Shown one piece after another: positions 1-64,000 of a stretch of 64,000 bases of DNA. Below the pieces are notes generated by a model. That model did not search any database, was not told the DNA's origin, and saw only the letters and a program-made list of their open reading frames with translations. Every line of letters begins with the position of its first letter. The first letter of the stretch is position 1. The stretch lies in the NCBI RefSeq assembly GCF_001898325.1, contig NZ_MKTR01000016.1, forward strand, positions 95,181-159,180. The letters are read 5' to 3'. The position numbers were made by a program, and so were the translations under genes. The stretch is from Microbacterium sp. 67-17. GTDB taxonomy: Bacteria > Actinomycetota > Actinomycetes > Actinomycetales > Microbacteriaceae.

Positions 1-2
1 CT

Positions 3-1028
3 GACCGGCTCGGAGACGGGCCGGAGGCCCTGCGAGTGGGCGCAGACCTTCGCGTCGTAACGATCCCCGACGATGTCGCGCCCTCCGCCATTGCGGACAC
101 AGCCCGGGCAGGGGCCGCGATGGGGGGCCGCCAACTGGTTGCGAGCATGCCCTCTACGCGCTCCGATCGTGACCGTGTCCCGATCCTGGCGCTGGAATCC
201 GACAAGCTTTCTCAGGTGATGACGGCGATCCCGGGTGTCATCGATCCGGGCGACTGGTTCGAACGCCTCAGCCGGTTTTCGGATGCTGGACAGATTCCGG
301 CACTGGTGTCGCAAGACGTCGCCGACGACTTGGGGCTCATCGAGGGCGACTCCCTCGCCCTCGATGCCTCCTCACCCTCGCTCACGGCCGACATGGTGAT
401 CGCCGGCGTGGTTCCCGTGATCCCAGGGACCCCGGGCTCGCGCGGCTTCGTCGTAGACCTCGCGCGTCTGGCAGTTGTCTCGGGGAAACCGGTCGAGACC
501 AATCAGCTCTGGCTCGCATCCGACGACCCCGGTGCTTCAGCTGCGCTGGTCGAACGGGACTACCCGCAGGTCGTCGTGCTCACACCCGATCCGGCTGTTG
601 CAGCAGACCGCGTCAGGCAGGGATCCGTCCTTGAGGTATCAGCGATCGGGTCCGTCCTCATCGCCCTGACTCTGCTCGTGTTGCGCGGCGGAGTCAGCGG
701 GGTCGAGGCTCGTGAGGCAGCACTGGTGGCCATTGTGGGAGCTGGCAGGCGTGGTGCGGCCACGGTGGTGGCAGTGCAGAACACGACAGCCCTTGTCGTC
801 GGCTTCGTTGCCGGGACCATCGGGGGAGCGGTGACGGCAGTGGCGACGGTGCCCGCGGCGGTGAGGTGGGCATCCGGTAGCCTTCCCGCTGCCTATCCCG
901 TCGGCATTCAGGTTGATGTCCCCGTCCTCCTCGTACTGTTGGCGGTGCTTCTGGTCGGTGGGCTGACCCTTGCCTGGTGGGTGCGTCTTCCGAGAGCGCT
1001 CGCGCGACTGGTCCGAGAGGACGAGTGA
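3..1028 (+). CDS. ABC transporter permease, FtsX-like (5' truncated by window edge)
   Basis: The reading frame is open to the left edge, so the true start lies outside the window. What remains ends in a cluster of hydrophobic helices: one near the stretch SAIGSVLIALTLLVL and others in the last 100 residues. A large extracytoplasmic stretch lies in front. This is the layout of MacB/FtsX-type permeases. It sits 3 bp upstream of a second, full-length permease and two ATPases, so the four genes form one exporter operon. The substrate cannot be read from the sequence; lipid, peptide or drug export are all possible for this family. Confidence 0.75.
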   Translation, partial: DRLGDGPEALRVGADLRVVTIPDDVAPSAIADTARAGAAMGGRQLVASMPSTRSDRDRVPILALESDKLSQVMTAIPGVIDPGDWFERLSRFSDAGQIPALVSQDVADDLGLIEGDSLALDASSPSLTADMVIAGVVPVIPGTPGSRGFVVDLARLAVVSGKPVETNQLWLASDDPGASAALVERDYPQVVVLTPDPAVAADRVRQGSVLEVSAIGSVLIALTLLVLRGGVSGVEAREAALVAIVGAGRRGAATVVAVQNTTALVVGFVAGTIGGAVTAVATVPAAVRWASGSLPAAYPVGIQVDVPVLLVLLAVLLVGGLTLAWWVRLPRALARLVREDE

Positions 1029-1031
1029 CGG

Positions 1032-3662
1032 ATGCCGTCGGATCGCGTTTCGGTTCTCCGCCTGCTGCGGCGGCGCTTCGGTGTGCCCCGTGGGGCTGCA
1101 ACGGTCATCGTCGTTCTTGCTGCGATGACGGCGCTGCTCATCTCCGCAGCGCCGCGCATGCTGGTTCAGGTCACCAGGGACGAGGTTGCCCACCAGGTGG
1201 GGCAGCTTGCCCCGACAACGCGCGACCTGACTGGGACTGTGTCGGCGGTCGTGCCCGAGGGGGGCCTCGCAGGACTGGAGTCTTCACTATCGAGCGCGCG
1301 AGATCAGTGGCCATCGAGCATTCAGGGCCTCGTCGAAGACGGCGAGGTCGCGGTCTACACCGATCCGCTGCGGGCATCGCCGGAGGTCCTCGGGCCGACC
1401 TCGCCCTTTGCTGACGTTCAACTTATGGCCGAGCCCGATGCCCTCGCGCACCTGCAGATTGCCGAGGGGACGTGGCCGAGGGCGTGGTCGGGTTCCGGGC
1501 CGATCGAGATCGCACTGTCCGCGGGCGCTGCCGCCACCATGGACTGGCCGATCGGAGAGCAGCGCACGATTCCTACCGCGGCCGCGCCGCTCGAGGTGGT
1601 GCTGACGGCGACGGTTCGAGCAACCGATCCAGACGATCCGCGCTGGCTTCATCTGCCTACCGTGCTCACGGCATCCGTCTTCGATGACGGGAACCGGCGT
1701 CCGGTGGCAGGTTCTGCCGCCTGGATCGATCCCGGGACGTGGGAGACGCTCGACCCGCCTGGGACCGTGATCGCGTGGTACCCGGTCGACACCGTTGGTG
1801 CCGCTGACATCGATGTAGCGCAACTGCTTCCGGCGATTCGCGCCATCGTCGCTTCACCGCTGCCGCTGAGCGAGGGGGGCGATCTGCGTGTTTCGCTCGA
1901 TTCCGGCCTGGTGGCCGCGCTCGGCGTTGCCGTCGGACGGACCGAGGCCACACGCGCAATTCTCGCGGTGGCGGCGGTGGGCCCCGTCGTCGTGGCCTTC
2001 TCGCTCGAGGTTCTCGCCGCGGCGCTCATGGTTCGCAGGCGTCGTCAGCAGCTGGCACTGTTGGCTGCACGCGGTGCCGCGCCGTCGCAACTGCGCCGCC
2101 TGCTCGCTCTCGAGGGTGCGCTTCTCGGCGTCCCGGCGAGTGTCATCGCGGCGGCGCTCGGTGTACTCCTCGTTCCCGCGGACGCAGGGTGGGTGCCTGT
2201 CGTGCTCGCTATCCTCGCGGGTGTAGTTCCGGCCGCGGCGCTCGCTCTCGCACTGCCCCGGAATCTCCTGGCCGTCGGTCGGGAAGACCTGGGTCACGGG
2301 CGGCGGACGTTGCCGCTGCTGGCAACGGAGGCTCTCGTGGTCGTGCTCGCCGCGGTAGCCGTGACCGTGTTGCTGGTACGCGGTGCTGGTCCCGGCGCCC
2401 TCGATCCCCTCGCGGTGGCCGCGCCGCTGCTGCTGACGGTAGCGCTCGCGTTGGTCGTCGTACGCCTGCATCCGATCCCCCTCACGTTGGCTTTGCGCCT
2501 GCAACGGCGTCGCCGGGGAGCGACGGGACTCGTGGGTGCCGCGCGCGCCGTGCGGGAGCCGGTTGCCGGCACGGCGGCAGTGCTCGCGATGCTCGTGGCT
2601 GTCGCGATCGCGGTGTTCTCCTCCGTTGTGCTGGCCACTGTCGACCGAGGAGCCGTTGTCGCGGCTCAGCGCACGGTCGGTGCAGACATCCAGATCTCCG
2701 GCCCGTACGTGGATGCCGATCGGCTCGAGGCGATTCGGGGGATCGAGGGAATCGCAGCCGTCGCGGGCCTGCTTCGCGGCGATTATCTGCCGGCCACGGG
2801 ACCGGGCGGCCGCGTCACTGCCGAGGTCATCGCCACTGACGTCACCGCGCTCGCCGCGGTGCAAAACGGGATGGTGGGAGCCTTTCCCGCGGGCGTCGCT
2901 GATGCGGAGGTTCCGATGCAGGTCGTGCCCTCGACAGCGGTGACGGCCGATCTGGGTGGAGCCGTCACCGATGTCTCGGGCGTTTCTGCTGTGGGAGCCA
3001 CATCGATCGCCGAGATCCTTGGCCTCACCGCGTCTTCGGAGTTCGTGGTCGTCGGAGCCGAGGACTACACGACCCTCACCGGCAAGGGCTTCTTTCCCCG
3101 GACGATACTGCTCGACCTCGCGCCCGGGTACGACGCCGCTCCCGTGGTCGATCAGGTCGGCCAGATCCTCGGGGGGACATTCTCGGTGAGTCTGCTGGAT
3201 GCCTCGACCGATGAGATCCGCAGTTCCCCAGCGGTGACGGCTCTGCGGATCGCGTTGCTCAGCGCAGTCGGTATCGCGATTGGGCTCTCGGCTGTCGCCG
3301 TCCTGGTCGTGGCAGGCGTGACTCGCGATGCGAGATCCCGCGTCATCGCGCTGCTACGCACGATGGGGATGGGGCGGCGCGCGACGCGCGGCATCGTGGC
3401 GTGGGAGTTCGTTCCCCTGGGGGTCACCGCGCTCGTGGCTGGCGGAGCTCTCGGCATCCTGCTGCCTCTTCTGATCGTGTTCTCGATCGACCTGCGCCCG
3501 TTCACCGGTGGGGGCGGTCAGCCCTCGCTCTTCATTGATCCCGTCCTGAGCGCTACGCTCGTCGCGATCGTGCTGGCAGCTCTCGCCCTCGCCGTGATCG
3601 GCGGCGTGCTGACTGCCCGTGCGACCTCGACGGCGACAGTGCTGCGAACGGGGGAGGACTGA
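1032..3662 (+). CDS. ABC transporter permease, FtsX-like
   Basis: An 876-residue membrane protein. It has one N-terminal helix (about residues 18-42), a long extracytoplasmic domain (about 45-310), a central group of helices (about 315-500), a second extracytoplasmic domain, and three C-terminal helices with the FtsX permease look, including the loop RSRVIALLRTMGMGRRATRG near the end. Two extracytoplasmic domains and two helix groups are typical of long actinobacterial FtsX-family permeases. The ATG lies 3 bp after the previous stop, and the next gene starts 1 bp after this stop, so it is co-transcribed with both ATPases. Substrate unknown. Confidence 0.8.
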   Translation: MPSDRVSVLRLLRRRFGVPRGAATVIVVLAAMTALLISAAPRMLVQVTRDEVAHQVGQLAPTTRDLTGTVSAVVPEGGLAGLESSLSSARDQWPSSIQGLVEDGEVAVYTDPLRASPEVLGPTSPFADVQLMAEPDALAHLQIAEGTWPRAWSGSGPIEIALSAGAAATMDWPIGEQRTIPTAAAPLEVVLTATVRATDPDDPRWLHLPTVLTASVFDDGNRRPVAGSAAWIDPGTWETLDPPGTVIAWYPVDTVGAADIDVAQLLPAIRAIVASPLPLSEGGDLRVSLDSGLVAALGVAVGRTEATRAILAVAAVGPVVVAFSLEVLAAALMVRRRRQQLALLAARGAAPSQLRRLLALEGALLGVPASVIAAALGVLLVPADAGWVPVVLAILAGVVPAAALALALPRNLLAVGREDLGHGRRTLPLLATEALVVVLAAVAVTVLLVRGAGPGALDPLAVAAPLLLTVALALVVVRLHPIPLTLALRLQRRRRGATGLVGAARAVREPVAGTAAVLAMLVAVAIAVFSSVVLATVDRGAVVAAQRTVGADIQISGPYVDADRLEAIRGIEGIAAVAGLLRGDYLPATGPGGRVTAEVIATDVTALAAVQNGMVGAFPAGVADAEVPMQVVPSTAVTADLGGAVTDVSGVSAVGATSIAEILGLTASSEFVVVGAEDYTTLTGKGFFPRTILLDLAPGYDAAPVVDQVGQILGGTFSVSLLDASTDEIRSSPAVTALRIALLSAVGIAIGLSAVAVLVVAGVTRDARSRVIALLRTMGMGRRATRGIVAWEFVPLGVTALVAGGALGILLPLLIVFSIDLRPFTGGGGQPSLFIDPVLSATLVAIVLAALALAVIGGVLTARATSTATVLRTGED

Positions 3663-3663
3663 G

Positions 3664-4602
3664 ATGACACCAGCACCCTCGGCTGAAGCCGACATCCGCT
3701 GCGAAGGACTCGTACGGATCTTCACCGTCGCCGACATCGAGGTCCAGGCCCTCCAGGGACTTGACCTGTTCGTCGGTCGCGGGGAACTTGTTGCACTCGT
3801 CGGAGCCTCGGGTTCAGGCAAGTCGACGCTGCTGGCGATTCTGTCGGGGTTGGATACCCCCACGGCGGGGAAGGCTGTGGTCGCCGGTCGTGACCTGCCG
3901 TCGCTGACCACACGCGATCGCGTGGAATACCGGCGCGATGTGGTGGGCTTCGTCTGGCAACAGACAGCGCGGAACCTGCTGCCCTACCTCTCTGCGCTCG
4001 AGAACGTCGAGCTGGCCGCCGCTATCGGGAGCAAGCCCCGTGCGAAGGAGCGGGCGCTTCGGATGCTGGACCTCGTCGGGGCTGCCCACCTGGCAGACAG
4101 GCACCCGGCAGAGCTTTCCGGTGGGCAGCAGCAGCGCGTCGCGATCGCGGTAGCACTGGTCAATGAGCCTCGGGTACTGCTGGCCGATGAGCCGACCGGC
4201 GACCTCGATGAGGGGGCATCGGCGGAGGTTCTTCGTACCTTCGAGCAGGTCAACGCTGAACTGGGAACCACCGCCCTGATCGTGACGCACGACCCCGCGG
4301 TCTCGGAGCATGTCCAGCGCACGGTACAGATCCGTGACGGCCGCACCTCGACGGAGGTGCTGCGCTGGACGCATACCGATGATGAAGGACGCGAACACGC
4401 GATGGCGGAAGAGTTCGTCGTGCTTGACCGGGTCGGCCGGATGCAACTACCGGCGGACTACCTGACGAACCTGGGTCTGCGAGACCGCGTGCGTCTGCAG
4501 CTTCAGGCCGACCATATAGCTGTCCGGCCAGGCCACGAGGGCTCTGCGGTACCGGACTCGGCCGGAGCAGCGACGGGACGAGACGAGGCTGCAGATGAGT
4601 GA
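3664..4602 (+). CDS. ABC transporter ATP-binding protein (MacB/LolD type)
   Basis: A 312-residue ATPase of the exporter operon. Visible motifs are Walker [10 protein letters not shown], the signature LSGGQQQR and Walker [15 protein letters not shown], followed by the switch histidine in IVTHD. Start chosen at the ATG 2 bp after the permease stop; an upstream in-frame start would lie inside the permease gene. The protein carries about 80 residues beyond the usual LolD-type domain. The last bases overlap the next ATPase gene by 8 bp, indicating translational coupling. Confidence 0.88.
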
Positions 4603-5317
4603 GCGTTCGGTGGAGCCGGTGGTCACGGCATCCGACATCTCGGTGACCCACCTCACACCGGCTGGCGAGGTGCATGCCCTCGTGCGCGCCTCCCTGGAGC
4701 TGTACCCGGGGGAGCTTGTCGTGCTCATCGGACCCTCGGGGGCAGGAAAGACGACCCTCTTGCACGTCCTCGGTGGTATCGAGGCGGCATCGAGCGGGTC
4801 AGTTCGCGTCGGACAGACGGTGGTAACGGATGCCCCGGAGCGCGACCTCGACAGGGTGAGGCGCGACGATATCGCGTTCATCTTCCAGTCCTTCGGGCTG
4901 CTCGATGCGCTCACCGCCGCCGAGAACGTCGAGATTCCGCTTCGGATCGTCCGGGCTGAACCGGGCGCGCGCGATGAGCGCGTCAGCGCACTCCTGGAGC
5001 GGGTCGGTCTGGCTGGCCACGCCGGGCAGCGTCCGGCAGAACTCTCTGGTGGGCAGCGTCAGCGCGTCGCGATCGCGCGGGCCCTGGCGGCATCGCCGCG
5101 GGTGCTGCTCGCCGACGAGCCGACAGGCCAACTCGACTCACACACTGCAGAGGCGATGATCGACCTGATCGCCTCGGTCGCGCATGACGACGGCGTCGCT
5201 GTGCTGCTCTCCACCCATGATCCATCGATCGTGGCGCGCGCGGATCGGGTACTCGAGATCCACGACGGGGTGCTCACGGAGCGAAGCTTGCTCGCGCCGG
5301 CCTCGGCATCCGAATGA
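4595..5317 (+). CDS. ABC transporter ATP-binding protein (MacB/LolD type)
   Basis: A 240-residue second ATPase, normal length for the LolD/MacB family. Walker A is GPSGAGKTT, the signature LSGGQRQR, Walker [14 protein letters not shown] and the switch histidine is in LSTHD. It overlaps the preceding ATPase by 8 bp. Two different ATPases and two different permeases suggest a heteromeric complex, or two half-systems in one operon. It is the last gene of the operon; the next gene has its own leader. Confidence 0.88.
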   Translation: MSERSVEPVVTASDISVTHLTPAGEVHALVRASLELYPGELVVLIGPSGAGKTTLLHVLGGIEAASSGSVRVGQTVVTDAPERDLDRVRRDDIAFIFQSFGLLDALTAAENVEIPLRIVRAEPGARDERVSALLERVGLAGHAGQRPAELSGGQRQRVAIARALAASPRVLLADEPTGQLDSHTAEAMIDLIASVAHDDGVAVLLSTHDPSIVARADRVLEIHDGVLTERSLLAPASASE

Positions 5318-5347
5318 TCAGCGCCTCTCAGATCCTGGGTTGTCGGA

Positions 5348-5353
5348 TAGCCT
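5348..5353 (+). promoter_or_regulatory. candidate -10 of the DMT transporter gene
   Basis: TAGCCT lies 38 bp before the ATG at 5392. No clear -35 can be read. It fits the TANNNT -10 form seen elsewhere in the window. Confidence 0.3.
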
Positions 5354-5391
5354 GAGCGCCAGGTGACACGACGAGGCACCGGGGGACCCGC

Positions 5392-6291
5392 ATGCAGTTG
5401 AGTTCGTTTCCGATCATCGGCATCGCGCTTGCCGTGCTGTCGGCGGCGCTGCTCACTGTCGGAAACCACCTCCAATCGGTCGGGGTCGAACGGGCCAGCG
5501 GTGGGGGCTCACGGCGCCTCGGTGTCGCGGGTTTCTGGGCCCTCGCGAGGACGCCCGTTTGGCTCCTCGGGTCTGTGTTGTTCGGGCTGGCCATTCTCGC
5601 GCAACTGGCTGCTCTCGCTTTCGCCCCGCTTATCGTCGTCCAGCCGGTGGGAGTGATCGCGCTCGTTTTCGCTTCTGCGCTCACCGCGGTCGTCACGCGC
5701 CGCCCGCCTCGCCGCCCCGAAATCGTGGCGATCGCGGTCGCCGTGGTGAGCCTTGCCGCGTTCGTCGGAGTGGCCGCGGCTGTGAGCGTGCAGACAGCGA
5801 TCACCGATCGCGAGCTCATCCTGATCCTCATCATTCTGCTCGTTGTTCTTGCCGCGACCTTCGCGACTCTTGCGCTGATGCGGCGCCGCGGCATCCCGCC
5901 CGTTGCCTATGTCGTGCTCGGCGGGCTGTTCGCGGGATTCGTCGCAACCCTCGGCAAGACCGTCATCCTCCGTGTCCAGACCGCGTGGGCGTCGCAGGAC
6001 TTCGGGATCGACGACACAAACCTGCTGACGATCGCGTGCCTGATCGGGATCGCTGTGGCCGGCGCGCTGTCGATCTACTTCGTGCAGACAGCCCACACCG
6101 TGAGCAACCCGCAGACAGTTGTCGCGGGGCTCACGATCGTCGACCCCTTCGTTGCAGTCATCCTCGGAATCACGGTGCTCGGCGAAGCAGCCGGCGCGCC
6201 GCTGTGGAGCTTTGGCGTGTTTGCGGTTGCCGGCGCCGGTGCCATGTGGGCGGTCTGGCGACTGGCCTCGATCACCCGGCCGTCGCGATGA
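5392..6291 (+). CDS. DMT-superfamily (EamA-like) membrane transporter
   Basis: A 299-residue, very hydrophobic protein with about nine to ten membrane helices and short loops. It starts with a helix (IIGIALAVLSAALLTVG) followed by NHLQSVGVER, the pattern of actinobacterial DMT-family proteins. The internal two-halves arrangement suggests an EamA-type duplicated fold. The ATG is preceded by a purine-rich GGGGGA. Monocistronic by spacing. Substrate unknown; family members export metabolites or drugs. Confidence 0.7.
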   Translation: MQLSSFPIIGIALAVLSAALLTVGNHLQSVGVERASGGGSRRLGVAGFWALARTPVWLLGSVLFGLAILAQLAALAFAPLIVVQPVGVIALVFASALTAVVTRRPPRRPEIVAIAVAVVSLAAFVGVAAAVSVQTAITDRELILILIILLVVLAATFATLALMRRRGIPPVAYVVLGGLFAGFVATLGKTVILRVQTAWASQDFGIDDTNLLTIACLIGIAVAGALSIYFVQTAHTVSNPQTVVAGLTIVDPFVAVILGITVLGEAAGAPLWSFGVFAVAGAGAMWAVWRLASITRPSR

Positions 6292-6352
6292 TCAGTTCCC
6301 GTGTCGCGGGCTGACTAGCGACCGGGCGAGCCGGCTCGGCGAGAATATCCCC

Positions 6353-6769
6353 ATGCCCGCATACGAGTTCTCTGCCGACCCACGCCGCGTCGATCGGGTC
6401 ACGGTTCATCGCTGGCTGAGTGAATTGTCGTACTGGGCACGCGGGCGCTCGCGCGAGCAGCAGGACGCCGCGATCGAGGGCTCCCGCAACTACGGCGTCT
6501 ACGACCGCGATACCGGTGAGCAGGTGGGCTACGCGCGAATCGTGACCGATGGCGCGACCTTCGCCTCGCTCTGCGATGTCTTCGTCTCACCCGACGCTCG
6601 AGGTCAGGGCATCGGCAAGGCGCTCATGGCCGGGATCGTCGCAGATGTCCAGCCGCTCGGCGTCCGCCGTGTCATGCTCGCCACCGCTGACGCGCACGGA
6701 CTGTATGCGCAATTCGGATTCGAAGGCCTGCGTGCGGCCGAGAAGTACATGGTTCTCGGCGCCCACTGA
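6353..6769 (+). CDS. GNAT family N-acetyltransferase
   Basis: A 138-residue protein of usual single-GNAT length. The acetyl-CoA binding motif A is clear: VSPDARGQGIGKALM, matching Q/RxxGxG/A, followed by the C-terminal YAQFGFEG segment typical of GNAT folds. Start chosen at the ATG giving MPAYEFSADP; longer versions would run into the preceding transporter gene. Likely transfers an acetyl group from acetyl-CoA to an amine of unknown identity in the cytoplasm. Confidence 0.85.
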   Translation: MPAYEFSADPRRVDRVTVHRWLSELSYWARGRSREQQDAAIEGSRNYGVYDRDTGEQVGYARIVTDGATFASLCDVFVSPDARGQGIGKALMAGIVADVQPLGVRRVMLATADAHGLYAQFGFEGLRAAEKYMVLGAH

Positions 6770-6800
6770 TACGTCGGGCGCGTGTGTCGGTGCCGGGCGG

Positions 6801-6806
6801 TACGCT
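6801..6806 (+). promoter_or_regulatory. candidate -10 for leaderless gene at 6813
   Basis: TACGCT stands exactly 6 bp before the ATG, so transcription would begin at or next to the start codon. No Shine-Dalgarno sequence is present. Confidence 0.5.
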
Positions 6807-6812
6807 CGCGGC

Positions 6813-7901
6813 ATGCATCGGCTCACTCGGGACGAAGCGCGCCGGATCGCCGTGCGCGCGCAGTTGTTGGATGCCGATCGTCCCGGCGATGTCGTCGAGG
6901 TCGCCGAACAACTCGGCAGCATCAAGATCGATCCGACGGCGACGATCGCGCCCGCCGAGCAGACCGCCTTCTGGAGTCGCATCGGATGGGGATATGAGCC
7001 GGGTCAGCTGAAGAAGGCCGTCGAAGACGATCGCCTGCTGTTCGAACTCGACGGGCGATTCTTCGCGTCCAGCCTGATGCCCTACATGGTGCCCCTGATG
7101 CGTGCCCGGCAGTTGCGTGCCGCTTCCCGCGAGTACCTGGAGGCAAACGCTGCCTTTCGCAATGATGTCCTGGCTCGGCTGCGCGCCGAGGGGCCGCTGC
7201 TGGCATCCGAGATTCCCGATACCAGCGTCGTGCAGCGCAGCAACGAGAGCGGCTGGTACGGATCGAATCAGGTGCCACGGATGCTCGAGCTGCTCTCGGT
7301 CATCGGCGAGGTGGCCGTGGTCCGACGCGAGAACCGCCAGCGCGTGTGGGACCTTGCCGAGCGGCTCTATGGTCCCGATGACGGGGCCATCACGGCCGAG
7401 GAAGCCGAAGAGCGGATGCAGCAGCGGCGCCTTCAGGCTGCGGGGATCGCGCGCCAGAAGTCGCCCTGGAGTGATGTCGGCATGGCGGGGGAGCCGGCGG
7501 AGATCGAGGGGAGCGCGTGGAAATGGCGCGTCGACCCCGAGGCGATCGCCGCCCACGATGACGACCCCGGTGGTCGGGTCGCGATCCTCAACCCGTACGA
7601 CCGGATGCTCTTCGACAGGCCTCGCCTGGCTGAGCTGTTCGACTTCGACTTCGTCCTCGAGCAGTTCAAGCCCAAAGCGCAGCGCGTGTACGGCTACTTC
7701 GTGCATCCGATTCTCATCGGCGACCGTTTCTCGGCTCTCCTGGATGCTGAACTCGACAAGAAGAAAGAGAACCTCGTCGTCTCGGCGGTGCACGAACTCA
7801 TCCCGTTCGATGACGAGGAGCGCGAGATGGTGGATGCCGAAATCCGCGACCTCGGGGAGTGGCTGGGCGTCCCGGTGGTGTTCGCCTCGGGACGCCGGTA
7901 G
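6813..7901 (+). CDS. winged helix DNA-binding protein, AlkZ/YcaQ-like (HTH_42)
   Basis: A 362-residue protein resembling the AlkZ/YcaQ (HTH_42, formerly DUF1006) family. The N-terminus has the characteristic [17 protein letters not shown] and the following segment on [16 protein letters not shown]. Family members are DNA glycosylases that unhook interstrand crosslinks or remove alkylated bases. Whether this paralogue has glycosylase activity cannot be judged, because the catalytic motif was not identified with certainty. Start chosen at the ATG 6 bp after a -10-like TACGCT; no ribosome-binding site, consistent with a leaderless transcript. Confidence 0.75.
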
Positions 7902-7911
7902 GCCCAGCGCG

Positions 7912-7917
7912 TACCCT
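7912..7917 (+). promoter_or_regulatory. candidate -10 for leaderless gene at 7924
   Basis: TACCCT lies 6 bp before the ATG of the DUF2200 gene, 10 bp after the stop of the preceding gene. Confidence 0.4.
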
Positions 7918-7923
7918 CGGACC

Positions 7924-8271
7924 ATGGCGCACCGGATCTTCACGACGAGCTTCGCTTCCGTCTACCCGCTCTACGTCGCGAAGGCCGAGCGCAAGGGTCG
8001 CACGAAGGATGAAGTCGACGAGATCATCCGGTGGCTGACAGGCTTCGACGACGAGGCTCTGGCGCGACACCTCGACGAGCAGACGACGTTCGAGGAGTTC
8101 TTCGAGGATGCCGATCTCAATCCGCGTGTCTCGGCGATCACGGGCGTCGTGTGCGGCGTGCGTGTGGAAGAGATCGAGGATCCGCTGATGCAGAAGATCC
8201 GCTACCTCGACAAGCTGATCGACGAACTGGCCAAGGGCAAGGCGATGCCGAAGATCCTCCGGCAGGCGTGA
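7924..8271 (+). CDS. DUF2200 family protein
   Basis: A 115-residue soluble protein recognised as DUF2200 by [20 protein letters not shown] at the start and by the GFDDEAL and [18 protein letters not shown] segments. Normal length for the family. Function not known. The ATG is preceded by a TACCCT 6 bp upstream, so the gene may be transcribed on its own as a leaderless message. Its stop overlaps the start of a truncated VOC gene. Confidence 0.85.
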
Positions 8272-8397
8272 CGTTGCCGCTCGTCAATCATCTGGGTATC
8301 TCGGTCGCCGACGTCGCGGCGACTGCTGACCGATTCGAGCCGGTGCTCACCGAGCTCGGCTACGTTTGCACGGATGCCGGGTCCACAGTGTTCTGGA
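8268..8397 (+). pseudogene. 5' fragment of a VOC/glyoxalase-family gene
   Basis: The first 43 residues, from a GTG overlapping the DUF2200 stop, read as the first beta-alpha unit of a VOC protein (PLVNHLGISVADVAATADRF, then LTELGYVCTDAGSTVFW). Homology stops abruptly near base 8397. The frame runs 15 further codons of unrelated sequence to a stop at 8444. A VOC protein is normally at least 110 residues, so most of the gene is missing. See the junction with the PLDc_N fragment that follows. Confidence 0.65.
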
Positions 8398-8398
8398 C

Positions 8399-8545
8399 GA
8401 GGCTTGCCCGCTCCGCCCGACAGCTCACCGGAGGCTGGCGTTGATCTGGACGCTTCTGATCCTCTTCGTTCCGGTCGTCGGCCCGGCGCTCTGGCTGACG
8501 GCAGGGCGCCGGATGACTCTCGAAACGAGCCACGATCGGCCGTAG
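8399..8545 (+). pseudogene. 3' fragment of a PLDc_N-type membrane protein gene
   Basis: In the reading frame beginning at 8399 the translation ends with a hydrophobic helix, LALIWTLLILFVPVVGPALW, then LTAGRRMTLETSHDRP and a stop. The IW-ILFVPxxGPxLW pattern is the hallmark of the short PLDc_N (phospholipase D N-terminal-like) membrane proteins common in Actinobacteria. No start codon or first helix is present. The fragment directly abuts the truncated VOC gene, so a deletion probably fused the two. Confidence 0.6.
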
Positions 8546-8578
8546 CGGAGCTCGGTACCTTCGGGTCGGGGCCTCCGC

Positions 8579-8635
8579 TCAGTCGCGCCTTGACGCTGGT
8601 CGCAAAGCGCGAAAGTCGCGCGAAGGCGCGACTGA
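8579..8635. repeat. 13-bp perfect inverted repeat
   Basis: TCAGTCGCGCCTT at 8579-8591 is mirrored by AAGGCGCGACTGA at 8623-8635, separated by 31 bp. It lies 34 bp after the stop of the PLDc_N fragment. It could be that gene's terminator or the end of a lost element. A second smaller stem, CACCTC/GAGGTG, follows at about 8650-8680. Confidence 0.6.
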
Positions 8636-8711
8636 AGGGGAGTGTCGGGACACCTCGCGATTCGAGCGTTCTGAGGTGCACCTAGCCAGGATGAATGTCG
8701 GAGGTATGTTC

Positions 8712-8717
8712 TAATGT
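8712..8717 (+). promoter_or_regulatory. candidate -10 for leaderless DUF222-HNH gene
   Basis: TAATGT lies 6 bp before the ATG at 8724. It overlaps TATGTTCTA, half of a LexA-like site; the other half is degenerate, so SOS control is only a possibility. Confidence 0.4.
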
Positions 8718-8723
8718 CGAGGC

Positions 8724-10055
8724 ATGACGAACTCGCTGGCAGGTATCGCCGAGGCGCTGGAAGCGCTCGCTGCTGCAGGCGCTGAACGGTCGCCGGAGTC
8801 GTTGACCGCGGCCGAGTTGGTTGCCGTGAACAACGCCTACGGAGCGTTGCGGCGGCGAGTTGACGCAGCCTTCGCGCCCGTTGCCGCCGAGATCGCGCGT
8901 CAGTCGCGGCGGGAACTCGGCAAAGAATCGCTTGCCAAGCGTCAGGGATTCGCTTCGCCAGCGGCGCTGATCTCCACCACGACGGGGACCGGCATCGGTG
9001 AGGCGCTTCGCATCGTCCAGGTCGGTGAGGCAACCGCGCCGCGGATGACGCTCACGGGTGATCCGCTGCCCGCAAAGCGGCAGTTTGTGGCCGCCTCGAT
9101 CGCCCGGGGAGACCTTGGGGTGACGCCGGCGGCGGCGATCGTGACCCTTCTCGACCGGCTTTCCCTTCGTGTAGACCCTGCGCGCATCGACGAAGCAGAA
9201 CGGCAGCTCGTGGAACTTGCGCCCGGAATGCGGCCCGACGAACTCTCGAAGCTGCTGGCGCGCGTCGAGGCGCACCTCGATCCCGATGGTGTCGAACCGC
9301 GGCACGAGGATGCCCGGGCGCAGCGCTCTCTCGTCATCCAGGAGCGCGACGGCATGGTGACACTCACGGCAAAACTGGATGCCGAGACCGCGGTGCCCGT
9401 GAAGACGGCGATTGAAGCGATGGTGACCCAGGTCTTGCGCCGCAACGAGCATGCATCCACCGACGAGCGCGACCTGCGATCCGTGAAGCAGCTTGCCGCA
9501 GACGCGTTGGCGGACCTGTGTCGGCACGGATTGAGCTGCGACCGTGTCCCCACGGGCCCTGCAACCACCGTCGTCGTGCGTATGAGTCTTGAGGAACTGC
9601 AGAGCGGAATCGGGGCTGCCACGATCGACGGTCTCGATCAACCGGTTTCGGCAGGAGCCGTCCGCCGGCTCGCGGCCGACGCCCAAGTTATCCCGTGTGT
9701 GCTGGGTGGCGAGAGCGAGATTCTCGACTGGGGAAGGCTCAAGCGTTTGTTCACTCCCGCCCAGAAGCTTGCGCTCGCAGGAAGAGACGGCGGATGCATC
9801 TTCTGCGGCGCCCCGCCCGGGTGGTGCATTGTTCATCACGCGAAGTGGTGGGAACGAGATACCGGTCCAACCGACCTCGAGAATGGTGTGCTCCTATGCA
9901 CCGGCTGTCACCATCGCGTTCATGACGACGGGTGGGAGATCGAGATCGACAGCACCGGCCCGGCTGGGCGGGTCTGGCTCATCCCGCCCGCGTGGATCGA
10001 CCCCGTCCGGACGCCCCGGCTCGCCGGTAGCTCCCGCTTCGCGCTCACAGCGTGA
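8724..10055 (+). CDS. DUF222 and HNH endonuclease domain protein
   Basis: A 443-residue protein with an N-terminal all-helical DUF222 region (about residues 1-320) and a C-terminal HNH nuclease domain from about residue 355. The nuclease part shows a CIFC pair, then HHAKWW, then CTGCHHRVH, the zinc-coordinated HNH core. Such proteins (13E12-repeat-like) occur in many copies in Actinobacteria and are often tied to mobile DNA, but their role is unresolved. Length is normal and the nuclease residues look intact. The spacing of a -10-like element suggests a leaderless transcript. Confidence 0.85.
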   Translation: MTNSLAGIAEALEALAAAGAERSPESLTAAELVAVNNAYGALRRRVDAAFAPVAAEIARQSRRELGKESLAKRQGFASPAALISTTTGTGIGEALRIVQVGEATAPRMTLTGDPLPAKRQFVAASIARGDLGVTPAAAIVTLLDRLSLRVDPARIDEAERQLVELAPGMRPDELSKLLARVEAHLDPDGVEPRHEDARAQRSLVIQERDGMVTLTAKLDAETAVPVKTAIEAMVTQVLRRNEHASTDERDLRSVKQLAADALADLCRHGLSCDRVPTGPATTVVVRMSLEELQSGIGAATIDGLDQPVSAGAVRRLAADAQVIPCVLGGESEILDWGRLKRLFTPAQKLALAGRDGGCIFCGAPPGWCIVHHAKWWERDTGPTDLENGVLLCTGCHHRVHDDGWEIEIDSTGPAGRVWLIPPAWIDPVRTPRLAGSSRFALTA

Positions 10056-10094
10056 GCGCTTATCCGCTGGTCCGGGCGAGAGAGGCCCATCGGG

Positions 10095-10100
10095 TACGAT
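10095..10100 (+). promoter_or_regulatory. candidate -10 of tRNA-Ser
   Basis: TACGAT ends 14 bp before the mature tRNA 5' end, a usual distance for a tRNA promoter with a short leader. Confidence 0.4.
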
Positions 10101-10114
10101 GGACAGGCTGTTCT

Positions 10115-10204
10115 GGTGACGTGTCTGAGCGGCCTAAGGAGCACGATTGGAAGTCGTGTGTGCGTGCAAGCGCACCGTGGGTTCAAATCCCACCGTCACC
10201 GCCA
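10115..10204 (+). tRNA. tRNA-Ser (anticodon GGA)
   Basis: The acceptor stem is GGTGACG/CGTCACC with discriminator G and an encoded CCA. The anticodon arm is CACGA-TTGGAAG-TCGTG, giving anticodon GGA. A long variable arm (GTGCGTGCAAGCGCAC) marks a class II serine tRNA. The T arm GTGGGTTCAAATCCCAC is canonical. Confidence 0.96.
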
Positions 10205-10209
10205 TGTGT

Positions 10210-10258
10210 CCTGAGTCGCGTCATCGTTTACGAACGGGTCGCGGCTCAGGGCTTTTTC
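10210..10258 (+). terminator. rho-independent terminator of tRNA-Ser
   Basis: CCTGAGTCGCG (10210-10220) pairs with CGCGGCTCAGG (10240-10250) with one G-U pair, followed by GCTTTTTC. The right arm and T-tract recur imperfectly at 12284-12308. Confidence 0.85.
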
Positions 10259-10344
10259 GTGGGTTCGGGGTATTGACGATGACGCCGCCGTGGCGAACCA
10301 GCCGACGGTGACGGTCGCTGCTTCTCGGTCGGCTCGGGTCGAGA

Positions 10345-10381
10345 GAGGGGCGTGCTTCGCGTACCAGAGCACGCCCCCTCT
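10345..10381 (-). terminator. hairpin after the NTF2-like gene
   Basis: GGGGCGTGCT at 10347-10356 pairs with AGCACGCCCC at 10368-10377, just past the stop of the leftward gene at 10399. There is no clear T-tract on that strand, so it is a hairpin terminator of moderate quality. Confidence 0.5.
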
Positions 10382-10398
10382 GCAGGGATGCTTCGCGG

Positions 10399-10764
10399 TC
10401 ACGGCGCGATGGTCAACTCCGCGATCTCTCCCTCGCGCACCGTGAACCGGTAGCGCAAATCTGCCGTTCCCCCGGGGAAGTTTCCCTGCAGACGCGCCGA
10501 GACCACCCACTGGTCGGGCCCCTCCTGTCGCTGCCCGATCAGTGTGGTCGCGTAGGTGTACTCGGAGGCAGCTTTCGTCAGCCAGTCCCGAATCCGATCG
10601 GTGCCCTCGTAGCGGATGCCCTCATCCGTCACCCGGCCATCTGCCGAGAACGTCTGCAGAACGGCGCGCCAGTCGCCGCCGTCGCCGTGCTCCCTCAGGT
10701 AGCGCACGATAACCTCGGGAAGGATCGCTGCGTCGTAGGGGTCGACGGTGTGTGTCTCAGCCAT
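10399..10764 (-). CDS. NTF2-like / SnoaL-like family protein
   Basis: A 121-residue soluble protein with the cone-fold NTF2 pattern: helical start, then TFSADGRVTDEGIRYEGTDRIR, then alternating strands ending in YRFTVREGEIAELTI. Start chosen at the ATG giving MAETHTVDPY, preceded on its strand by AAAGG at good distance. Family members are small enzymes or binding proteins; no catalytic residues can be assigned. It lies in the patch between tRNA-Ser and an imperfect copy of its terminator. Confidence 0.75.
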   Translation of the reverse strand: MAETHTVDPYDAAILPEVIVRYLREHGDGGDWRAVLQTFSADGRVTDEGIRYEGTDRIRDWLTKAASEYTYATTLIGQRQEGPDQWVVSARLQGNFPGGTADLRYRFTVREGEIAELTIAP

Positions 10765-10960
10765 GTTTCTGCCTTTCGTTGTCTCTTGATGTGCGCGTCC
10801 GCGCCTGCGGCGGAGATCATCGCGGTGCTGTGGGTGTCGCACCAGACCAGCGTTGGGCTTCCCCCAAGGGGAAGGTCAAGAGATCGGATGCACGTGCGCG
10901 GCATCCGCCAGAACAGCGACCGGTCGCTGTGGTCTTGCATACGCTTCGATCGATCCCCCG

Positions 10961-11007
10961 CCGGCGGCGCCCCGACCGACCCGGCGGCGCCCCGACCGAC
11001 CCGGCGG
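10961..11007. repeat. 20-bp tandem duplication
   Basis: The unit beginning CCGGCGGCGC occurs at 10961-10980 and again exactly at 10981-11000, with a third partial start at 11001-11007. A 20-bp step shifts the reading frame and lies directly before the M15 peptidase remnant. Confidence 0.85.
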
Positions 11008-11009
11008 TG

Positions 11010-11170
11010 GTGCCGAGCGAGCCGCGCACCACGGTCGAACACGGATACCTTCCCCCGGGTGTTTCCGTCACAGACGACACGTATCCGGGCGTCACCCGAC
11101 TCAATCCGGCGCTCCTTCGCGCGCTCCGCAACGCGGTCTCGGTCGCATCCTCCGATGGCGTGGTCTTCGG
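11010..11170 (+). pseudogene. remnant of an M15-family D-Ala-D-Ala carboxypeptidase (VanY-like)
   Basis: One frame encodes GYLPPGVSVTDDTYPGVTRL followed by NPALLRALRNA and DGVVF. This matches the segment found just before the zinc-site region in VanY-like M15 peptidases (consensus form V-DD-P-V-LDPALL-ALR-A--D-DGV). The zinc-binding and catalytic part is absent and no start is visible. About 50 codons survive. The rest of the 450-bp gap between the NTF2-like and MerR genes holds nothing else recognisable. Confidence 0.5.
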
Positions 11171-11214
11171 GCGCAGGTCTCCCTGCCGGCTGCGGCGGCT
11201 GCCGAGAGTGCAAA

Positions 11215-12024
11215 TCAGTGAGTCACGCGGAAGACGGGCCACTGGATCTCGGTGGTCGTCGTGGGATCTGTGCCGGGGAGGCCCTCGAGGTAGATCTCGC
11301 GGGCGGGCGCATCCGTGGCCAGTTGGTGTCGCGCGACATACGTACCGAGGGCGGCATAGGCGCGGGGGACACGATCATCGCTGCCTCTGTGAACGGCGAC
11401 GGCGACCTCGACGGGTGGCAGAGTCTCGCGCGTGAGACCGCCACCAACAAGATCGTCGGCGATGTCGTCGGCGTTTGTGAGGAACACCGTCGCTCTACCG
11501 CGGCCGTCGGCGATGAGTTCGTTGGGCCATACGCCGCCCAGCTGGCTTCCCGCTGAGCCGGGGGCTCGGGCGGCGATGCTCTGTAGCTGGGCGGTAGCCT
11601 CGCGGAACCATTGCTCGAGGTCCCCGAGCTCGATCACCTCGCTAAGCGAAAGGACCGCCATGGCCGGTACCGTGCGGAATGTGACGGCGATCTCCGGATC
11701 GGGTGGGCTGAGCAATCCGCGAAGCTGCTCGGCGGCCGCCTGTGTCTCCGCGAGTTCCTGCTCGAGGCGCCCGAGATGCGTTGAGAGGAGCGCGGCGCGC
11801 GCCGTGATGTCGGGGGCTGCCAGGATCTCCCGGATGGTGGGCACCGGTAATCTCAGTGCCCGCAGGGACCGGATGACCTGAGCGTCGGGGATCTGCTCGG
11901 CTGCGTAGAGACGGTAGCCGCTGTGCTCGTCGACCAGGGCAGGCGCGAGGATGCCGTTCTGGTGGTAGAAGCGGAGGGCCTTCGCGCTCAGGCGGACGGC
12001 GCGGGAGAAATCGCCGATCGTCAT
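11215..12024 (-). CDS. MerR family transcriptional regulator
   Basis: A 269-residue regulator. The N-terminal MerR winged helix is clear: MTIGDFSRAVRLSAKALRFY, then NGILAPALVDEHSGYRLY. A dimerisation helix (about 85-125) follows, then a C-terminal effector-binding domain resembling GyrI/BmrR-type domains. Start chosen at ATG 12024 because the MerR domain begins there. Such regulators activate multidrug or stress genes by twisting a long-spacer promoter. No obvious target gene lies beside it. Confidence 0.82.
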   Translation of the reverse strand: MTIGDFSRAVRLSAKALRFYHQNGILAPALVDEHSGYRLYAAEQIPDAQVIRSLRALRLPVPTIREILAAPDITARAALLSTHLGRLEQELAETQAAAEQLRGLLSPPDPEIAVTFRTVPAMAVLSLSEVIELGDLEQWFREATAQLQSIAARAPGSAGSQLGGVWPNELIADGRGRATVFLTNADDIADDLVGGGLTRETLPPVEVAVAVHRGSDDRVPRAYAALGTYVARHQLATDAPAREIYLEGLPGTDPTTTTEIQWPVFRVTH

Positions 12025-12131
12025 GAGAGAGCTCACTTCTCGATCATCGGAGAGCGCGCCAAGAGTGCGCATCCACCATGCAGAGTCCACGTGCATAGGT
12101 TGTGCTTGTCGGAGGTGGTGCGGGGGATGTG

Positions 12132-12254
12132 ATGGCGGTCACGCGGCACGAGCAACCGATCGATGCGCTCGTTGCCGGCGACTCCGTCGGCGCGGCCGAC
12201 GTCACCTTCGCGATATGGCACATCCTTGCTGCCGAAGGCGAGGAGCCGTGCTAA
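12132..12254 (+). CDS. possible small protein or gene fragment, 40 aa
   Basis: A short frame from ATG, preceded by a G-rich stretch, encodes MAVTRHEQPIDALVAGDSVG and 20 more residues ending EEPC. No family is recognised. It is read away from merR and is followed by the palindrome CGCACCGGTGCG. It may be a piece of a longer lost gene rather than a working gene. Confidence 0.2.
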   Translation: MAVTRHEQPIDALVAGDSVGAADVTFAIWHILAAEGEEPC

Positions 12255-12283
12255 CTCGCACCGGTGCGTGACCGTACTCACCC

Positions 12284-12308
12284 GGGTCGCGGCTCAAGGC
12301 TTATTCGT
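12284..12308 (+). repeat. imperfect copy of the tRNA-Ser terminator right arm
   Basis: This 25-bp stretch matches 10236-10260 at 23 of 25 positions (GGGTCGCGGCTCA core). It lacks the left hairpin arm, so it is not itself a working terminator. The 2 kb between the copies holds two genes and a decayed peptidase. Confidence 0.6.
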
Positions 12309-14597
12309 CTAGCTGCGGGGAAACAGGCCGAGCACCAGTGACCGGGGCGCGACCAGGGCGATCGATCGTCGCGCAGGAGAGGCCGCCAGCATCACCTGGC
12401 CGCGAACCTCTCGAGCCGCCTGGGCGAGCGTCCCCCGCTCGGTTCCGCCATCGCCAGGCCGCGGCCTCGGCGCCGTGCCAGCACCGGCGAGTGCATAGGA
12501 CTCTCGTTCAATAGCCGACACGAGCACAGCCATGGCATCCGCATCAACGCCGTGATGCCGTACGAGCCGGTCCCCGAGCATCCGCGGGGTGTCGCTCCCC
12601 GCCACCCGGATGCCGAGATCCGCCGCGGTATCCCGAACAACTGCCCACGCGGCCACCGCATCACCGCGCGCGGCCGAAGCAAGCAGCCGCCGTCGGCGCA
12701 GCTCGGCAACGACGCCCGGCGCGGCCAGAAGAGCGAGCATCCCGACCGCGAACGCTCCCCATCCGAACGCCGCAAGGTTGCGTTGCAAGGGAAGGGGAAC
12801 CGAGGCATTCGGGGTGTCGAGGTTCTCGGAGAGGGCCGATCGCGTGGGCTGCGGGGTTGCCGACGGGGTGGATGACGCGGTCGGTGTGGGGTCAGCCGTG
12901 TCGTCCTGTGCGGCATCCGTGGCCGAGCCGAACCGCGTCGCCGTCCCGAGGCTGTTGGTCGGCTCGAATGCGACCCAGCCGATCCCGTCGAAGTACACCT
13001 CGGGCCACGCGTGAAGCTGACCGCTGAGTACCGACCGCACGTTCTGCCCGTCGACGACGGTGCTGGTGTTGACGCCGGGCAGGTAGCCGACCACGATCCG
13101 CGAGGGCATGTCGAGGGTCCGTGCCATGAGCGCAAATGCCGACGCGAAGTGCACGCAGTACCCGGACTTCACCTCGAGGAACGCCGCCACCGCGTCAGCG
13201 CCTGACCCGTCGAACCCCTGCTCGACCGGGGCGTCGAGCGAGTACCGGAAGTCCGATCCGCGGAACCAGGACTGCATCGCGATCAGCGCGTCATAGTCGT
13301 TCGTGGTGCCGGCGGTGATCTCTCGCGCGGTCTGGGCGATGATCTCGGGGAGGTTGTCGGGCAGAGCGGATGCCGTGTCCCGAACCCGGTCAGGGTTGGC
13401 ATCCGCTGCACGGATCTGGTCGAGGGTCGGTTCGGGGACGCGGGTCTCGACGACATACGACTGCCCCTGCGTCGCCCCGTTCTCGCCCACGACCGTCCGG
13501 TTCAGCGGCATCACGTTCCACGAACCCGACAGGCCTTCGACTCCCACAGCAGGGAAGGGCACCGGAAGCCAGGATGCGGAGAGGTCGGTGATCTCCACAG
13601 TCGTGGAGTAGTCGGCCACCTCGATGCCGGGACCGGTTTCGACATCGCCGAACGCGGCTCCGCCTTCCAAGGGAAGCGACCACGTGCGGTCGGGTTCCCA
13701 GACGGCGCCGGTGAACTCGCTGAGCGTTGCCACGCGCAGGTACGGAGGCAGCGGCGCGGTCGAGCGCATCCGCAGGACCTCGATCTGCTCGGGGCGACGC
13801 AGATCCTGCCCGAGTGAGAGGGATGCATCGATCCCGGCGGTCCCGCTCCCGGACGCAACCCGGGGGCCTGGCTGGGGGAGGGAGGGAGTGATCAGGAGGG
13901 TCGCGACGAGCGCGAGCGCGCCGATACCTGCTGCGACGGCGGAGGCGCCGCTTGCACGACCTCCCCGAGGCTCCCGGCCGCGCGTCTCGGCGCGAAGCAT
14001 CAGCAGCACGGCTGCTGCCAGTAGCGCGAACGACCACAGGTTGACGGCGCTGGGTACCGCGAGCGCAGGAATCAGCGACACCGTGAACAGTGCGACACCG
14101 GCCAGGAGCGGCATCCGCGCTGTCAACGCGATGTGATCCACGGCAATCGTGAACAGGCCGGCCGCCCCGACGACCAAGAAGCTCAACGCCGGAGTGGGGA
14201 CCATGGGGGCCGCGCTGTAGAAGATCTCCTCGGATGCCGTGACCACGAGGCCCGCTGCCTGATCGACGCTCCCAAAGACCGGGATGATCCCCCACAGAGC
14301 GGTCTCTCGCAGGAACACCACTGTGACGACGCCGATCGTCAGCGCCAGCTCCACGGCGCTGATACCGACCGCCGACATCCGGGTGCGGCGGAGCAGGAAT
14401 CCTGTGGCCATAGTCGCCGCCGACAGCGCGAGGGCTCCCCAGATCCAGGCGCCGGGCGCGATGACTCGCGTTACGGGAAGAAGCGCGGCGACGATCCCGA
14501 TCATCACACCGACGGTAAGCAGGGCGTCGGAGCGTCCGTTTCGCGTCCCCCGGCGGCGGGCGCTGCGCGCTGCTCGCCATCGTGTCGACAAGCTCAT
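12309..14597 (-). CDS. transglutaminase-like membrane protein (TgpA/DUF3488 type)
   Basis: A 762-residue protein with about seven N-terminal membrane helices, an extracytoplasmic transglutaminase core, one more helix and a cytoplasmic DUF4129-like tail. The catalytic triad is visible: Cys in SGYCVHFASAFALMARTL, His in LHAWPEVYFDG and the Asp in that same segment, followed by GWVAFEPTN. Start chosen at the ATG that overlaps the stop of the DUF58 gene by ATGA; a longer form would run back into DUF58. It is the third gene of the moxR-DUF58-tgpA operon, a common actinobacterial set of unclear purpose. Confidence 0.88.
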   Translation of the reverse strand: MSLSTRWRAARSARRRGTRNGRSDALLTVGVMIGIVAALLPVTRVIAPGAWIWGALALSAATMATGFLLRRTRMSAVGISAVELALTIGVVTVVFLRETALWGIIPVFGSVDQAAGLVVTASEEIFYSAAPMVPTPALSFLVVGAAGLFTIAVDHIALTARMPLLAGVALFTVSLIPALAVPSAVNLWSFALLAAAVLLMLRAETRGREPRGGRASGASAVAAGIGALALVATLLITPSLPQPGPRVASGSGTAGIDASLSLGQDLRRPEQIEVLRMRSTAPLPPYLRVATLSEFTGAVWEPDRTWSLPLEGGAAFGDVETGPGIEVADYSTTVEITDLSASWLPVPFPAVGVEGLSGSWNVMPLNRTVVGENGATQGQSYVVETRVPEPTLDQIRAADANPDRVRDTASALPDNLPEIIAQTAREITAGTTNDYDALIAMQSWFRGSDFRYSLDAPVEQGFDGSGADAVAAFLEVKSGYCVHFASAFALMARTLDMPSRIVVGYLPGVNTSTVVDGQNVRSVLSGQLHAWPEVYFDGIGWVAFEPTNSLGTATRFGSATDAAQDDTADPTPTASSTPSATPQPTRSALSENLDTPNASVPLPLQRNLAAFGWGAFAVGMLALLAAPGVVAELRRRRLLASAARGDAVAAWAVVRDTAADLGIRVAGSDTPRMLGDRLVRHHGVDADAMAVLVSAIERESYALAGAGTAPRPRPGDGGTERGTLAQAAREVRGQVMLAASPARRSIALVAPRSLVLGLFPRS

Positions 14598-15814
14598 CGC
14601 CGCGGACCTTGATCGCGCGCGTCGTCCCACCAGCCGGGCATCTCGGGTCCCACGCGAATGGCCTGAACTCGCCACCCCAACTCCGCTGCGTGGTCGAAGG
14701 CGTCAGCGCTGGCGTCGGTGGCCAGCAGGATCGGCAGGGTCGTGTGTGCGCCGATGGGTGCCAGGGCTGCGACATCAGACTCAGAGACGGAGCCGGTGAT
14801 GATGACGATCGGGCCACTGCCGACCCGAGCGAAGGCGCGCGGCAAATCATGGATGTTGTGCCCGGTGCCCGCGATGATGGTTGCGCAGTCCGCAGCGAAC
14901 GCGTCGAGGAGCGCCTTTTCGCCCGGTTCGATGGGCTCGTGGAGCGGGGTTCCGTCGCTGTCGAGAACGCTGACGGTGTAGCCGTCGCGCGAGAGTTGCG
15001 CGACAGCCGACACGGTTGTGGCAACCGCTGCCTCGAAAGCGGGATCCTGCCCAGGCGCGGTAGCGGCCCCGGCCCCCCAGCGCGCGTCGTCCCGGTCGAG
15101 CACGACGACGGCATCCGGTGCCGATTCATTCTCTTCCTGGCGCACCATCAGTCCGTCGTAGTGAGCTGACGCACGCCAGTGGATGCGGCGCATCGAATCC
15201 CCCGGCTGATAGGGGCGGGCCAGCAGGTTGTCCACGCCGTGGCCCCGCTGGGTGTGGGTGGCGTGGAGCGCCCCACCCGCTGTCGCCGTCATCGCACGCA
15301 GCGCCGTGACCTCGACCTGCGCGGGGGCGACCCTGACCGATTCGGCGGCGACAACCCGCACCGCGCGGCGGGCCAGCCCGAAGGGGTCTTCGGTGACCAC
15401 CCGCAGCGGGCCGAGAGCGTAGGTGCCACGCGTGGTGGGCGTCACGCTGTAGGTCACCGTCGCGACTCGCTCGGCGCCGCGCCACATCAGATCGCCCTCG
15501 AGTTGGCCGATGAAGACCGGATCGGCGTGCTCGTGCCACCGCCCCGATCTGCCCATCATGCGGGTCGGCGGCCGTAGCGTCACCGTGACCGTCGTGGGTT
15601 TGCCGACCGTCGCGACGTCAGGGACGATCCGTCTGGGTGTGGCGGTGGGAGCCGCGCGAAACCAGAGCGATGCGAGGCTCCCCGCGCACAGCACCGCCAT
15701 GAGGACACCGAAGAACATGAGTTCGAGCACGCCGGTCTCGCCCGCGATCACGAACGAGGCGATGGAAAGCGTCAGAGCACCGGTGCCCCGAAGCGTGAAT
15801 GGCCACCAGCGCAT
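14594..15814 (-). CDS. DUF58 domain-containing protein
   Basis: A 406-residue protein. Two N-terminal helices (about residues 10-50) are followed by a beta-rich domain and the DUF58 signature: LLARPYQPGDSMRRIHWRAS, then a VWA-like segment with VVLDRDD. ATG chosen 1 bp after the MoxR stop; a longer start would overlap moxR. Family members work with MoxR AAA+ ATPases, probably in assembling membrane or secreted complexes. The 3' end overlaps the transglutaminase gene by 4 bp. Confidence 0.88.
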   Translation of the reverse strand: MRWWPFTLRGTGALTLSIASFVIAGETGVLELMFFGVLMAVLCAGSLASLWFRAAPTATPRRIVPDVATVGKPTTVTVTLRPPTRMMGRSGRWHEHADPVFIGQLEGDLMWRGAERVATVTYSVTPTTRGTYALGPLRVVTEDPFGLARRAVRVVAAESVRVAPAQVEVTALRAMTATAGGALHATHTQRGHGVDNLLARPYQPGDSMRRIHWRASAHYDGLMVRQEENESAPDAVVVLDRDDARWGAGAATAPGQDPAFEAAVATTVSAVAQLSRDGYTVSVLDSDGTPLHEPIEPGEKALLDAFAADCATIIAGTGHNIHDLPRAFARVGSGPIVIITGSVSESDVAALAPIGAHTTLPILLATDASADAFDHAAELGWRVQAIRVGPEMPGWWDDARDQGPRR

Positions 15815-15815
15815 G

Positions 15816-16829
15816 TCACCGCCGAGAGGCAAGCGGGACGCGGGCGCTGGCGGCGATCTGGTCGAGAGCGCCTGCTACCGCTGCCTCGCCGTGGTTTGCG
15901 CCGCCAGCTGCCCGGGTGGCGATCAGGCGGTGGGCGAACACGGCATGCAGCAGGCCGGTGATGTCATCGGGAATGACAAAGGATCGCCCTTCCAGCGCCG
16001 CCGCGACCTTGGCGGCTCGCACCAGTTGCAGCGTCGCGCGCGGGCTCGCTCCGAGCTTCAGGTCAGCGTGAGCGCGGGTCGCCTGAGCAAGAGCGACGGT
16101 GTACTCCTCGATGGCCGGTGCCACGTGGATGTGCCGCGCCGCCACGATCAACTCCGCCACCTCGTGGGTCGTGACGACCGGTCGCACGGATTCGAGCGGG
16201 TTGACGGTCTCGCGCTGGCGCAGCATGAGCGCTTCGGCGCGCGCATCCGGGTACCCCATCGAGATCCGCATCGTGAACCTGTCACGCTGCGCCTCGGGAA
16301 GCGCGTAGGTCCCCTCCATCTCGAGCGGGTTCTGGGTGGCAACGACCAGGAACGGATGCGGCACGAGGTGCGTGTGGCCGTCGACGGTGACCTGCCGCTC
16401 TTCCATCGCTTCCAGAAGCGCGGACTGCGTCTTCGGGGAGGAGCGGTTGATCTCGTCGGCGATCACGATGTTGGCGAACACCGCTCCGGGCTTGAACTCG
16501 AACTCACGATCGATGGGGTTGAAGGCCGAAACGCCGGTGACGTCGCCCGGGAGCAAGTCGGGAGTGAACTGGATGCGTCGCACGGCGGCATCGATGGATG
16601 CTGCCAGCGCTCGAGCGAGCATCGTCTTGCCGACGCCGGGCACATCCTCAATGAGGAGGTGCCCCTCGGCAAGCAGGCAGATGAGCGCACTGCGAGCTGC
16701 CTCCGGCTTACCGTCGATCACGGAAGTGATAGCCCCGAGGATCGCGTCGGTGACCTCGGCGAATCGCTCCACGGCAACCGGCGGGCTTCCCGGGGCGACC
16801 TGATCCTCGCCGATGACGCTCTCGGTCAT
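15816..16829 (-). CDS. MoxR-family AAA+ ATPase
   Basis: A 337-residue ATPase of normal MoxR length. Walker A is GVGKTM in EDVPGVGKTMLARALA, Walker B is IVIADEINRS, sensor 1 lies in FLVVATQNP, and the ALPEAQRDRF arginine-finger segment follows. Start chosen at the ATG with a strong GGAGGGGG ribosome-binding site; extending upstream would add a low-complexity arginine-rich stretch unlike the family. First gene of the leftward moxR-DUF58-tgpA operon and probably a chaperone for VWA-type partners. Confidence 0.92.
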   Translation of the reverse strand: MTESVIGEDQVAPGSPPVAVERFAEVTDAILGAITSVIDGKPEAARSALICLLAEGHLLIEDVPGVGKTMLARALAASIDAAVRRIQFTPDLLPGDVTGVSAFNPIDREFEFKPGAVFANIVIADEINRSSPKTQSALLEAMEERQVTVDGHTHLVPHPFLVVATQNPLEMEGTYALPEAQRDRFTMRISMGYPDARAEALMLRQRETVNPLESVRPVVTTHEVAELIVAARHIHVAPAIEEYTVALAQATRAHADLKLGASPRATLQLVRAAKVAAALEGRSFVIPDDITGLLHAVFAHRLIATRAAGGANHGEAAVAGALDQIAASARVPLASRR

Positions 16830-16895
16830 ACCGCCCCCTCCGCCTGTGGGCGCGCCGCCTCGTCGGATACGCGGCGCCTCGTCGGTCGTTGCACA

Positions 16896-16901
16896 ATCGT
16901 A
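16896..16901 (-). promoter_or_regulatory. candidate -10 of the moxR operon
   Basis: On the minus strand TACGAT lies about 67 bp before the moxR ATG. No -35 is convincing. Confidence 0.3.
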
Positions 16902-16961
16902 ACCTTGGCCGGTGGGCGCGGCTCTGGGAGGACGCCGCGAATCCCGGCCAGGGCGAATGGT

Positions 16962-16967
16962 TAGACT
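16962..16967 (+). promoter_or_regulatory. candidate -10 of the SRP RNA gene
   Basis: TAGACT ends a few bases before the 5' end of the SRP RNA fold, giving a start point near 16973. Confidence 0.5.
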
Positions 16968-16969
16968 AG

Positions 16970-17064
16970 GGGAAGCTCTCCGCGCGGCGGCATCCAGGCC
17001 AACTCCCCCAGGACGGAAACGTAGCAAGGGTAACCAGGCTCTGCCGGGTGCGCGGAGAGTCTTA
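16970..17064 (+). ncRNA. ffs: signal recognition particle RNA, small bacterial type
   Basis: A roughly 95-nt hairpin RNA. The terminal stem GCTCTCCGCGC pairs with GCGCGGAGAGT. The conserved apical domain reads CCAGGACGGAAACGTAGCA: a GGAA tetraloop flanked by the asymmetric bulge nucleotides that bind Ffh. It is followed by a T-rich TTACTTTTAT that may end transcription. It lies between the divergent moxR and pta genes. Confidence 0.93.
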
Positions 17065-17107
17065 CTTTTATCCGGCACCTCGCCTGCGCCGCTCCCGGGC
17101 TCGCGCC

Positions 17108-17113
17108 TAGGCT
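17108..17113 (+). promoter_or_regulatory. candidate -10 for leaderless pta
   Basis: TAGGCT lies exactly 6 bp before the GTG start of pta; no ribosome-binding site is seen. Confidence 0.5.
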
Positions 17114-17119
17114 GAACAC

Positions 17120-19303
17120 GTGGCGCAGAGCATCTTCATCACCTCGGCAGAAGGTCACTCCGGAAAGTCCACCATCGCCCTGGGCGTGCTCGATGCACTG
17201 AGTCATGCCACACCGCGCGTTGGTGTGTTCCGAGCCATCGCTCGGTCGACTGTCGAACCCGACTACGTGCTCGAGATGCTTCTCGCCCACGACGGTGTCG
17301 ACCTTCCCTACGAGGACTGCATCGGGGTGACATACGACGAGGTGCGCGCGGACCCCGACGCCGCCCTCGGCAAGATCGTGGAGCGCTACAAGGCAGTCGA
17401 GGCGCAGTGTGACGCTGTCGTGATCGTGGGGAGCGACTATACGGATGTCGGATCCCCCGCGGAACTCGGCTACAACGCCCGCATCGCGGCGAACCTCGGC
17501 GCGCCGGTTCTGCTCGTCATGAGTGGTCGGACCGGCGAAGCGGAAAAGCTCGGGTCGTCGCCCGCGCGCACTCCTGAGGAGATCGGGCAGATCACCGCCC
17601 TCGCGTTGGCGGAGCTCGCGCATGGCCGGGCAGGGCTGCTCGCGGTGGTCGTCAACCGTGCCGAACCGGATCGCATCGACGATGTCGTCGGGACGGTGCG
17701 CGAGCTCGTCGATCACGCGCGCGAGCCCGAGCACGTGGCATCCGACGGTGTCGTGCCGGTGTGGGCGATCCCCGAGGACACGTTCCTCGTGGCCCCCACG
17801 ATGCGCGAAGTCATGGCGGCGATCGATGGAACCCTGATCAAGGGTGACGCGGAACTTCTCTCACGCGAGGTCCTCGGTGTCGTGATCGCGGGGATGTCGA
17901 TGGTCAATGTGCTTCCGCGGCTGAGCGAAAGCTCCATCGTCATGATCCCGGCCGACCGCACCGAAGTACTGCTGGCGACGCTGCTTGCTCACTCCTCGGG
18001 CACGTTCCCCTCGATCTCAGGCATCCTGCTCAACGGACCCTTCCCCCTGCCGGAGCAGATCGACAGGCTGATGGATGGCGTCGCCTCGAACCTCCCGGTC
18101 ATCGCAACCGACGAGGGCACATTCGAGACCGCCGTCAAGGTCATCAACACGCGCGGGCGTTTCGCGGCGGCATCCCAGCGGCGCTATGACACGGCACTGT
18201 CGATGTTCGAGCAGCACGTCGACACCGCGGTTCTGAGCAGATCGCTGGGTCTTGCCCGCTCGACAGTGGTCACCCCGCTCATGTTCGAGTACCAGCTGGT
18301 GGAGCGGTCCCGCTCGGATCGGCGCCGGATCGTTCTGCCCGAGGGAAGCGACGATCGTGTCATCCGTGCCGCGGCCACAGTTCTTGCGCGCGGCATCGCG
18401 GACCTCGTGATCCTTGGCGATGAGGGTGAGATCCGGACGCGGGCTGCGGAGCTCGGCGTCGACCTGTCTGCGGCGCAAATCATCAGCCCCTTCGACCCCG
18501 CCTACGTCGAGCAGTTCGCGCAGGAGTACGCGCGCTTGCGGGCCCACAAGGGGATCTCGCTCGATCAGGCAGCCGACACCGTAACCGACGTGTCCTACTT
18601 CGGGACGCTGATGGTCCACCTCGGCCTGGCCGATGGCATGGTCTCGGGGGCCGCGCACACGACGGCCCACACGATCCGTCCGGCGTTCGAGATCATCAAG
18701 ACCAAGCCGGGTGTGTCTGTCGTCTCGAGCGTTTTCCTGATGGCTCTGGCCGACCGGGTGCTTGTCTACGGCGACTGCGCCGTGATTCCCGACCCCACAG
18801 CCGAGCAACTCGCTGACATCGCAATCTCGTCTGCAGCGACAGCCTCCCAATTCGGGATCGACCCCCGCGTCGCGATGCTGTCGTACTCGACAGGGGAGTC
18901 GGGGTCGGGGGCGGATGTCGAGAAGGTGCGCGCAGCAACCGCCTTCGTTCGCGACCGGGCACCAGAGCTGCTCGTCGAGGGTCCCATCCAGTACGACGCA
19001 GCGGCCGACGCGGCAGTTGCCGCAGCGAAGATGCCCGGATCCCAGGTCGCCGGTCGAGCCACGGTGTTCGTCTTCCCCGACCTCAACACGGGGAACAACA
19101 CCTATAAGGCAGTTCAGCGCTCAGCAGGTGCCGTCGCGATCGGACCCGTGCTGCAGGGCCTGAACAAGCCCATCAACGATCTGTCGCGCGGCGCCCTCGT
19201 CGACGACATCGTCAACACCATCGCGATCACCGCGATTCAGGCTCAAGCGGATGCCGACACCCCGGCTCCGGCATCCACTGAGAAGGAAGGGACCACCGCA
19301 TGA
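17120..19303 (+). CDS. pta: phosphate acetyltransferase
   Basis: A 727-residue long-form Pta, converting acetyl-CoA and phosphate to acetyl phosphate in the cytoplasm. The N-terminal BioD-like P-loop domain shows SAEGHSGKST at residues 9-18. A central DRTGG domain and the C-terminal PTA/PTB catalytic domain (about 395-720) follow, with LPEGSDDRV at its start and VFVFPDLNTGNNTYKAVQRS near its end. GTG start, apparently leaderless. Its stop overlaps the ackA ATG (ATGA), so the two are translationally coupled. Confidence 0.96.
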   Translation: MAQSIFITSAEGHSGKSTIALGVLDALSHATPRVGVFRAIARSTVEPDYVLEMLLAHDGVDLPYEDCIGVTYDEVRADPDAALGKIVERYKAVEAQCDAVVIVGSDYTDVGSPAELGYNARIAANLGAPVLLVMSGRTGEAEKLGSSPARTPEEIGQITALALAELAHGRAGLLAVVVNRAEPDRIDDVVGTVRELVDHAREPEHVASDGVVPVWAIPEDTFLVAPTMREVMAAIDGTLIKGDAELLSREVLGVVIAGMSMVNVLPRLSESSIVMIPADRTEVLLATLLAHSSGTFPSISGILLNGPFPLPEQIDRLMDGVASNLPVIATDEGTFETAVKVINTRGRFAAASQRRYDTALSMFEQHVDTAVLSRSLGLARSTVVTPLMFEYQLVERSRSDRRRIVLPEGSDDRVIRAAATVLARGIADLVILGDEGEIRTRAAELGVDLSAAQIISPFDPAYVEQFAQEYARLRAHKGISLDQAADTVTDVSYFGTLMVHLGLADGMVSGAAHTTAHTIRPAFEIIKTKPGVSVVSSVFLMALADRVLVYGDCAVIPDPTAEQLADIAISSAATASQFGIDPRVAMLSYSTGESGSGADVEKVRAATAFVRDRAPELLVEGPIQYDAAADAAVAAAKMPGSQVAGRATVFVFPDLNTGNNTYKAVQRSAGAVAIGPVLQGLNKPINDLSRGALVDDIVNTIAITAIQAQADADTPAPASTEKEGTTA

Positions 19304-20532
19304 GCGTCGTCCTCGTCGTCAACAGCGGTTCGTCGTCATTCAAGTACCAGCTGATCGACATGGACAACGAAGCGGTGCTCGCCTCGGGCCTCGTGGAGCG
19401 GATCGGCCAAGACAACGGTCACTCGCGCCACACCGTTACTGCGGCGGACTTTGCCGCTGACGAGCCAGCGCCGACCTTCGTGAGCGCGACCTCCGAGCGC
19501 GATCTGCCGATTCCCGACCACACCGCAGGCTTCCAGGTGATGCTCGATGCCTTCGCGGCGCAGGGTCCGTCCCTGGACGCGAACCCGCCGGTGGCGGTCG
19601 GGCACCGCGTCGTGCACGGTGGGGCGCGCTTCTTCGAGCCGACGCTGGTCACCCCGCTCGTGCTCATCAATATCGAAGACCTCTCGGTCCTCGCGCCCCT
19701 CCACAACCCGGGGGCGGTCCAGGGCATCCGTGCTGCGCAGGAAGCTTTCGACGCGATTCCCCACGTCGCCGTCTTCGACACCGCGTTCCACCAAACGCTT
19801 GCCCCCGCCGCCTACACGTATGCGATCGACCGCGAACTTGCCGAGCAGCATCGCCTGCGCCGGTACGGGTTCCACGGCACCTCGCACAAGTTCGTGAGCG
19901 AAGCAGCAGCGGCCTTCCTCGGCCGTCCGCTCGGAGACCTCAAGCAGATCGTGTTCCATCTCGGGAACGGGGCTTCGGTCACCGCGATCGATGGCGGTCG
20001 GTCGGTGGACACCTCCATGGGGCTCACGCCGTTGGAGGGCCTGGTCATGGGCACCCGCTCGGGCGACGTTGACCCGGCCATCGTCTTCCAGCTCGCGCGG
20101 CGCGCAGGTTTGTCCATCGACGACCTCGACGACCTGCTCAACAAGCGTTCGGGGCTGCTCGGGCTTGCGGGAGCCTCCGACATGCGCGACATCGAACAGC
20201 GTTATGAGGATGGTGATGAGGCTGCGACACTCGCCTTCGATGTCTACATCCATCGCCTCCGCACCTACGCCGGTGCGTATCTCGCGCAGCTCGGCGGTGT
20301 GGATGTCATCTCCTTCACCGCCGGCGTCGGTGAAAACTCGCCCATCATTCGTGCGGCAGCCCTCGAAACCCTCGGCTTTGCGGGAGTGGAGATCGACCCG
20401 GAGCGCAACGAGCGGCGGGAGCGCGGCATCCGTCGTATCTCGACCGACGCCTCGGCGGTGAGCGTCCTGGTCGTACCGACCAATGAAGAACTCGAGATCG
20501 CTCGGCAAACTCTCGGCGTCGCGCAGGGCTGA
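19300..20532 (+). CDS. ackA: acetate kinase
   Basis: A 410-residue enzyme of usual length making ATP and acetate from acetyl phosphate and ADP, reversibly. Motifs: NSGSSSFKY at the N-terminus, GHRVVHGG, the nucleotide-binding HLGNGASVTAIDGG and MGLTPLEGLVMGTRSGDVDP, and FTAGVGENS near the C-terminus. It overlaps pta by 4 bp and forms the classic pta-ackA pair. An acs gene elsewhere in the window offers the high-affinity route for acetate uptake. Confidence 0.97.
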   Translation: MSVVLVVNSGSSSFKYQLIDMDNEAVLASGLVERIGQDNGHSRHTVTAADFAADEPAPTFVSATSERDLPIPDHTAGFQVMLDAFAAQGPSLDANPPVAVGHRVVHGGARFFEPTLVTPLVLINIEDLSVLAPLHNPGAVQGIRAAQEAFDAIPHVAVFDTAFHQTLAPAAYTYAIDRELAEQHRLRRYGFHGTSHKFVSEAAAAFLGRPLGDLKQIVFHLGNGASVTAIDGGRSVDTSMGLTPLEGLVMGTRSGDVDPAIVFQLARRAGLSIDDLDDLLNKRSGLLGLAGASDMRDIEQRYEDGDEAATLAFDVYIHRLRTYAGAYLAQLGGVDVISFTAGVGENSPIIRAAALETLGFAGVEIDPERNERRERGIRRISTDASAVSVLVVPTNEELEIARQTLGVAQG

Positions 20533-20659
20533 GCGCCCGCAAACCAGCATTGCGGCAGGGTCGAACTACTACGCTTGCACCACGGCGTCAGCCGTACCCG
20601 ACCTGTTGCCATGGCTCGCGCCAACGCTTTCGACATCGCCACCCGCCGGGAGGATTCCT

Positions 20660-21445
20660 GTGGCCGACGCTCTTCCCGATCTCACCGCCTACGACGCGGT
20701 GCTCTTCGATCTGGACGGGGTACTGACACCGACCGCCGAGGTGCACATGCACGCGTGGCAGTCGATGTTCCAGGAGCTCTTCGCGGCGTGGAACATCACG
20801 CCCGAGTACACCGAGCGCGACTACTTCGAGCACCTCGACGGCAAGAAGCGCTACGACGGAGTCGCGAGTCTCCTGTGGAGCCGTGATGTCGAAGTGCCCT
20901 GGGGCGACCCGAGCGATTCCCCTGAGCTCGACACCGTCTGCGGCATCGGCAACCGCAAGAACGCCGTCTTCGAGAGCGTGCTGCGAAGCGAAGGAATCGC
21001 GCCGTATCCGGGCTCGCTCGCGCTACTGGAGGTGCTGCGGGATGCCGGTACCCGGATCGCGGTGGTCTCGAGTTCCAAGAACGCCCGGGAAGTGCTCACG
21101 GCCGCCGGGATCATCGATCGCTTCGAGGTGATCATGGACGGCGTCATCGCCGAACGGGACGGGCTGGCCTCCAAGCCAGCCCCCGACGTGTTCGTCGAGG
21201 CAGCTGCCATGCTCGGCGTCGAGCCGGCATCCAGCGCGGCTGTCGAAGACGCCCTGTCAGGTGTCCGCTCTGCGGCTGCTGGCGGATTCGCGCTCGTGGT
21301 CGGCGTTGACCGTGGCGTCGGAGCCGAGATTCTGCGCGACGCTGGCGCACACGTGGTGGTCTCCGACCTGGCCGAGTTTCTCGACGGCAACGGTGCCGGC
21401 ATCCCGACTGCTGCTCTCGCACCCGAACCGGAGGAGTCCGCGTGA
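20660..21445 (+). CDS. HAD hydrolase, beta-phosphoglucomutase-like
   Basis: A 261-residue HAD protein. Motif I is LFDLDGVLTPTAEVH with both catalytic aspartates; motif II is VVSSSKN; the lysine of motif III is in LASKPAPDVF; motif IV is AAAVEDALSG. The cap domain has the HLDGKKRYDGV pattern of beta-phosphoglucomutases and sugar phosphatases. GTG start chosen for its GGGAGGA ribosome-binding site 5 bp upstream. It overlaps the GH65 gene by GTGA. Together they suggest isomerisation of the beta-glucose-1-phosphate released by the phosphorylase. Confidence 0.8.
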   Translation: MADALPDLTAYDAVLFDLDGVLTPTAEVHMHAWQSMFQELFAAWNITPEYTERDYFEHLDGKKRYDGVASLLWSRDVEVPWGDPSDSPELDTVCGIGNRKNAVFESVLRSEGIAPYPGSLALLEVLRDAGTRIAVVSSSKNAREVLTAAGIIDRFEVIMDGVIAERDGLASKPAPDVFVEAAAMLGVEPASSAAVEDALSGVRSAAAGGFALVVGVDRGVGAEILRDAGAHVVVSDLAEFLDGNGAGIPTAALAPEPEESA

Positions 21446-23985
21446 TCGATCGTGATCGCTATCCCATCGACCCATGGCGGCTCATCGAGACGAGCTATTC
21501 GCATGACGAGGTCGGGGTATCCGAGACGCTGTTCGCTGTCGGCAACGGCTACCTGGGCTTGCGCGGCAACAGTCCGGAGGGTCGCTTCGCACACGAGCAC
21601 GGCACCTTCATCAACGGCTTCCACGAAGTGTTCCCGATCCGGCACGCCGAGCAGGCGTACGGGTTCGCCGAGGTCGGCCAGACGATCATCAACGCCCCCG
21701 ATGCCAAGATCATGCGGGTCTACGTCGATGACGAGCCGCTGTCGCTCGACATCGCCGATGTGCGCGAGTACGAGCGCGTCCTCGACATGCGTGACGGCGT
21801 CATGCGTCGCCGGATTCTCTGGGTCACGCCCTCGGGCAAAGAGGTTCTGATCGAAGACGAACGGCTGGTGTCGTTCGAGGAGAAGCACCTCGCGATCCTG
21901 CGCCAGACCGTCACGGTCCTCAACGCTGATGCCCCCGTCACGATCAGCTGTCAGATCATCAACCGGCAAGACGGCGAGGATGTCTACGGCGGCACTCCCG
22001 TCGCGCCCAAGAAGGCGGGCTTCGATCCTCGCCGGGCCGAGCGAATCCACCAGCGCGTGCTCCAACCAGAGGAGTACTGGCAGGACGGGGCGCGATCGGC
22101 CCTCGCTTACAAGGCCACCGAATCGGAGATGACGATCGCGGTCGTCGCCGACCACATCATCACCACCGACAACGAGTACGACCCGCGGCGCCTGATCGAA
22201 CCTGACATCGCCAAGAACGTCTTCCGGGTACGGGCGAAGGCCGGCGTGCCGGTCACCGTCACCAAGCTCGTGAGCTACCACACCTCGCGCGGTGTCCCCG
22301 CCCGGGAACTTGTCGATCGGTGTCGGAGGACCCTCGATCGCGCCGAGGCCGAGGGCGTCGACGCCTTCTTCAGGGGCCAGCGCGAATGGCTGGATGCGTT
22401 CTGGGAACGCTCGGACGTACGGATCGGTGGCCACGACGACCTGCAGCAGGCGACACGCTGGTGCCTCTTCCAGCTCGCCCAGGCTGCAGCACGGGCCGAC
22501 GGGCTCGGCGTGCCCGCGAAGGGTGTCTCGGGGTCGGGATACTCGGGCCACTACTTTTGGGACACCGAGATCTATGTCCTGCCGTTCCTGGCGTACACGA
22601 CGCCGCAATGGGCGCGCAACGCGTTGCGGATGCGGTACCTGATGCTTCCCGCCGCGCGCAGGCGCGCGCGCCAGCTCAACGAGGCCGGCGTGCTGTTTCC
22701 CTGGCGCACGATCAACGGTGAAGAGGCCTCGGCCTACTACGCCGCTGGCACCGCGCAGTACCACATCAACGCCGACGTGAGTTTTGCCCTCGCGAAGTAC
22801 GTGCGGGCAACCGGTGACACCGAGTTCCTCTACCGCGAGGGCGTCGACATCGCCGTCGAGACAGCTCGGATGTGGGCGAGTCTCGGCTTCTGGCGCGAGA
22901 CGGAACTCGACTCCGAGCGCTCCTTCCACATCCACGGTGTGACGGGGCCCGACGAGTACACGACAGTCGTCAACGACAACCTCTTCACAAACGTGATGGC
23001 CCGCTTCAACCTGCGGTTCGCTGCCCACACGCTGCGTGACATGGCCCTGGACGCTCCGGAGGAATACCGCCTCATGGTGGATCGCCTGGGCCTGGGCGAG
23101 CACGAGATCGAGGCGTGGGAAGCTGCGGCCGAGGCGATGAACATTCCGTTCAGCGATGCCTTCGGCATCCACCCGCAAGATGCGGTCTTCCTCGAGAAAG
23201 AAGTCTGGGACCTCGAGAACACCTCGCCCGACCAGCGGCCTCTGCTGCTGCACTTCCACCCGCTCGTGATCTACCGGTACCAGGTGCTGAAGCAGGCGGA
23301 TGTCGTGCTGGCCCTGTACTTGCAGGGCAATCACTTCACCGCTGAAGAGAAGCTCGCCGACTTCGAGTACTACGACCCGCTGACCACGGGGGATTCGACG
23401 CTGTCGGCGGTCGTTCAGGCGATCCTCGCGGCGGAGGTCGGCTACCAGGACCTCGCCCTGAAGTACTTCCTCGAGTCGATCTACGTCGATCTCGGCGACC
23501 TGCACCACAACGCGGCGGACGGCGTCCACGTCGCGTCGGCGGGCGGCGTCTGGACCGCGCTGGTGAGTGGATTCGGCGGTATGCGCGACCACTTCGGCGA
23601 GCTGAGCTTCGACCCCCGGCTTCCTGCCGACTGGCCCGAGCTCTCGTTCACTCTGCACTGGCAGGCCACGCGGCTTCAGGTCACGATCGCCCGAGACCGC
23701 ATGTGGATCGCTGCGGGGCCGGGGGAGGCCGTGGAGTTCTCGGTGCGGGGCGCACGATACGTCGTCGAGCCCGAGCAGGAGTTGATGATTCCGCTTGCCG
23801 ACCAGGGCCCGGTGATTCCCGGGCGGCCCTCGATTCGCCAGTTCGCGGATGTCACCCGCGACGACGGGTCGCTGCTGTCGGCATCCGTGCCGGTCGTCAC
23901 GACCTCGATCCCGATCGTGGGGTCGCCGGAGACGTTCGAGAGCGTGCCGGAGCAGCTGCCGCAGGCCGCTGACCCGATGTCGTGA
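21442..23985 (+). CDS. glycoside hydrolase family 65 disaccharide phosphorylase
   Basis: An 847-residue protein with the N-terminal beta-sandwich, helical linker, (alpha/alpha)6 barrel and C-terminal beta domain of GH65. The catalytic acid Glu lies in HGVTGPDEYTTVVNDN; the phosphate-binding segment is around the later GDSTLSAVVQ. Members cleave maltose, trehalose, kojibiose or nigerose with phosphate to give beta-glucose-1-phosphate and glucose; substrate cannot be settled by eye. The coupling to a beta-PGM-like HAD supports an inverting phosphorylase rather than a hydrolase. GTG start overlaps the HAD stop. Confidence 0.88.
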   Translation: MIDRDRYPIDPWRLIETSYSHDEVGVSETLFAVGNGYLGLRGNSPEGRFAHEHGTFINGFHEVFPIRHAEQAYGFAEVGQTIINAPDAKIMRVYVDDEPLSLDIADVREYERVLDMRDGVMRRRILWVTPSGKEVLIEDERLVSFEEKHLAILRQTVTVLNADAPVTISCQIINRQDGEDVYGGTPVAPKKAGFDPRRAERIHQRVLQPEEYWQDGARSALAYKATESEMTIAVVADHIITTDNEYDPRRLIEPDIAKNVFRVRAKAGVPVTVTKLVSYHTSRGVPARELVDRCRRTLDRAEAEGVDAFFRGQREWLDAFWERSDVRIGGHDDLQQATRWCLFQLAQAAARADGLGVPAKGVSGSGYSGHYFWDTEIYVLPFLAYTTPQWARNALRMRYLMLPAARRRARQLNEAGVLFPWRTINGEEASAYYAAGTAQYHINADVSFALAKYVRATGDTEFLYREGVDIAVETARMWASLGFWRETELDSERSFHIHGVTGPDEYTTVVNDNLFTNVMARFNLRFAAHTLRDMALDAPEEYRLMVDRLGLGEHEIEAWEAAAEAMNIPFSDAFGIHPQDAVFLEKEVWDLENTSPDQRPLLLHFHPLVIYRYQVLKQADVVLALYLQGNHFTAEEKLADFEYYDPLTTGDSTLSAVVQAILAAEVGYQDLALKYFLESIYVDLGDLHHNAADGVHVASAGGVWTALVSGFGGMRDHFGELSFDPRLPADWPELSFTLHWQATRLQVTIARDRMWIAAGPGEAVEFSVRGARYVVEPEQELMIPLADQGPVIPGRPSIRQFADVTRDDGSLLSASVPVVTTSIPIVGSPETFESVPEQLPQAADPMS

Positions 23986-23993
23986 CCACGCCC

Positions 23994-23999
23994 TAGGCT
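23994..23999 (+). promoter_or_regulatory. candidate -10 for leaderless dnaX
   Basis: TAGGCT lies exactly 6 bp before the dnaX ATG, in the 20-bp gap after the GH65 gene. Confidence 0.5.
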
Positions 24000-24005
24000 G
24001 GATGA

Positions 24006-26045
24006 ATGACCACTGCCCTGTACCGCCGGTATCGCCCCGAGGCGTTCGGCGAGATGATCGGGCAGAGTCAGGTCACTGAGCCGCTCATGACCGCGCTGCG
24101 GGGCGACCGCGTCGGGCACGCCTACCTGTTCTCTGGGCCTCGCGGGTGCGGCAAGACGACCTCTGCGCGCATCCTCGCGCGGTGCCTGAACTGTGCCCAG
24201 GGGCCGACCGACACACCCTGTGGCACGTGCGACAGTTGCATCGAGCTCGGCCGCGGTGGTGGGGGATCGCTGGATGTCGTCGAGATCGACGCCGCCAGCC
24301 ACAACGGTGTCGATGATGCTCGTGATCTGCGTGAGCGTGCCGTCTTCGCACCCGCACGCGACCGGTTCAAGATCTTCATCCTCGACGAGGCGCACATGGT
24401 GACGCCGCAGGGATTCAATGCCCTGCTCAAGCTTGTCGAAGAGCCTCCCGACCACGTGAAGTTCATCTTCGCGACGACCGAGCCCGAAAAGGTCATCGGC
24501 ACGATCCGGTCGCGCACGCACCATTACCCGTTCCGGCTCGTTCCGCCGGCGGCGATGCTCGAGTATGTGGGCACACTCTGCGAGAGCGAGGGCGTCGTCG
24601 TCGATCCCGGTGTGCTCCCCCTGGTCGTGCGTGCTGGCGGTGGGTCGCCGCGAGACACGCTCTCCCTGCTCGACCAGCTCATCGCGGGCTCGGAAGGCGC
24701 AGTCACCTACGAGCGCGCGGTTGCTCTCCTCGGCTACACGCACGCCGAGCTTCTCGACGAGATCGTCGACGCGCTCGCGGCATCCGACGCTGCTGGGGTC
24801 TTTGCGGCTGTGGATCGTGTCGTGCAGACCGGCCAAGACCCACGCCGGTTCGTCGACGACCTGCTCGAGCGCCTGCGTGACCTCATCGTCGTCGCCGCGA
24901 CCGGAGACGGTGCTGCAGCAGTGCTGCGCGGTGCCTCACCCGAAGACCTGCAGCGGATGTCGGCGCAGGCCGACCGGTTCGGCGCTCAACGGCTCTCGCG
25001 CACCGCCGATGTCGTGGTCGCCGCGCTCGACGAGATGACCGGCGCCACCTCGCCGCGGCTGCAGCTCGAGCTCATGTGCGCGCGCGTTCTGGCGCTGGCA
25101 ACCGCAGGATCGGTTGCTCCAGCGCCGGCCGCTGCCGCGGCGCCCTCGGCAGCAGCCCCCGCTCCGGCCACGCCCGCTCCGGCACCGGCTGCTGCAGCGC
25201 CCGCTCCCGCTCCGCCGGCTGCGGTGCCTACTCCGGCCCCTGAAGCGAGCGCTCCGGAAGCCAGCGCCCCCGCCGCGCCGCCCGCGCCACCGACCGAGCC
25301 GGTGACGCTCGACGTTGTGCGGGAGCGGTGGGAAGCCGTGCTCGGCGCGCTGGAGGGCATCAGTCGATCGTCGTGGTTGCTGGTGTCGGTCGCGAGTGTT
25401 GCCGACTTCTCCGGCGACGTGCTCACCCTCACGTTCGCCAACGCCTCCGACGTTGCCAAGTTCAAGCATCTTCTTGCCGGCGCAGGACCCAGCGAGGATC
25501 TTCGGACTGCGATCAAGCAGGTACTTGGCATCCGGGTGAAGTACCTCGCCAAGCATGACCCCGCAGCCGGTTCCGCGGATTCGGCCGGCCCGTCAGATGA
25601 GGGACCCTCCGGTGGGTCGGGCCCTGCCGGGCCGACGCCTGCGCCCAAACCTCGCGGGGGAGCGACAGCCGCAGCCGCGGCTCCCGCCGTGACGGACTGG
25701 GCGGTTGCTCCGATCCCCTCCTCCGCTGAGGCACCGACCGCCGTCCTTGCCCCGTCTCTCGCCGTCGACGACGAGCCTGAGGATGCGCCGGTCGGTGTCG
25801 CTACGTACGTTCCCGCTCCCCGCGAGGGCGACGTGATGGCAGCCGACGAACCACTCCCCGGCGACGATGACGTCAGCGACGTTGTCGATCTGGATGTCGC
25901 TCTCGACCAGGCGCCGGTGATCGCACAGCGGATCGCGCGCGCGCCCGACGGGGCACAGCGCTACGGAGAGGCTGTCGTTCGCCAGTTGCTGGATGCGCGC
26001 TTCATCCGCGAAGAGCCGCACGCGTCGCCGACGAGGTTCGGCTGA
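24006..26045 (+). CDS. dnaX: DNA polymerase III subunit gamma/tau
   Basis: A 679-residue clamp-loader subunit. The AAA+ region (about 1-240) shows Walker [12 protein letters not shown], four zinc-binding cysteines just after it, Walker B ILDEAH and sensor 1 in [11 protein letters not shown]. Domain III follows to about 365. A long Ala/Pro-rich linker (about 370-425), a tau-specific domain and an acidic, Ala/Pro-rich tail complete it. No slippery A-run for a gamma frameshift is evident. Two bases separate its stop from the recR start, so the two are co-transcribed. Confidence 0.95.
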
Positions 26046-26047
26046 AC

Positions 26048-26641
26048 ATGTACGACGGCATCGTCCAAGACCTGATCGACGAGTTCGGTCGGCTTCCCGG
26101 TATCGGTCCGAAGTCGGCCCAGCGGATCGCTTTCCACATCCTGCAGACTCCGTCATTTGACGTGTCGCGCCTGTCGCAACTGCTCGCCGAGGTGCGCGAG
26201 AAGGTTCGGTTCTGTGAGATCTGCGGCAACGTGTCCGAGCAGGATCGCTGTAGCATCTGCCGCGACCCGCGCCGTAACCAGACACTGATCTGCGTGGTCG
26301 AGGATGCCAAGGATGTCGCGGCCATTGAGCGTACACGCGAGTTCCGTGGGCTGTACCACGTCCTCGGCGGCGCGATCAGCCCGATCGCGGGTGTCGGCCC
26401 CGATGACCTGCGCATTACGCCGCTCATGCAGCGCCTGGCCGACGGCACCGTTCAGGAAGTCATCCTTGCCACGAACCCCAACCTCGAAGGTGAGGCCACC
26501 GCGACCTATCTGTCGCGCCTGCTGACCTCCCTGCAGATCACGGTGACCAGGCTTGCCTCGGGACTGCCGGTGGGTGGCGACCTCGAATACGCCGACGAGG
26601 TCACCCTTGGGCGTGCATTCGAGGGCCGCCGCTCGGTCTAG
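26048..26641 (+). CDS. recR: recombination mediator protein RecR
   Basis: A 197-residue protein of normal length acting with RecO in loading RecA at gaps. The helix-hairpin-helix lies in [15 protein letters not shown], the C4 zinc finger in [18 protein letters not shown], and the Toprim domain follows from [10 protein letters not shown] through [14 protein letters not shown]. It directly follows dnaX, with no YbaB/EbfC gene in between, unlike the dnaX-ybaB-recR order of many bacteria. Confidence 0.96.
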
Positions 26642-26687
26642 CCTTGCAGCCCCGCCGCCCATGACCTGGTCGGCATGCGCGGCTCCG

Positions 26688-26693
26688 TAGAAT
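26688..26693 (+). promoter_or_regulatory. candidate -10 of lysC
   Basis: TAGAAT lies 46 bp before the lysC GTG; a -35 is not clear. Confidence 0.35.
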
Positions 26694-26739
26694 GGGACGC
26701 TGGGTTCGGCATCCGAGCCTGTCATCCCGGGAGTTGCAT

Positions 26740-29222
<2,483 letters not shown>

Positions 29223-29230
29223 TCCCGATC

Positions 29231-29244
29231 TCTCGACGTCGAGA
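29231..29244. promoter_or_regulatory. 14-bp perfect palindrome upstream of mqo
   Basis: TCTCGACGTCGAGA is fully self-complementary and ends 18 bp before the TAGACT -10, covering the expected -35 position. It is therefore a candidate operator for mqo. Confidence 0.45.
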
Positions 29245-29262
29245 CATCGTCCCAGCCGCCCG

Positions 29263-29268
29263 TAGACT
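29263..29268 (+). promoter_or_regulatory. candidate -10 for leaderless mqo
   Basis: TAGACT lies exactly 6 bp before the mqo GTG; no ribosome-binding site is visible. Confidence 0.55.
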
Positions 29269-29274
29269 TGACCG

Positions 29275-30750
29275 GTGACCGAACCCGTCGACGTCCTGCT
29301 GATCGGTGGCGGTGTGATGAGCGCCACCCTGGGCACCTTCATCTCCGAACTCCAACCCGACTGGACCATCGAGGTCTATGAGCGCTTGGGCGATGTCGCC
29401 CTGGAGAGCTCGAACGCGTGGAACAACGCCGGCACGGGGCATGCAGCCCTGTGCGAGCTCAACTACATGCCCGCGGCCTCCGACGGCAGCGTGGACCCGG
29501 CCAAGGCGATCTCGATCAACGAGCAGTTCCAGCTCAGTCGCCAGTTCTGGGCGTCGCTGGTCGAGCGCGGCATCCTCGATGAGCCCTCGACCTTCATCAA
29601 CTCGACGCCGCACATGACGTTCGTGCGCGGCGAGAAGGATGTCGCGTATCTGAAACGCCGCTACGAGGCACTGAAGACGCAGCCGCTGTTCGCCGGGATC
29701 GAGTACAGCGAAGACTCCCGCGTGATCAACCAGTGGGCACCGCTGCTCATGCAGAAGCGTCTCGCGAGCGATGAGCCCTTCGCGGCGACCCGGGTTCCCG
29801 CCGGTACGGACGTCGATTTCGGTGCCCTCACGCGGCAGCTGTTCGACAACCTGCAGCACCGTGGCGGCCGTGTCGTCACGGACCGGCAGGTCACAGGGCT
29901 GAAGAAGCTGAAGGACGGCACCTGGGAGGTGTCGTGGCGCAACCAGGTCGGTCGGACGCCCGGCAAGACGCGAGCGCGTTTCGTGTTCGTCGGTGCGGGT
30001 GGGTGGGCGATCAAGCTCCTGCAGAAGTCCGGCATCCCCGAGATCAAGGGCTATGGGGTCTTCCCGATCGGCGGGCAGTGGCTCAAGACCAGCAACCCGG
30101 CCCTCGTTACCCAGCACCGCGCGAAGGTCTACTCGCAGGCATCCGTCGGTGCGCCGCCCATGTCGGTGCCGCACCTGGACACCCGCGTGGTCGACGGCGA
30201 AACGTCGCTGCTGTTCGGGCCGTTCGCGACGTTCAGCCCCAAGTTCCTCAAGCGCGGCTCGATGTTCGACATCGTCGCTCAGGTGCGCCCCGGCAACCTG
30301 TGGCCGATGCTCAAGGTCGCAATCGACAACCCCAGCCTCATCCGCTACCTCATCGGCGAGCTGCTGAAGAACAAGAAGCGCAAGGTCGACAGCCTTCGCA
30401 CGTTCATGCCGACGGCGAAGGATGAGGACTGGATGCTCCTCAACGCCGGTCAGCGCGCCCAGGTGATGAAGAAAGACCCGAAGAAGGGTGGGGTGCTGCA
30501 GTTCGGTACCGAGGTCGTGAGCTCGGCTGACGGAACGATCGCAGGCCTCCTGGGTGCGTCGCCGGGAGCTTCCACGGCAGTGTCGATCATGTTGAGCATC
30601 CTGAAGTCCAGCTTCCCCGACCGCATTGGCGACTGGGAGGGTACGCTTCGCGAACTCATCCCGAGCTACGGTACGCACCTGAACGGCAGCCCGGATGCCG
30701 CGCAGCAGAGCCTCGCTGAGACCGCGAGTGTTCTCGCGCTGAAGGCGTGA
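29275..30750 (+). CDS. mqo: malate:quinone oxidoreductase
   Basis: A 491-residue FAD enzyme at the inner face of the membrane, oxidising malate to oxaloacetate and passing electrons to quinone. The FAD-binding motif is LLIGGGVMSATLG, followed by ESSNAWNNAGTGHAALCELN typical of Mqo. C-terminal GASPGASTAV is the second FAD contact. Normal length. It starts with GTG six bases after a -10-like TAGACT, preceded by a 14-bp palindrome, suggesting regulated leaderless transcription. Confidence 0.95.
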   Translation: MTEPVDVLLIGGGVMSATLGTFISELQPDWTIEVYERLGDVALESSNAWNNAGTGHAALCELNYMPAASDGSVDPAKAISINEQFQLSRQFWASLVERGILDEPSTFINSTPHMTFVRGEKDVAYLKRRYEALKTQPLFAGIEYSEDSRVINQWAPLLMQKRLASDEPFAATRVPAGTDVDFGALTRQLFDNLQHRGGRVVTDRQVTGLKKLKDGTWEVSWRNQVGRTPGKTRARFVFVGAGGWAIKLLQKSGIPEIKGYGVFPIGGQWLKTSNPALVTQHRAKVYSQASVGAPPMSVPHLDTRVVDGETSLLFGPFATFSPKFLKRGSMFDIVAQVRPGNLWPMLKVAIDNPSLIRYLIGELLKNKKRKVDSLRTFMPTAKDEDWMLLNAGQRAQVMKKDPKKGGVLQFGTEVVSSADGTIAGLLGASPGASTAVSIMLSILKSSFPDRIGDWEGTLRELIPSYGTHLNGSPDAAQQSLAETASVLALKA

Positions 30751-30782
30751 CGCTCGCCCTGTCGCCGAGCTGAGATCCGATC

Positions 30783-31436
30783 GTGGCAAAGCTGTACTTC
30801 CGGTACGGAGCGATGAACTCCGGAAAGTCCACCGCCCTGCTACAGGCGGCGTACAACTACGAGGAGCGCGGCCAGCACGTGCTGCTGGCCAAGCCCGCGA
30901 TCGACACGAAGGAAGCCGATCACATCTCGAGCCGGCTCGGTGTCACCCGTCTCGTGGACTTCCTCATCCCGCCGGTCGCCGATCTGCGTGCGCTCTTCGC
31001 ACATCATCGTGAACAGCTCGTGCGCCGCGAGAACGAAGCGCTCGTTCCCGAAGCTGAAGAGCAGCGCACGGATGTCGCGTGTCTCCTCATCGACGAGGCG
31101 CAGTTCCTGACTCCCGAGCAGGTCGACGATCTGCTGCGGATCGTGGTGCTCGATGGCGTTCCGGTGCTCGCGTACGGCATCCGCACTGATTTTCGCACCC
31201 ACGCGTTCCCGGGATCCCGGCGTTTGCTCGAACTTGCCCACTCGCTCGAGGAACTCAAGACCATCTGCCGCTGCGGACGTAAGGCGATCTTCAACGCGCG
31301 CCTGGTGGGCGGCAGGTTCGTCTTCGACGGCGATCAGGTCGCCATCGACGAGCTCTCGACCGACCGCGTCACGTACGAGTCGATGTGTGCCGAGTGCTAC
31401 CTGCGTGAGTCTGGCGGGCGCATCGACGGTCGCTGA
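30783..31436 (+). CDS. tdk: thymidine kinase
   Basis: A 217-residue type II thymidine kinase phosphorylating thymidine with ATP. The P-loop is GAMNSGKST; Walker B is LLIDEAQFLTPEQ; the lasso zinc site uses CRCG and CAECY near the C-terminus; the tyrosine of VTYESMC contacts the base. GTG start; a weak TGAGAT lies 6 bp upstream. The gene ends in a hairpin shared with the convergent DUF1295 gene. Confidence 0.95.
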   Translation: MAKLYFRYGAMNSGKSTALLQAAYNYEERGQHVLLAKPAIDTKEADHISSRLGVTRLVDFLIPPVADLRALFAHHREQLVRRENEALVPEAEEQRTDVACLLIDEAQFLTPEQVDDLLRIVVLDGVPVLAYGIRTDFRTHAFPGSRRLLELAHSLEELKTICRCGRKAIFNARLVGGRFVFDGDQVAIDELSTDRVTYESMCAECYLRESGGRIDGR

Positions 31437-31460
31437 GTCCCTCGGCCCGCGAGGGCCTCA
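31434..31460. terminator. bidirectional hairpin between tdk and DUF1295 gene
   Basis: TGAG (31434-31437) pairs with CTCA (31457-31460), and CCCTCG (31439-31444) with CGAGGG (31450-31455), around a 5-nt loop. It covers both convergent stop codons. There is no T-tract. Confidence 0.55.
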
Positions 31461-32300
31461 GGCGTTGGCCTCAGCAGGCCGCTGACGCGGCGGCAGCGGT
31501 ACCAGCATCGAGGTCGCCCGCTGGTACTGCGCGTATGCCGGGTACTTGGATGCCGAGATCGACTCCGTGAACACGGTGGAGCCGATGAACAGCACGGTCA
31601 GCAGCGCGGCGCCGATGACCGTCCAGTTGATCACACCGCCCCAGACTCCCGCGCCAGCGGCGACCGCGGCAGTGGCGCCGAGCGCATAGAACGCCCACCA
31701 CTGCGCCTGCTCGAAGAAGAAGTTCGGATGCCGGCTGTAGCGCCAGAGTCCGGTCGTGAGGAATCCGGGCTCCAGGGTCCCTCCCGCGGCCTGCTTGGCC
31801 TTGTGGAAGTCCCACTGCTGCTGGTCGGCAACGAACTCGCCCACCAGGAACAGGGCGAACAGCACAGCGAAGGCTGCATCCCAGCCGGTGAACGGCGTGG
31901 GGTTCTGCCACGCGATGAGGGCCGGGAGCGAGATCAGTACGAGGAGGGCGTTCTGGTAGAGCACGATGAAGAACACGTTGAAGAGCTGGAACTGCGCGGG
32001 AGTCATCCGGGCCCGCAGGATCGCCCACCGGTAGTCCTCCATCCCGGTGTATCCGCCCTTGCGCGCGAAGTTGAACGTCAAGCGCGCACCCCAGGCCGTG
32101 ACGAGAACCGCCATCACCACAAGCCGCGTCGCCTCTTCGCCTGCCACGAGCGCGGCAATCGCAAACACCCACACGTAGACCGCCGGCACAACCGACCACA
32201 GCCGGTCGACCCACGACGTGTCTTTCGTGATGATCGACGCGACCCAGCAGAACAGTGACACAGCGGCAGCGATGCCGATGACGATGAGGAGGGGATCCAT
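31458..32300 (-). CDS. DUF1295 (steroid 5-alpha-reductase-like) membrane protein
   Basis: A 280-residue membrane protein with about seven helices. The C-terminal signature is clear: GLWRYSRHPNFFFEQAQWWAF, the RxSRHPNYxxE motif of DUF1295 and isoprenylcysteine methyltransferase/reductase-like proteins. Substrate unknown. The start is 6 bp from a TAGCGT -10-like box on the same strand. It is divergent from a GntR regulator whose operator lies between the two, so control by that regulator is possible. Confidence 0.85.
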   Translation of the reverse strand: MDPLLIVIGIAAAVSLFCWVASIITKDTSWVDRLWSVVPAVYVWVFAIAALVAGEEATRLVVMAVLVTAWGARLTFNFARKGGYTGMEDYRWAILRARMTPAQFQLFNVFFIVLYQNALLVLISLPALIAWQNPTPFTGWDAAFAVLFALFLVGEFVADQQQWDFHKAKQAAGGTLEPGFLTTGLWRYSRHPNFFFEQAQWWAFYALGATAAVAAGAGVWGGVINWTVIGAALLTVLFIGSTVFTESISASKYPAYAQYQRATSMLVPLPPRQRPAEANA

Positions 32301-32306
32301 GCCCCC

Positions 32307-32312
32307 ACGCTA
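32307..32312 (-). promoter_or_regulatory. candidate -10 for leaderless DUF1295 gene
   Basis: On the minus strand TAGCGT lies 6 bp before the ATG at 32300. Confidence 0.45.
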
Positions 32313-32360
32313 GCGTCGGCTCCGGGGTTTTGCGTGGTCATCCCGCGTGCGCGTTTGGCG

Positions 32361-32373
32361 GTGGTCAGACCAC
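32361..32373. promoter_or_regulatory. GntR/FadR-family operator
   Basis: GTGGTCAGACCAC is an inverted repeat around one central base. It fits the TNGTNNNACNA core bound by FadR-subfamily regulators such as LldR and PdhR. It sits directly upstream of a TAGCCT -10 (32378-32383) for the regulator gene, a position suited to autorepression. Confidence 0.6.
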
Positions 32374-32404
32374 TGGGTAGCCTGAGGCAGACGAAGGAGT
32401 GCCT

Positions 32405-33112
32405 GTGACGGATGCCCCGGCCAAGGCCTGGCGGATCGTGCTGGATCGGATCGAGAGCGATCTGATGAGCGGAGAACTCGGTCCCGGCGACCGCCTGCCC
32501 CCCGAACGCGAGTTGGCGACGACCCTGGGTGTCGGCAGGTCGAGTGTTCGCGAGGCGCTACGGGTGCTGGAGGTCATGGGCCTGATACGCACGGGCACGG
32601 GCTCCGGCCCGACTGCCGGTGCGATCATCATCGGCACGCCGTCGGGCGGCATGGCGGCCCTCCTGCGGCTGCAGCTGGCAGCGCAGAGCTTCGCGGTCGA
32701 GGATGTCGTGCAGACCCGTATCGCTCTCGAGTCGGCCGTCGTCGCTGATCTGGCTGCCGCAGAGTCCCCCGATCTCGTCGATGTTCAGCGGGTGCTGGGG
32801 GCGATGGATGACCCGTCGCTGAGCCCGGCGGAGTTCGTTGTCCTCGATGCGCAGCTACACCTGGCGTTGGCGGAAGCTGCTGGAAACGGCGTCACGGTGG
32901 CCATGATGGGCGGCCTACGCGACGCCATCGAGGGCTACGTGGCGCGCGGCATCCGTCGAATCGCCGACTGGGATGACGCAGCAGCACGCCTCCGTCACGA
33001 GCATCACCAGATCGTCGAGCTCATCGGCGAGGGTCAGGCTGACGCTGCGCGTGCGGCTGTGACCGACCACATCCGTGGTTATTACGCGACGGTCACCGCT
33101 CCGACGGAGTAG
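32405..33112 (+). CDS. FadR/GntR family transcriptional regulator
   Basis: A 235-residue regulator. The N-terminal winged helix shows LPPERELATTLGVGRSSVREA, then LEVMGLIRTGTGSG. The C-terminal all-helical FCD domain (about 95-225) has the usual metal-site histidines, including one in DAQLHLALAEAAGN and one in RLRHEHHQIVELIGEG. GTG 32405 chosen because GGAG lies 5 bp upstream; a GTG 6 bp earlier would be on top of that site. Ligand probably a small carboxylate by family. Its last 20 bp overlap the convergent HAD gene. Confidence 0.85.
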   Translation: MTDAPAKAWRIVLDRIESDLMSGELGPGDRLPPERELATTLGVGRSSVREALRVLEVMGLIRTGTGSGPTAGAIIIGTPSGGMAALLRLQLAAQSFAVEDVVQTRIALESAVVADLAAAESPDLVDVQRVLGAMDDPSLSPAEFVVLDAQLHLALAEAAGNGVTVAMMGGLRDAIEGYVARGIRRIADWDDAAARLRHEHHQIVELIGEGQADAARAAVTDHIRGYYATVTAPTE

Positions 33113-33869
33113 GCAACGTCGGGATGAACGCCTCGAGGAACTCGGCGGTGTCCTCCCACCCCTCAACGGCCTGGCAGGTGACACCGATCGCGAGGACCGG
33201 GTAGTCGTTGCCGTCCGGGTCGAGACGGTCGCCGACGAAGAGCATGTCATCGAGGGGGATGCCGGTCTGTTCGGCGAGCTGGCGCATCCCGTACGCCTTG
33301 TCGATCCCGCGCGCGGTGATGTCCACCGAGGTCGATCCGCCGGAGCGCACCTCGAGGTCGGGTACCCGAGCGGCAACGGCCTCGCGGAGCCGGTTCTTCT
33401 TCTCTCCCGTGGGATCCCAGGCCATCTTGGCGTCGACGGGAGCCTGCTGCCCTAGGGCTGAGAACGTGATCTGTGAGCCGCGATCTTCGAGGATGTCTCC
33501 CCAGGTCTCCGACTCCCACAGGCCGAGGCGCTTGGCCTCTTCTTCGACGGCAGCGAGTGCCCGCTGCTTCTCATCGTCGGTGAGCGAGTGCGCGTAGATG
33601 GTCTCGATACCGTCAGTGTTCAGCCGGTAGTACTGCGTGCCGCATGTGGGGAGCAGGTGTAGCCGCGAGAGCGTGTCAGCCGACGTCTCGGGCAGGCGGT
33701 CAACGACCTGCATCGTGAACTGGGCGAGCTGTCCGCCCGAGATGATCGCGACCTCGACGCGCTCGGCAAGAGCGACGAGCAGGTCGCCCATCCGCGGGTC
33801 GATCGCGCTCTTCGAGGGAGCCAGCGTGTCATCCAGATCGAACGCAACCAGGCGGGGAGGGGTGGCCAT
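33093..33869 (-). CDS. HAD-IIB family hydrolase (phosphomannomutase-like)
   Basis: A 258-residue HAD. Motif I VAFDLDDTLAPSKS has both catalytic aspartates, motif II is AIISGGQLAQF, and the late motif is FVGDRLDPDGND. The long C2 cap between them, with the lysine in GIDKAYG, places it in HAD-IIB close to eukaryotic-type phosphomannomutases and sucrose-phosphate phosphatases. The ATG has GGAAGGA 6 bp upstream. Substrate unknown. Convergent with and overlapping the GntR gene by 20 bp. Confidence 0.8.
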   Translation of the reverse strand: MATPPRLVAFDLDDTLAPSKSAIDPRMGDLLVALAERVEVAIISGGQLAQFTMQVVDRLPETSADTLSRLHLLPTCGTQYYRLNTDGIETIYAHSLTDDEKQRALAAVEEEAKRLGLWESETWGDILEDRGSQITFSALGQQAPVDAKMAWDPTGEKKNRLREAVAARVPDLEVRSGGSTSVDITARGIDKAYGMRQLAEQTGIPLDDMLFVGDRLDPDGNDYPVLAIGVTCQAVEGWEDTAEFLEAFIPTLPTPSER

Positions 33870-33932
33870 CAGGATCCTTCCGGGAGGGGCGACGACACCG
33901 TCAGGTCTTGATTGTTGTGATCTTGCTCGATG

Positions 33933-34002
33933 GTCGGGGTGCGCCCCAGGGCCACTCCACGCGCCGCTTCGCGTCGCGCGGAGCCTCGGGCGCTGGGGGC
34001 CC
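33933..34002 (-). repeat. tRNA-associated hairpin element, copy 1, with tRNA-Pro 3'-end copy
   Basis: Read on the minus strand, 34002-33944 is a 59-bp imperfect palindrome starting GGGCCC and ending TGGGG. It aligns without gaps to 50305-50363, with 46 of 59 bases identical. It is followed at 33941-33933 by CACCCCGAC, a copy of the tRNA-Pro acceptor 3' end (34074-34066). Confidence 0.6.
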
Positions 34003-34017
34003 GTTAGTCACCGCGAT

Positions 34018-34064
34018 CATTGTCTTGCGGGAGCCGATCTGTGGTCGACTCCCGCAAGACAATG
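34018..34064 (-). terminator. 16-bp perfect hairpin after tRNA-Pro
   Basis: CATTGTCTTGCGGGAG (34018-34033) is perfectly complementary to CTCCCGCAAGACAATG (34049-34064), with a 15-nt loop. It starts 2 bp beyond the tRNA 3' end. There is no T-tract after it on the transcribed strand, so it may serve in 3' processing as well as termination. Confidence 0.65.
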
Positions 34065-34066
34065 CG

Positions 34067-34140
34067 TCGGGGTGACAGGATTTGAACCTGCGGCCTCGTC
34101 GTCCCGAACGACGCGCGCTACCAAGCTGCGCCACACCCCG
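34067..34140 (-). tRNA. tRNA-Pro (anticodon CGG)
   Basis: On the minus strand the acceptor CGGGGTG pairs with CACCCCG, discriminator A, CCA not encoded. The D arm is GCGCAGCTTGGTAGCGC, the anticodon loop TTCGGGA gives anticodon CGG, and the T arm GCAGGTTCAAATCCTGT is canonical. Confidence 0.95.
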
Positions 34141-34153
34141 TGGCAACCGTTCG

Positions 34154-34159
34154 AGTCTA
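34154..34159 (-). promoter_or_regulatory. candidate -10 of tRNA-Pro
   Basis: On the minus strand TAGACT ends 13 bp before the tRNA 5' end. Confidence 0.45.
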
Positions 34160-34164
34160 CCCGA

Positions 34165-35124
34165 TCAGCGCGCGCCGCCCGAACCGCTGTCGGCATCCAC
34201 CGCGGTGAGAGTGATCAGCGAGACCTCCGGACGGCAGGCGAAGCGCACCGGCGCGTAGATCGAATGACCGACGCCGGCGCTGACGTTCAGCGGCACCGAG
34301 CGTCCCTCGCTCGTCCAGGTGCTCAGGCCCCGCGCCTGGTCGAGCGGGATGTCGCAGTTGGCCACCAGGGCGCCGAATCCCGGCATCCGTACCTGGCCGC
34401 CGTGGGTGTGTCCGGCGAAGATCATGTCTGCGCCGAGCCCCGTGAAGGAATCGAGCACGCGGCGGTAAGGCGCGTGGCTGACGCCGATCGTGAGTTCGGG
34501 TGACTGCGCCTTCAGGTCGTCCACGAGCGGTGGGAGGACCTCGAGACGGTCCCAGTGCCGGTGGGCATCGCTGACGCCGAAGGCTACGATGGCGTGCCCG
34601 TCCACGGCGAAGGATGCGGCGGCATTGTTCAGCTCGCGCCAGCCGAGCGTGCTCTGCAGGTAGTCGTCGAGCGCTCCGACATCGAGGCGGTCTGGCCTCG
34701 GTATCGACGTCGAGGGGCCCGAGAAATAACGCAGCGGGTTGCGGGGGAGCGGGGCGTCGTGATCGTTCGATCCGTGCACGTAGACGCCCGGGATGCCGCG
34801 CAGCGGGTCGAGCGCGGCGCGAACGCCGGTCAGCCCTTCCGCGTGGCCGAGGTTGTCGCCGGTGTTCACGACGAGGTCAGGGTGGAGCTCGTCGGCAAGC
34901 CCCGCGAGCCAGCGCTGCTTGCGGCGCTGCCACGGTGCCATGTGGATGTCGGAGAGGTGCAGGATCCGCAGGGGAGCGGAGCCTGCGGGCAGGATGTGCA
35001 CCTCGTGTCGGCGCACCGTGTAAAGGTAGCGCTCAATACCCATTCCCCAGACTGCAGTGCCGACGCCGACCGCCCCCACGACCCCGAGGGTCGTGAGGGC
35101 GGTGCGTCCGAGCGGTGAGCTCAC
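34165..35124 (-). CDS. metallophosphoesterase, membrane-anchored
   Basis: A 319-residue calcineurin-like phosphoesterase. After one N-terminal helix (about 8-30) the metal-binding motifs follow in order: DIHMAPWQ, VVNTGDNLG, GSNDHD, then SHAPYR and the late GHTHGGQ. The fold resembles YkuE-type enzymes. GTG start overlaps the stop of the PBP gene by GTGA, so it is co-translated with it; a role in cell-wall or lipid phosphate metabolism is therefore plausible but unproven. Confidence 0.9.
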   Translation of the reverse strand: MSSPLGRTALTTLGVVGAVGVGTAVWGMGIERYLYTVRRHEVHILPAGSAPLRILHLSDIHMAPWQRRKQRWLAGLADELHPDLVVNTGDNLGHAEGLTGVRAALDPLRGIPGVYVHGSNDHDAPLPRNPLRYFSGPSTSIPRPDRLDVGALDDYLQSTLGWRELNNAAASFAVDGHAIVAFGVSDAHRHWDRLEVLPPLVDDLKAQSPELTIGVSHAPYRRVLDSFTGLGADMIFAGHTHGGQVRMPGFGALVANCDIPLDQARGLSTWTSEGRSVPLNVSAGVGHSIYAPVRFACRPEVSLITLTAVDADSGSGGAR

Positions 35125-37727
35125 GGGGTTGGTGCCGGTGCCGGTGCCGTACAGGTCACGTTAAGGTTTACGGTCGATCCCCGCGCGACAACCTTGCCGG
35201 CCTCGGGGCTCGTGCCCGTCACGGTTGCCGTCGTGGCGGGGCTGTTGCACGTGCCGCCGGTGACGTTCAGACCCGCATCCTGGAGGGCCTTTCGGGCTGA
35301 CTCGACCGAACCGCTGACAGCAGGGACGAAAACGCCCTGACCGTTGCTCGGACGAAGCGTGACGACGGTGCCGCCCGCGACCTTTCCTGCGCCGGGATCC
35401 TGCTGTGCGACGATTCCGGAACCCTCGGTCGAGTCGACGGGGTCTCCCACGACGACTTCGAATCCGGCATCCTCGAGCGTCTTGGTCGCTGCCTCGACGC
35501 TCTGGCCGACCACGTTCGGCAGGTCGTACAGGACGGTCTTCGTGAGGTTCGAGTCAGGTGCGGGGAACCCGTCTCCGCCATAGAGGGCGTCAGCGGCGCG
35601 CAGAATGGGCTTTGCCACGGAGTGTCGCGTATAGAGGTGATTCCACGGCCAGCGACTGACATCGGCGTCGCCGACGGAGTTGCCGACCCAGACGGCGGTC
35701 GTGACGTTCGTGCTCGAAGCGACCAGCCAGGTCTGCTTCGCTTCGTGCGTACCGGTCTTGCCGAGGATCGGCGTGCCGTCATAGGGGTTTGATGCCCTGC
35801 CTGAACCGTTGGTCATAACCCCTTGCAGTGCGTAGGCGGCTGTCGCGGCGATGTTCGGCTCCAGCACCTGGGTGCACGACGCGGCCGGCAGCGCTACCTC
35901 GTTGCCGTTGGCATCAGTGATCCGGTCGATCGCCTTCGGGGTGCAATACACGCCGTTGTTCGCAATCGTCGCGTACGCGGCGGCGACGTCGATCGGTGCG
36001 ATGTTGTTCGAGCCGAGCACCTGGAACGGCACACGCACTTCCACCGGGCTCCCGTCCCCGCGCACGACACCCATCTTCGCGGCAGTCTTCTCGATACCGC
36101 AGAGATCGAGTTTCGAGGCCATCGCCAGGAATCCGGTGTTGAGCGAGTCGGCAGTGAACCGCATCGGGGTCCCGACGTAGCCGGAGCTCTTGGCGAAGTT
36201 GTTGATCAGCGTCGTGTTGTTGGTGATGTCGCCGAAGCAGCTGTTGCGGAAGGTCTTGAAGACCTGGACATTGCCGTTGAGGACCTCGTTCACCGAGTGA
36301 CCCTCTTGCAGCCACTCCAAGAGCGTGAAGACCTTGAACGTCGATCCGCCCTCGAACCCGGTGGAACCGCCGTACTTGAGATTTCCCGCGTAGACCAGGG
36401 ATGAATAGTTCGGATCGCCGGTGATCGTCTCGCTGAAGTTCGTGTTCTGCGTGATCTCCAGGATCCGGCCGGTCTTGGTCTCGATACTCGTCGTCGCAGC
36501 GCCGAGGCGCCCCGTCTCGGCGCTGGCGTAGCCGTCGATCGAGGTCTGCACGTTGTCGGTCATCGCCTGTTCAGCGGCTTGCTGAAGGCGCCGGTCGATC
36601 GTCAGGTAGACATTGAGTCCGCCCTGCTTCAGGAGCTTCGTGCGCTCTTCCTTCGTCGCACCGAAGGCCTCGTCGTTTTCCATGATTCCGCGGGCGTACT
36701 GGCAGAAGTAGGCAGCCTTTCCGGGAACGACTCCACAGCCGGTGCTTGCCGGAGTGATGTTCGGTGTGATCGGTTCGGCAACCGCGGCGTCGTGTTCCTC
36801 CTGCGTGATCTTGCCATCGGTAAGCATCCGGTCCAGGACGTAGGTTTGTCGCTTCTTCGTCAGCGAATAGCCGTCAGCCGCACTGTTGATCGGATTGCCG
36901 TCCTTGTCGGTCCAGGACCCATCCGGCCTGTCGAGGCGGTAGAGGTTCGGGGTCTGCACCATGCCGGCGAGCGCCGCGGCCTGGCCGAGCGTCAGGTCGG
37001 CGGGGTTCACGCCGAAGTAGTAGTGCGCAGCGGCACCGATACCGTAGTTCTGACCGCCGAAGTTCGCGATGTTGAGGTAGCCGAGCAGGATCTCGTCCTT
37101 GGAGTACTTCTGCTCGAGAGCGATCGCGTACCGCATCTCCTGCAGCTTTCGCTGGTAGCCCTCGACGCCGCTGGCGACGGTCGCGTCAGTGAAGCACGCG
37201 TCCTTGGCGGCATCCTTCTCTTCCTGCGTCATGTCGGCGTCGTCGCCGGTGCCGACCTCGGCCTCGCACTTCTGGATGAGGATGTTCTTCACGTACTGCT
37301 GGCTGATGGATGACCCACCGCCCTGCTCGCCGCCGGAGATGACGGCGCGAGCGGTTCCGACGAGATCGACACCGCCGTGCGAGTAGAAGTTCTTGTCTTC
37401 GCTCGAGAGGATCGCGTCATACATGACAGGCGCGACCTCATCGAAGGTCACCGGATCGCGGTTCTGGTCATAGAACTGCGTCATGACCTCGTACTCGCCC
37501 GTGTCGTAGTTCATCCAGTAGAAGGTCGTCGGCAGCATCAGCTCGTCGATCTCGAGCGCGCTGGGAAGATTGTCGAAAAGCGTGATCGCGCTGGATGCAG
37601 CGGCACCAGAAATGGCGATCGCCGGCGTCACGGTAGCGGCAACGAGGACTCCGGCGACGGTGCTGAGGCCGACCACACCGAGGAGGCCGCCGAGCACACC
37701 GCCAGCCGTTCTTTTCGTTTCAGGCAT
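35121..37727 (-). CDS. class A penicillin-binding protein with PASTA repeats
   Basis: An 868-residue bifunctional peptidoglycan synthase. One N-terminal helix is followed by the glycosyltransferase domain (SSEDKNFYSHGG with the catalytic Glu, and GGSSISQQYVKN). The transpeptidase domain has the serine of GGSTFK at residue 462, the SLNT motif and GKTGTHEAKQTW. Two PASTA domains close the C-terminus (LPNVVGQSVEAATKTLEDAG, and VPAVSGSVESARKALQDAG). Very close to PonA1/PBP1-type proteins. A -10-like TAGCAT lies 7 bp before the ATG. It overlaps the phosphoesterase gene. Confidence 0.95.
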   Translation of the reverse strand: MPETKRTAGGVLGGLLGVVGLSTVAGVLVAATVTPAIAISGAAASSAITLFDNLPSALEIDELMLPTTFYWMNYDTGEYEVMTQFYDQNRDPVTFDEVAPVMYDAILSSEDKNFYSHGGVDLVGTARAVISGGEQGGGSSISQQYVKNILIQKCEAEVGTGDDADMTQEEKDAAKDACFTDATVASGVEGYQRKLQEMRYAIALEQKYSKDEILLGYLNIANFGGQNYGIGAAAHYYFGVNPADLTLGQAAALAGMVQTPNLYRLDRPDGSWTDKDGNPINSAADGYSLTKKRQTYVLDRMLTDGKITQEEHDAAVAEPITPNITPASTGCGVVPGKAAYFCQYARGIMENDEAFGATKEERTKLLKQGGLNVYLTIDRRLQQAAEQAMTDNVQTSIDGYASAETGRLGAATTSIETKTGRILEITQNTNFSETITGDPNYSSLVYAGNLKYGGSTGFEGGSTFKVFTLLEWLQEGHSVNEVLNGNVQVFKTFRNSCFGDITNNTTLINNFAKSSGYVGTPMRFTADSLNTGFLAMASKLDLCGIEKTAAKMGVVRGDGSPVEVRVPFQVLGSNNIAPIDVAAAYATIANNGVYCTPKAIDRITDANGNEVALPAASCTQVLEPNIAATAAYALQGVMTNGSGRASNPYDGTPILGKTGTHEAKQTWLVASSTNVTTAVWVGNSVGDADVSRWPWNHLYTRHSVAKPILRAADALYGGDGFPAPDSNLTKTVLYDLPNVVGQSVEAATKTLEDAGFEVVVGDPVDSTEGSGIVAQQDPGAGKVAGGTVVTLRPSNGQGVFVPAVSGSVESARKALQDAGLNVTGGTCNSPATTATVTGTSPEAGKVVARGSTVNLNVTCTAPAPAPTP

Positions 37728-37734
37728 AGGCTTG

Positions 37735-37740
37735 ATGCTA
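37735..37740 (-). promoter_or_regulatory. candidate -10 for leaderless PBP gene
   Basis: On the minus strand TAGCAT lies 7 bp before the ATG at 37727. Confidence 0.35.
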
Positions 37741-37846
37741 AGGGAGCTTCCTGTGCGAAGGCTCGACAGCTTCGCGCGCGCCCGCCAGGTCGAGGCCGCA
37801 GGGAGGCATCCGTTCCCTCGCCGTCACCGACCACCCGGGAGCCCCG

Positions 37847-38059
37847 ATGATCACGTGGGAGTACATGACCACGCCGCTGCTGATCCACAACACCGCCGCG
37901 ATCCTCAACAACTGGGGCAAGCAGGGGTGGGAACTCGTGCAGGTCGTGCCCGGTCCCGAGGGTGGCCTCGTCGGATACTTCAAGCGTCCTACCGGCGGGG
38001 GAGCAGCCAACGCCGGCCTCGATGCGGCAGCTGTTGCCGCCCAGCAGTTCGGAGAGTGA
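37847..38059 (+). CDS. DUF4177 domain-containing small protein
   Basis: A 70-residue protein with the DUF4177 pattern WEYMTTPLL-NTAAILNNWGK followed by QGWELVQVV and GGLVGYFKRP. Found widely in Microbacteriaceae between the PBP and RidA genes; function unknown. It starts 119 bp from the divergent PBP gene, and ridA begins 4 bp after its stop, so the two form an operon. Confidence 0.8.
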   Translation: MITWEYMTTPLLIHNTAAILNNWGKQGWELVQVVPGPEGGLVGYFKRPTGGGAANAGLDAAAVAAQQFGE

Positions 38060-38063
38060 CCCG

Positions 38064-38531
38064 ATGAGCGTATCCACCCGCCTTGCAGAGCTCGGCATCG
38101 ATCTTCCCGAGATCGCCCCGCCCGTAGCCGCGTACATCCCCGCGAAGGTCCACGGCGACCTCGTCTACACCGCCGGTCAGCTCCCCTTCGTTTCGGGTGC
38201 ACTGCCGGCCACCGGCAAGGTCGGCGACGGCCACGGGCTCGTTCCGGCGTCGGATGCCGCATCCTACGCTCGGCAGTCAGCGCTCAACGCGATCGCTGCC
38301 GCCGCGGCTGCCGCGGGCGGCGTCGACAAGCTGACCGGCGTGCTCAAGGTGACCGGCTTCGTGGCATCCGTTCCCGAGTTCACCGGGCAGCCTGGGGTCA
38401 TCAACGGCGCGAGCGAACTGCTCGGCGAGGTCTTCGGCGACGCCGGCCGCCACGCGCGCTCGGCAGTGGGCGTTCCGGTGCTGCCGCTCGACAGCCCCGT
38501 CGAGGTCGAGGTCATCTTCACTCTCGGCTGA
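38064..38531 (+). CDS. RidA family protein
   Basis: A 155-residue protein of the RidA (YjgF/YER057c/UK114) family, the YjgH-like branch by its length. The family segments GDLVYTAGQLPFVSG, then ARQSALNAIAAAAAAAGGVD, then RSAVGVPVLPLDSPVEVEV are clear; the arginine of HARSAVG corresponds to the substrate-contacting Arg. True RidA deaminates reactive enamine/imine intermediates; this branch is less well defined. ATG is 4 bp after the DUF4177 stop. Confidence 0.88.
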   Translation: MSVSTRLAELGIDLPEIAPPVAAYIPAKVHGDLVYTAGQLPFVSGALPATGKVGDGHGLVPASDAASYARQSALNAIAAAAAAAGGVDKLTGVLKVTGFVASVPEFTGQPGVINGASELLGEVFGDAGRHARSAVGVPVLPLDSPVEVEVIFTLG

Positions 38532-38563
38532 GCGCCGCGCTCGAGCGCAGGAGTTCTCCGCAG

Positions 38564-38621
38564 GGTAGGACCTTTCGCGTCTGAAACGTCCTACCTAGCG
38601 GATTTCTCCTACCTCGCGGAT
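38564..38621. repeat. inverted repeat plus 14-bp direct repeat between ridA and acs
   Basis: GGTAGGAC (38564-38571) and GTCCTACC (38588-38595) form an 8-bp inverted repeat. CCTACCTAGCGGAT (38590-38603) is repeated with one change at 38608-38621. The 116-bp gap lies between convergent genes, so a bidirectional terminator is likely. Confidence 0.5.
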
Positions 38622-38647
38622 GCCGAGACTCAGCCCGGATGCCGGAC

Positions 38648-40612
38648 TCAGCGCACCTGCGCGGAGATCACCGACATCACCATCGTGTCGGCGAGCGTCG
38701 TCGTGTCACCGACCTCGCGGCCCTCGGCCACATCGCGCAGCAGGCGACGCATGATCTTGCCCGATCTCGTCTTGGGGAGCTCTCCGACGATGTAGATATC
38801 GCGCGGGCGGGCGATGGGGCCGATCTGTTCGCCGACCCAGCTGCGCAGCTGCGCGGCGAGTCCCTCGGGGGAGTGGGCCTCGAGGAAGCTCTCTTTGAGG
38901 ATGACGAACGCGACGACGGCCTGACCGGTAGTCTCATCGGACGCCCCGACCACAGCTGCCTCGGCCGTGGCCTCGTGTGCGACCAGAGCGGATTCGATCT
39001 CGGCGGTCGAGAGCCGGTGACCCGAGACGTTCATGACGTCATCCACGCGGCCGAGCAGCCAGACGTCGCCGTCCTCGTCCAGGCGCGCACCGTCGCCGGC
39101 GAAGTAGTAACCCTGATCGCGGAACTTCTCCCAGTAGGTTTCGACGAACCGTTCCGGGTCGCCCCAGATGCCGCGCAACATGCTCGGCCACGGTTCGGTG
39201 AGCACGAGCAGCCCGCCGTTTCCGTTGCCGACGTGCTCGCCTGCCTCGTCGACGACATCCACGCCGATTCCCGGCAGCGGAACCTGCGCGCTTCCGGGCT
39301 TGGCCTCGGTGACCCCGGGGAGAGCCGAGATCATGATCGCGCCGGTCTCGGTCTGCCACCACGTGTCGACGATGGGCGCGGCATCCCCGCCGATGACCTC
39401 GCGGTACCACATCCACGCCTCGGGGTTGATGGGCTCACCCACCGAGCCGAGCAGACGGATGCTGGACAGATCGAACTTCTGCACCGCGGTGCGTCCGATC
39501 TTCATGAACGAACGGATCGCCGTGGGTGCGGTGTACAGGATCGTCACGCCGTACTTCTCGACGAGTTCCCACCAGCGCGCCGGATGCGGGCTTTCGGGTG
39601 TTCCCTCATACAGGACCTGCGTGGCCCCGTTGGCCAGCGGACCGTACGTGACGTAGCTGTGGCCGGTGATCCACCCGATGTCGGCGGTGCACCAGTACAC
39701 GTCGGTCTCGGGGTGCAGGTCGTGGACGACGCGGTTCGTGAATGCAGCCTGGGTGAGGTAGCCGCCCGAGGTGTGCAGGATGCCCTTCGGCTTCCCGGTG
39801 GTGCCGGAGGTATAGAGGATGAAGAGGGGGTTCTCGGCCGGGAAGGGCATTGCCTCGTGGTCGGCGGATGCCGCAGGCACGGCGTCGTGCCACCAGATGT
39901 CCCTGCCCTCTGTCCATTCGACCGGATTCTCGCCGCGGCGAACGACCAGCACATGCTCGACGGTCTCTTGCTCCCCCGCTCCGCGGTCGCTGAGGGCGGC
40001 GTCGACGGCTGGCTTGAGCGCCGACACCTTGCCCTTGCGGTAGCCGCCGTCGGCGGTGATGACGACCTTGGCGCCGGCGTCGTCGATGCGCGCCCGCAGA
40101 CTGTCGGCCGAGAAACCGCCGAAGACGACCGAGTGGACGGCGCCGATTCGCGCGACGGCAAGCATGGCTGCCACCGACTCGGGAATCATCGGCATGTAGA
40201 TCGCTACCCGGTCGCCCGCGGTGACCCCGAGTCCCTCGAGGACGTTGGCGAGGCGCTTGACCTCGTCGGTCAACTCGGCGTAGGTGACGCGGCGCGTGTC
40301 GCCGGGCTCGCCCTCCCACAGCAGCGCTACCCGATCACCGTTGCCGGCTTCGACATGCCGGTCGAGGCAGTTGTAGGCGACGTTGAGCTTGCCATCGGCG
40401 AACCAGGTCGCGAACGGGGGATTCGACCAGTCGAGCACCTCAGTGAACGGCGTGTGCCAGTGCAGCTCGCGCGCCTGCTCTGCCCAGAACCCCTCGCGAT
40501 CGTCAGCGGCGCGCTGGTACAGCTCGGCGCCACCGATCGCGTTCTCGGCGAACGCGGCGGACGGGGCAAATCGTCGGGTCTCGTTCAGCAGGTGGTCAAT
40601 CTGACTGCTCAT
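38648..40612 (-). CDS. acs: acetyl-CoA synthetase
   Basis: A 654-residue AMP-forming acetate-CoA ligase. The P-loop-like motif [12 protein letters not shown], the [11 protein letters not shown] segment, [11 protein letters not shown] and the adenylate motif [16 protein letters not shown] are all present. The catalytic Lys619 lies in [11 protein letters not shown], the site acetylated in other Acs enzymes. Normal length. The ATG has AAGGAG 8 bp upstream. It is the high-affinity acetate route, complementing pta-ackA. It diverges from the 6C RNA and Tad genes. Confidence 0.97.
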
Positions 40613-40677
40613 TCGGCTCGCTCCTTCGCGGGCTGGAGGGTGTTCTCGTGATTCGTCGTGTCTCGAGAGCTAGCGAA

Positions 40678-40683
40678 AGGCTA
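40678..40683 (-). promoter_or_regulatory. candidate -10 of acs
   Basis: On the minus strand TAGCCT lies about 65 bp before the ATG. It overlaps a small inverted repeat CTAGC-N5-GCTAG (40670-40684). Confidence 0.35.
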
Positions 40684-40715
40684 GTCAGCACCGCACGGGC
40701 ACACTACCTCCGGAA

Positions 40716-40736
40716 GTGGGGATGTAGATTCCCCAC
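40716..40736. promoter_or_regulatory. inverted repeat between acs and the 6C RNA promoter
   Basis: GTGGGGA-N7-TCCCCAC is a perfect 7-bp inverted repeat just upstream of the 6C RNA -35 and about 35 bp upstream of the acs -10. It is a candidate operator for either. Confidence 0.4.
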
Positions 40737-40742
40737 AACGGA

Positions 40743-40771
40743 TTGTGACGGTCCCTTTCGTTGCGTATGCT
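40743..40771 (+). promoter_or_regulatory. promoter of the 6C RNA
   Basis: TTGTGA (40743-40748) and TATGCT (40766-40771) are separated by exactly 17 bp, the clearest -35/-10 pair in the window. Transcription should start near 40778. Confidence 0.7.
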
Positions 40772-40777
40772 TGTGCG

Positions 40778-40876
40778 CGGCCGAACATCTGATTCTGGCA
40801 TCGCGGCACCGACCACCCCCGATAACGGTGCCGCACGGCGGCATCCCTCTCCCCCGATGGGATGCCGCCCTCTTTT
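40778..40876 (+). ncRNA. 6C RNA (actinobacterial small RNA)
   Basis: Two hairpins in tandem, each with a run of five C in the loop. The first is CGGCACCG (40804-40811) with CGGTGCCG (40826-40833), loop containing CCACCCCCGATAA. The second is GGCGGCATCCC (40837-40847) with GGGATGCCGCC (40859-40869), loop TCTCCCCCGAT, followed by CTCTTTT as terminator. Two C-rich-loop hairpins define the 6C family, known in M. tuberculosis as B11 next to the Tad locus. The same neighbour, tadA, is found here. About 99 nt. Confidence 0.88.
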
Positions 40877-40984
40877 GTGTCGGGGCATTCTTGCCGCGCC
40901 GGCAGTGTTCCTCCCCAGCTCGCCTCGTCTACGCGTTTGCTCGCGCTCTCGCGCTGGCGTGCCGGGTGCCAGGAACCGGATGCC

Positions 40985-40990
40985 TACCGT
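40985..40990 (+). promoter_or_regulatory. candidate -10 for leaderless tadA
   Basis: TACCGT lies 6 bp before the ATG at 40997; no ribosome-binding site is present. The 108 bp between this box and the 6C terminator hold nothing else recognisable. Confidence 0.45.
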
Positions 40991-40996
40991 CGAGGC

Positions 40997-42025
40997 ATGC
41001 CTGACCTCTTCGTACCGCTTCCGCCGTCTGTCACCGGGCGCGCAGGAGGGGGCGCGCCAGGAGCGCGGACGGGCGGGTCTTTTCGCGGAGCCGAGTGGCT
41101 GCGGCATCCGTCGCTGAACCTGCTGCGTTCCCACCTGGAGGACCCCGAGACCACTGATGTCTTCGTGAACGGTGCGGCGGTGTTCGTCGACCGAGGTCAG
41201 GGGCCGCGTCGCGCGGCAGGTATCGAACTCACCGAGCCCGACGCACGTGATCTGGCGGTCTCTCTGATCGCGGCGGGTGGTCGGCACATCGACGAATCGC
41301 ACCCCTGCGTCGACGTGAGGCTCGACGGCGGTGTGCGGGTGCACGCAGTCCTTCCTCCGGTCTCGGTCAGTGGCACGCTCGTATCCATCCGGGTCCCGCG
41401 CCTGCAATCGGTCACGCTGGCTGAGCTCGGTCGGCGGGGCATGTTCGATGCCGAGGTCGGCGACCGGCTACGCGAGATCGTGAGCGCCCGCCAGAACGTG
41501 CTGATCACGGGAGCCGCCGGGGCGGGAAAGACGACACTGCTGTCTGCTCTTCTGTCCGAGGCGGGGCGCCACGAACGCATCCTGACGATCGAGGATGTCG
41601 CAGAGCTGCGTCTCGAGCACCCTCACCATGTGCGTCTCGAGGCGCGACAACCCAACCTCGAGGGAGCCGGCGGGATCAGCCTCGCTCGCCTCGTGCGCGA
41701 AGCGCTCCGGATGAGGCCTGACCGACTCGTCGTGGGGGAGTGCCGCGGCGAAGAGATCCGCGAACTGCTGTCGGCGCTGAATACCGGTCACGACGGTGGT
41801 GCCGGCACCGTGCACGCCAACAGCCTCGCCGATGTGCCCGCGAGGCTCGAGGCCCTCGGAGCCCTCGCAGGCCTCACCGACAACGCGCTCGCCCGGCAGG
41901 TCACCAGTGCGATCGGGGTCGTCATCCCTGTCAGCCGTGATCGCGACGGCATCCGTCGCATTGGCGCTCTCGGTCGCCCCGCGCTCGGCCCAGACGGTCG
42001 CCTTCGTATAGAGGAGGTGTCATGA
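40997..42025 (+). CDS. tadA: TadA family secretion/pilus ATPase
   Basis: A 342-residue type II/IV secretion ATPase, a little short for the group. Walker A is ITGAAGAGKTTLLSALL, the Asp box is LTIEDVAELRL, Walker B is RPDRLVVGECRGEE, and the His box GHDGGAGTVHANS follows. The N-terminal domain begins RHPSLNLLRSHLEDPETTDVFVNG. It would power Flp/Tad pilus assembly. It overlaps the next gene by ATGA. The TadZ-like gene that precedes tadA in mycobacteria is missing here. Confidence 0.9.
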   Translation: MPDLFVPLPPSVTGRAGGGAPGARTGGSFRGAEWLRHPSLNLLRSHLEDPETTDVFVNGAAVFVDRGQGPRRAAGIELTEPDARDLAVSLIAAGGRHIDESHPCVDVRLDGGVRVHAVLPPVSVSGTLVSIRVPRLQSVTLAELGRRGMFDAEVGDRLREIVSARQNVLITGAAGAGKTTLLSALLSEAGRHERILTIEDVAELRLEHPHHVRLEARQPNLEGAGGISLARLVREALRMRPDRLVVGECRGEEIRELLSALNTGHDGGAGTVHANSLADVPARLEALGALAGLTDNALARQVTSAIGVVIPVSRDRDGIRRIGALGRPALGPDGRLRIEEVS

Positions 42026-42975
42026 CGACGCAGGTCGCCGAGACCGTGCTGCGCGTCGCCGTGCTGCTCGAGGCCGGGGTCCCCCCAGCCCGTGCCTGGG
42101 ATCATCTGGCACGGCAGGGGGATCAGCAGGCGACACGGGTCCAGCACGCTGTCGCCGGCGGCGAACGGCTCGAGAGTGCGATCGCCGCCTTGGCTGGCGA
42201 ACCCCCGCCACCGGCAGACCAACGCAGAATCCGTCTCGCGAAAGCTGACGCGATGGGGGAGTCGGTCGCGGCGCGGGAGCGGCGGATGTGGGCAGAGGTG
42301 GCGGCGGCATGGTCTATCGCGACGACCGTCGGCGCCCCGCTTGCTGCCACGCTGCGCTCCTTCGCCGACGTCCTGCGCGATGCCGCCGAGTCGGCCGATG
42401 AGATCCGGATCGCACTCGCCGAGCCCACATCCACGGCGAAGCTCCTGGGCTGGCTTCCCGCCGTCGGGATCGGGCTGGCGATAGCGCTCGGATTCGATCC
42501 GGTCGGGACTCTGCTGCGTGAGCCGGCGGGTTGGGCGTGCGCGGTCGTCGGTATCGCCCTGCTCGTTTCCGGCCGGCGCTGGACCTCGCGTCTCGCACTC
42601 GCGGCTCACCGAGATGCGGCGGTGCCGGGGATGGATGCCGACCTCACGGCGATCGCCCTCAGCGGTGGAGTCTCGGTTTCGCGAGCCCGAGACCTTGTTC
42701 ACGCCGCTCGCGGTGAGCAGGGCACGGAATCCGAGGCCGTCCACGACACCCTCGTGCTGTCGGAGGCGGCAGGGGTTCCCGCCGTCGAGTTGCTGCGTTC
42801 AGCCGCGGCCCTGGATCGTCACCGTGCCCGCGTCGATGGGCGTTTGCGGGCAGCCCGGCTCTCGACCAAACTCCTCCTGCCGCTCGGCATCTGCACGCTC
42901 CCGGCGTTCCTATGCCTCGGGGTTGCGCCGATGTTCCTCAGCATCCTGCCGTCCGTGTCACTTCCACTTCCCTGA
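42022..42975 (+). CDS. type II secretion system F (TadB/TadC-like) membrane protein
   Basis: A 317-residue inner-membrane platform protein. It has two helices in the middle (about 140-190) and one at the C-terminus (about 285-312), with the F-domain helical segments DAMGESVAARERRMWAEVAA and SGGVSVSRARDLVHAARGEQ. A single gene here appears to take the place of the separate tadB and tadC. It overlaps tadA by 4 bp and is followed by the pilin genes. Confidence 0.8.
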   Translation: MTTQVAETVLRVAVLLEAGVPPARAWDHLARQGDQQATRVQHAVAGGERLESAIAALAGEPPPPADQRRIRLAKADAMGESVAARERRMWAEVAAAWSIATTVGAPLAATLRSFADVLRDAAESADEIRIALAEPTSTAKLLGWLPAVGIGLAIALGFDPVGTLLREPAGWACAVVGIALLVSGRRWTSRLALAAHRDAAVPGMDADLTAIALSGGVSVSRARDLVHAARGEQGTESEAVHDTLVLSEAAGVPAVELLRSAAALDRHRARVDGRLRAARLSTKLLLPLGICTLPAFLCLGVAPMFLSILPSVSLPLP

Positions 42976-43021
42976 CCGTGCCCATCCCCCGTGCCCACCG
43001 CCTCAACCGATTGGAGAACCC

Positions 43022-43219
43022 ATGTCCCCGCTGCCCCGTTTGACCTCGCGTACTGCGCGCGAGCTGTTTCTGGACGAGACCGGCGCTGCCACTGCGGAGT
43101 ACGCGATTGCCACGATGGCGGCGGTCGCCTTCGCCGGCCTGCTGGTCGTGATCATGCGCTCGGACGAGGTGCGCGGCATCCTCACCGACCTGGTGCGCCG
43201 CGCGCTCAGCGTCGAATGA
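43022..43219 (+). CDS. DUF4244 family Flp-like pilin
   Basis: A 65-residue protein. The stretch DETGAATAEYAIATMAAVAF has a glycine followed five positions later by glutamate, the prepilin peptidase pattern of Tad pilins, and then a hydrophobic helix. DUF4244 is the usual actinobacterial counterpart of Flp. It is probably the major pilin. ATG chosen for its position after the F-protein. It overlaps the next gene by ATGA. Confidence 0.82.
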   Translation: MSPLPRLTSRTARELFLDETGAATAEYAIATMAAVAFAGLLVVIMRSDEVRGILTDLVRRALSVE

Positions 43220-43548
43220 TCCGCGACGGGCTCGGCGGTGATCGCGGGTCGGTCGCCGCCGAGTTCGCGATCGCGATGACGGCTGTCGCGGTTGTCGTGC
43301 TTCTTGCCGTCGGAATGCTCGGGGCGGCCGGGCGACAGATCCTGCTGCAGGATGCCGTCGCCGACGCTGCCAGACTCGCCTCCCGCGGCGAGAGCGGCGC
43401 GCGCGTGAGTGCGCTCGTGCAGGATGCCGTCCCCGGCGCGACGGTCGAGATCAGCGACGAGGGAGACCTGGTGTGCGTGACCGCGGCACGCACGGTTTCC
43501 GGGATTCCCGTCAGCGCGCGCGGCTGCGCCCTCGCGGATGGCTGGTGA
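43216..43548 (+). CDS. TadE-like pseudopilin
   Basis: A 110-residue protein with N-terminal GDRGSVAAEFAIAMTAVAVV: again glycine with glutamate at +5, then a hydrophobic helix, as in TadE minor pilins. The rest is a small extracytoplasmic domain with two cysteines. Start overlaps the DUF4244 stop, and its own stop overlaps the next ATG, so the three are translated together. Confidence 0.8.
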   Translation: MIRDGLGGDRGSVAAEFAIAMTAVAVVVLLAVGMLGAAGRQILLQDAVADAARLASRGESGARVSALVQDAVPGATVEISDEGDLVCVTAARTVSGIPVSARGCALADGW

Positions 43549-43865
43549 TGGCGGGCACCGTTGCCTCGGCGGGCATCGCGGCGATCGGTGCTGCGGTGAT
43601 CGTGGCCGCTGCGGGAATGGGCGCGGCATCCGTCGTCGCCCAACGCGTGGCCGGTGCTGCTGATGCGGCCGCGCTCGCGGCGGCGGATGCTGCATCCGGC
43701 GCGGTCCTCGGCGCGCCCTGCGACCGCGCAGCTGAGGTGGCCTCGGCGATGGGGGCACGAGCGCACGCGTGTGAACTCGCTGAGCTCATCGCGACGGTCT
43801 CGGTCTCGGTTCCCTTCGGTGCGTTCGAGGTCACCGCAACAGCCCGCGCCGGCCCGCCGCCGTAG
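43548..43865 (+). CDS. Rv3654c-like TadG-type membrane protein
   Basis: A 105-residue protein with one N-terminal helix (about 4-35) followed by QRVAGAADAAALAAADAASG, the region typical of mycobacterial Rv3654c-like (flavivirus-protease-like) proteins at this locus. The glutamate of TadE pilins is absent. TGATG overlap with the TadE gene. Last gene of the Tad operon; topA follows after 97 bp. Confidence 0.7.
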   Translation: MAGTVASAGIAAIGAAVIVAAAGMGAASVVAQRVAGAADAAALAAADAASGAVLGAPCDRAAEVASAMGARAHACELAELIATVSVSVPFGAFEVTATARAGPPP

Positions 43866-43962
43866 GGCCCGACGGAGCCGCGCGCGGGCGCTGGCTTGCT
43901 GCTCTCAGCCTTCGCTGTGTCGCCGTGTGTGTATGGTGTGCATCGAAGAAAGGAAGCTTTCG

Positions 43963-46692
43963 TTGGCCACAGGCAAGAAGCTCGTCATCGTCGAGTCCCC
44001 GACGAAGATGAAGTCGATCCAGGGATACCTGGGTGACGGGTACGAGGTGCTCAGCTCGGTGGGACATATCCGCGACCTCGCGAGCAAGAAGGACATTCCT
44101 GCCGAGAAGAAGCAGGCCTACGGGAAGTATTCGATCGACGTCGACAACGACTTCGACCCCTATTACGTCATCAGTGATCGCAAGACCAAGACCGTCGCCG
44201 AGCTCAAGCGTGCCCTCAAGGATGCCGACGAGGTCCTGCTCGCAACCGATGAAGACCGCGAGGGCGAAGCCATCGCGTGGCACCTGCTCGAGGTACTCAA
44301 GCCCAAGGTTCCCGTCAAGCGCATGGTCTTCCACGAGATCACCAAGGACGCCATCCGCGCCGCCGTCGACAAGACCCGGGACCTCGATCTCGCCCTGGTC
44401 GATGCGCAGGAGACGCGGCGTGTGCTCGATCGCCTCTACGGGTGGGATGTCTCGCCGGTGCTGTGGCGCAAGGTCGGGTCTGGCCGCGAAGGGGCCGCGC
44501 TCTCTGCCGGCCGTGTGCAGTCCGCTGCCACCCGCATGGTCGTCGACCGCGAGCGCGAGCGCATGGCGTTCGTCGCCGCCGACTACTGGGATGTCGAGGC
44601 TCTCGCCGGCAAGAGCGGCTCCTCGTTCACGACGCGCCTCGCGCGCATCGACGGGGCGTCCCTTGCTCGCGGAACCGACTTTGATGACAAGGGCCAGCTG
44701 AAAAAGGCGGTCGTCGTCCTCGACGAAGCAGCCGCGCGAGCGCTCGCCGCTGCCGTCGAGACCGCGGCCGAGGCATCCGTCACCGCCCTTGACGCAAAGC
44801 CCGGTACGCGTAGCCCGAAGCCGCCGTTCACGACGTCCACGCTGCAGCAGGAGGCCGGCCGCAAGCTCTCGATGAGCGCCAAGCACGCCATGAGCGTCGC
44901 ACAGCGCCTCTACGAGAAGGGTTACATCACCTATATGCGTACCGACTCGACCGCCCTGTCGACGCAGGCGGTCACCGCCGCGCGTGCGCAGGCGATCGAG
45001 CTCTACGGCGACAAGGCGGTGCCGCTGAACCCCCGGACATACCGGAACAACTCCAAGAACGCGCAGGAAGCGCACGAGGCAATCCGCCCGTCTGGCGAGT
45101 TCTTCCGGCGCCCGAGTGAGGTCGCCGGCCAGCTCGACCGTGACGAAGAGCGCATGTACGACCTCATCTGGAAGCGCACGATCGCCAGCCAGATGTCGGA
45201 CGCCAAGTACGAGACCACCACGGTCACTCTCGCGCTCGAGGCCGACGGCAGGAAGGCCGAGTTCACGGCATCCGGCACCGTCTACACCTTCAAGGGTTTC
45301 CTCGAGGCCTACGAAGAGGGACGCGACGAAAAGCGGGCCGACGCCGACCGTGCCGACGACCAGTCGCTGCCGGCCCTTGCCGTCGGCGACGTGCTGAGTC
45401 TCACGGATGTCGAACCCAAGGGTCACTCCACGAGCCCCAAGCCCCGCTACACCGAGGCGAGCCTCGTGAAGGCGCTCGAAGAGAAGGGCATCGGACGCCC
45501 GTCGACCTTCGCGAGCATCATCGATGTCATCCTCGATCGCGGCTATGTCACCAAGCGCGGACAGGCCCTCGTCCCCAGTTGGGTCGCGTTCAGCGTCGTG
45601 CGCCTGCTCGAAGAGCACTTCTCCGAGCTCGTCGACTACGACTTCACCGCCGCGCTCGAAGACGACCTCGACGCCATCGCGCGGGGCGAGCAGAAGCGCA
45701 TCGAGTGGCTCAAGGAGTTCTACTACGGTTCGGATGCCCACGTGGGGCTTCGCAACATCGTGGACAACCTCGGCGACATCGACGCGCGCGAGCTCAACGC
45801 GCGCCCGATCAGCGACAGCGTGACCCTGCGTGTCGGCAAGTACGGGCCGTACCTCGAGGTCGTCGATCCCGCGAACCCGGATGCCGACCCGCGGCGAATC
45901 AACGTGCCCGAGGATCTCGCGCCCGACGAGCTCACGCCCGAGAAGGCACAGGAACTGATCGACGCGCCGGTTGCTGGCAACCGGGTGCTCGGCGAGAACC
46001 CCGCCAACGGCAAGCTCGTCGTCGTCAAGGATGGTCGTTTCGGCCCCTACATCGAAGAAACCGAGCCCGAGGCCGCCGCAGTCGTCGATCCGGAGACCGG
46101 TGAGGTCCTCGAGACGGCACCGGCTGAGCCGGCGCCCGCTGCGAAGGGCAAGAAGTCCGCGAAGAGTGCCGCACCGAAGAACCGCACCGCGTCGCTGTTC
46201 CGATCCATGTCGGTGGACACGATCGACCTCGAGACGGCGCTGCGCCTGCTTGATCTGCCCCGTGTCGTGGGAGAGGATCCCGCCTCGGGCGAGCAGATCA
46301 CGGCGCAGAATGGCCGGTTCGGTCCCTACCTCAAGAAGGGAACCGACTCGCGCTCGCTCGAGAGCGAAGCGCAGATCTTCGACATCACCCTCGAGCAGGC
46401 TCTGGAGCTGTACGCACAGCCGAAGTATGGTGCACGGCGTGCCTCGAGTGCCCTCAAGGAGTTCGACGCCGACCCGACCAGCGGCAAGCCGATCCGCCTG
46501 CGTGACGGCCGGTTCGGCCCGTACGTGACCGACGGTGAGACCAACGCGACGATCCCGCGCGGCGAACAGGTCGACGACGTGACGTTCGAACGCGCCGTGC
46601 AGTTGCTCGCCGACAAGCGGGCGAAGGGCCCGGCGCCCAAGCGCACGACCAAGCGCACGACGACCACCCGCAAGACGACGGCCAAGAAGTGA
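43963..46692 (+). CDS. topA: DNA topoisomerase I
   Basis: A 909-residue type IA topoisomerase. The Toprim domain starts KLVIVESPTKMKSIQGYLGD; the catalytic Tyr324 is in YITYMRTDST. The C-terminus holds several topoisomerase C-terminal repeats of the actinobacterial kind (GRFGPYIEE, GRFGPYLKKG and GRFGPYVTDG) and a Lys/Arg/Thr-rich tail. No zinc fingers, as usual in Actinobacteria. TTG start chosen because AAAGGAAG lies 6-7 bp upstream; an in-frame ATG at 43933 is the alternative. tmk overlaps its end by 4 bp. Confidence 0.95.
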   Translation: MATGKKLVIVESPTKMKSIQGYLGDGYEVLSSVGHIRDLASKKDIPAEKKQAYGKYSIDVDNDFDPYYVISDRKTKTVAELKRALKDADEVLLATDEDREGEAIAWHLLEVLKPKVPVKRMVFHEITKDAIRAAVDKTRDLDLALVDAQETRRVLDRLYGWDVSPVLWRKVGSGREGAALSAGRVQSAATRMVVDRERERMAFVAADYWDVEALAGKSGSSFTTRLARIDGASLARGTDFDDKGQLKKAVVVLDEAAARALAAAVETAAEASVTALDAKPGTRSPKPPFTTSTLQQEAGRKLSMSAKHAMSVAQRLYEKGYITYMRTDSTALSTQAVTAARAQAIELYGDKAVPLNPRTYRNNSKNAQEAHEAIRPSGEFFRRPSEVAGQLDRDEERMYDLIWKRTIASQMSDAKYETTTVTLALEADGRKAEFTASGTVYTFKGFLEAYEEGRDEKRADADRADDQSLPALAVGDVLSLTDVEPKGHSTSPKPRYTEASLVKALEEKGIGRPSTFASIIDVILDRGYVTKRGQALVPSWVAFSVVRLLEEHFSELVDYDFTAALEDDLDAIARGEQKRIEWLKEFYYGSDAHVGLRNIVDNLGDIDARELNARPISDSVTLRVGKYGPYLEVVDPANPDADPRRINVPEDLAPDELTPEKAQELIDAPVAGNRVLGENPANGKLVVVKDGRFGPYIEETEPEAAAVVDPETGEVLETAPAEPAPAAKGKKSAKSAAPKNRTASLFRSMSVDTIDLETALRLLDLPRVVGEDPASGEQITAQNGRFGPYLKKGTDSRSLESEAQIFDITLEQALELYAQPKYGARRASSALKEFDADPTSGKPIRLRDGRFGPYVTDGETNATIPRGEQVDDVTFERAVQLLADKRAKGPAPKRTTKRTTTTRKTTAKK

Positions 46693-47318
46693 CAGCACCG
46701 GGACTGTTCATCACCCTTGAGGGCGGTGACGGGTCGGGCAAGACGACGCAGGCGAGCCTCCTGCGCGACTGGTTGGAGTCCGAAGAGCGCATCGTGGTGC
46801 GCACGCGCGAACCGGGCGGGACAGAGGTCGGTGTCCTCATCCGAGACATCGTCCTGCACCACCGGGGCGAAGTGTCGCCGCGGGCCGAAGCGCTGCTCTA
46901 CGCCGCCGACCGGGCGCACCACATTGCCACGGTTGTGCGCCCGGCTCTGGAGCGGGGCGAGGTCGTCATCCAGGACCGCTACCTCGACTCGTCGGTTGCC
47001 TACCAGGGGGCGGGTCGGGTGCTCGGTCGTGACGAGATCCGCGACCTGTCGCTCTGGGCGACCGAGGGCCTGCTGCCTGATCTGACAGTTCTGCTCGACC
47101 TCGATCCCGCGACGGCACGGGCGAGGCTGGATGCTGCTGACAAGCCCTTCGACCGGCTCGAGGCGGAGCGCGACGAGTTCCACGCCCGGGTGCGCGCCGA
47201 GTATCTTGTGCTGGCTGCCGCCGAGCCCGAGCGCTTCCTCGTGCTGGATGCATCACTGCCGGCAGATGAGATCGCCGAGGCAGTCCGTGCGAGAGTGACG
47301 GCTCTGCTCGCGCTGTAA
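46689..47318 (+). CDS. tmk: thymidylate kinase
   Basis: A 209-residue dTMP kinase making dTDP. P-loop EGGDGSGKTTQ, the DR(X) motif in VIQDRYLDSSVAYQGAGR and the LDLDPATARARLD segment are present. GTG start overlaps the topA stop (GTGA). It lies in the conserved topA-tmk-holB run of Actinobacteria. Confidence 0.96.
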   Translation: MTAPGLFITLEGGDGSGKTTQASLLRDWLESEERIVVRTREPGGTEVGVLIRDIVLHHRGEVSPRAEALLYAADRAHHIATVVRPALERGEVVIQDRYLDSSVAYQGAGRVLGRDEIRDLSLWATEGLLPDLTVLLDLDPATARARLDAADKPFDRLEAERDEFHARVRAEYLVLAAAEPERFLVLDASLPADEIAEAVRARVTALLAL

Positions 47319-47364
47319 CGCGGGCCGTGGTGGCGGCTCACGGCACATCGTCGGATGCCGCGGC

Positions 47365-47370
47365 TACGCT
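47365..47370 (+). promoter_or_regulatory. candidate -10 for leaderless holB
   Basis: TACGCT lies 7 bp before the holB ATG at 47378. Confidence 0.35.
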
Positions 47371-47377
47371 GGTCTGC

Positions 47378-48550
47378 ATGCAGGCAGCGCCCCCCGAACA
47401 GGTTGTGCCCTGGGGCGCCGTGTGGGGTCAGCCCGAGGCTGTCGCGCAGTTCCAGGCCGCGGCATCCGACCCCGACGCGCTCGCCCACGCCTGGCTCATC
47501 ACCGGGCCGCCGGGCTCAGGCCGCTCGACGCTCGCTGCGGCGTTCGCGGCAGCACTCATTGCCGACCCCGGCGACGAGGCGACGATGCGTCAGGTGATCG
47601 CGCGGACGCACCCCGATGTGACGGTCCTCCGCACCGAGCAGGTGATCATCCGCATCGACCAAGCCCGCCAGCTCGTCGAGCGCGCGTACTTCGCCCCCTC
47701 GCTCGGCCGGTACCGGGTGATCATCGTCGAAGATGCCGACCGCATGGCCGAGCGCACCTCCAATGTTCTGCTCAAGGCGCTCGAAGAGCCCCCTGAGCGC
47801 ACCGTGTGGGTGCTGTGTGCACCCAGCGACGCGGACCTTCTTCCCACCATCCGTTCCCGGGTGCGGGTGGTGCGCCTGCGCGAGCCCGATGTCGCCGATG
47901 TGGCTGCGCTCATCGCGCAGCGCACGGGAGCGGACCCGGTCACCGCCGAGCAGTCCGCCCGGCACGCGCAACGGCACATTGGGATGGCGCAGCGGCTCGC
48001 CACGGATGCCGAGGCTCGCGCGCGTCGCGATCTGACGCTGCGTGCCGCGCTCGGTGTTCGCAGCGTCGGCGATGCCGTCGATGTCGCAGGTCGCATCGTC
48101 CAGGCAGCCACCGACGACGCCAAAGCACTCACCGTCGAGCGAGACGAGGCGGAACGCGAGAGTCTGAAGCGCACCCTCGGGATCGCAGAAGGCGCCGCTG
48201 TTCCCCCCGCCGTCCGAGCGCAGATCAACGCTCTCGAAGAGGATCAGAAGCGCCGCGCGACCAGGAGCCTGCGTGACGGGATCGATCGTGTCCTCACGGA
48301 TCTGCAGTCTCTGTACCGTGATGTGCTCATGATCCAGTTCGGCAGGGTCGATGCGGCCGGGGAGAGCATCCTGATCAACCGGGAGATGGATACCGACCTC
48401 CGCGGCCTCGCGGGGGCGTGGTCGCCGCAGCGGACGCTCGTCGTGCTCGACGAGATCGCCCGCACGCGCCGGAACCTCGAACAGAACGTCGCGCCGACCC
48501 TCGCGCTCGAGAGCCTGCTCATCACCGTCTCGTCGGGAAGGACACCATGA
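47378..48550 (+). CDS. holB: DNA polymerase III subunit delta prime
   Basis: A 390-residue clamp-loader subunit. The AAA+ fold has a degenerate Walker A GPPGSGRST, DVTVLRTEQ, VIIVEDADRM as Walker B and the VLCAPSDADLLPTIRSR sensor-1 segment; the short zinc motif of other clamp-loader ATPases is absent. Consistent with delta prime, which need not hydrolyse ATP. It partners dnaX in this window. Its stop overlaps the lipoprotein hydrolase ATG. Confidence 0.92.
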   Translation: MQAAPPEQVVPWGAVWGQPEAVAQFQAAASDPDALAHAWLITGPPGSGRSTLAAAFAAALIADPGDEATMRQVIARTHPDVTVLRTEQVIIRIDQARQLVERAYFAPSLGRYRVIIVEDADRMAERTSNVLLKALEEPPERTVWVLCAPSDADLLPTIRSRVRVVRLREPDVADVAALIAQRTGADPVTAEQSARHAQRHIGMAQRLATDAEARARRDLTLRAALGVRSVGDAVDVAGRIVQAATDDAKALTVERDEAERESLKRTLGIAEGAAVPPAVRAQINALEEDQKRRATRSLRDGIDRVLTDLQSLYRDVLMIQFGRVDAAGESILINREMDTDLRGLAGAWSPQRTLVVLDEIARTRRNLEQNVAPTLALESLLITVSSGRTP

Positions 48551-50094
48551 CCGCACGCCTCACTCGACGCATCCTGACCGCGAGCGCCCTGGCGGTGGCG
48601 GCAACTGTCGCGCTCGCCGGGTGCTACCTCATTCCGATGCCGGATCAGAGCGCTGCCCCGCACCGTTCTCCGACGCCGATCACCGACGGGGTAGCCCCGG
48701 ACCTGCTGCCCTTCTATCAGCAGACGCTCGACTGGACTGATTGCGGTGGCGACTTCGACTGCACCACCGTCACGGCCCCCCTCGACTGGAGCGATCCGGA
48801 GGCGGGCACGATCGATCTCTCCGTCATCCGTCACGCGGCAACCGACAGCGATCCGCTCGGGTCGCTCCTGACCAATCCTGGCGGGCCGGGAGCCAGCGGC
48901 GTAGATCTCGTGCGCGACTCCCTGGATTACGCCGTCGGACAGGCTCTGCAGGAAAACTACGACGTCATTGGTTTCGATCCTCGCGGAGTCGGTGAATCCA
49001 CCGCCGTCACCTGTCTGGATGCCGCCGGCATGGACTCGTTCGTCTTCGACATCCCGCCCGGGCAGCGCCGCTCTGCGGAATGGGACGCGTTCGTCGTCGA
49101 GAAGCAGAAGACTTTCGCTGCCGCGTGCGAGCAGAACAGCGACGGCATCCTGCCGTTCATCACCACCGAGAACGCGGCGCAGGACATGGATCTGCTGCGC
49201 GCCGTTCTCGGCGACGAGAAGCTCAATTACCTCGGCTACTCGTACGGGACGTTCCTCGGCGCCACGTACGCGAAGCACTACCCGGATCGTGTCGGGCGTC
49301 TCGTGCTCGACGGCGCGATCGATCCCTCCTTGAGCGGGCTGGATGTCTCCACGCAACAGGCGATCGGCTTCGAGAACGCGCTTCGTGCCTATATGGCCTC
49401 GTGCGTTGGCCAAAGCGACTGCCCGTTCACCGGTTCGGTCGATGAGGCCATGGGCGACCTCGCAATCCTGCTGGCCAGTGTCGACCGCGACCCGATCCGC
49501 AACAGCGACGGCCGGATGCTGGGTGCCGACTCACTCGTAACGGCGATCGTCACCGCACTGTATGCGCAAGAGAGTTGGCCGTACCTGACGCAGGCGCTCA
49601 CCGACGCGCTGCAGGGCGAGGCGAGCACCGCATTCTCGCTCGCCGACTTCTACTACAACCGGCAGGACGGCCAGTATCTCGACAACTCGACCGAGGCGTT
49701 CCTCACCTACAACTGCATGGACTACCCGGCTGACGAAACGGATGCCGAGCACGCTGCGTCTCAGGCGGCTATCGCCCAGCAGGCTCCGACCATCGCCCCG
49801 TACTGGGAGAGCGTGAACCTGTGCGATGTATGGCCCTATGCGCCGACCGGTGTTCGGGAGCCGATCACGGCGGCTGGAGCCGAGCCGATCGTGGTGATCG
49901 GTACGACCGGTGACCCCGCCACACCCTACGACTGGTCGGTTGCTCTGGCCGATCAACTCGAGTCGGGCGTGCTCATCACGCGCGTGGGCGAGGGGCACAC
50001 CGGGTACAACAAGGGCAATGTCTGCGTGGATGATGCCGTCGAGGCCTACTTCATCGACGGCATCGTGCCGCCTGACGGCCTCGTCTGCCAGTAA
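48547..50094 (+). CDS. secreted alpha/beta hydrolase lipoprotein (tripeptidyl aminopeptidase-like)
   Basis: A 515-residue exported hydrolase. A signal peptide ends with lipobox LAGC (cysteine near residue 26). The alpha/beta hydrolase fold shows TNPGGPGASG, the oxyanion region, FDPRGVGES, and the nucleophile Ser232 in LGYSYGT. The C-terminal TAP-like domain carries VIGTTGDPATPYDWSVALAD, with the acid Asp, and GEGHTGY with the active histidine. Similar to Streptomyces SlpD/SlpE tripeptidyl aminopeptidases. ATGA overlap with holB is conserved in Actinobacteria. Confidence 0.88.
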   Translation: MTARLTRRILTASALAVAATVALAGCYLIPMPDQSAAPHRSPTPITDGVAPDLLPFYQQTLDWTDCGGDFDCTTVTAPLDWSDPEAGTIDLSVIRHAATDSDPLGSLLTNPGGPGASGVDLVRDSLDYAVGQALQENYDVIGFDPRGVGESTAVTCLDAAGMDSFVFDIPPGQRRSAEWDAFVVEKQKTFAAACEQNSDGILPFITTENAAQDMDLLRAVLGDEKLNYLGYSYGTFLGATYAKHYPDRVGRLVLDGAIDPSLSGLDVSTQQAIGFENALRAYMASCVGQSDCPFTGSVDEAMGDLAILLASVDRDPIRNSDGRMLGADSLVTAIVTALYAQESWPYLTQALTDALQGEASTAFSLADFYYNRQDGQYLDNSTEAFLTYNCMDYPADETDAEHAASQAAIAQQAPTIAPYWESVNLCDVWPYAPTGVREPITAAGAEPIVVIGTTGDPATPYDWSVALADQLESGVLITRVGEGHTGYNKGNVCVDDAVEAYFIDGIVPPDGLVCQ

Positions 50095-50127
50095 CGACCG
50101 GTGGTCACGAGCCAGGTGCGGACACGG

Positions 50128-50133
50128 TAAGAT
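50128..50133 (+). promoter_or_regulatory. candidate -10 of tRNA-Thr
   Basis: TAAGAT ends 29 bp before the tRNA 5' end; the -35 is not clear. Confidence 0.3.
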
Positions 50134-50162
50134 CGTTGATCGTGCATCGCGCGAGCGATCAC

Positions 50163-50235
50163 GCCACCTTAGCTCAGACGGCAGAGCGATTCACTCGTAA
50201 TGAATAGGTCAAGGGTTCGATTCCCTTAGGTGGCT
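50163..50235 (+). tRNA. tRNA-Thr (anticodon CGT)
   Basis: Acceptor GCCACCT/AGGTGGC with discriminator T, CCA not encoded. The anticodon arm is ATTCA-CTCGTAA-TGAAT, giving anticodon CGU. T arm AAGGGTTCGATTCCCTT is canonical. Confidence 0.95.
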
Positions 50236-50249
50236 CTGAACGAGAAGAG
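50218..50249 (+). repeat. 32-bp direct repeat, copy 1 (tRNA-Thr 3' end)
   Basis: Begins CGATTCCCTTAGGTGGC in the T arm and runs to GAACGAGAAGAG in the left arm of the downstream hairpin. It is identical to 50365-50396. Confidence 0.85.
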
Positions 50250-50279
50250 ACCGTCCGCAGGGCGGCCTGTTCTCGTTCA
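50237..50279 (+). terminator. hairpin after tRNA-Thr
   Basis: TGAACGAGAA (50237-50246) pairs perfectly with TTCTCGTTCA (50270-50279); an inner CCGTCC/GGGCGG stem extends it. No T-tract follows. Confidence 0.65.
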
Positions 50280-50304
50280 TCGCCCGAGGAGCGAACCCTT
50301 GGGT

Positions 50305-50396
50305 GGGCCCACGCCGCCGGGGACTCCGGGCGCCGCGTAGCGGCGGCTGGAGTGGCGGTGGGGACGATTCCCTTAGGTGGCTCTGAACGAGAAGAG
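50305..50396 (+). repeat. tRNA-associated hairpin element, copy 2, with tRNA-Thr 3'-end copy
   Basis: 50305-50363 is a 59-bp imperfect palindrome (GGGCCCAC...GTA loop...GGTGGGG) aligning gap-free with the copy after tRNA-Pro. It is followed at 50365-50396 by an exact 32-bp copy of the tRNA-Thr 3' end. The ribosome-binding site of the next gene (GAGGAG) begins within the last bases of the copy. Confidence 0.7.
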
Positions 50397-50404
50397 GAGC
50401 CTCA

Positions 50405-50791
50405 GTGCCCCCCGCGCTTGCTATTGCTCTCGAGATCTACACCTGGATCGGGCTTGGCGCGGCTGTCGTGCTGGGGATCATGGCGTTGATCGCCTGGGTA
50501 GCCGATGGGTCATGGGTGCCGGTGCGTGCAGTTGTCACGGCCACGCCGGTCGGCCCGGTGGTGCGGTGGTTCGATGAGGGCGGCATCCTGGGCGAAGCCC
50601 CGCTCCCACCCGGCGCGAGCGTGCACGATGAAGAGGTCGAGCTGTGGGCGCGCCTCGGCCGGCACGATACCGTTCGCGTTTCTCGGACGTCGCCTTTCGT
50701 GCGTTCGCTTGCTCGCCTGACCGCAGGCTTCGCGGCGCTTGCGCTCATCGGCCTTGTCGTCTCGGTCGTGCTGCTGTTCCTCGAGGGCTGA
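50405..50791 (+). CDS. hypothetical membrane protein, two helices
   Basis: A 128-residue protein with hydrophobic helices at about residues 5-30 and 102-126 and a soluble middle of about 65 residues. No family recognised. GTG start with GAGGAG 6 bp upstream; this site lies at the edge of the tRNA-Thr 3'-end copy. The central stretch ALPPGASVHDEEVELWARL suggests a small conserved domain of unknown role. Confidence 0.6.
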   Translation: MPPALAIALEIYTWIGLGAAVVLGIMALIAWVADGSWVPVRAVVTATPVGPVVRWFDEGGILGEAPLPPGASVHDEEVELWARLGRHDTVRVSRTSPFVRSLARLTAGFAALALIGLVVSVVLLFLEG

Positions 50792-50798
50792 GCCTGCC

Positions 50799-51755
50799 TC
50801 AGGCAAGCGCCAGCAGCACGCCGGCGCTCAGGGCCAGGGCAAGACCCAGCCATTGGACGGCCGCGACGCGCTCGCGAAGCACGACGGCGGCGAGCAGGAT
50901 CGTCCCGGCCGGGTAGAGCGCAGTGAGTGCCGCCACGATCGAGAGATCCCCGAGGCGTAGGGCGGCCAAAAGCAGAACGTTCGCGATGACATCGAGCACG
51001 CCACACACGACGGCGAGTCCCCAACCTGCAGGACCGGATCGCGTCGGGGTCATCACGTTCATGCGCGCGTGCTCGAGATCGGCGTGGCCGGTGGGTGTGG
51101 CGCCGAGCTCGGTCCCGCCCGCTCGCAGGGCGGATGCTGCGCCTTGTCCGCGCCGCACGGCCGAGATGATCATCACCGTGACGACGATCGTCGTGATGAG
51201 CGAGTTCGTCGCTCGGTTGGCGATCATCGGCACCAGACCGCTGTCGTCGCCGGCCTGATCGAGAGCGATGAGGAAAGCCCCGATAGCGAGCCCTGACCCC
51301 ACGGCCATCACGAGTCCGCGCCCGGACGGCCTCACTGCCCCTTGACCGGGAATGAACCCAACGAGCACAACGGCGACCAAGGCGACGCCGAGCCCCGCGT
51401 ATCCCGTGATTGTGAGGTTCTCACCTCCGATCGTGAGACCCCAGATCATCGGTGCGATAGCCCCGGTGACTGCGGTCACGGGAGAGAGGATGCTCATGGG
51501 GCCGATCGCGAGGCACGCGTAGAGCAAGACGATGGCGATCACGCCGAAGACGCCGGAGAGGGCACCCCAGGCGGCATCCTCGATGTTCCAGCTCGCCCCG
51601 AGCACGGGTACCAGCGCGAACAGAACAACGAGCCCGCTCAGGGCGGCGGTCGCCGTCACCACGATCGAGCGCAGGCGCCTAGCCGCCAGCCCGCCGAAGA
51701 AGTCGGCGGCACCGTAAATGAACGCTCCCAGGAGCGCGACGGATGCCGATACCAT
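50799..51755 (-). CDS. EamA/DMT family transporter
   Basis: A 318-residue protein with about ten helices in two EamA halves. The N-terminus VALLGAFIYGAADFFGGLAA and the C-terminal ALYPAGTILLAAVVLRERV followed by QWLGLALALSAGVLLAL are typical of drug/metabolite exporters; an extra cytoplasmic loop of about 30 residues lies near 205-235. Substrate unknown. A TATCGT lies 6 bp before the ATG, so the message may be leaderless. Divergent from the MMPL gene. Confidence 0.82.
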   Translation of the reverse strand: MVSASVALLGAFIYGAADFFGGLAARRLRSIVVTATAALSGLVVLFALVPVLGASWNIEDAAWGALSGVFGVIAIVLLYACLAIGPMSILSPVTAVTGAIAPMIWGLTIGGENLTITGYAGLGVALVAVVLVGFIPGQGAVRPSGRGLVMAVGSGLAIGAFLIALDQAGDDSGLVPMIANRATNSLITTIVVTVMIISAVRRGQGAASALRAGGTELGATPTGHADLEHARMNVMTPTRSGPAGWGLAVVCGVLDVIANVLLLAALRLGDLSIVAALTALYPAGTILLAAVVLRERVAAVQWLGLALALSAGVLLALA

Positions 51756-51761
51756 CCGTCA

Positions 51762-51767
51762 ACGATA
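51762..51767 (-). promoter_or_regulatory. candidate -10 for leaderless EamA gene
   Basis: On the minus strand TATCGT lies 6 bp before the ATG at 51755. Confidence 0.45.
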
Positions 51768-51790
51768 GGGGTTGCGTCTGCACCCCATTA

Positions 51791-51805
51791 GCTAGATAAA
51801 CTAGC
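51791..51805. promoter_or_regulatory. promoter and operator candidate of the MMPL gene
   Basis: TAAACT (51797-51802) lies 6 bp before the ATG at 51809. It is embedded in GCTAG-ATAAA-CTAGC (51791-51805), a 5-bp inverted repeat. A repressor bound there would block the -10. Confidence 0.5.
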
Positions 51806-51808
51806 GAT

Positions 51809-54115
51809 ATGGGTCCAGTGAAAGAGCGTCTGCGTCCGTCGCGGTGGTTGCGAATCGGCATCCCCGCACTTCTCGTCCTGATCTGGGTCGGGGTGGGCTC
51901 GGTCGGCGGACCCTACTTCGGAAAGGTCGACGAGGTCGCCAGCAACGACCAGTCGAGCTTCCTCCCGGAGAGCGCGGACGCAACGCGCGTGGCCGAGCGA
52001 CTGCCGGATTTCTTGGGTGACGAAGCAATTCCTGCCGTCCTCGTCGTCACGGGCGACGGTGAGCTCACCGATGACCAGCTCGCCGAAGTGCAGACCCTTG
52101 TCGACGAGATCGCGGGCATCGACGGTGTGCTTGATGGGGTATCGCCAGCGGTGGTCTCGGATGACGGTGAAGCGGTTCAGGTCTTCATCCCGATCGACTC
52201 GTCGGGTGAAGTACGCGAGATCGTCGAAGAAATCCGCACTCTCGTCACCGACGAGCTGCAGGCTCCGCTCGAGGGGTGGGTCACCGGGCCGGCCGGATTC
52301 ACCTCCGACCTCGTCAAGGGCTTCCTCGGGATTGACGGGCTGTTGCTGATCGTCGCGCTGGTGGCGGTGTTCGTCATCCTGGTGATCGTCTACCGATCGC
52401 CGCTGCTGCCGATCCTCGTGCTCATGACCTCGACCTTCGCGCTGACCGTCGCGCTCTTGGTCGTATGGTGGCTCGCCTACGCCGGCGTGTTCGTCCTCAA
52501 CGGTCAGGTTCAGGGCATCCTGTTCATCCTCGTGATCGGTGCGGCAACCGACTACGCGCTGCTCTATGTCGCGAGGTTCCGAGAGGCGATCGGCGAGGGT
52601 GAGCCCCGATGGAACGCGACCCTGCGCGCCTGGAAGGGATCGTTCGAGCCGATCCTCGCGTCGGGCGGCACGGTCATAGCTGGTCTGCTCATCCTGCTGC
52701 TGTCCGACCTTGCGACCAACCGGGCTCTCGGGCCCATCGCTTCGATCGGTATCGCGTTCGCAATGCTCTCTGCCCTCACCTTTCTGCCCGCGCTGCTCGC
52801 TCTGTTCGGTCGCGCGGCGTTCTGGCCGTTCATCCCGAAGCACGGCCTCGCGGAGCTTCCCGATGACTTCACCAAGCCGGTCAAGGGATTCTGGCCACGC
52901 CAAGCGCGACTCATCGCACGCCGCTCGCGCCCGGTCTGGATCATCACGACGATCGCGCTGCTGGTGGCAGCACTCGGTGTCACCCAGTTCAAAGCGGATG
53001 GCGTGGCATCCAGCGACCTTGTCCTGGGATATTCCGAGGCTCGAGACGGGCAGGATGTTCTCGCCGAGCACTTCCCGGCAGGCTCCGGTAGCCCCGTGTA
53101 CGTGATCGTTCCCGAGAGCGAGCTTGCCGCCGCGGTCACGATCCTCGACGACAGCGCCGGGATCGACTCGGTCTCCGTCGCCTCCGAGGACTCACCGAGC
53201 GGACAGGCCCCGGTGTCGGTCGAGAACGGGGAGCCGGTCTTCACGGCCTTCGGGCCGCCGGGTACTCCGGCCCCGAGTCCCACCGTCTCGGACGGCGACG
53301 TGCTTGTGATCGCGACGCTGACGGATGCCGCGGACTCGGTCGAGGCCGAGCAAACCGTGCGCGACCTTCGCGTCGCATTCACCGACGAGCTCGGCGACGG
53401 TGTCGCGCTGGTCGGCGGTGTCACAGCGACGGATGTCGACTCCAACGACACCTCGATCCGTGATCGCACTGTCATCATCCCGATCGTGCTGGTCGTCATC
53501 CTGCTGATCCTGATGCTGCTCCTGCGGGCCGTGGTCGCGCCGGTCCTGCTGATCCTCACGGTTGTCGTGTCGTTCGGCTCGGCTCTCGGTGTCAGTGCGC
53601 TCGTCTTCGACTACGTCCTCGGATTCCCGGGCGCAGACCCGGCCGTTCCGCTCTATGGGTTCGTGTTCCTCGTCGCCCTCGGCGTCGACTACAACATCTT
53701 CTTGATGTCCCGCGTGCGAGAGGAGTCACTCGTGCACGGGACGCGGCGCGGCATCCTGCGCGGCCTCGTGGCAACCGGCGGCGTCATCACATCCGCTGGG
53801 CTCGTGCTTGCCGCGACCTTCGCGGCGCTCGGGGTCATCCCGATCCTGTTCCTCGCACAACTCGCGTTTATTGTCGCGTTCGGTGTGCTGCTCGACACCT
53901 TCGTCGTGCGGTCCCTGCTCGTGCCCGCACTGGCGTATGACATCGGGCGGGCGATCTGGTGGCCGTCGAAGCTCTGGCGGCGCGGACCCGAAGTGGTGGG
54001 CACGGTTCGCGACCCGCGATCGGCTGAACCGGTGGAGGCGACCCTGCTCGAGGGCGACTCGCAGCCCCTCAGCCGTCGCGCACTGCGCGAGGCCCGGGAT
54101 TCCGACGACGGGTGA
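51809..54115 (+). CDS. MMPL family RND transporter
   Basis: A 768-residue transporter with two copies of the MMPL unit: one helix, an extracytoplasmic domain (about 40-170), then a group of helices; repeated from about 375. The signature VIGAATDYALLYVARFREAI and its second-half counterpart ALGVDYNIFLMSRVREESL carry the buried aspartates used for proton coupling. Actinobacterial homologues export lipids or drugs. The start is leaderless-like. No adjacent TetR regulator is seen. Confidence 0.92.
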   Translation: MGPVKERLRPSRWLRIGIPALLVLIWVGVGSVGGPYFGKVDEVASNDQSSFLPESADATRVAERLPDFLGDEAIPAVLVVTGDGELTDDQLAEVQTLVDEIAGIDGVLDGVSPAVVSDDGEAVQVFIPIDSSGEVREIVEEIRTLVTDELQAPLEGWVTGPAGFTSDLVKGFLGIDGLLLIVALVAVFVILVIVYRSPLLPILVLMTSTFALTVALLVVWWLAYAGVFVLNGQVQGILFILVIGAATDYALLYVARFREAIGEGEPRWNATLRAWKGSFEPILASGGTVIAGLLILLLSDLATNRALGPIASIGIAFAMLSALTFLPALLALFGRAAFWPFIPKHGLAELPDDFTKPVKGFWPRQARLIARRSRPVWIITTIALLVAALGVTQFKADGVASSDLVLGYSEARDGQDVLAEHFPAGSGSPVYVIVPESELAAAVTILDDSAGIDSVSVASEDSPSGQAPVSVENGEPVFTAFGPPGTPAPSPTVSDGDVLVIATLTDAADSVEAEQTVRDLRVAFTDELGDGVALVGGVTATDVDSNDTSIRDRTVIIPIVLVVILLILMLLLRAVVAPVLLILTVVVSFGSALGVSALVFDYVLGFPGADPAVPLYGFVFLVALGVDYNIFLMSRVREESLVHGTRRGILRGLVATGGVITSAGLVLAATFAALGVIPILFLAQLAFIVAFGVLLDTFVVRSLLVPALAYDIGRAIWWPSKLWRRGPEVVGTVRDPRSAEPVEATLLEGDSQPLSRRALREARDSDDG

Positions 54116-54122
54116 ACGAGCG

Positions 54123-54128
54123 TAGCCT
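54123..54128 (+). promoter_or_regulatory. candidate -10 for leaderless amidase gene
   Basis: TAGCCT lies 6 bp before the ATG at 54135, in the 19-bp gap after the MMPL gene. Confidence 0.45.
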
Positions 54129-54134
54129 TGAGGC

Positions 54135-54713
54135 ATGGGTAGGGCACTGTTCATCGTCGATGTCCAGAACGACTTCACCGAAGGCGGGGCACTTGGTGTC
54201 GAAGGCGGGGACGCCGTAGCCGAACGGATCTCGCAGTACCTCGTGACACACGCCGAGGAGTACGACATCATCGTCGCCTCGCGCGACTGGCACCATCCCG
54301 ATCACGACAATGGCGGGCATTTTCATCCTGAGCCAGACTTCGTCGACACCTGGCCGGTCCACTGCGTCAGCGGCACGGAGGGCGCCGAGTACGATCCGGC
54401 GTTCGACACGGCATCCGTCACCCACCATGTGAAGAAGGGGCAGGGCGAACCGGCGTACTCGCTGTTCGAGGGGACGACGGATGACGGCGCCAAGGTGTCG
54501 GATCTGCTGACCGAGCACGGCATCCTCGAGGTGGATGTCGCGGGGATCGCTACCGACTACTGCGTGCGGGCCTCGGCCCTGGATGCCATCGCGCACGGCA
54601 GGCGGGTGCGGGTGATCACGAACCTCATTGCGGGGGTTGCTGTCGAGTCGAGTGACGCCGCGCTCGCCGAGGTTGCGTACGCCGGAGCGGAACTGGTCGA
54701 GATCCCGACCTGA
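54135..54713 (+). CDS. pncA: isochorismatase-family nicotinamidase
   Basis: A 192-residue cysteine hydrolase. The catalytic triad is visible: Asp in FIVDVQNDFTEGG, Lys in THHVKKGQG, and Cys in GIATDYCVRASALDA. The metal site Asp/His residues occur in SRDWHHPDH. This arrangement is that of PncA-type nicotinamidases, converting nicotinamide to nicotinate in NAD salvage. Length is normal. The stop abuts the convergent chrA gene. Confidence 0.85.
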   Translation: MGRALFIVDVQNDFTEGGALGVEGGDAVAERISQYLVTHAEEYDIIVASRDWHHPDHDNGGHFHPEPDFVDTWPVHCVSGTEGAEYDPAFDTASVTHHVKKGQGEPAYSLFEGTTDDGAKVSDLLTEHGILEVDVAGIATDYCVRASALDAIAHGRRVRVITNLIAGVAVESSDAALAEVAYAGAELVEIPT

Positions 54714-55949
54714 TCACGAGACTCCGAGAACCGCCAGCAGGATGCCGCCGGTGCCCCCGACGATCACGACTAGCCAGGGTGGCAACTTCCACGCGACAAG
54801 CAGCACGAAGCACACGAGCGCGAGGCTGAACGACCCTGCGCCGACGATCCCCGTCGTGAAGAGCGGGTCGTAGAGAGCCGCGCCGAGGATGCCGACCACG
54901 GCCGCGTTCGCGCCGCGCATGAGTGACTGCATCCAGGTTCGGGTGCGCAGCGCGTTCCAGAATGGCAGCACGCCGATGAGCAGCAGGAAGCCGGGGAGGA
55001 AGATCGCGACCAGCGCGATAGCGGCGCCCAGCACGCCGCCCGGCCCGACGGTTGAGAGCGTGCCGAGGTAGGCCGAGAAGGTGAACAGCGGCCCGGGCAT
55101 CGCCTGGACGGCGCCGTAGCCGGCGAGGAACTGTTCGGGGTTCACCCAACCCGTCTCGACAAGCCCCGCCTGCAGCAGCGGAAGGACGACGTGGCCGCCG
55201 CCGAACACGAGAGCTCCGGCGCGGTAGAACGTGTCGAACAGGCTCACTGCGCCGCTGCCGGTGAGAGCGGCCAGAATCGGCATCCCGAGCAGGATGCCGG
55301 CGAACGTCCCCAGGCTGGTGATTCCCGCTGTGCGCGATACCGGGAAACGCATGAGCTCGGTCTCACCGAGCGTGGTCGGCTCTGAGCGGCACAGGAGGAG
55401 GCCAGCCACCGCGCCGAGGACGATCGCGAGCACCTGCCCGATCGATCCCGCGAGCAGGAGTGCGACGACTGCCGCGACGACGGCTATCGAGGCCCGCCGC
55501 GCATCGGGGGTGAGGGTCTTCGCCATTCCCCATACCGCCTGCGCGACGATTGCCACCGCCACGATCTTCAGACCCGTTAGCAGGCCCGCGCCGATGACAC
55601 CATCGAACAGGGCCGCGCCGAACGCGAAGGCGACCATGAGGATTGCCGAGGGCAGCGTGAACGCGATGAAGGCGGCGAGGGCACCGAGCGTTCCCGCGCG
55701 GTGAAGACCCATCGCGAAGCCGACCTGGCTCGACGCGGGCCCGGGAAGGAACTGGCACAGGGCAACCAGGTCGGCGTACGCCTTGTCGCTCATCCACCGG
55801 CGCCGCGCCACGAGGTCGTCGCGGAAGTATCCCAGGTGGGCGATGGGGCCGCCGAACGACGTCACGCCCAGACGCAAGAACGCCCAGAACACCTCGGCGA
55901 CCGAGCCGCGGGGCGAAGCGGCGGCGGTGTCGGGGGCGCTCGCGGTCAC
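54714..55949 (-). CDS. chrA: chromate transporter (CHR family, long form)
   Basis: A 411-residue membrane protein built of two homologous CHR halves. Signature motifs are LRLGVTSFGGPIAHLGYFRDD with QFLPGPASSQVGFAMG in the first half, and FGGGHVVLPLLQAG with YGAVQAMPGPLFTFSAY in the second. Long ChrA proteins export chromate. It lies downstream of the aquaporin gene with a 9-bp gap, so it may be co-transcribed with the arsenic genes as a general oxyanion-resistance operon. Confidence 0.9.
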   Translation of the reverse strand: MTASAPDTAAASPRGSVAEVFWAFLRLGVTSFGGPIAHLGYFRDDLVARRRWMSDKAYADLVALCQFLPGPASSQVGFAMGLHRAGTLGALAAFIAFTLPSAILMVAFAFGAALFDGVIGAGLLTGLKIVAVAIVAQAVWGMAKTLTPDARRASIAVVAAVVALLLAGSIGQVLAIVLGAVAGLLLCRSEPTTLGETELMRFPVSRTAGITSLGTFAGILLGMPILAALTGSGAVSLFDTFYRAGALVFGGGHVVLPLLQAGLVETGWVNPEQFLAGYGAVQAMPGPLFTFSAYLGTLSTVGPGGVLGAAIALVAIFLPGFLLLIGVLPFWNALRTRTWMQSLMRGANAAVVGILGAALYDPLFTTGIVGAGSFSLALVCFVLLVAWKLPPWLVVIVGGTGGILLAVLGVS

Positions 55950-55958
55950 GGCCGGATT

Positions 55959-56723
55959 CTACGGGGCGGTTCGGTCGCGCCGGTGAACGGCTGACACGTC
56001 GGGCTCGGCATCCGGATGCGGGATCACGATCTCTTCGGCGGCATCGGTGACGTGGGGAAAGAGGAGCATCGCCACGAGTACGGCTATCGCCGCGCCGACA
56101 AGCTGTGCGGCGATGAACGGAAGCACCGATGAGGCCCCGATGCCGGCAAACGTATCGCTGAAGAGGCGCCCGACGGTGACAGCAGGGTTCGCGAAGGACG
56201 TCGAGCTGGTGAACCAGTACGCCGCGCCGATATAAGCCCCGACCGCCGGGGCTGCCGCTGCACCGCGCCCGGTGCGGGCAAGTGCAACGACCAGCAGCAC
56301 GAGCCCGAAGGTGGCGACGACCTCGGCGACCAGCGTTGCCGGGGTCGCTCGGGCGGTGCTCGACAGGCTCGTCGGCACGTCGAACATGACGTTGGCGAGG
56401 ACCGCCCCGCCGATGGCGCCGGCGACCTGTGCGAGCGTGTAGATCCCGAGCGCCGGTGCTGAGAGTCCCACGCGGCGGCGTCGCCCGAGAACCCAGTCCA
56501 CGAGTGACACGGCCGGATTGAAATGGGCGCCCGAGATCGTGCCGAACATCAGGATCAGAACCGACAGGCCGAGCGCCGTGGCGATGCTGTTGGCGAGCAG
56601 CTGGATGCCGACATCCGTCGTGAGCCGGGTCGCCATGATGCCCGAGCCGACAACGACCGTGACGAGCAGTCCGGTGCCGAGCAACTCGGCGAGGGCGCGC
56701 CGGAAGAGGGGAGCGGGAGTCAC
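55959..56723 (-). CDS. MIP/aquaporin family channel (AqpS-like)
   Basis: A 254-residue channel with six helices and two NPA boxes, HFNPAVS in the first half and FANPAVT in the second. GTG start overlaps the arsC stop. In Sinorhizobium meliloti an aquaglyceroporin (AqpS) within the ars operon lets arsenite leave after ArsC makes it; this gene's coupling to arsC suggests the same role. Selectivity cannot be judged by eye. Confidence 0.85.
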   Translation of the reverse strand: MTPAPLFRRALAELLGTGLLVTVVVGSGIMATRLTTDVGIQLLANSIATALGLSVLILMFGTISGAHFNPAVSLVDWVLGRRRRVGLSAPALGIYTLAQVAGAIGGAVLANVMFDVPTSLSSTARATPATLVAEVVATFGLVLLVVALARTGRGAAAAPAVGAYIGAAYWFTSSTSFANPAVTVGRLFSDTFAGIGASSVLPFIAAQLVGAAIAVLVAMLLFPHVTDAAEEIVIPHPDAEPDVSAVHRRDRTAP

Positions 56724-57130
56724 GCTGCGGGGGCGATTTCGGACACCAGGGTCTCGACGCGTGCCCGGATCTCGTCACGGATGCGACGCACTGTCTCGAC
56801 ATCCTGGCCGGCGGGGTCGTCGAGCTGCCAGTCCTCGTAGCGCTTGCCGGGGTAGATCGGGCAGGCATCGCCGCATCCCATCGTGATGACGACGTCGGAC
56901 TCTTGCACGGACTGCACAGTGAGCACCTTTGGGCTGTTGTTCGCGATGTCGATGCCTTCCTCGGCCATGACCTGCACGGCGACGGGGTTGATCTGATCCT
57001 TCGGCTGGGATCCGGCGGATCGCACCTCGACGCGGTCGCCGGCGAGGGCCTGCAGGTATCCAGCGGCGATCTGCGAGCGCCCAGCGTTGTGGACGCACAC
57101 GAACAGGACGACGGGAAGGGTTGTCGACAT
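56720..57130 (-). CDS. arsC: arsenate reductase, LMW phosphatase type
   Basis: A 136-residue protein with the phosphatase loop FVCVHNAGRSQ (Cys12, Arg18) and VITMGCGDACPIYPGKRYED further on. This is the form common in Actinobacteria, whose corynebacterial relatives act with mycothiol rather than thioredoxin. ATG 57130 chosen because AAAGG lies about 8 bp upstream; a GTG 9 bp earlier would be too close to it. Overlaps the aquaporin gene. Confidence 0.9.
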   Translation of the reverse strand: MSTTLPVVLFVCVHNAGRSQIAAGYLQALAGDRVEVRSAGSQPKDQINPVAVQVMAEEGIDIANNSPKVLTVQSVQESDVVITMGCGDACPIYPGKRYEDWQLDDPAGQDVETVRRIRDEIRARVETLVSEIAPAA

Positions 57131-57160
57131 GGGGTTCACCTTTCTCAGGACGAGAAAAGC

Positions 57161-57176
57161 ATAGATGCACGTCTAT
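57161..57176. promoter_or_regulatory. candidate ArsR operator upstream of arsC
   Basis: ATAGATGCACGTCTAT holds the inverted repeat ATAGA-N6-TCTAT, of the form used by ArsR-family regulators. On the minus strand it overlaps TATGCT, a good -10 for arsC. Confidence 0.55.
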
Positions 57177-57204
57177 CTGTTTGGGAAGGCGCACCGGGGT
57201 CGGT

Positions 57205-58095
57205 TCAGCGAGTGTTCACCTTCTCGGCGGAGCGGAGCTCTGCGAGAAGTTCCCTGACCCGCCTGTCGATGTCATCACGGATGCCGCGCACCGCTGCGAG
57301 CGGCTTGCCGACGGGATCCTCCAGATCCCAATCGAGGTATCGCGTTCCGGGATAGATAGGGCAGGCGTCGCCGCATCCCATCGTGATGACGACATCCGCG
57401 GCACGAACTGCCTCGTCGGTCAGCGGCTTGGGGAACTCATCGCCGATTGAGACGCCGATCTCATCCAGCGCGGCGACGATCGTGGAGCGGACGTCGGCCG
57501 TGGGTGCTGAGCCGGCTGTGCGCACCGTGACGGCGTCGCCGGCGAGGTGGCGCAGGATGCCGGCGGCGAGCTGCGATCTGCCCGCGTTCTGCACGCACAC
57601 GAACAGCACGCTCGGGGGTGTCGCTGTCGAGTCGGCCGCCGCCAAGGCTTCGAGCCTGCTGGCAGCGAATGAGAACGTGCGGGATGCCAGGAGCGGGGCA
57701 TCCGTCGCCGAGAGGCGCGCGTGGCTGTCGGCGATGACCTCACGAATCTGGTCGGCGTCTACGCGCTCGCCGAATCGCGCCACCAGGTCGGTCGCGAGCC
57801 GGTCCAGGTCGACCGATGCCGTCTGCCGTGGCCGGCCCAGGATGGCATCGACGCGGTCGGCGGCATCCGGAGCCACTGAGTACCAGACCTGCCGACCCTG
57901 GGGTTCGCGGGTCACGATCCCGTCGGCCAGGAGCGTCTTCATGTGGTGACTGACGGTGGGTTGGCGCAGTCCGAGTTCGGTCGCGAGCCGCCCGACGAGC
58001 GCGCGGCCCTCGGGGGACGAGCGCATGAGACTCAGGATGCGGGCGCGGGTCGGGTCGCCCAGCGACGTGAGTGCGGCATCCGTTCCGGCATCCAT
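57205..58095 (-). CDS. ArsR-family regulator fused to arsenate reductase domain
   Basis: A 296-residue protein with three parts. Residues 1-90 form an ArsR winged helix (LGDPTRARILSLM, then QPTVSHHMKTL). Residues about 95-140 are a helical linker domain (ATDLVARFGERVDADQIREV). Residues 162-296 are an LMW-phosphatase arsenate reductase (FVCVQNAGRSQ with Cys167 and Arg173, then MGCGDACPIYPG). The first 160 residues contain no cysteine, so the usual arsenite-sensing cysteines of ArsR are missing. Start chosen at the ATG where the winged helix begins; TAGACT lies 7 bp upstream. Confidence 0.88.
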   Translation of the reverse strand: MDAGTDAALTSLGDPTRARILSLMRSSPEGRALVGRLATELGLRQPTVSHHMKTLLADGIVTREPQGRQVWYSVAPDAADRVDAILGRPRQTASVDLDRLATDLVARFGERVDADQIREVIADSHARLSATDAPLLASRTFSFAASRLEALAAADSTATPPSVLFVCVQNAGRSQLAAGILRHLAGDAVTVRTAGSAPTADVRSTIVAALDEIGVSIGDEFPKPLTDEAVRAADVVITMGCGDACPIYPGTRYLDWDLEDPVGKPLAAVRGIRDDIDRRVRELLAELRSAEKVNTR

Positions 58096-58102
58096 TGATC
58101 GC

Positions 58103-58108
58103 AGTCTA
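58103..58108 (-). promoter_or_regulatory. candidate -10 for the arsR-arsC fusion gene
   Basis: On the minus strand TAGACT lies 7 bp before the ATG at 58095. Confidence 0.45.
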
Positions 58109-58148
58109 TTCGACGGGATGCTGGCCCGGCCCGTGGGAGCATTGCCGC

Positions 58149-58943
58149 ATGGCATCCGTCGCCGCGCTCTATCGCTACCCGGTCAAGGGCTTCACGCCCG
58201 AAGTGCGCGAGCAGATCGTGGTGCAGGACGACGGGCGCGTCGAGGGTGATCGGGTGCTCGCCTTCCGGTTCGCGGACGCCGTCGAGCCCGAGGATGAGGG
58301 CGGGCTGCCGTACTGGCCGAAGAAGCGCGGGCTCGCACTCATGGACATGCCCTCGCTCGCGCGCCTTCGGCTGACCTACGACAGCGGCAGGGGCCATCTC
58401 ACGATTAGCGATGGCGAGCACCCGCTCGTGGACGCCGCGCTCGACGACGCGGGACGCCAGCAGATTGAGGACGCCGTCACTGCGTGGCTGCGGCAGACTC
58501 CCGACGCGCGTCATCTGGAGCGCCCGGGAAGGCTTCCCTTGCGCCTCGTCGGTGACGGCGTCACCTCACGGTTTCAGGATCGGCCGCGTGGGTATGTGTC
58601 GGTTCATGCGGCGGCATCCGTCGCAGCACTCGACCGCACCACCGATGCCGTGGTCGATGATCGCCGATTCCGCTCCAACATCGTGGTCGAGGGCATTCCG
58701 CCGTGGAGTGAGCTCCAGTGGCAGGGGAGGGTGCGGATCGGCGACGTCGTCTTCGCGGTGCAGCGGCCCATCGTGCGATGCGCCGCGATCATGGCCAACC
58801 CTGACACCGGACGCCAGGATGTCCCGCTGCTGCGAGTCCTCACGCGGGAGTTCGGGCAGTCCGTTCCAACGCTGGGAGTGCTGTTGCTTCCCGAGGACGG
58901 CGGCGGAGTTCTCCGTGTCGGCGATCCAGTCGAATCGGCCTAG
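58149..58943 (+). CDS. MOSC domain-containing protein
   Basis: A 264-residue protein with the MOSC N-terminal beta-barrel (VAALYRYPVKGFTPE) and a MOSC domain whose conserved cysteine is in RPIVRCAAIMANPDTG. Family members bind molybdenum cofactor, as in mARC and YcbX, and reduce N-hydroxylated compounds. The cysteine is present, so cofactor ligation is likely. It is divergent from the arsR-arsC fusion gene. Confidence 0.85.
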   Translation: MASVAALYRYPVKGFTPEVREQIVVQDDGRVEGDRVLAFRFADAVEPEDEGGLPYWPKKRGLALMDMPSLARLRLTYDSGRGHLTISDGEHPLVDAALDDAGRQQIEDAVTAWLRQTPDARHLERPGRLPLRLVGDGVTSRFQDRPRGYVSVHAAASVAALDRTTDAVVDDRRFRSNIVVEGIPPWSELQWQGRVRIGDVVFAVQRPIVRCAAIMANPDTGRQDVPLLRVLTREFGQSVPTLGVLLLPEDGGGVLRVGDPVESA

Positions 58944-58987
58944 CCCATCCCGTCGTTCGCAGGCGGCGACGACTGTGCTGAACGCTC

Positions 58988-60217
58988 TCAGGTTGTCGCT
59001 GGGAGCTGCGGCTGCGGGTTGCGCCCGCGTTCTGGCGCGCCTCGCGCGATCAGGAATGCCGCGTTTGCCACGATGGATGCCGCGAGCATCGTGAGGGCGA
59101 GCGGCATCGCGGTGTCTTCCCCGCCGATTCCCACCAGCGGTGAGACGAGGCCGGCGAGGCTGAACTGCAGGAAGCCGAGCCAGGCGGATCCTGTGCCCGC
59201 GCGCGAGCGCACGACATCCAGCGCGAGCGCTGTGGCATTTCCGAGAACAAGACCCACGGAAGCAACTGCCGCGACGATGGGCAGCGCGAGCCAGATTGCC
59301 GGGACGTTCGCGAGCACCAGCACGAGCAGCGCGAGGATGGCCCCGAGGTTCCAGAGCAGACCCACCTGCAACAGGCGGGCAACGCTGACGCGGTGGGTGA
59401 GGCGGGTTCCGACGATACTCGAAGCGGTCAGGGCGATGGCATTGAGAGCGAAGGCCAGTCCATACTGCACCTCTGTGAAGCCCATCATCGACTGGTAGAG
59501 AAACGGCGACGCCGAGATATACGCCATGAGGGTTGCGAACCCGAAGGCGAAGGCTCCGGCGAAGCCGAGGTAGCGACGCGAGAGTAGCCGCGCGTCAGGT
59601 GCAGATGCGTGCGTGCGGTGCTGCTCGCGGACAGTGCGCGGGTGGGTCTCGCGGACGAAGAGCAGGACGAGCGGAACGGTGACAATGCCGACGCCCGTCA
59701 CGATCCAGAGCAGTCCGCGCCACCCGAGCGGTTCGGCCAACAGGCTTCCGGCAAACGGCGCGACGATGGGGGCAATGCCGCCGACAAGCATCATGATCGC
59801 CATGGCGCGGGCGGCCTCGGCGCCGTGGGCGAGGTCCGAGATGATCGCTCGGCCAATGACCATCCCGGCAGAGCCCGCGAGGCCTTGCACAAGACGGGCG
59901 ACGATGAGTGCAGTGATCGTGGGGGCAAGCGCTGCTGCGGCACTTGCTGCAATGTAGAGAGCAAGGCCGATAAGCAGTGGGCCGTACCGGCCCATGCGGT
60001 CGGAGAGCGGTCCGAAGACGAGCTGACCGATGCCGGCACCGAGCAGAAATGCCGTGAGTGATAACTGCACTCCCGCGGCAGTCGTGCCGAGGTCGGCGGT
60101 CATTGCCGGGAACGCAGAGAGGTACAGATCGGTGGCGAATGGTGCGGCAGTCGACAAGAGCGCGAGCGTGATGAGTAGCGGCACGCTCACCGCCGATCTG
60201 GGAGTCGTCTCGGGCAT
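58988..60217 (-). CDS. Bcr/CflA family multidrug exporter (MFS)
   Basis: A 409-residue 12-helix MFS protein. The N-terminal half has DLYLSAFPAMTADLGTTAAGVQLSL, LVFGPLSDRMGRYGPLL (motif A) and RLVQGLAGSAGMVIGRAI (drug-transporter pattern of Bcr/CflA). ATG chosen with GAGGGG 6 bp upstream. It is divergent from a MarR gene, with A/T-rich repeats between them, so MarR repression is likely. Confidence 0.9.
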   Translation of the reverse strand: MPETTPRSAVSVPLLITLALLSTAAPFATDLYLSAFPAMTADLGTTAAGVQLSLTAFLLGAGIGQLVFGPLSDRMGRYGPLLIGLALYIAASAAAALAPTITALIVARLVQGLAGSAGMVIGRAIISDLAHGAEAARAMAIMMLVGGIAPIVAPFAGSLLAEPLGWRGLLWIVTGVGIVTVPLVLLFVRETHPRTVREQHRTHASAPDARLLSRRYLGFAGAFAFGFATLMAYISASPFLYQSMMGFTEVQYGLAFALNAIALTASSIVGTRLTHRVSVARLLQVGLLWNLGAILALLVLVLANVPAIWLALPIVAAVASVGLVLGNATALALDVVRSRAGTGSAWLGFLQFSLAGLVSPLVGIGGEDTAMPLALTMLAASIVANAAFLIARGAPERGRNPQPQLPATT

Positions 60218-60230
60218 GCTGCCCCTCACT

Positions 60231-60261
60231 AGATAGCTATATAAAAATAGGTATGCAAGGA
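60231..60261. promoter_or_regulatory. MarR operator region between the MFS and marR genes
   Basis: ATAGCTAT (60233-60240, a perfect palindrome) and ATAGGTAT (60247-60254) lie in a locally A/T-rich stretch with TATATAAAAATA. This is the only such A/T-rich intergenic block in the window; it would hold both divergent promoters and regulator sites. AAGGA at 60257-60261 is the marR ribosome-binding site. Confidence 0.6.
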
Positions 60262-60268
60262 TAGCAGA

Positions 60269-60712
60269 ATGACGAGAGTCGATGCGCTTGCCGACCTTGC
60301 GGATGTCGTGCTGAGCGTGGCGCGAAAACTCCACGCCCTCACTCCTGAAGAGTCGGGCGCGATTGCCCTGACGCCACTGGAAGCTTTGGCGATGCAGCAC
60401 ATCGACCGGCATCCGGGTATCACGTCATCCGAGTTCGCCGCCGATCTGTCCCTGAAGAGCAGCAATGCCAGCGCGGCGCTGCGCGAGCTGGAGCGAAAGG
60501 GCTTGATCCGCAGGAACCCTGACCCGCACGATGGACGCACCGTGCGCATCACGGTCACGGCCGAGTCGCACGAACATCTCGCCCGCGTCCGCGCAGCGTG
60601 GGCGCGACTGCTCTCTGCGCTCCCCGTCGATGGCGCCGAACTTGCGCGACTGACCGCGACGTTGCAGACCGCCGAGGCGGCTCTGTCCGAACGCCAGCGC
60701 TCCCGATCGTGA
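60269..60712 (+). CDS. MarR family transcriptional regulator
   Basis: A 147-residue regulator. The winged helix contains GITSSEFAADLSLKSSNASAALRELERKGLI and the wing RRNPDPHDGRTVRI with the conserved Asp-Arg pair. ATG preceded by AAGGA at 7 bp. It is divergent from the Bcr/CflA exporter, the usual layout for a repressor of a drug pump. Overlaps the next gene by TGATG. Confidence 0.9.
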   Translation: MTRVDALADLADVVLSVARKLHALTPEESGAIALTPLEALAMQHIDRHPGITSSEFAADLSLKSSNASAALRELERKGLIRRNPDPHDGRTVRITVTAESHEHLARVRAAWARLLSALPVDGAELARLTATLQTAEAALSERQRSRS

Positions 60713-61134
60713 TGGTGGGGCTCGTGAACGCGTACTCGAATAAATCAGCGGATGCGGCGCGGCTCCGCACGTTGGCCGTCCTCACAGGGGAGCGGGCCGT
60801 GGTGGAGCGGGTGGTTCCGCGGCAGGCTCGGCGGCTCACGCCTGCCGAGATTGCCGAGTTCTGTGAAGCGTATCGCCGTGGTGGCAACGTTCGGGAATGG
60901 GCGCGGAAGCTAGACGTGCACCGCTCGGCGTTGCACGAGATCGTGCGAAAGCATGGTCTCGAGCGGCTATCCGGCATCGTGACGCCAGAGCAGCAGGTCC
61001 TGGCGGACGCCTACGCCCAGGGTGCGACGCTCGCGGAACTTGCCGCCCAACACCACATGGGGCCGCACCGGGTCGCTCGTCAGCTTCATGCGGCTGGCGT
61101 GGAGCTTCGGCCGCGTGGAAGACGGCCGTCCTAG
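60712..61134 (+). CDS. helix-turn-helix protein, two HTH repeats
   Basis: A 140-residue protein. It has two helix-turn-helix segments: LTPAEIAEFCEAYRRGGNVR with WARKLDVHRSALHEIVRKHG, and QQVLADAYAQGATLAELAAQ with HHMGPHRVARQLHAAGV. The second resembles the C-terminal HTH of serine recombinases, so this may be a solo DNA-binding relative of a resolvase. No catalytic domain is present. It overlaps the marR stop but may belong to the accessory region that follows. Confidence 0.55.
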   Translation: MVGLVNAYSNKSADAARLRTLAVLTGERAVVERVVPRQARRLTPAEIAEFCEAYRRGGNVREWARKLDVHRSALHEIVRKHGLERLSGIVTPEQQVLADAYAQGATLAELAAQHHMGPHRVARQLHAAGVELRPRGRRPS

Positions 61135-61161
61135 GTGAGCTGGCCCATTGAGGTCCGCACT

Positions 61162-62313
61162 TCACATTGACTGGCGCTGTGCCTCCGGAGGCGGATTCCG
61201 AACTAGTCGAACTTCGGGCAGAGGCATGTCCTTCGCTCGCTTGTTCATTTCGACGAAGATGAGTTCGCGAAGGACTCGGCGAAGACCGGCGAAGGCAAGG
61301 GGAACCTTCCCTTGGTCCGAATGGGCGTTCTGGCCTGTGGCGGGTCCAAGCGCCGTACTCAGGTTGTGTGACCTCGACCCGGCATGCACGTATCGCGATC
61401 TCGCTGCATAGGTCGCGGCAAGGCGCCTTTTCAGGAGGCTGCGGTCTTGCGGAACCCAATTGCCGATCGGCTTTGTGTCCGCGAGCGTATAGCCAAGGAA
61501 CCGGCTGTTCCCTTTCGGGTCCATCTTTAGGCCCGGGGTGAAGTGCTCCACCTTCGTTTCCCAGAACTTGTCCTTGAGGCCCTCCAGAACGTACGAAACG
61601 AAGCGCTGCTGGAGACGAAGGTGCTGGCCTTGAAGTATCTCGAGTCGGAGTTGCTCTGCTTGGACATCAGATAGTCCCAGCTCTGTGAATCGTGCGTCGA
61701 AGCGGGGCCCGTCTGCGTAGTCCGCCCACACTGGCTCGGCCTGTCCGAAGCGCGTCACGAGTGTCTCGATCCCTGCGACGACGAGTGTCGAGGCGGTGTT
61801 GACATCCGAGTCATGAAGAAGGACGGCGGCATAGTGAAGGTCAATCGCGGCGCCGATCGCGACAGCATCATCTGGTGACAGGCTGCGGAGGTATCGGGAG
61901 GTCAGTTCAACGCCCTTCCGAACGTCAACCTGTATCGGCCCCACCAATCCGGTGTCGTTGATCGCAGCGGGCATGAACTCGGTGAACTCACTGCCTTGCA
62001 TCCGGAGCGTGATCTCGGTTGCCGCGACGTTGACCTTACGATCCGTGACAAAGGTGAGTAGAGCGCCCAGCTCGGACGCGACCGCTTGGCTCTCGACAGG
62101 ACTTCCGTCTTGTCTAGCGTCCATCCATCGCAGCAGAGAGATCGGCGTGCGGTAAGTGCCCAAGGCATGGGCGAACGAGTCGGTGGGATCGAGACGAATA
62201 ATCGAGTCGTCGACATCCAACAGCGACGGCGACGCGACGCGGTAGATGTGCTCGGACAGCGGTGGCCCATCAACACCATCGAGACGCGCAAGCAGTGCGA
62301 GGTAGTGAAGCAT
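61162..62313 (-). CDS. uncharacterised protein with HEPN-like C-terminus
   Basis: A 383-residue soluble protein, unknown to me as a whole. Near residue 305 is AARSRYVHAG, matching the R-X4-H motif of Apea-like HEPN domains; HEPN proteins are often RNases in defence or toxin systems. The rest is helical with no clear domain. ATG chosen at MLHYLALLARLDGVDG. Base composition is visibly more A/T-rich than in the core genes. The opposite-strand neighbour at 62419 is divergent. Confidence 0.5.
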   Translation of the reverse strand: MLHYLALLARLDGVDGPPLSEHIYRVASPSLLDVDDSIIRLDPTDSFAHALGTYRTPISLLRWMDARQDGSPVESQAVASELGALLTFVTDRKVNVAATEITLRMQGSEFTEFMPAAINDTGLVGPIQVDVRKGVELTSRYLRSLSPDDAVAIGAAIDLHYAAVLLHDSDVNTASTLVVAGIETLVTRFGQAEPVWADYADGPRFDARFTELGLSDVQAEQLRLEILQGQHLRLQQRFVSYVLEGLKDKFWETKVEHFTPGLKMDPKGNSRFLGYTLADTKPIGNWVPQDRSLLKRRLAATYAARSRYVHAGSRSHNLSTALGPATGQNAHSDQGKVPLAFAGLRRVLRELIFVEMNKRAKDMPLPEVRLVRNPPPEAQRQSM

Positions 62314-62405
62314 GCGTAGACGATACGCCCCTGTCAATGCGCGGTGCCCTGCCCCGCGATACCGCCCCAGGGGATCCGCGCTCCGCGAGCGTCCGAGCCG
62401 CACGC

Positions 62406-62411
62406 TACCGT
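62406..62411 (+). promoter_or_regulatory. candidate -10 for leaderless gene at 62419
   Basis: TACCGT lies 7 bp before the ATG; no ribosome-binding site is visible. Confidence 0.35.
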
Positions 62412-62418
62412 CAACGCC

Positions 62419-62910
62419 ATGGAGTGGATCGCCCCGGTTATCGCCGTCGTTGCCGCAGTGATTGCAGGCTGGCAGGCATTTGAAGCACGTAGAGCTCGTC
62501 TTGAAGCCCGTTCCTCGGCCGGGGAGGCGCAGAAGCATGAGGAGCGGGCCGCCGCAGCATCTGAACGGATAGCGTCGGCGATCGAGGAGCAGAACGCTCG
62601 TGAGCGAGCCGAGCGAGATCGCTACAAGAACCCTTGGACGATGGTGTCGGAGTATGTCTCGAGTGGGCGCCGCTGGAAGTTTGTTCTGGGCGGCGAGGAA
62701 CGCGTGACCGGGGTCGTCGTGAAGATGGACGACAAGCACGCTCAGGAGCGACTGAGCGTGACGATGCCCGACACGGACGACATGCGGCCCGGCCAGTCAT
62801 TTCGACTCGACTGGTTCCAGAGCATGGCCTCGCCGCTTCAGATCACGGCTGAGCTGCATTGGACCCGTCCGAACGGACAGCAGCACGACTGCGTTGTCAC
62901 GCTCGACTGA
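62419..62910 (+). CDS. hypothetical membrane-anchored coiled-coil protein
   Basis: A 163-residue protein. One N-terminal helix (WIAPVIAVVAAVIAGWQAF) is followed by a charged coiled-coil (about 24-70) and then a beta-rich domain (about 75-163) with WKFVLGGEERVTGVVVKMDD. No family is recognised. The order helix, coiled-coil, small sandwich suggests a membrane-tethered cytoplasmic domain. Divergent from the HEPN-like gene. Confidence 0.5.
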   Translation: MEWIAPVIAVVAAVIAGWQAFEARRARLEARSSAGEAQKHEERAAAASERIASAIEEQNARERAERDRYKNPWTMVSEYVSSGRRWKFVLGGEERVTGVVVKMDDKHAQERLSVTMPDTDDMRPGQSFRLDWFQSMASPLQITAELHWTRPNGQQHDCVVTLD

Positions 62911-62917
62911 GAGGCGG

Positions 62918-63142
62918 CTAGTAACGCTCCGGCGCGTCGTCCTCCACATCGATCCGATACCCGGCGTTCGGGATCTCCCAGTAGTCCGGGATCATGCGGA
63001 TCAGCCATGAGAGATGTTCAGCCGTGTCCAGATCGTCCATCTGCTCGATCATCACCACAGTGTCAAAGATGGCCTGCCGGATGATCGGGTTCAGTTCCGC
63101 CATCTGCTCATCGGACAGGTTGGTAACGTGGAAGTCCTCCAT
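62918..63142 (-). CDS. hypothetical small acidic protein
   Basis: A 74-residue frame encoding MEDFHVTNLSDEQMAELNPI and a mostly helical, acidic remainder ending DVEDDAPERY. No family recognised. The start is uncertain: the ATG at 63142 has no convincing ribosome-binding site, and an in-frame ATG at 63223 would add 27 residues of less protein-like sequence. Convergent with the coiled-coil gene. Confidence 0.45.
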   Translation of the reverse strand: MEDFHVTNLSDEQMAELNPIIRQAIFDTVVMIEQMDDLDTAEHLSWLIRMIPDYWEIPNAGYRIDVEDDAPERY

Positions 63143-63264
63143 AGCGTTGCGCACGTTCAAACCTGGTATTTGCGTTCCACGAGCCGACTGTAGCGCGCGA
63201 TCGGATTCGGATCCTCCCGTCATCGAGCGCACGCTGCCCCGCAGACATTGGGCAAACTGAGCAC

Positions 63265-63966
63265 GTGATGTCCGAAGCCACGCCCACACCAACCACGCGA
63301 CCCTTCTGGCGCGAACATCCCGCGCTTCTAGTCAGCGGTCTCGTGTCGCTGCTTCTGATCCTGCGTTTGCTCGCTGTATCGGGCTGGAACACGACGACGG
63401 CACTCGGAATACTCTCTGCTACGAACACCACGAACATCGTGGTGGGCGGCCTCGTCGCGACGCTGCCGCTGATAATGGTCACCCTTGTTGGTGTTGGCGT
63501 TCCGTGGGTTGTCAAGTTCTTTCGGGGTAGGAACCGCACCGAGTTGGCAGCGTCCGCAAGCCTGGTCATTGTCGGGCTGACAATCTGTCTCGCGGTCATT
63601 CCGGCATACGCTGTGGTCCTATGGGCTGGGCTCAGCGGGATCATCGCACTGCTGGTCTGGATTCTTCGGCGGAAGCGTCCCGGTCGTCCCCTGATTCCAT
63701 CCAGCGTCCAAGAAGGCGCGACCCACTTTGAGTATTGGATATTCGTTGCTGGCGTCCTGGTCCAGATGATCTTCTCTACCGCAAGCACGCCCTGGCTGCC
63801 ATCGGAGGTACTCAAGGTCGGCGAAGAGGCACCCGTCAAGGCATACGTGCTTGGCGAGCGCGGCGATGACCTGATCTATCTCCTGAGTTCGCCGCGCATC
63901 ATCCACCTGGAGTCCCGCGGGGTGGTGGTCTTTCGGGCCCGCGGCGTCGTGACCGCGACGGGGTGA
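63265..63966 (+). CDS. hypothetical four-helix membrane protein
   Basis: A 233-residue protein with hydrophobic helices near residues 20-40, 55-80, 90-130 (two) and a fifth weaker one near 160. No family is recognised. GTG 63265 and ATG 63268 are both possible; CAAACT lies 6 bp before the GTG, which favours a leaderless start there. The C-terminal 60 residues are soluble. A further frame beginning at 63974/63978 runs off the window and cannot be judged. Confidence 0.5.
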   Translation: MMSEATPTPTTRPFWREHPALLVSGLVSLLLILRLLAVSGWNTTTALGILSATNTTNIVVGGLVATLPLIMVTLVGVGVPWVVKFFRGRNRTELAASASLVIVGLTICLAVIPAYAVVLWAGLSGIIALLVWILRRKRPGRPLIPSSVQEGATHFEYWIFVAGVLVQMIFSTASTPWLPSEVLKVGEEAPVKAYVLGERGDDLIYLLSSPRIIHLESRGVVVFRARGVVTATG

Positions 63967-64000
63967 GCCATCGTGCGATGGTCAGTGAGAACGACCAAGA

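Follow-up and report, generated by a model that had tools for sequence, protein, structure and literature searches.

The stretch that we analysed, hereafter the window, comprises 64,000 nt of Microbacterium sp. 67-17 (GCF_001898325.1, NZ_MKTR01000016.1:95,181-159,180, forward strand). On its minus strand, an intact tRNA-Pro(cgg) (34066..34140; ARAGORN and Rfam-type tRNA calls, acceptor pairs 7/7) is followed by a terminator-like hairpin (34018..34064), a 59-bp structured hairpin that we call H (34002-33944; alignment, fold and a covariance model score of 70.2 bits) and CACCCCGAC (33941-33933), found by repeat comparison to be a 9-bp copy of the tRNA-Pro acceptor strand. The original prediction had given this same order, and it was right. 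It had also placed a 16-bp perfect hairpin behind the tRNA; a hairpin is indeed there (34064-34018), but with 20-nt arms that are 95% complementary. By inspection, the CACCCCGAC copy begins at tRNA position 66, that is, at the T-stem/acceptor junction. A whole Pro cassette made of acceptor strand, terminator, spacer, H and a final GGGGCG would occupy 33942..34074 of the minus strand, and the 3' part of tRNA-Pro(cgg) would be the end delivered by it.

The second copy lies on the plus strand, behind an intact tRNA-Thr(cgt) (50163..50236; tRNA calls and acceptor pairing). After a terminator-like hairpin (50237..50279) comes a small hairpin, ACCC-TT-GGGT (50295..50304), placed directly before H (50305..50363; alignment, fold and 77.1 bits); by eye, variants of this small hairpin are present at other loci. 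Repeat comparison found behind H a 32-bp copy, missed until now, that is identical to the tRNA-Thr 3' end together with the left terminator arm (50365..50396). The whole Thr cassette would measure 147 bp (50218..50364, plus strand), from C56 in the T-loop of the tRNA to the final A of GGGGA. Elsewhere in the window there is an ordinary Bacterial small SRP RNA (16971-17067) and a 101-nt tRNA-Arg(acg) called by ARAGORN (52009-52109), which falls below the threshold of the Rfam tRNA model and may be false or unusual.

The Pro and Thr copies of H align without gaps at 46 of 59 identical positions, both fold into hairpins, with loops GAA and GTA, and positions 25 and 43 form a C-G pair in one copy and a G-C pair in the other, all of which agrees with the prediction made from the two copies. 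That compensatory swap had been taken as a hint of selection on the fold, and the larger alignment bears it out strongly: among 60 copies (58 distinct), 18 of the 24 pairs have changed on both sides. In this alignment 92.4% of the cells pair, against at most 54.3% when it is slid, and none of 500 shuffles reached the observed pairing values. The slid controls weigh more than the shuffles, because relatedness among sequences can by itself exceed shuffled values and because the model had been used to fit the alignment. G-U pairs are retained in most copies of H (49/58 at one pair), and they point to the tRNA-sense strand as the one that would fold.

Using the Pro copy as sole BLAST query against its own genome, we found seven further places at E<1e-6, each of which follows a tRNA 3' end. 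For six of them ARAGORN calls the tRNA (Gly-ccc, twice in tandem, Leu-caa, Leu-taa, Gly-tcc and Met), and the seventh follows a displaced half of tRNA-Glu. The Thr copy of the window was absent from these BLAST rows and was recovered by a covariance model. This model, R1, gave 12 matches in the 3.14-Mb genome, of which 11 were strong. Nine of the strong copies stand behind intact tRNAs (Gly-ccc twice, Tyr, Gly-tcc, Leu-caa, Thr, Leu-taa, Met and Pro-cgg), L046 holds the copy at the displaced half of tRNA-Glu, and L051 a copy within a dnaE-like gene; the weak twelfth match (E 0.75) is behind tRNA-Pro(ggg), and a truncated H is found behind tRNA-Arg(ccg) (L010). Since R1 and the second model, R2, were both built from tRNA-linked copies, the linkage counts that they give are biased upward, while the BLAST result with the Pro query is free of that bias. 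If 60 tRNAs in 3.5 Mb are assumed, any one match would have a same-strand tRNA end in the 120 nt before it with a probability of about 0.001, and the linkage of H to tRNAs in this genome is thus confirmed to be beyond chance.

Further copies, which the prediction had proposed to seek with a covariance model, are widespread in the genus. At E<=0.001, R1 gave 114 matches in 34 of 59 genomes, about a dozen of the weakest being left out of locus retrieval, and at E<=1e-8 R2 found the element in 116 of 366 genomes. A family sample searched at 1e-5 had matches in 18/199 genomes and 13/85 genera, own genus included, and in an order sample the matches came from 14/396 genomes, all 14 of the same family (the 396 include family members). 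One exact pattern retrieved 25 stretches, in records of Microbacterium and Protaetiibacter and in one unclassified Actinomycetota assembly. No copies were detected in plasmids or phages with one blastn query each, or in IMG/VR with one exact pattern. Searching the window at Rfam gathering scores reported three tRNAs and the SRP RNA and no family for H; two short stretches searched at E<=1 gave a tRNA and matches far under their gathering scores, again with no H family. In the literature that we searched, we found no description of H or of the cassettes described below. According to these results, H belongs to a real, structured, tRNA-linked family with a well-supported anatomy, unreported as far as that literature goes.

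For 46 of 107 genus matches of the covariance model, a same-strand tRNA lies no further than 200 nt upstream. The link to tRNA 3' ends within 200 bp that had been proposed therefore holds for these, but it is not universal, since a tRNA is called in the 400 nt upstream of 52 of the 107, and the other 55 have none there. Most of the unlinked matches are weaker: the tRNA-linked share is 22/26 above 70 bits and 5/25 at 40-50 bits. In the family search, 21 of 23 loci (two of which adjoin within one locus and one of which is from the own genus) have a tRNA within 160 nt, as do, within 500 nt, 37 of 48 further high-scoring genus matches (53 minus 5 duplicates, from the best-scoring part of the R2 matches listed for the 366 genomes).

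What is repeated behind these tRNAs is a gene-free cassette of about 150 bp, which consists of a tRNA 3' end from the T-loop, a terminator, some 30 nt, H and GGGGA. The 59-bp hairpin had been put forward as the element; it is a tRNA-linked structure, but the unit is larger and includes the tRNA 3' end and the terminator. An exact repeat of at least 14 nt starts just 3' of H in 35 genus matches, and its first copy lies 72-107 nt before H in 32 of them and 209-326 nt before it in the other three. The mean distance for the 32, computed on distances of 60-115 nt only and so leaving out these three, is 91.8 (sd 6.5). In 65 of 78 units, chosen from the matches as a tRNA-linked subset, the sequence right behind H repeats 13 or more of the 17 nt that start at C56, with 18 isoacceptors represented (19 have any tRNA within 400 nt); 53 units, with 16 isoacceptors, keep 16 or 17 of the 17. 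The downstream tRNA copy mostly starts at C56 or G57, and the commonest joins among the 65, with a slash at the junction, are GGGGA/C (25), AGGGA/C (11) and TGGGG/A (9). A copy of the tRNA end behind each element, as first supposed, is thus usual but fails in 13 of the 78; by eye, four of these 13 (two Pro, two Arg) have the copy at the acceptor strand, and in the remaining ones it is diverged or missing. Many copies, strong ones mostly behind tRNA 3' ends, a tRNA-end copy as the usual companion and the marked covariation of H lend good support to the early guess that this is a mini-element targeting tRNAs.

Upstream of the cassettes the tRNA stays whole, as its acceptor stem keeps 7/7 pairs in 76 of the 78 units and 6/7 in the other two, both Met tRNAs. 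Cassettes are single or form arrays of two to four units, and in the arrays displayed the distal unit has H cut or absent. The array at L083 has four units, with terminators that alternate in type and a decayed last unit, and two or three hairpins each are found at L125, L118, L085, L041, L303, L304 and L318. At L162 (G218:C16), a tRNA-Ser cassette has two hairpins per unit and is followed by a second unit. When each hairpin was paired with its nearest neighbour in sequence, 30 of 60 neighbours shared the tRNA amino acid (shuffled mean 8.6, maximum 18, 200 shuffles) and 7 of 60 came from the same genome (shuffled mean 2.7, maximum 9). Hence, cassettes mostly keep to their own tRNA type, by descent or transfer; the clustering by tRNA also fits vertical inheritance with loss.

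To compare occupied and empty sites, we took the best 30 loci each for Pro-cgg and Leu-caa from the 59 genomes, with the tRNA in reach in 27 and 20 of them. H was present at Pro-cgg in 1/27 of these loci, that of the own genome; the relatives mostly carry another, shorter terminator-like hairpin instead of the 34018..34064 type, and then the same gene. At Leu-caa, H was present in 2/20 (the own genome and L256), and another occupied Leu-caa locus (L063, G019) lies outside those 20. L243 and L267 had been flagged as carriers by a loose regular expression and were dropped after a negative result with the covariance model. At L256 (the same locus as L067), the upstream copy has a new terminator and the downstream copy has, by eye, the type of several empty relatives. 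More generally, the post-tRNA regions of copies 1 and 2 are at least 80% identical in 20/48 units and less than 60% identical in 7/48, and by eye 12/48 units have two different good terminator-like hairpins in the two copies (L041 second, L056, L064, L067, L079, L083, L091, L107, L108, L116, L125 second and L152). Two tRNA-Gly loci of one genome (L064 and L091, G045) share nearly the same terminator pair in copies 1 and 2, which hints that the two loci have exchanged sequence.

One could argue that H simply inserts at the T-loop through a staggered cut of about 90 nt, by transposition or target-primed reverse transcription, and that the repeats are duplicated target. The own genome has identical copies of 97 bp at Leu-caa, 85 bp at Tyr and 78 bp at Met, which taken alone would fit such a duplication, although they fit recent tandem events or gene conversion as well; besides, the right junction is precise, more so than the left, and the conserved G-U pairs would suit an RNA. 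Yet copies 1 and 2 carry different terminators at many loci, including L256, where the new one is upstream. Also against it, part of the small pre-H hairpin recurs in the second Tyr copy, and a search for reverse transcriptase (RVT_1) gave nothing in the own genome and matches in 6/59 genus genomes. The comparison of L256 with empty loci and the terminator differences between copies led us to drop simple target-site duplication. Loci of the L256 type oppose staggered-cut duplication as a general rule, which we consider very improbable, while single loci could have arisen in that way. The arrangement looks instead like the arrival of a cassette with its own tRNA end and terminator.

We therefore favor an integrative explanation, at about an even chance of being correct: the cassettes, about 150 bp long and devoid of genes, would form a family whose members insert into tRNA genes, either at the T-loop or at the T-stem/acceptor junction. 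Each would bring a tRNA 3' end from C56, its own terminator, a spacer and H, whose terminal GGGGA imitates the 5' strand of the T-stem. Insertion would proceed by site-specific recombination of the H junction (GGGGA/CGANTCCC) with the T-arm sequence (GGGTT/CGANTCCC) of a tRNA gene that is still whole; the incoming end would rebuild the tRNA, and the old host 3' end and terminator would be pushed downstream. Arrays would result from repeated insertion. A recombinase presumably acts in trans, an excised circular or single-stranded form would have to exist, and the choice of strand is likewise presumed. Some observations speak against an integrative origin: no enzyme was found, plasmids, phages and IMG/VR gave no copies in the searches above, 13 of the 78 units lack the tRNA copy at 13/17, and units with post-tRNA regions at least 80% identical (20/48) outnumber those below 60% (7/48). 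Moreover, some downstream copies contain part of H or match the upstream copy over 85-99 bp, and a tandem duplication by RecA would also give these. A stricter version, in which the tRNA T-arm would be the landing site, the folded strand of H the recombination site, the recombinase that of the host or a borrowed one, and the tRNA end and terminator the sole cargo, is a speculative proposal that we regard as doubtful.

The T-loop and the T-stem/acceptor junction are established integrase subsites according to the Islander work (PMC4383910), so a borrowed integrase or Xer would be our leading guess for the mover. A search with PF00589 gave four matches in the own genome, none of them in cassettes, which by reading are XerD-like, XerC-like, an island integrase at tRNA-Glu and a fragment. 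No cassette recombinase was found among these tyrosine recombinases, nor with Y1 transposase and RVT_1 across the genus. The Y1 transposase occurs in 1/59 genus genomes (G041), which has no element match, and the presence of RVT_1 in six genomes did not follow that of the element. Neither RAYT nor reverse transcriptase is thus a likely driver. The phage-type integrase L167 is probably not the T-loop agent either: it adjoins tRNA-Glu, and the putative displaced half starts in the anticodon region. Together with this integrase, the tRNA-Glu at L278 (9421-9496) and L046, where the displaced tRNA-Glu 3' half bears a cassette, suggest that tRNA-Glu was split in its anticodon region by a genomic island.

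The main rival of the integrative cassettes needs no dedicated recombinase: a mobile palindrome, H, would land behind tRNAs, its GGGG end would pair with the CCC of the T-stem or acceptor, a template switch by the polymerase would copy the tRNA end in tandem, and RecA exchange between strains would shuffle terminators and arrays. That no enzyme was found suits this scheme, and so do the long perfect repeats at some loci and the presence of H away from tRNAs, partly inside protein genes. By eye, the junction often forms a GGGA-N3/4-TCCC mini-hairpin, and in the two Pro tRNAs of the genus it moves to the acceptor CACCCC/CATCCC; Pro-ggg of other genera, however, uses the T-loop (L151-L153). Against it, most of the 65 units, across 18 isoacceptors and several genera, join at one T-loop spot; the two bases before C56 are mostly GA, where simple priming on the T-arm would copy TT; and a crossover confined to about 21 bp would be required to place the host-type terminator downstream of a new one at L256. 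We regard this enzyme-free route as possible, but doubtful.

Regarding the copies away from tRNAs, 4 of the 55 non-linked matches end in tRNA-type sequence (L046, L070, L128 and L130) and were set aside, which left 51 for analysis. The copies away from tRNAs show none of the long repeats that mark the tRNA-linked ones. Of these, 42 lie in an open frame with at least 60 aa on both sides, a figure to be read knowing that high GC opens many frames. Among 12 frames that we scanned, H falls within a DNA polymerase III alpha domain in one case and within the HAD-type domain of an E1-E2 ATPase in another. The former is in the own genome (L051, G000:C12:158464-158528), with H apparently in frame. The E1-E2 ATPase frame of G703 bears two copies of H, one of them apparently in frame inside the HAD-type domain, and another H-bearing long open frame has no Pfam match; L302 of G703 contains copies at 1690-1754, 2606-2670 and 6189-6253 that belong to a sister group of the hairpin. 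The in-gene copies as a whole may be seen as such a sister group, one that resembles Rickettsia palindromic elements and merits separate study. We know of no counterpart to the tRNA cassettes among Rickettsia palindromic elements or in-gene MITEs. The likeness would lie in some of the non-tRNA copies, which appear to sit in frame inside protein genes as those elements do (PMC10969869).

Other known systems offer partial parallels. REP elements, mobilized by RAYT transposases, are likewise short covarying palindromes in many copies, and a new REP-like family had been an early suggestion; in its strict, RAYT-driven sense this is not supported, as no Y1 transposase was found in the element-bearing genomes among the 59 of the genus, and, unlike REPs, these units include tRNA ends and some copies lie within genes. 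Integron gene cassettes are also small arrayed units with a folded site at the 3' end and a single landing site that heads the array, but the units described here hold no gene and their landing site is the tRNA T-arm. The R''/R' boxes of attC sites follow RYYYAAC..GTTRRRY. By eye, they were not seen in the alignment of H, where GTTGGGC is possible at the left end with no paired RYYYAAC. No integron integrase was recognised among the four PF00589 matches of the own genome.

The closest likeness is with the tRNA-targeting integrative elements and genomic islands treated in the Islander work (PMC4383910), which bring a tRNA 3' end, leave the target whole with a displaced 3' fragment downstream, cross over at the T-loop or the T-stem/acceptor junction and form tandem arrays. 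The cassettes could be what is left of ordinary islands or prophages that had entered tRNA T-loops and later lost all genes, displaced tRNA ends at these subsites being island hallmarks in that same source and tandem arrays being known for islands at such sites. We find this improbable: the cassettes have a uniform gene-free size and the same H at many tRNA types, H covaries as a hairpin, and an unsystematic look at the fetched flanks (about 0.6-1.5 kb a side) showed no island with genes that ends in H. The lone longer case seen, at L070, holds a degenerate IS (173-1501), whose transposase-like gene separates the terminator of a tRNA-Glu cassette from its hairpin. Unlike tRNA-targeting islands, the cassettes are about 150 bp long without genes or integrase, end in a covarying hairpin and occupy many tRNA species per genome. 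Since Islander tests island candidates for an integrase gene (PMC4383910), a finder of this type would not report them.

If the integrative reading is correct, this would be a very small gene-less integrative unit that exploits the same conserved region in many tRNAs, and a natural setting in which to study hairpin-based recombination and the way in which elements change from one tRNA target to another. Should the stricter cassette-system version be true as well, tRNA ends would be exchanged between strains as modules.
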